13,842 bases of DNA from an uncultured Sulfurovum sp. (lineage in GTDB: Bacteria; Campylobacterota; Campylobacteria; Campylobacterales; Sulfurovaceae): the NCBI GenBank assembly GCA_902727915.1, contig CACVAU010000088.1, positions 1 through 13,842 on the forward strand, written 5' to 3'. A program made the position numbers and the translations under genes. Position 1 is the first letter of the stretch; the number at the start of each line of letters is the position of its first letter. Below the pieces are notes generated by a model that was given only the letters and a program-made list of their open reading frames with translations, had not been told where the DNA came from and made no database searches. Positions 1-13,842 of this stretch are shown piece after piece.

Positions 1-44
1 ATTATAGGAACTATACAGCCTAAGAGTGTTATGATTTCTTTCAT
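1..44 (-). CDS. Possible start of a membrane or exported protein, runs off the window
   Basis: On the minus strand an ATG at 44-42 opens a frame reading MKEIITLLGCIVPII up to the window edge, with no stop. The short charged start followed by a hydrophobic run looks like a signal peptide or first membrane segment. A TATAAT box on the same strand (80-75) would give a leader of roughly 24 nt, but there is no good Shine-Dalgarno sequence. Only 14 complete codons are visible, so this could be chance; no family can be named. Confidence 0.3.
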   Translation of the reverse strand, partial: MKEIITLLGCIVPI

Positions 45-189
45 GAGATAACTTTTTAGTTTTTTTGCTTTAAAATTATATCTGTTATCTCTCTCTTTTC
101 TCTCTTGATTTTTGGCTAAGGTATTGAATTCATATTACAAGGGTTAAATAAAGCAAAAAGATAAACATATTTCTAATCAGTTTTTTTGC

Positions 190-195
190 TATATT
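190..195 (+). promoter_or_regulatory. Candidate -10 box before the antitoxin stub
   Basis: TATATT follows a T-rich run and GC (181-189), a layout common for Campylobacterota promoters, about 50 nt before the start at 248. The rest of 45-247 is AT-rich and shows no other gene that I can support. Confidence 0.3.
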
Positions 196-247
196 AATTT
201 CAAACTATAAGTACATTTACTCTTAATTTATTATACGAGGATAGAAG

Positions 248-346
248 ATGAAAAAAGAATATAATTTTTCAAATGGAGAACGAGGAAAATTTTACAATCA
301 AAACGCAACATTTAACCTAATAATGATAACGACACTGAGCCACTAA
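248..346 (+). pseudogene. 5' stub of an antitoxin-like gene, cut off by the YoeB module
   Basis: The frame starts at ATG 248 behind an AGGA-type Shine-Dalgarno (about 238-241) and reads MKKEYNFSNGERGKFYNQNA followed by TFNL. This opening (MKKEY-F--G-RGKFY---A-FNL) is what I recall from small antitoxin-like proteins of the CopG/ribbon-helix-helix type, which normally continue with a P-Y-L stretch and a DNA-binding or dimerisation domain. Here the resemblance stops at about residue 24 (near 319); the last 8 residues are antisense to the yoeB 3' end, and the frame stops at 346. The break coincides with the yoeB stop codon (317-319), so the stub probably marks where the YefM-YoeB module landed. 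Family assignment is from memory of the N-terminal pattern only. Confidence 0.55.
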
Positions 347-571
347 CAAAGCATCATCTGTAACTTTATAAACCAAACGATGCTCAATCGTAATACGGCG
401 TGACCAATAGCCTGACCAATTGTATTTTAACGGTTCAGGTTCACCAATGCCCTCAAAAGGTTCTCGTTGAATCTCTTTTAAAAGACGATTAATTTTCTTT
501 AAAATCTTTTTATCATGCTGTTGCCAATGAAGATAATCATCCCAAGCATCATCTGAAAAGCTGAGTATCAT
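317..571 (-). CDS. yoeB: YoeB toxin, ribosome-dependent mRNA interferase
   Basis: An 84-residue protein, the same length as E. coli YoeB and very close to it (WDDYLHWQ near the start; PFEGIGEPEPLKYNWSGYWS, then RRIT-EHRLVYKVTDD; terminal CRYHY). The residues known to be catalytic in YoeB are all present: Glu46, Arg65, His83 and the terminal Tyr84. YoeB binds the ribosomal A site and cleaves mRNA, and is held inactive by YefM. The ATG overlaps the yefM stop by 4 nt (ATGA, 571-568), so it is translationally coupled and has no ribosome site of its own. It appears fully intact and likely active. Just past its stop lies the truncated antitoxin-like stub at 248-346. Confidence 0.95.
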   Translation of the reverse strand: MILSFSDDAWDDYLHWQQHDKKILKKINRLLKEIQREPFEGIGEPEPLKYNWSGYWSRRITIEHRLVYKVTDDALLVAQCRYHY

Positions 572-822
572 TCTTCAATTAGCTCTTTTTTTATGCCTTG
601 TCCAGCTTCTAATTGAGCAATCGACCTATTTAAACGTTTTGCATTGGCTTGACTCTGCATCAAATAAGCTGTCTCTTCCATAGCTCGGTAATCTTTCATG
701 GAAATAATAACCACGGACTCTTTATTTTGACGTGTGACAACTACAGGCATACAGTTATCAACGACATTATCAAAAGTAGATGCTAGGTTTTGGCGTGTTT
801 GTGAGAAATTAATGGTTTGCAT
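568..822 (-). CDS. yefM: YefM antitoxin and autorepressor of the YefM-YoeB module
   Basis: An 84-residue Phd/YefM-family antitoxin. The N-terminal DNA-binding and dimerisation part (MQTINFSQTRQNLASTFDNV, then VTRQNKESVVIISMKDY) and the segment EETAYLMQSQANAKRLNRSI match the E. coli YefM pattern; the C-terminal tail (about 60-84) is the part that in this family wraps YoeB. The ATG at 822 has an AAGGAG ribosome site 7 nt upstream. TGTACA-type operator boxes sit just upstream (836-859), so the classical autoregulation by YefM and the YefM-YoeB complex is likely kept. First gene of a two-gene operon with yoeB. Confidence 0.95.
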   Translation of the reverse strand: MQTINFSQTRQNLASTFDNVVDNCMPVVVTRQNKESVVIISMKDYRAMEETAYLMQSQANAKRLNRSIAQLEAGQGIKKELIEE

Positions 823-835
823 GGGTCACTCCTTG

Positions 836-859
836 TATATGTACATATATTAGTACATA
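836..859 (-). promoter_or_regulatory. YefM-type operator: perfect 14-bp palindrome plus a second box
   Basis: Positions 836-849 (TATATGTACATATA) are a perfect palindrome with a TGTACA core at 840-845; a second related box has AGTACA at 852-857, 12 bp from the first core. E. coli YefM binds adjacent palindromes with TGTACA cores upstream of yefM, so this pair is the expected operator. It lies immediately before the yefM ribosome site. Confidence 0.75.
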
Positions 860-991
860 TTTTCTTTATAATTGCTTTAAAATATTTTGAGAAATCTAAA
901 CTGAATATTTCTTATATAAAATCATCGTTTCTTAGTCTTCTTAATCTCTTCTGGAATAATCCCATCATATCCGATGTCTTTAATCAAATAA

Positions 992-1063
992 CTAGATTTT
1001 ATCAGTAAATTTAATTTTACGATAGTCTTTTAAAAAAGTCTTAGCCCTAAAGAGTTTTAGCAT
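992..1063 (-). pseudogene. Broken RelE/YafQ-type toxin stub following relB
   Basis: An ATG at 1063-1061 overlaps the 3' end of the RelB-like gene in the +1 frame, the usual coupling in such operons. It reads MLKLFRAKTFLKDYRKIKFT then DKI and stops at TAG 994-992, giving only 23 residues. The pattern F-KDY-KIKFTDK is typical of the first strand and helix of YafQ/RelE-superfamily toxins, which are normally about 85-95 residues. No continuation with the catalytic C-terminal half is seen in any frame before the yefM operator region. The toxin is therefore a remnant and must be inactive. A short frame at about 905-995 on the same strand (ending DGIIPEEIKKTKKR) is not recognisably part of it. Confidence 0.6.
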
Positions 1064-1316
1064 TTACTTTGCTTTCTTCCAAAAACTCATCTAAACTAAT
1101 GGTCTCACCATCATTATTTTTTGCTTCTTCCATTGCTTGTAAGGTTATAGCATTCGGAACTTTCAATTCAAAAGGAATTCCTTTTTCATATTTTACACGC
1201 TTTAAAAAAAGCGTAATAGCCTGTGAAGTACTAAGCCCAATATGACTTAAAATCTCTTCAACCTCTTCTTTTAACTGACCATCTACCCTTGCTCTTACTG
1301 TTGCATCTAATATCAT
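1047..1316 (-). CDS. RelB/DinJ-family antitoxin, partner toxin broken
   Basis: An 89-residue protein with the RelB/DinJ layout: a short beta strand and ribbon-helix-helix domain in the first 45 residues (DATVRARVDGQLKEEVEEIL, then GLSTSQAITLFLKRV), followed by the hallmark segment EKGIPFELKVPN and an acidic helical tail that would bind a toxin. The ATG at 1316 has AAGG about 8 nt upstream. Its cognate RelE/YafQ-type toxin survives only as a 23-residue stub overlapping its end, so it is an orphan antitoxin in this window. It may still repress its own promoter through the inverted repeat at 1337-1358. Family is clear; which toxin subtype it faced is not. Confidence 0.85.
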   Translation of the reverse strand: MILDATVRARVDGQLKEEVEEILSHIGLSTSQAITLFLKRVKYEKGIPFELKVPNAITLQAMEEAKNNDGETISLDEFLEESKVNAKTL

Positions 1317-1336
1317 AAAGAAACCTTTTTTATTTA

Positions 1337-1358
1337 TTGTAGCCTTTTTGTGCTACAA
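1337..1358 (-). promoter_or_regulatory. Inverted repeat, candidate operator of the RelB-like gene
   Basis: TTGTAGC (1337-1343) and GCTACAA (1352-1358) form perfect 7-bp inverted arms with an 8-nt spacer, about 20 nt upstream of the antitoxin start and just after the PIN toxin stop. RelB-type ribbon-helix-helix repressors bind such repeats. It could alternatively fold at the end of the PIN toxin mRNA, but no U-run follows on that strand. Confidence 0.4.
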
Positions 1359-1359
1359 A

Positions 1360-1788
1360 TTAGCTTTTTTCTAAAAACTCCCCAGACCTCATCAACAAAA
1401 TCTCCTCAGAAACAAACCCCTTATCATTAGACAAAATTAAATCACAACCAACTTTTTTAGCCATCACATACTGAATCGTATCTTCTAAACCTGTAAAGCT
1501 TTTATTCTTTTTCATTAAGGTACAACTCTCTGCTACCTCTTCGTTTCCAAACTCAACAACAGAACAAAGTTCGTTAACGTGTATAATTGCATCTAGTGCT
1601 TCACTTTTACCCGATTTTGACAAAATGTAATAGAGCGTAGTTATAATATCACAAGAGGTAAAAAGTGTAACATTTTTATTCGCTAAAAGTATCTTAATAG
1701 CTTCTCTACTTTCAGCATAAAAAGGTCTATTTTTATCATAAATATCAGCCACAATATTTGCATCTAAAAAAACTCTTTTATAATTCAC
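1360..1788 (-). CDS. PIN-domain (VapC-like) toxin, predicted RNase
   Basis: A 142-residue single PIN domain. Seen in order: FLDANI with Asp9 near the N-terminus, a helical middle containing TSCDIITTLYYIL (Asp47), GLEDTIQY with Glu102/Asp103, and CDLILSNDKGF with Asp116 and Asp122. These acidic positions match the Mg2+/Mn2+ site expected of PIN ribonucleases, so the protein looks intact. PIN toxins of this type cut specific RNAs and are neutralised by a small DNA-binding antitoxin; here that is the upstream gene, which overlaps this one by 11 nt. The exact RNA target cannot be read from the sequence. Confidence 0.85.
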   Translation of the reverse strand: MNYKRVFLDANIVADIYDKNRPFYAESREAIKILLANKNVTLFTSCDIITTLYYILSKSGKSEALDAIIHVNELCSVVEFGNEEVAESCTLMKKNKSFTGLEDTIQYVMAKKVGCDLILSNDKGFVSEEILLMRSGEFLEKS

Positions 1789-2017
1789 GATTCGCCTTAA
1801 TAGATTGAATTGAAAAATCTGTCAATAAGCCTGTCGCTGAACCATCAATTGCATTAAAAGCTTCCATACGTTTTTTCACTTTTATCTCTTTATATCGCTC
1901 TTCTATCATCTCTTGAACCAATGAAGTCATAGATTGTTTAGTCTCTTTAGCTAACTCTTCAAGATATAGAGCAATATTTTTATCAAATACAAAATTTTTT
2001 CTTACAGTTAGTTCCAT
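1778..2017 (-). CDS. Antitoxin of the PIN toxin, ribbon-helix-helix-like
   Basis: A 79-residue protein. Residues 1-45 (MELTVRKNFVFDKNIALYLE, ELAKETKQSMTSLVQEMIEE) fit a strand-helix-helix CopG/ribbon-helix-helix DNA-binding fold; the charged segment KEIKVKKR and the tail GLLTDFSIQSIKANREL would contact the toxin. The ATG at 2017 has an AAAGGA ribosome site 8 nt upstream. Its last 11 nt overlap the PIN toxin start, the usual antitoxin-first, coupled arrangement. A strong promoter-like pair and direct repeats lie just upstream, consistent with autorepression. The family call is from pattern and context; the specific subfamily is not recognised. Confidence 0.75.
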   Translation of the reverse strand: MELTVRKNFVFDKNIALYLEELAKETKQSMTSLVQEMIEERYKEIKVKKRMEAFNAIDGSATGLLTDFSIQSIKANREL

Positions 2018-2028
2018 AGGTAAAATCC

Positions 2029-2082
2029 TTTATGTATAAATTTTTATGTATTTATAGTAACACAATATCACTCAGTTGTCAA
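2029..2082 (-). promoter_or_regulatory. Promoter and repeat operator of the PIN antitoxin-toxin operon
   Basis: On the minus strand TTGACA (2082-2077) is followed after 17 nt by TACTAT (2059-2054), a good -35/-10 pair. Two copies of TTTATGTAT (plus-strand reading, 2029-2037 and 2043-2051) lie 14 bp apart directly downstream of the -10 box, where a repressor would block transcription. Confidence 0.6.
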
Positions 2083-2105
2083 ATAAGTTATCTACTAGAC
2101 TTATC

Positions 2106-2681
2106 TCAAACCCTCAAAACCCCATTAGCAGACCTAAGCTTCAACACCCTCTTCTCTTCTTCTGTAAAAATATAATCATCTTTTATTTTATCTTTCTGCG
2201 TTTCGAGTATTTGACTTAAAATCTCAGAACCACCATCGTGTTGTAAGATATCAAGCACTAAGTATCGACCATCATTAAACTTAAGGGTTAAAACATTGCC
2301 ATACGTAAGGGTTTCAGGGGAACGTGAAAAAAGTCCTTGTAAAAACAAGACAAATTTTAATTTAGGAACCCCAAAAACAATGGACTCAATGCTACTTAAT
2401 TCAAACCTTGTGTTCACAGGTTCACCTCTACTAAGTACCCCCTTATTTAAACTCCAAACCTCTTTTTCAAAATACTTTTTCCGTCTGTACAGCACGTAAA
2501 TAGCTGTCAATGCTGTACCCGTAATTAGCCATATTATTTGACGTTCCCCTAAACTAAAAGCATTAATATCAGCAACAACATCAATAAGCGTAAAAGGTAA
2601 AACGGCACCCCAAAAGACAAAGATGGCTAAAATACTGACGGATTCTCTAAAATAACTTCGCTTACTCAACGTTGTTTTCAT
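2106..2681 (-). CDS. Small inner-membrane protein of unknown function
   Basis: A 191-residue protein starting MKTTLSKRSYF. I chose ATG 2681 over an upstream TTG at 2705 because AAGGAG lies 9 nt before the ATG. Two hydrophobic segments are visible, about residues 15-38 (ILAIFVFWGAVLPFTLIDVV) and 49-65 (IIWLITGTALTAIYVLY), followed by a positively charged stretch YRRKKYFEKEVW and a soluble, strand-rich C-terminal part (about 70-190). Two membrane helices followed by a domain with W-L-NKGVLSRGEPV and L-FNDGRYLVLDI resemble bacterial PH-like or YcxB-type membrane proteins, but this is a weak likeness. It stands alone, with an independent TA operon after it. Confidence 0.6.
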   Translation of the reverse strand: MKTTLSKRSYFRESVSILAIFVFWGAVLPFTLIDVVADINAFSLGERQIIWLITGTALTAIYVLYRRKKYFEKEVWSLNKGVLSRGEPVNTRFELSSIESIVFGVPKLKFVLFLQGLFSRSPETLTYGNVLTLKFNDGRYLVLDILQHDGGSEILSQILETQKDKIKDDYIFTEEEKRVLKLRSANGVLRV

Positions 2682-2795
2682 TTCTAATGCTCCTTCAAAA
2701 CACAATTCTTTTTAAGAGAAAAATTCTAACATAACTAATGCCAAATCTGCCCAAAAATCATACAACCAAAGCCCATAATAATCCTAAATTCTTAC

Positions 2796-2801
2796 TATAA
2801 T
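2796..2801 (+). promoter_or_regulatory. Candidate -10 box of the nasA-cysG unit
   Basis: TATAAT 30 nt before the nasA start, giving a short leader. No clear -35 hexamer is seen, which is normal for Campylobacterota sigma70 promoters. The 125-nt gap 2706-2830 holds nothing else recognisable. Confidence 0.45.
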
Positions 2802-2830
2802 GGAGCCAATAATAGTCATGAGAGGACAAG

Positions 2831-5143
2831 ATGTTCAATAAAATTAAAAACTTTCTCGGTGTAGATATCAAAACAGACAAATACAAAAAAGTAGACAATG
2901 CCATGTTTGGTAAAATCTCCAACTTCAAAACCCCAGATGAATGGGTACGAAGTACTTGTGGTTACTGTGGTGTGGGTTGTGGTCTGTACATTGGTGTGAA
3001 AGATGGACGACCTGTTTATACCAAAGGTGACCCTGCTCACCCTGTGAGTAAAGGAACACTCTGTCCAAAAGGAATTATGGAACATGAGATGGTCAACTCC
3101 TCTAACCGTATTCCTGAACCTCTGATTCGTAAAGAAGGTGAACTTCAAGCCGTCGAATGGGATGAAGCTTTTGAACACACAGCCAACAAATTTAAAGCCA
3201 TTCAAGAAAAGCATGGAAAAGGAGCTGTTGCGTGTATCTCTACAGGACAGTTTTTAACCGAAGACTTTTACACCCTTGGTAAGTTTGTACAACTTGGGCT
3301 TGAAACCAACAACTACGACGGAAACACGACGCTATGTATGGCTTCAGCCGTTATGGGTTACAAACAAACCTTTGGAAGTGATGGACCTCCAGCTTCGTAT
3401 GAGGACTTTTCTCATGCTGATGTTATTATGCTTATTGGGGCAAACATTGCTGACAACCACCCTATTTTAAAACTGCACATTTCTAAAAACAAAGCTACCA
3501 CAGGTAAAGAACCAACCATTATTGTGGTTGATCCACGTTTTTCTAAAACAGCGAACATGGCAGATATTTTTGTACCTCTGAAACCTCGTACCGACTTAGC
3601 ACTCATCAATGGTTTATGTTACATCATTTTTGAGCAAGGTTGGGAAGATGAAACGTTCATTAAAGAACGAACCACAGGCTACAGAGAGTTTAAAAAACAC
3701 ATTATGGCATCCTATCCTCCTCAAGAAGTATCCAATATTACGGGCATTGACGTAAAAGAGTTGTACCGTATTGCCAAAGTCTATGCCACAGCTGACAAAG
3801 CCATGTCGGCTTGGACAATGGGGGTCAACCAAAGTACCATGGGAACGGACACCGTTTCAGCCATTTGTAACTTAGCCCTTATTACAGGAAACCTTGGAAA
3901 AAAGGGAGCTGCTCCTTTCTCCATCACAGGGCAATGTAATGCCATGGGAACACGTGAATTTGGGTTTACATCATCCATTCCAGGTTACCGAAACTTTGCC
4001 TCGGACACGGACAGAGCCATCTTTGCAGACATTGTCGGTGTACCCACGGAACTGGTTCCAAACAAAAGAGGTTATGCTTATCCACAGATTATTGATGCCA
4101 TTGACCGTGGGGAGATTAAAGCGCTTTGGGTCACAGCCACCAATCCACTGGTCAGTTTTCCTGACCAAGAACGTCTACGTAAAATCTTTGCAAAACTGGA
4201 CATTTTGGTCGTACAAGATGCCTTTATGTCAGAGACAGCCCAAATAGCCGATGTTATTTTTGCAGCAGCCACATGGTCGGAAAAAGAAGGGGTTTACACC
4301 AACTCTGAACGCCGTTGTAACTATGCCAAAAAAGCTGTTGAACCTTTGGGTAAAACCATGAGCGATGCCAATATTGTGATGGAATTCGCCAAACAATTTG
4401 AAGGTAAACATGAACTGCTCTTTAAAAACTTTCACTCCAGCAAAGATATTTTTGATGAAATCAAAAAAGTAAGTGAAGGACAACTTTGTGACTACTCAGG
4501 AATGGACTATGAAAAGATAGAAGAACTCGGAGGCATACAATGGCCTTGTAATGAAGCCTACCCTGAAGGGAAAAAGCGTCTCTACACCGAAGGATTTGAG
4601 TGTAAAACCACCGATGGAAAAGCCAAACTACTTCCTCTTGACTGGATGCCGTTAAGTGAACAATACAACAACGACTTTCCAATGAATCTCAACACAGGAC
4701 GAACAGTAGAACAATGGCATACCCGTACGAAAACAAAAAGTATTGCTTTACTCAATGATTTGGCTCCTGAAGCTTGGGTAGAACTTAACCCCAAAGATGC
4801 TCAAAAATTACAAGTTAAAAGTGGTGACCGAATTAGCATGGGTTCAAAACGAGGAAAAGTTAAAGATATTGTGGTGAAAGTAACTGAAGTGGTTCGCGAA
4901 GGTGACTGTTTTGTTCCTTTTCACTTCTCGGAACAACTGATTAACAACCTAACCATTCCAGAGTTTGACCCAAAATCTTTTGAGCCAAACTTTAAACAGT
5001 GTGCTGTAAACATTTACAGTGAGGCTGTTCCAGAGGGGATAAAACAAGAAGAAGTCAAAATTTCTGGTGCCTTAAAAGAGCCTGTAGGTTCGATTTTATC
5101 GAACGAAAAGATTAAAGAAGCTACTTATGAAAAGAATATATAG
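2831..5143 (+). CDS. nasA: Molybdopterin oxidoreductase, NasA-like assimilatory nitrate reductase catalytic subunit
   Basis: A 770-residue bis-MGD enzyme of the NapA/NasA/formate dehydrogenase superfamily. A [4Fe-4S] site is visible in STCGYCGVGCGLYIG (Cys43, Cys46, Cys50) plus Cys78 in TLCPKG, followed by the electron-relay Lys80. The likely Mo ligand is Cys169 in NTTLCMASAVMGY, the form seen in nitrate reductases of the NapA/NasA group. Residues about 640-750 form the dinucleotide-binding C-terminal domain (NTGRTVEQWHTRTKT, VELNPKDAQKL, FVPFHF). There is no twin-arginine signal peptide, so it acts in the cytoplasm, which supports assimilatory nitrate reductase rather than periplasmic NapA. 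The start has a GAGAGGA site 5 nt upstream. It is followed by siroheme synthase, needed by nitrite reductase. The last ~20 residues are encoded by a palindromic repeat. A cytoplasmic formate dehydrogenase-like enzyme is the main alternative; no electron-donor subunit is nearby. Confidence 0.8.
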   Translation: MFNKIKNFLGVDIKTDKYKKVDNAMFGKISNFKTPDEWVRSTCGYCGVGCGLYIGVKDGRPVYTKGDPAHPVSKGTLCPKGIMEHEMVNSSNRIPEPLIRKEGELQAVEWDEAFEHTANKFKAIQEKHGKGAVACISTGQFLTEDFYTLGKFVQLGLETNNYDGNTTLCMASAVMGYKQTFGSDGPPASYEDFSHADVIMLIGANIADNHPILKLHISKNKATTGKEPTIIVVDPRFSKTANMADIFVPLKPRTDLALINGLCYIIFEQGWEDETFIKERTTGYREFKKHIMASYPPQEVSNITGIDVKELYRIAKVYATADKAMSAWTMGVNQSTMGTDTVSAICNLALITGNLGKKGAAPFSITGQCNAMGTREFGFTSSIPGYRNFASDTDRAIFADIVGVPTELVPNKRGYAYPQIIDAIDRGEIKALWVTATNPLVSFPDQERLRKIFAKLDILVVQDAFMSETAQIADVIFAAATWSEKEGVYTNSERRCNYAKKAVEPLGKTMSDANIVMEFAKQFEGKHELLFKNFHSSKDIFDEIKKVSEGQLCDYSGMDYEKIEELGGIQWPCNEAYPEGKKRLYTEGFECKTTDGKAKLLPLDWMPLSEQYNNDFPMNLNTGRTVEQWHTRTKTKSIALLNDLAPEAWVELNPKDAQKLQVKSGDRISMGSKRGKVKDIVVKVTEVVREGDCFVPFHFSEQLINNLTIPEFDPKSFEPNFKQCAVNIYSEAVPEGIKQEEVKISGALKEPVGSILSNEKIKEATYEKNI

Positions 5144-5168
5144 ATGTTCGATAAAATCGAACCTACGG
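5082..5168. repeat. Palindromic element with 21-bp perfect inverted arms across the nasA 3' end
   Basis: Positions 5084-5104 and 5146-5166 are exact reverse complements over 21 bp, separated by 41 bp; the match extends outward by one G-T mismatch and another paired base. Each arm is itself a hairpin: GTTCGAT-TTT-ATCGAAC at 5088-5104 and its counterpart at 5146-5162. Paired inverted hairpins are the layout of REP/BIME or small MITE elements. The left arm and the core lie inside nasA and encode the final residues VGSILSNEKIKEATYEKNI; the right arm lies in the gap before cysG. There is no U-run, so it is not a standard terminator, though the RNA could fold either as one long stem or as two small hairpins. 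Confidence 0.85.
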
Positions 5169-5188
5169 CATAAAAATTTAAGGTAAAC

Positions 5189-6430
5189 ATGAGAAATAAT
5201 ACACTTCCAATCCTCTTAAAAAACCCAAAAATCCTCCTCATAGGTGGAGGAAACGTAGCCTTACAAAAAGCACAAGTTTTATCGCATAATAACATTGAAT
5301 TTAGCATCATAAGCCAACAGTTTAATAATGAGATCTTAAAACTTTGTGACAATATTCGACAAAAGAAATTTAAGCTAAAAGATATTGGGGAACATTCCAT
5401 TATTATTGATGCCACAGGCAATGAGAAGGTTGCTAAAAAGCTTTTGAAATATAAAAAAACACATGATATCTTACTGAATGTCGTTGATGTTCCAAAACTC
5501 TGTGACTTTTATTTTATGGCACTCACTAAAAATAGACCTCTACAAATAGCCGTTTCCAGTAATGGGGCAAGTCCTACAGCAGCACAGTACTTTAGAGATG
5601 AATGTGAAGCATTGATTCCTGAAAATATTAGTGAATATTTAGAAAAAAAACAACAACAAAGAGACAATAACATGATAGATGTAGAAAAAACAAATGAAGA
5701 GTTGAAACAATTAACCAGTAAAGTATATTTAGTTGGATGTGGTCTGGGTGACCCTGACTTATTAACTTTAAAAGCTTATAAAATCATTCAAGAAGCTGAC
5801 GTAGTCCTACATGACAATCTCATAAGTGATGAAATCATGGCATTGGTTCCTGAAGCAAGCACCAAAATCTATGTGGGAAAGAAAAAAGGACACCACTCAA
5901 AGTCACAACATGACATTCATGAGACCATTTTAAAATACACAGCCAAAGGCTTAACCGTAGCCAGACTGAAATCAGGTGACCCTTTCATCTTTGGTCGTGG
6001 TGCTGAAGAGTTACTCTTTTTAAATGAACACGACATTCCTTGTGAAGTTATTCCTGGAATTTCTTCGGCTGTTTCAGCGCCTTTAGTAGCTGGTATTCCC
6101 ATTACGGCGAGAGACTATGCTTCATCATTTTCAGTCGTTTCACCTCATTCAAAAGGGCATAGCCTCAATCTTACATGGATTGACCTTTTACATAAAGAAA
6201 ACCATACCGTAGTGGTACTGATGGGGCTTAGTCGTATTCCTGAGATTTTAGAAGAAGCTAAGGTACAAAACATTCCTAGTAATATGCCTTGTGCCATCAT
6301 CTCTAATGCCAGTCGCCCCAATCAAAAAGTGGCTACTTGTACCTTAGAAACACTAGAAGAGGCATCAACAGGTATGATTCGCCCTTCTATTTTAGTTTTT
6401 GGTAATGTTGTGAATGCTTTTTTGGATTAA
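5189..6430 (+). CDS. cysG: Siroheme synthase: precorrin-2 dehydrogenase/ferrochelatase fused to uroporphyrinogen-III methyltransferase
   Basis: A 413-residue fusion with CysG architecture. The N-terminal domain (about 1-150) has the NAD-binding loop LIGGGNVALQKAQVL (17-31), NVVDVPKLCDFYF with Asp100, the equivalent of E. coli CysG Asp104 used in oxidation and iron insertion, and AVSSNGASP (121-129) with the conserved serine. After a short charged linker (150-175), the SAM-dependent methyltransferase begins at VGCGLGDPDLLTLKA (182-196), with RLKSGDPFIFGRGAEE (259-274, Asp264), PGISSA and VVLMGL (Met345). It would convert uroporphyrinogen III to siroheme, the cofactor of assimilatory nitrite and sulfite reductases. 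It is shorter than E. coli CysG (457 residues), mainly in the linker and dimerisation parts. AAGG lies 5 nt before the ATG. Probably cotranscribed with nasA, 45 nt upstream. Confidence 0.92.
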   Translation: MRNNTLPILLKNPKILLIGGGNVALQKAQVLSHNNIEFSIISQQFNNEILKLCDNIRQKKFKLKDIGEHSIIIDATGNEKVAKKLLKYKKTHDILLNVVDVPKLCDFYFMALTKNRPLQIAVSSNGASPTAAQYFRDECEALIPENISEYLEKKQQQRDNNMIDVEKTNEELKQLTSKVYLVGCGLGDPDLLTLKAYKIIQEADVVLHDNLISDEIMALVPEASTKIYVGKKKGHHSKSQHDIHETILKYTAKGLTVARLKSGDPFIFGRGAEELLFLNEHDIPCEVIPGISSAVSAPLVAGIPITARDYASSFSVVSPHSKGHSLNLTWIDLLHKENHTVVVLMGLSRIPEILEEAKVQNIPSNMPCAIISNASRPNQKVATCTLETLEEASTGMIRPSILVFGNVVNAFLD

Positions 6431-6448
6431 CTTAACGGTAATCCAAAA
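6420..6448. repeat. 10-bp perfect inverted repeat between convergent genes
   Basis: TTTTGGATTA (6420-6429) and TAATCCAAAA (6439-6448) pair perfectly around a 9-nt loop. The left arm covers the cysG stop and the right arm abuts the stop of the convergent aldehyde dehydrogenase gene, so it may slow transcription in both directions. It has Us before and As after the core stem, the reverse of a normal intrinsic terminator. Confidence 0.5.
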
Positions 6449-6449
6449 T

Positions 6450-7841
6450 TTACAAGGCACTCGACTTAATCACCATGAGTTTCTGATTGCTCATCTCTTC
6501 CATGGCATCAGAAATTCCACCTAAACCAAGTCCTGAGTTTTTTGCACCTCCAAATGGCATCCAGTCTACTCTAAATGCTGTATGGTCATTTATCATTACG
6601 GCTGTTGCATTTAGTTTCTTCACTGCTTTCATGGCTACGTCAATGTTTTTTGTAAAAATAGCAGACTGAAAAGAGACATCCAATGCATTCGCTCTAGCAA
6701 TGGCTTCATCTATATTGTTATAAGCATAAACACAAACGACAGGACCAAATACTTCTTCAGTAGAAACGAGTGCATCATCACTTGGATTAAGTAAAACTGT
6801 AGGTTCGTAACAAACATCTGAAATACGTTTTCCACCTGTCAGAACTTGTGCACCTTTTTCTTCAGCTTCTTGTACCCACTCTTCCACACGGTTTACTTCA
6901 TTTGGATTAATAAGAGGACCTACTTCTGTGCTAGGATCAAGTTGATCACCTACCACAAGCTTTGAAGCATACGCACTTAATTTTTGAGCAACTTCATCAC
7001 AAATACTTTCATGAACAAAGACACGTTGTACTGAAACACAAACTTGTCCAGCATGGTAAAAACCACCTTTACCAATAGCAGGAATCAACTCATCCACATC
7101 AGCATCAGCTTCAATAATAACAGGTGCTACTCCTCCATGTTCCAGTGCTACACGTGTTCCATTTGCAACTTTAGAATTTAAGTACCAACCAACTTGTGCT
7201 GAACCAATAAACGTTAAAAAGTTAATTTTTGGTGATGTTGCCAAAAACTCTGAACCGTGACGGTCACAAACAACAGCTTGTGCCCACCCCTTAGGTAGTC
7301 CTGCTTCTTCTAAAATTTCTACTAAACGAACAGCTGACATAGGTGTCTGCATTGCAGGTTTTATGATAACCGTACAACCTGCTGCTAGAGCAGGAATTAC
7401 TTGATGTACAGCTAAATTAAAAGGATGGTTAAAAGCAGAAATAGCAGCAACCACACCAATGGGTTCTTTCATGGTGTATGCCATACGATTTGCTGAACTT
7501 AATGTGTGACCCATGGCAATCTCTCTACCTTCACCTTTACCCATCTCTTCTATGGCAAGTTGTACACCGTTAATAGCACGGTTTACTTCAACTTGTGAAT
7601 CCATCCATGGTTTTCCACCTTCACTAGAACAGAGTTTAGTAAGTCCTTCTACATCTGACTTCATAATCTCAATAACTTTTTCAAAGATAGCTACCATTTT
7701 ATATTTTGGTAAGCTATCTCTTTGTGTGTCAAAAGTCTCTCTTGCCAAATTTATGGCTTCTTTAACCTCATCAAGTGAAGATACCTTTACTTCACCAACC
7801 ACATGTCCATCAAACGGCGATGTTACTTCTATATTTTTCAT
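6450..7841 (-). CDS. NAD(P)-dependent aldehyde dehydrogenase
   Basis: 463 residues from the ATG at 7841 (a TTG at 7856 would add 5 residues inside the upstream gene and has no ribosome site). Standard ALDH landmarks are present: AISAFNHPFNLAVHQ (cofactor and active-site Asn), IIKPA with the NAD(P)-contacting Lys near 161, FIGSAQVG near 212-218, general base Glu near 234 in ALEHGG, nucleophile Cys near 268 in GQVCVSVQR, and EVFGPV and FGGAKNSGLG near the end. It oxidises an aldehyde to an acid in the cytoplasm. LEHGG in place of LELGG and the overall style recall the lactaldehyde/phosphonoacetaldehyde dehydrogenase branch, but the substrate cannot be set. It begins 2 nt after the stop of the ThDP enzyme, so the two are translationally coupled and probably act on linked substrates. 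Confidence 0.88.
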   Translation of the reverse strand: MKNIEVTSPFDGHVVGEVKVSSLDEVKEAINLARETFDTQRDSLPKYKMVAIFEKVIEIMKSDVEGLTKLCSSEGGKPWMDSQVEVNRAINGVQLAIEEMGKGEGREIAMGHTLSSANRMAYTMKEPIGVVAAISAFNHPFNLAVHQVIPALAAGCTVIIKPAMQTPMSAVRLVEILEEAGLPKGWAQAVVCDRHGSEFLATSPKINFLTFIGSAQVGWYLNSKVANGTRVALEHGGVAPVIIEADADVDELIPAIGKGGFYHAGQVCVSVQRVFVHESICDEVAQKLSAYASKLVVGDQLDPSTEVGPLINPNEVNRVEEWVQEAEEKGAQVLTGGKRISDVCYEPTVLLNPSDDALVSTEEVFGPVVCVYAYNNIDEAIARANALDVSFQSAIFTKNIDVAMKAVKKLNATAVMINDHTAFRVDWMPFGGAKNSGLGLGGISDAMEEMSNQKLMVIKSSAL

Positions 7842-7843
7842 TT

Positions 7844-9481
7844 TTATACCAAACAAGATTTATTTTTTAATAGTTCATTTAAGATACTATGATTAAGCGA
7901 ATAATCAACGGCTAAGTCAATTAAATGCACTCCTTTACTGTTTACTGCTTTATCTAGAACACTTATGAATTCTTCACAAGACTGAGGACAATGTCCAATG
8001 GCACCATATGATTCAGCATAAGTAATGAAATTAGGATTATTGTAGTCCAGACCATAATTGTCAAAGCCCATACCTTCTTGTTTCCATTTTATCATTCCAT
8101 AAGCATTATCATTAAGGATAATAATTACTAAATCCAATCCTAAACGTACAGCTGTTTCTAGCTCTTGTGAATTCATCATAAAACCACCATCTCCACAAAC
8201 AGCAACAACTTTTTTCTCAGGATAAAGAAGTTTTGCTGTCATTGCTGACGAAACTCCTGCACCCATGGTTGCTAATGCATTGTCAAGTAACATGGTGTTA
8301 GGGGCATAACATTTATAGTTTCTTGCAAACCATATTTTATAAACCCCATTGTCTAAAGTAATGATATCCTTTTCACCCATGATATCACGAATAATTTTAA
8401 CAGAACGTTGAGGTAAAATTGGAAAACGATTATCTTCAAAATACTTACTGATATGCGTTTCAGTCTCAACAATCACTCTTTTAAAATAAGAGAAGTCCCA
8501 ATGTTCAGGAATTTCTAATCGCTTAGTTAAAAGTGATATATTTGTAGAAATACTACCCAAAATATCCACTTGTGGGAAATACGTATGATCTACAGCCGAA
8601 GGAGAAAAATTCACATGAATTACTTTTTGACCTTCTTTCATTAAGAAAGGTGGCTTTTCAATAATATCATGTCCTATGTTAATAATTAAATCAGCTCTAT
8701 CAATGGCACAATGTAAAAAGTCATCATTAGATAAGGCAGCTGTACCTAAACAAAGAGGATGTCGTTCATCAACAACACCTTTCCCCATTTGTGTTGTAAA
8801 GAAAGGAATACCTGACGTTTCAATAAACTCTTTTAAAGGTGGATAAACGCATAAACGATTTGCTCCAGCTCCAATAAGAATTAATGGCATCGTTGCTTCA
8901 TACATAAGATTTAACGCTCTTCCTATACTTTTATCATCAGCAACAGGATAACGGTTGGAACCTACTTTAAAAAAATTTTCTTCAACCTCTTCAGCTGCAA
9001 TGTCTTCAGGAAGTTCTAAATGCACAGCCCCTGGACGCTCTTGTTGTGAAAGTTTAAAACTCTCACGTACCATGGCACCAATATTGTTACCATGAACAAT
9101 TTGCTTACTACATTTAGTCAGTGGTCTCATCATATCCACAATATCAACAATCTGGAAACGCCCTTGCTTACTCTTTTTAATCGGTTTCTGTCCTGTTATC
9201 ATTAACATAGGCATACCACCTAAGTTAGCATAAGCAGCTGGTGTTACTAAGTTTGTAGCACCTGGCCCAAGTGTAGCAAGACAAACACCTGTCTTTCCTG
9301 TCAAACGACCATAAGTTGCTGCCATAAACCCTGCACCCTGCTCGTGACGGGTTAAAATTAATTTAATGGATGAGTTTTTTAGGGAATTTAAAAAGTCTAA
9401 ATTCTCCTCGCCTGGAATACCAAAAATATATTTGACACCTTCATTTTCTAAAGCCTTAACAAATAAATCTGATGCTTTCAT
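7844..9481 (-). CDS. ThDP-dependent enzyme, acetolactate synthase large-subunit-like
   Basis: A 545-residue enzyme with the three-domain ThDP fold: N-terminal PYR domain with GIPGEENLDF, catalytic Glu47 in TRHEQGAGFMAATYGRLTG and GPGATNL; central domain about 190-330; C-terminal PP domain with the ThDP/Mg motif GDGGFMMNSQEL (from 430) and NDN (457-459). RFQIVDIVDMMRPLTK matches the acetolactate synthase signature region. Known members condense two pyruvates to acetolactate, but this subgroup also includes enzymes with other 2-oxo acid substrates. No small regulatory subunit (IlvN/IlvH) and no ilvC lie nearby, so a role in branched-chain amino acid synthesis is doubtful; coupling to an aldehyde dehydrogenase points to a catabolic or carboligase/decarboxylase role. 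The ATG at 9481 has AAGGAA about 6 nt upstream. Confidence 0.82.
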   Translation of the reverse strand: MKASDLFVKALENEGVKYIFGIPGEENLDFLNSLKNSSIKLILTRHEQGAGFMAATYGRLTGKTGVCLATLGPGATNLVTPAAYANLGGMPMLMITGQKPIKKSKQGRFQIVDIVDMMRPLTKCSKQIVHGNNIGAMVRESFKLSQQERPGAVHLELPEDIAAEEVEENFFKVGSNRYPVADDKSIGRALNLMYEATMPLILIGAGANRLCVYPPLKEFIETSGIPFFTTQMGKGVVDERHPLCLGTAALSNDDFLHCAIDRADLIINIGHDIIEKPPFLMKEGQKVIHVNFSPSAVDHTYFPQVDILGSISTNISLLTKRLEIPEHWDFSYFKRVIVETETHISKYFEDNRFPILPQRSVKIIRDIMGEKDIITLDNGVYKIWFARNYKCYAPNTMLLDNALATMGAGVSSAMTAKLLYPEKKVVAVCGDGGFMMNSQELETAVRLGLDLVIIILNDNAYGMIKWKQEGMGFDNYGLDYNNPNFITYAESYGAIGHCPQSCEEFISVLDKAVNSKGVHLIDLAVDYSLNHSILNELLKNKSCLV

Positions 9482-9629
9482 AATGTTTCCTTTAATTATA
9501 TTATCTCATAGTATATTCTTATTTTATAGCATTCCTATAACATATATAATTTTTTCCTCTTTTCATAGAAATAAATATTTTAATATTAAAATTTTTCCAA
9601 AACAAAATAAGCAACTAAGTCTTTTCATA
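9482..9629. other. AT-rich gap with weak promoter boxes for the ThDP enzyme
   Basis: Minus-strand CTATAAAA (9529-9522) is the best -10-like box for the downstream ThDP gene; a TATAAT at 9500-9495 lies too near the ribosome site to be useful. No gene is visible. Confidence 0.3.
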
Positions 9630-9638
9630 TTACTTAGT
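9614..9638 (-). terminator. Weak terminator-like hairpin of the PDC-sensor gene
   Basis: ACTAAGT (9614-9620) pairs perfectly with ACTTAGT (9632-9638) around an 11-nt loop that includes the stop codon of the minus-strand gene; a T-rich stretch follows on that strand. The stem is short and AT-rich. Confidence 0.35.
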
Positions 9639-10481
9639 ATGATTAATGGATAAAAAATTATAAACTCCTAAAGCAATGATAACAATCCCCACGCCCAAAA
9701 TAAGATAAAGTGCATGAATCATATCTGTATAGTCATGTAATGCGACCTTAAATACTACCATTAAAGCTTCAATCGAAAGGGCAATAATAATGGCAATGGA
9801 AAACTTAGTCAGTACCATGTCATCTTGACTCTCTTTCGCATAACTTTTAAAATACACTTCTCGCTCCAAAATGGTTTTGGCTAAATCAAAAATAGCAAGT
9901 CCCAAAGTAATAGAAACGATGGGTTTAAAAAGTGTGTCTAAAGTAAAACCATCCTCAATCAAATGACTAAAAAAAGAAAATAATGCATACCCAATCGCTA
10001 AAAATGCAAAAAATATTAGAGAAAATCCTATTAATTGATAAAAAAACTTTGTAAAACAATCAAAAGTTGGATGTAATTCAATGAGTCCTAAACGACCCAG
10101 CAGTTCACTCACCGAAAAATCCATAAAGACATAATGTTCTTTCTCTTTTTTCATAACAGTAATACAAATGTTGCCTGTTGCTGAACTAAGGTAGGGTTCA
10201 CTAATTGAAATCTGTTCATTTTTTTTAATAAGTTTTCTTTCTAAATACCTTCTGTCTTTTCCTTTTTCATCTTCTTTCACTTTATTTCTATAAATATTTG
10301 CTGTTATCTGTTGACAATGAGTATCAGCAATGTAAAGTAATTCCATTGATGGAAAACTTTTAAAATTCTCTTTGTAGCGTTCTACCTTATCATGTATTGC
10401 CCCATTATTTTTTAACGTATTCATAATGAAAGATTCTATCTCTTCCTTATGTTCATTATATATTTCTATAAATTTTTTCAT
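9630..10481 (-). CDS. PDC-sensor domain membrane protein with four C-terminal membrane helices
   Basis: A 283-residue protein. Residues about 1-135 look like a PDC/Cache-type sensor fold: a long N-terminal helix (MKKFIEIYNEHKEEIESFIM), FPSMELLYIADTHCQQIT, and the ligand-pocket pattern ISEPYLSSATGNICITVMKK followed by YVFMDFSVSELLG. Four hydrophobic segments follow at about 148-172, 184-204, 225-247 and 254-277. There is no kinase, GGDEF or chemoreceptor output domain. Unusually there is no N-terminal membrane helix or signal peptide before the sensor, so the domain would lie on the cytoplasmic side unless the topology is unusual. The ligand and role are unknown. The ribosome site before ATG 10481 is weak (AGAAGAAAAG). 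Stands alone on this strand. Confidence 0.7.
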   Translation of the reverse strand: MKKFIEIYNEHKEEIESFIMNTLKNNGAIHDKVERYKENFKSFPSMELLYIADTHCQQITANIYRNKVKEDEKGKDRRYLERKLIKKNEQISISEPYLSSATGNICITVMKKEKEHYVFMDFSVSELLGRLGLIELHPTFDCFTKFFYQLIGFSLIFFAFLAIGYALFSFFSHLIEDGFTLDTLFKPIVSITLGLAIFDLAKTILEREVYFKSYAKESQDDMVLTKFSIAIIIALSIEALMVVFKVALHDYTDMIHALYLILGVGIVIIALGVYNFLSINHTK

Positions 10482-10608
10482 CTTTTCTTCTATTTGTTTT
10501 AATTATATTAATTATAACACCATAAGGATATTTAAAAGGCAATATTATGATTAAATTTTAATCAATACTTAGCCCACATTAAAACATGTTTATTTAAAAT
10601 AAATTCCC

Positions 10609-10614
10609 TATAAT
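10609..10614 (+). promoter_or_regulatory. -10 box placed for a leaderless mRNA
   Basis: TATAAT ends 5 nt before the esterase ATG (10620). With transcription normally starting about 6-8 nt after the box, the transcript would begin at or next to the A of the ATG. There is no Shine-Dalgarno sequence. The box is preceded by ATTCCC, as is the TATAAT at 13217. Confidence 0.6.
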
Positions 10615-10619
10615 AAGCC

Positions 10620-11255
10620 ATGAAAAATTTAAAACTAAACAATGTATTTATCCCCTCGTCTGTTCCATCTAAAAAATTAATGATAATTCTCCATGGTCGT
10701 GGTGACTCTTCGGCTGGTTTTACATGGTTACCCCCATTTATTAATAAGGAAGATATGAACTACCTATTACTTGATGCTCCAAATGATTATTATGGTGGAT
10801 ACTCATGGTATGACTTAGCACCAAACCAAGAAGAAGGGATTCTCGATTCATCTCAAATACTCACAGACATTTGTGATGAACTTTTTGAAGAAGAATTTGA
10901 TGTATCTCAAAGTTTTCTATTTGGTTTTTCACAAGGTTCACTCTTAACTTTTGAATTTGGAGCAAGGTACCAAAAAGTATTTGCAGGATACATGGCTATC
11001 TCTGGTTATATTTATAATGCAGAAAAACTATTAGTAGAAATGAACCCCAAAGTTAAAAATGCTAGTTGGCTTTGTACGCATGGTACAGAAGATGCTGTAT
11101 TACCCTACTATACTTCTAAGGCACAGGTAAAAACTTTACAAGATGGTGGTTTTAACATAGATTTTAAAACTTATGAAAAAGAACATAATATTGATAGAGA
11201 AGAATTAGATATGTTGGTGAGGTGGGTAAGAGATACTGCTTCAAGTATCTCTTAG
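10620..11255 (+). CDS. Alpha/beta-hydrolase, carboxylesterase/phospholipase family
   Basis: A 211-residue serine hydrolase, the normal size for the YpfH/carboxylesterase family. Visible features: MIILHGRGDSSAGF (oxyanion-hole region, 21-34), nucleophile Ser105 in FGFSQGSLL, Asp158 in THGTEDAVLPYY and His189 in YEKEHNIDREEL, giving a full catalytic triad. There is no signal peptide or membrane helix, so it is cytoplasmic and would hydrolyse small esters or lysophospholipids; the substrate is not predictable. The start at 10620 has no ribosome site, but the -10 box directly before it suggests leaderless translation; the next internal ATG (residue 21) would delete the first strand. It converges with the Cache gene. 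Confidence 0.85.
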   Translation: MKNLKLNNVFIPSSVPSKKLMIILHGRGDSSAGFTWLPPFINKEDMNYLLLDAPNDYYGGYSWYDLAPNQEEGILDSSQILTDICDELFEEEFDVSQSFLFGFSQGSLLTFEFGARYQKVFAGYMAISGYIYNAEKLLVEMNPKVKNASWLCTHGTEDAVLPYYTSKAQVKTLQDGGFNIDFKTYEKEHNIDREELDMLVRWVRDTASSIS

Positions 11256-11269
11256 AGAAATATGTCCGA

Positions 11270-11287
11270 AGTCCTTAAATAAGGACT
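11270..11287. terminator. Terminator hairpin between convergent genes
   Basis: AGTCCTT and AAGGACT form a 7-bp stem with an AAAT loop, 14 nt after the esterase stop and 5 nt beyond the stop of the opposing Cache gene. On the plus strand it is followed by CTCTCTTACTTTTTC, a moderate U-rich tail; it could serve both directions. Confidence 0.55.
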
Positions 11288-11292
11288 CTCTC

Positions 11293-11772
11293 TTACTTTT
11301 TCTCTTTAGGGTCCGTACCATCATTTTTGTAAATACCACAACCAATAAGTTGCTTTTCACCAATTCCTTTTACAAATGAAGTTTTATCAGCTTCTTTTTC
11401 TGTAGTAGGATGTGTCCAAACATAATCAACCCAACCTTCACCATCAGCTTTTACTTTAGCAATAAAATCTGCAAACAGAGTATTTCCAGCTTTATCTTTA
11501 TAATCTAAAAGATTTTTACCTTTTAATGCTTTTTTAGGATGTGCTGTGATATTACCATCAAAGTCATTAGCAAAAATATACATGTCACCTTTAACCCATT
11601 TACTCTCTTTTTGATTAAACTCCTCAACACATTTAGCCACACCTACAACTTTACAATGTGCCACACCTGCTTCAATATGTGCTTTTACTTCATCCATTTC
11701 TGCTTGTGTTGCACCAAATGATAATGATGTACAAAGTGCTAAGACTGTACCAACTTTTATTAAATTTTTCAT
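11293..11772 (-). CDS. Secreted single-Cache-domain protein, periplasmic sensor or binding protein
   Basis: A 159-residue protein with a clear signal peptide (MKNLIKVGTVLALCTSLSFG, likely cut after Ala21). The rest is one small Cache domain of the sCache_2 type: IEAGVAHCKVVGVAKCVEEF, MYIFANDFDGNITAHPKKAL, GKNLLDYKD, EGWVDYVWTHPTTEKEADKT and the closing LIGCGIYK. Such domains bind small organic acids and usually sit in chemoreceptors or kinases; here the domain stands free in the periplasm with no membrane anchor. It might deliver a ligand signal to another receptor. Cys40 and Cys48 could form a disulfide. AAAGGAAAA lies about 8 nt before ATG 11772. Confidence 0.85.
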   Translation of the reverse strand: MKNLIKVGTVLALCTSLSFGATQAEMDEVKAHIEAGVAHCKVVGVAKCVEEFNQKESKWVKGDMYIFANDFDGNITAHPKKALKGKNLLDYKDKAGNTLFADFIAKVKADGEGWVDYVWTHPTTEKEADKTSFVKGIGEKQLIGCGIYKNDGTDPKEKK

Positions 11773-11806
11773 TTTTTTTCCTTTTGTTATTATTTAACCC
11801 TACCAC

Positions 11807-11818
11807 TTTAACGTTAAA
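11807..11818. promoter_or_regulatory. 12-bp palindrome upstream of the Cache gene
   Basis: TTTAACGTTAAA is a perfect palindrome 35 nt before the Cache gene start, in the likely promoter. A smaller CTAGC/GCTAG repeat lies at 11840-11857. A repressor site is possible; no regulator is indicated. Confidence 0.35.
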
Positions 11819-11902
11819 TACTTTGACTTTTATCAATTACTAGCCATTTAAAGCTAGGCATTTTAGGCAGGATGTATATTTGACCCACCTAGAACTATAT
11901 TT

Positions 11903-13048
11903 TTATTGCTCATTTATTTTTTCCAAAGCAAGTTCAAAACCATTATCAGCTGATTGACGGTACCATAAAGCTTCTTCTTGTAATGCTTTGGCTTCATCTT
12001 CATTTTCCCATACATACCAAAAAGCCATAAGGTATTGCATAAACTTATCATTCCCTGTTGCTAAAGCATACACATTTTCTCGATTTTCATAAAGATAATC
12101 TTCTAAACTATCTGAAAAACCTTTTTCTTCAAAAGTGTTTAATATCTTAATAAAAAATATTTTGGATTTATCATTCATATTGATAATGGAAAGAGGAAGC
12201 GTAGGAAAAGAATCACTTGGTTCAAAAAAGGCACAAAAGACAGAAGCCAAATTATTACCTTCTTCAGCTGCCCTAGAGATTTCTTCTTGAAAGCTTATAA
12301 TCTTTTCTCTATTTTGAGGATTAATTTCCCCTGTAATAATGTCTTCTATCACATCACTGTATGCTTCCATTAAATCATTTACTTTTTCATCTGTGTACTT
12401 TTTAACACCCAGCTTCGTCTCTGCTACTTTGGGTTCTTCTTTATTTTTCTTAAAGGTATCTAATAGCTCTTGGATTTTATCATCAGCATATTCTAACTTC
12501 TCCATAATAACTGTTTTCATATTTTTCATAGAAAACTTTAATGCAGAACCTGTTCCAACTTTTTTTCCCAGACTAACGTCTTCGTTAATCTTTTCTTCGT
12601 TAACAAATGGTATGGCTTCTTTATCATATTTTCCAATCTCCCAATGCTTCATTACCCCATCAAGGATTCTCATGGCTGTTTGAAACATTATTATTTCATT
12701 GGCTATATTATTTAAAAAATTAAGAAAAAGAAGTTGAATTTTTTCTATCTCCTCACGTTCTTCTTCAAATTTTTCTAATGCACCTAAGTATTCAGCTGGA
12801 TGAAATCCACTGTTCTTCACAAAATCTTGACTCAAAGCATCTCCCTGCCGTGCCATATCTAACTCTTGTAAAACAAACTTTCTAGCCAACTCTTCTGAAA
12901 TAATTGTTTCATTTATTTGTTGAACAAGTTTTCCTTGTTCTCTTTTCAATCCATTAACATAAAGTTTATCCTCAAACTCTTGTTGTACTTTTGTACGTTT
13001 CATACATTGTAAAGTAGAACTAAAAAAATTAAGTGCTGTGTGTATCAT
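11903..13048 (-). CDS. Hypothetical helical protein with a C-terminal Sel1-like unit
   Basis: A 381-residue, highly charged, mostly helical soluble protein that I do not recognise. No signal peptide or transmembrane segment is evident; the N-terminus MIHTALNFFSSTLQ is mildly hydrophobic. Residues about 85-130 (YLGALEKFEEEREEIEKIQL and the following NNIANEIIMFQ) are likely coiled or helical-bundle. The middle (175-230) is lysine- and glutamate-rich. The C-terminus, about 350-380, reads EDEAKALQEEALWYRQSADN then GFELALEKI, like a single Sel1/TPR-type repeat (A-WYR-A---G---A). Start ATG 13048 has AAGGAA 5 nt upstream. Stands alone; no function is proposed. Confidence 0.7.
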   Translation of the reverse strand: MIHTALNFFSSTLQCMKRTKVQQEFEDKLYVNGLKREQGKLVQQINETIISEELARKFVLQELDMARQGDALSQDFVKNSGFHPAEYLGALEKFEEEREEIEKIQLLFLNFLNNIANEIIMFQTAMRILDGVMKHWEIGKYDKEAIPFVNEEKINEDVSLGKKVGTGSALKFSMKNMKTVIMEKLEYADDKIQELLDTFKKNKEEPKVAETKLGVKKYTDEKVNDLMEAYSDVIEDIITGEINPQNREKIISFQEEISRAAEEGNNLASVFCAFFEPSDSFPTLPLSIINMNDKSKIFFIKILNTFEEKGFSDSLEDYLYENRENVYALATGNDKFMQYLMAFWYVWENEDEAKALQEEALWYRQSADNGFELALEKINEQ

Positions 13049-13216
13049 TTCATTCCTTGAATGCTATATAGAAGATTATTCTTAGGCTATTATTTTATCT
13101 AAATGTTGTTTTATCTCTTTCTAAAAAGAAGTTATTGACGTTCATATTATCAATCCAAATATAAGGTAGCGACCCTTCCCTTTTTATTTTGGACTAAATA
13201 CGTCTAAAATATTCCC
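13049..13216. other. Gap upstream of the permuted tRNA region
   Basis: AT-rich, no gene seen. Minus-strand TATATA near 13070-13065 may serve the 381-residue gene. A small AAGG/CCTT hairpin at 13163-13177 is followed by a T-rich stretch, a weak plus-strand terminator-like shape. Confidence 0.3.
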
Positions 13217-13222
13217 TATAAT
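13217..13222 (+). promoter_or_regulatory. -10 box for the permuted tRNA transcript
   Basis: TATAAT preceded by ATTCCC; the predicted transcript start is about 13229 (GTGCC). It is the only good -10 box before the tRNA-like segment and points in its direction. Confidence 0.5.
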
Positions 13223-13228
13223 TCTCTT

Positions 13229-13560
13229 GTGCCAAGGTAGTTTTAGCACTACCTACTTGCATATTTACCTTGTAAATGATGTATGAGTAATGCACAGGAG
13301 TTCCATATTATAGGTCATAGGTTCGATTCCTGTCACATCATAAGATCTGTAGCTCAGAGGTAGAGCAATAGTATTCCAAAAAATCTTTAAAGATTCATGT
13401 TAAATGAAATGGACTTAAAACCCATCTTACAAAAATTTTATGAATGACAAGTACTAGGGCATAGGTCTTGTAGTTATTTGAAAAGCTTAGGAACGTTACT
13501 CTTTATGGAGGGTAGCAAAACTCAGTAGACCTTTTAACTCCACCTTGCTCCGTAATGTCA
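13229..13560 (+). ncRNA. Candidate structured non-coding RNA carrying a permuted tRNA
   Basis: A gene-free stretch starting at a predicted transcription start. Upstream of the tRNA halves: CTTGTGC (13226-13232) can pair with GCACAGG (13292-13298) and enclose hairpins AGGTAGT/ACTACCT (13235-13241 with 13248-13254) and ATTTAC/GTAAAT (13262-13267 with 13271-13276). Downstream: the palindrome AATCTTTAAAGATT (13382-13395), ATTCAT/ATGAAT, ACAAG/CTTGT (13447-13451 with 13467-13471), AGGTCT/AGACCT (13463-13468 with 13527-13532) and GGAG/CTCC (13507-13510 with 13538-13541). Several short pairings compete, so the fold is not determined. The 3' end is set only by the ribosome site of the next stub. I could not identify conserved group I or group II intron core sequences. 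Confidence 0.4.
13301..13378 (+). tRNA. Circularly permuted tRNA-like sequence, anticodon UCC (Gly) if joined
   Basis: The 3' half comes first: loop TTCCAT (13301-13306), anticodon 3' stem ATTAT (13307-13311), variable loop AGGTC, T arm ATAGG-TTCGATT-CCTGT (13317-13333), acceptor strand CACATCA (13334-13340), then T as base 73. The 5' half follows at once: AGATCTG (13343-13349), TA, D arm GCTC-AGAGGTA-GAGC (13352-13366), A26, anticodon stem ATAGT (13368-13372), loop ATTCCA. Joined at the shared TTCCA it is a 72-nt tRNA body with a 5-bp anticodon stem (one G-U), U33, UCC, A37, and the tertiary partners U8-A14, G15-C48, G18-G19. C35, C36 and U73 fit glycine identity. Weak points: the acceptor has two mismatches (A1-A72, C5-C68), and CACATCA pairs better with TGATGTA at 13277-13283. 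It could be a relic rather than a working gene. Confidence 0.5.
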
Positions 13561-13578
13561 TCATTCAAAGGAGAAAAA

Positions 13579-13725
13579 ATGTTTACAATTGATGTAAAAG
13601 AGAATGAAAAAGCGTTGCTTTATAAAGATAAAAAATTTATAGAGTTGTATAAAACGAGAGACACCCAAATATTTAGCTATCTCTACCTCAACAGATCATC
13701 CAAACCAATAACATTAATCCCATAA
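13579..13725 (+). pseudogene. 5' stub of a slipin/SPFH-like gene
   Basis: ATG 13579 follows a strong AAAGGAG site (13567-13573). The frame reads MFTIDVKENEKALLYKDKKF, then IELYKTRDTQIF, and ends at TAA 13725 after 48 codons. The opening (I-V-ENE-ALLYKD-KF) resembles the N-terminus of stomatin-like slipins, which are normally about 250 or more residues. From about residue 36 on, the frame runs antisense through the end of the PIN gene on the other strand, so the original gene has been replaced from about 13680 onward. The family call rests on a short pattern and is tentative. Confidence 0.45.
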
Positions 13726-13842
13726 CTACGCTTATGAATTCCCTTATCTTCGGTAACAAACACATCACATCCATTTTTAATAGCACACTGAATTTGTAAT
13801 AAATCTTCAAAATCTATCTTCTTCTTATCGACACAAGCCTCT
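13683..13842 (-). CDS. C-terminal part of a PIN-domain protein (toxin), runs off the window
   Basis: The minus-strand frame is open from the window edge and ends at TAG 13685-13683, giving 52 residues. It reads DFEDLLQIQCAIKNGCDVFV, TEDKGIHKRSYGINVIGLDD, LLR. The FEDLLQ acidic pair and the GCDVFVTEDKG strand with its acidic residues are the third and fourth active-site blocks of a PIN domain, the same layout as GLEDTIQY...CDLILSNDKGF in the toxin at 1360-1788. Most likely a second VapC-like toxin, with its N-terminus and any antitoxin to the right of the window. Confidence 0.75.
   Translation of the reverse strand, partial: EACVDKKKIDFEDLLQIQCAIKNGCDVFVTEDKGIHKRSYGINVIGLDDLLR

Follow-up and report, generated by a model that had tools for sequence, protein, structure and literature searches.

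The permuted tRNA-like element in this stretch of DNA is probably a module within a structured 5' leader RNA, of a kind that precedes slipin genes in neighbourhoods of the RNA-repair type. This reading was based on homology, covariation, closed helix ends and gene context, and the function that we propose for it was derived from anatomy and neighbouring genes. The stretch analysed, called the window here, comprises 13,842 nucleotides from an uncultured Sulfurovum sp. A first-pass annotation had described positions 13301..13378 as a circularly permuted tRNA-Gly(UCC)-like sequence. The leader, including its promoter-like part, spans about 13191 to 13578 and exceeds that interval. Its parts are given in Table 1.

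Table 1. Parts of the leader in the window and the slipin remnant behind it
Feature	Position	Strand	Basis
GGAC-N7-GTCT inverted repeat, probable operator	13191..13205	.	aligned with GGAC-N7-GTCC of other leaders
TATAAT box, just downstream of GGAC-N7-GTCT	13217-13222		aligned with TATAAT-like boxes of other leaders
5' hairpin AGGTAG / CTACCT, then conserved TACTTGCA	13235..13254	+	sequence; six-leader alignment
Conserved box GTATGAGTAATGCAC (relatives: GTATnAGnnTGCAC-like)	13281..13295	+	six-leader alignment
TTCCA repeat, two copies	13301-13305 and 13374-13378
tRNA-mimic module, permuted order (T arm, acceptor strands, D arm)	13307..13372	+	rotation, hand parsing, model from other genomes, sub-threshold YrlA match
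Anticodon strand ATTAT	13307-13311	+	read from sequence
T arm, 5/5 pairs	13317-13333	+	read from sequence
Acceptor strands, 5/6 pairs, one C.C mismatch, loop ATAA	13334-13339 and 13344-13349	+
D arm, 4/4 pairs	13352-13366	+	read from sequence
Anticodon strand ATAGT, 5/5 pairs with ATTAT, one G-U	13368-13372	+
Hairpin AATC-TTTAAA-GATT, probable acceptor-hairpin remnant of a second module missing its T arm	13382..13395	+	leader-alignment position; read by eye
Anticodon-arm-like hairpin ATGGA CTTAAAA CCCAT, 4/5 pairs, 7-nt loop	13409..13425	+
Distal leader domain, closed by ATGACA / TGTCAT	13444..13561	+	four-sequence alignment, consensus fold
Slipin (SPFH) gene remnant, 48 codons	13579..13725	+	match to L095 slipin N-terminus

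The letters and the order of the element were found to be as first described, with the 3' half of a tRNA directly before the 5' half and anticodon-stem strands that pair with each other. ARAGORN found no tRNA in the native window and called tRNA-Gly(tcc) once the halves were rotated at TTCCA, the rotation that the first-pass annotation had proposed. As a control, 55,056 rotated 74-nt segments were drawn from both window strands at every second position with four rotation points. Only 15 of these gave a tRNA call, seven at the element on the plus strand and eight at the same place on the reverse complement; no rotated segment elsewhere in the window gave one. Since all 15 calls fell at one place, the resemblance to a tRNA is not due to chance. 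The minimum-energy fold of the single sequence preferred other pairings over the module, with a z-score of only about -1, and Rfam 15 returned no family for the leader in the window at the gathering score. Three other candidates were rejected. A D-less linear cloverleaf, which pairs TGATGT (13277-13282) with ACATCA, was not seen by eye in L081, the sole leader checked; a group I intron permutation had no Rfam support in the window; and tmRNA, in one or two pieces, reached a covariance match of 7.7 bits against a gathering score of 47.

The gene behind the leaders encodes a slipin, a membrane protein with an SPFH/Band 7 domain (Pfam PF01145). At E 1e-25, slipin was found in 7 of 175 Sulfurovum-family genomes, and a more distant one was found in genome G453 (E 1.1e-56). 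Slipin matches were reported in 38 of 397 phylum genomes; those in the 37 besides G453 reached at best E 1.7e-21 and mostly cover the SPFH part only. Five distinct leaders of the family (L081, L083, L084, L085 and L086) were read together with L051, giving six independent leaders besides the window, a small sample. By blastn, the window leader matched L081 with 78.8 and 46.4 bits, L083 with 56.3 bits and L084 with 42.8 bits, compared with a best score of 30.1 bits in a dinucleotide-shuffle control (n = 300); no match to L085 or L086 was reported. The homology extends outside the tRNA-like part, as the promoter, the 5' hairpin and the distal domain also align. The leaders share the 5' hairpin, a GTATnAG box and a GGAC-N7-GTCC repeat that precedes a TATAAT-like box. 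The distal domain is common to the window, L081, L083 and L084, and its consensus fold, from these four sequences only, has two-sided changes in 17 of 36 predicted pairs.

Slipin searches in the family of G453 (1 of 150) and in control genomes gave no additional leader, and no slipin was found in phages. Slipin homologues number in the thousands, as 7,963 of 8,000 scored candidates passed E 1e-20. With the window leader as a nucleotide query, no match was obtained in plasmids and phages; in 183 of the 397 phylum genomes the same search gave short matches at E 0.1, which we judged by their length to stem from AT-rich sequence or D arms. An E. coli-like slipin is present on one viral contig, and an 18-base pattern from the distal domain matched two viral contigs, neither with a T arm. 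The slipin homologues P0004-P0006 and P0008 are 508 aa long, compared with the usual 370-375 aa; they may be extended at the N-terminus, or their frame may have been read into the leader.

Eleven modules, including that of the window, were parsed by hand. These counts omit L082, whose slipin is 98% the same as that of L081, L087, whose contig starts inside the gene, the first T arm of L085 with its hairpin, which lacks a D arm, and the first hairpin of L086, which lacks a T arm. The permuted order is kept in relatives, where the modules sit in slipin leaders of the Sulfurovum family and run from T arm through closed acceptor hairpin to D arm, with one to three per leader; five of the relatives' modules are also enclosed by paired anticodon strands. 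Acceptor strands paired at 67 of 68 positions within modules, compared with 39% across modules, and the sole unpaired position in the eleven modules was the C.C of the window. The anticodon stem of the six open-stem modules paired at all 31 positions, again compared with 39% across modules. Sequence differs in 10 of the 11 acceptor helices and in all six anticodon helices. Among the five non-window modules, two-sided changes were seen in 14 of 20 pairs, and the covariation score was 0.695 compared with 0.278 in shuffles, none of 500 being as high. When the partner strands were slid by one to three columns, pairing dropped from 96.9% to 32-44%.

In the relatives, the acceptor helix has 5-9 bp and is closed into a hairpin by a loop of 4-8 nt. 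A closed hairpin stood behind every T arm (11 of 11) of the six related leaders, compared with 4 of 91 T arms in ordinary tRNA arrays and 534 of 5400 flanks after shuffling; the one T arm of the window did not pass this strict test (0/1). All eleven D loops carry GG and all T loops read TTCGAnT, so the tRNA elbow should form, and the earlier remark that the elbow residues are preserved was right. Modules one and two of L083 are separated by only TTTA, and with a linker of 4 nt no anticodon loop can form there. A CCA after the 3' acceptor strand was encoded in none of the parsed modules. The last module in several leaders has a local anticodon-arm-like hairpin; hairpins similar to the one in the window were picked by eye in all six related leaders, and the loops differ (CTTCCCA, TTTTGGA, TTTTGGT, CTGCTAA, CTTAAAA in the window and CATCAA, of six bases, in L083). 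These sequences indicate that the modules are end-closed, anticodon-less tRNA mimics.

A covariance model, R1, was built from five modules of other genomes with the window excluded. The window module scored 59.7 bits (E 4.5e-13), above all matches listed from the 397 phylum genomes except G453. Of the top phylum matches, nine besides G453 were scanned and all were ordinary tRNA arrays; the G453 leader was without a tRNA on scan. Tandem tRNA junctions in the tRNA-array loci searched with R1 reached at most 55.0 bits, and the margin between them and the module is narrow.

Judging by its sequence, the window copy looks like a relic, a decaying member of the family. An intact downstream slipin is a family feature, and the window has the 48-codon frame instead. 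Residues 1-32 of this remnant match the N-terminus of the L095 slipin with 50% identity, and residues 33-40 weakly match L095 positions 149-156 (E 0.023), a pattern compatible with an internal deletion. The second window module lacks a T arm, and the first has the only broken acceptor pair of the parsed modules. The truncated slipin, the lost T arm and the broken acceptor pair together fit recent decay; the decayed relic that had been left open is borne out as a possibility by the C.C mismatch and the short frame.

Other genes of the window include a toxin-antitoxin cluster on the minus strand (317-822, 1047-1316 and 1360-2017), with a YoeB toxin (PF06769), a Phd/YefM antitoxin, a RelB antitoxin, a PIN-domain protein and a weakly matching partner. 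At 13683-13842 on the minus strand, directly behind the slipin remnant, lies the C-terminal end of a frame that is PIN/VapC-like by eye and had no Pfam or NCBIfam match at 1e-3. The 381-aa protein encoded at 11903-13048, also on the minus strand, is without a Pfam or NCBIfam match and was found in 9 of 175 Sulfurovum-family genomes.

Slipin, WYL, RtcB, PrfH-like, RlaP and RtcR proteins near the leaders were identified by Pfam. In L093, a helix-turn-helix/WYL/WCX regulator comes after the slipin; on the opposite flank are RtcB and a PrfH-like gene with an RF-1 domain. The same regulator is present in L095 and, by its sequence start only, in L094; in L096 it precedes the leader, with RtcB further along. 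Neither RtcB nor WYL was found among the listed ORFs of L097, L098 and L099, of which nine proteins were scanned. RtcB was seen in only 2 of the 7 campylobacterote loci fetched; in 2 more (L094 and L095) the contig ends at or near the leader. We infer that the GGAC-N7-GTCT repeat of the window may be used as a WYL-regulator site.

Look-alikes of tRNA also front related genes in distant bacteria, including E. coli. SPFH matches in the plasmid collection came from 28 records, and nine were full-length slipins, from E. coli (2), Citrobacter, Burkholderia (4), Photobacterium and Subdoligranulum. A T-arm-like hairpin with at least 4 of 5 pairs was found within 700 nt before the start codon in 9/9, compared with 8 of 2700 shuffles and with 3 of 338 stretches of 700 nt taken elsewhere in these loci. 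A closed hairpin follows the T arm in four of the nine (both E. coli, Citrobacter and Subdoligranulum), with differing sequences (ATTCATT/AATGAAT, TTTCAT/ATGAAA and TACATCC/GGATGTA), and none was found at the 10 T arms of the four Burkholderia and the Photobacterium. The mimics of these two genera resemble linear cloverleafs. In L090 and L091, ARAGORN reported tRNA-like cloverleafs without a valid anticodon and one tRNA-Met-like sequence, in L091. RtcR adjoins the slipin in six of the nine (L089, L090, L091, L100, L101 and L104), RtcB was present in all three loci scanned for it (L090, L091 and L100) and RlaP in L088, L089, L103 and L104. In all, RtcR, RtcB or RlaP lies beside 8/9 full-length slipins, where the neighbour scans excluded L102, the second E. 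coli record. The E. coli leader occurs in 1,624 of 5,426 complete E. coli genomes, so this version can be tested by ordinary genetics. E. coli TUM12355, without the slipin gene, has kept 256 nt from the start of the leader stretch used as query (L106, 4001-4257), and a nucleotidyltransferase gene starts directly behind the retained part. An annotated zeta-toxin family gene (L105, 7309-8235) adjoins the E. coli pair of slipin and nucleotidyltransferase.

From the anatomy of the modules and their neighbours, we propose that each module would copy the tRNA elbow together with the acceptor arm, with the T and D loops retained and a short loop closing the acceptor helix in place of the CCA end. The anticodon stem would open into the neighbouring RNA without an anticodon loop, which would make the order appear circularly permuted. 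A damage-sensing regulator, a WYL protein in Sulfurovum relatives and RtcR in several proteobacteria, would open the operon, and the leader RNA would be made. The mimics might then occupy tRNA-elbow-binding proteins or tRNA-cleaving enzymes as a decoy. Alternatively, they might serve as a scaffold by which tRNA-like RNA is delivered to slipin, RtcB or RlaP. A role as tRNA decoy or scaffold in an RNA-damage response seems likely. In published accounts, RtcR responds to tRNA fragments (PMC7790460, PMC11090510), PrfH-RtcB and RlaP are interpreted as counter-RNase repair systems (PMC6514570), the P. aeruginosa rtc locus includes a slipin (PMC13086221) and YrlA is proposed to be a competitive inhibitor of an anticodon nuclease (PMC7790460).

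The mimics and the distal domain could instead control slipin transcription or translation purely in cis, with no trans role. All 16 leaders examined have their modules between promoter-like sequence and slipin start codon, and the conserved distal domain lies just before the ribosome-binding site, both of which speak for a cis-acting leader. Against this, a leader may carry one, two or three modules, and these may be permuted or linear; such variation is better suited to cargo than to a switch. We regard a purely cis-acting leader as rather unlikely, while still a serious competitor. A decoy or scaffold acting in trans appears more likely because of the published context of YrlA, RtcR, PrfH-RtcB/RlaP and slipin.

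We suggest, tentatively and with somewhat more doubt than belief, that these leaders belong to a widespread and undescribed bacterial RNA class. It would consist of strings of end-closed, anticodon-less tRNA mimics before the slipins of RNA-repair operons, induced by RNA damage; toxins that cleave tRNA would meet them as decoys or bait, and repair enzymes would use them as handles. The mimics would be permuted in Campylobacterota, enterobacteria and a Clostridium relative, and linear in Burkholderia and Photobacterium. The literature that we searched gave no account of tRNA-like RNAs in slipin or RtcR-slipin leaders; an older description is possible. Slipins in RNA-repair operons are not known to have a job, and what RtcB and RlaP act on in bacteria is still under debate. 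A tRNA mimic that fronts repair operons would provide a concrete handle on what slipin, RtcB and RlaP recognise.

If the element were a canonical Y RNA (YrlA), it would bind a Ro60/Rsr protein. In an Rfam scan by E-value, 13283-13393 matched the full YrlA model (RF02553) with 40.6 bits (E 2.3e-7) and the relatives scored 28.5-42.6 bits, all of which are below the gathering score of 69. The family has the YrlA layout of T arm, closed acceptor and D arm, with one acceptor pair broken in the window. An AAUGC at the place of the Rsr-binding basal stem aligns to the model, and the relatives show a different conserved box. Across ten loci, the E-value scan of the leaders yielded only sub-threshold YrlA matches and some tRNA matches. 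At E 0.01, YrlA matches were found in 106 of 149 relatives and also in 9 of 14 control genomes, and on reading, the fetched loci were mostly ordinary tandem tRNA junctions. Such junctions score 30-45 bits with the model, and a YrlA hit below threshold is therefore unreliable unless its context is known. Among 30 of these loci (L004-L032 plus L002; L003 and L030 were without a pattern match), those read as lying outside tRNA arrays were L005, L011 and L012, which had no tRNA by ARAGORN and all lead the same kind of gene. Ro60/TROVE was found in none of 7 carrier genomes and none of 149 relatives, a set that does not contain the window's own genome. A canonical YrlA is thus very improbable, and a module of a slipin leader remains the preferred reading.

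The proposal of a permuted tRNA-Gly gene fared worse, and we consider it highly unlikely. It draws on the tRNA-Gly call after rotation, on RtcB neighbours in L093 and L096 and on the short intervening sequences (1-74 bp) of known permuted genes (PMC3978253). A join within TTCCA, which was said to restore a 7-nt loop, is possible in the window, but the repeat is absent from five homologous open modules. The closed acceptors of the relatives, with helices that range from 5 to 9 bp, the mismatched acceptor of the window, the lack of CCA, the 4-nt linker in L083 and the setting in slipin leaders all stand against such a gene. Known permuted genes are joined at BHB motifs, according to the same source, and none was seen here by eye. 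Least probable of all, to the point that we set it aside, is a tandem-array remnant made of the fused ends of two truncated ordinary tRNA genes: the YrlA matches in relatives are mostly tandem tRNA junctions and such junctions score up to 55 bits with R1, but ARAGORN found no tRNA in or beside the leaders, and the two halves pair with each other through their acceptor and anticodon strands and covary, as unrelated tRNAs would not. Tandem tRNA junctions and slipin leaders can both imitate permuted-tRNA and YrlA hits, so bacterial hits of either kind need context.

Several known systems resemble the proposed leader modules in part. Permuted tRNA genes of algae and archaea, as described in PMC3978253, also place the 3' half first with a short stretch between the acceptor strands and are joined at BHB motifs; unlike these, the relatives studied here have no restorable anticodon loop, CCA or visible BHB junction. 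In the Anabaena TrcR regulon, rtcB, the slipin alr0740 and a 26-tRNA array share a repressor and are co-regulated (PMC10272220). The tRNA genes form a separate locus there, whereas the tRNA mimics here are in the slipin leader. The Salmonella rsr-yrlBA-rtcBA locus with RtcR also encodes RNA-repair genes together with a tRNA-like RNA (PMC7790460); in contrast, the Sulfurovum relatives have a slipin after the RNA, WYL in place of RtcR and no Rsr. Salmonella YrlA is described as a tRNA mimic encoded beside RNA-repair genes (PMC8394870, PMC7790460), whose tRNA-like domain is modified by DusA and TruB (PMC8394870). YrlA and the modules have in common a T arm, an acceptor hairpin closed by a short loop and a D arm, in the same order. 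They differ in that the modules have no Ro60/TROVE partner (7/7 carriers), occur several to one RNA, form part of a slipin leader and score below the YrlA cut-off. The slipin-leader mimics are akin to the Y-RNA-like tRNA mimics, a type that is already known.
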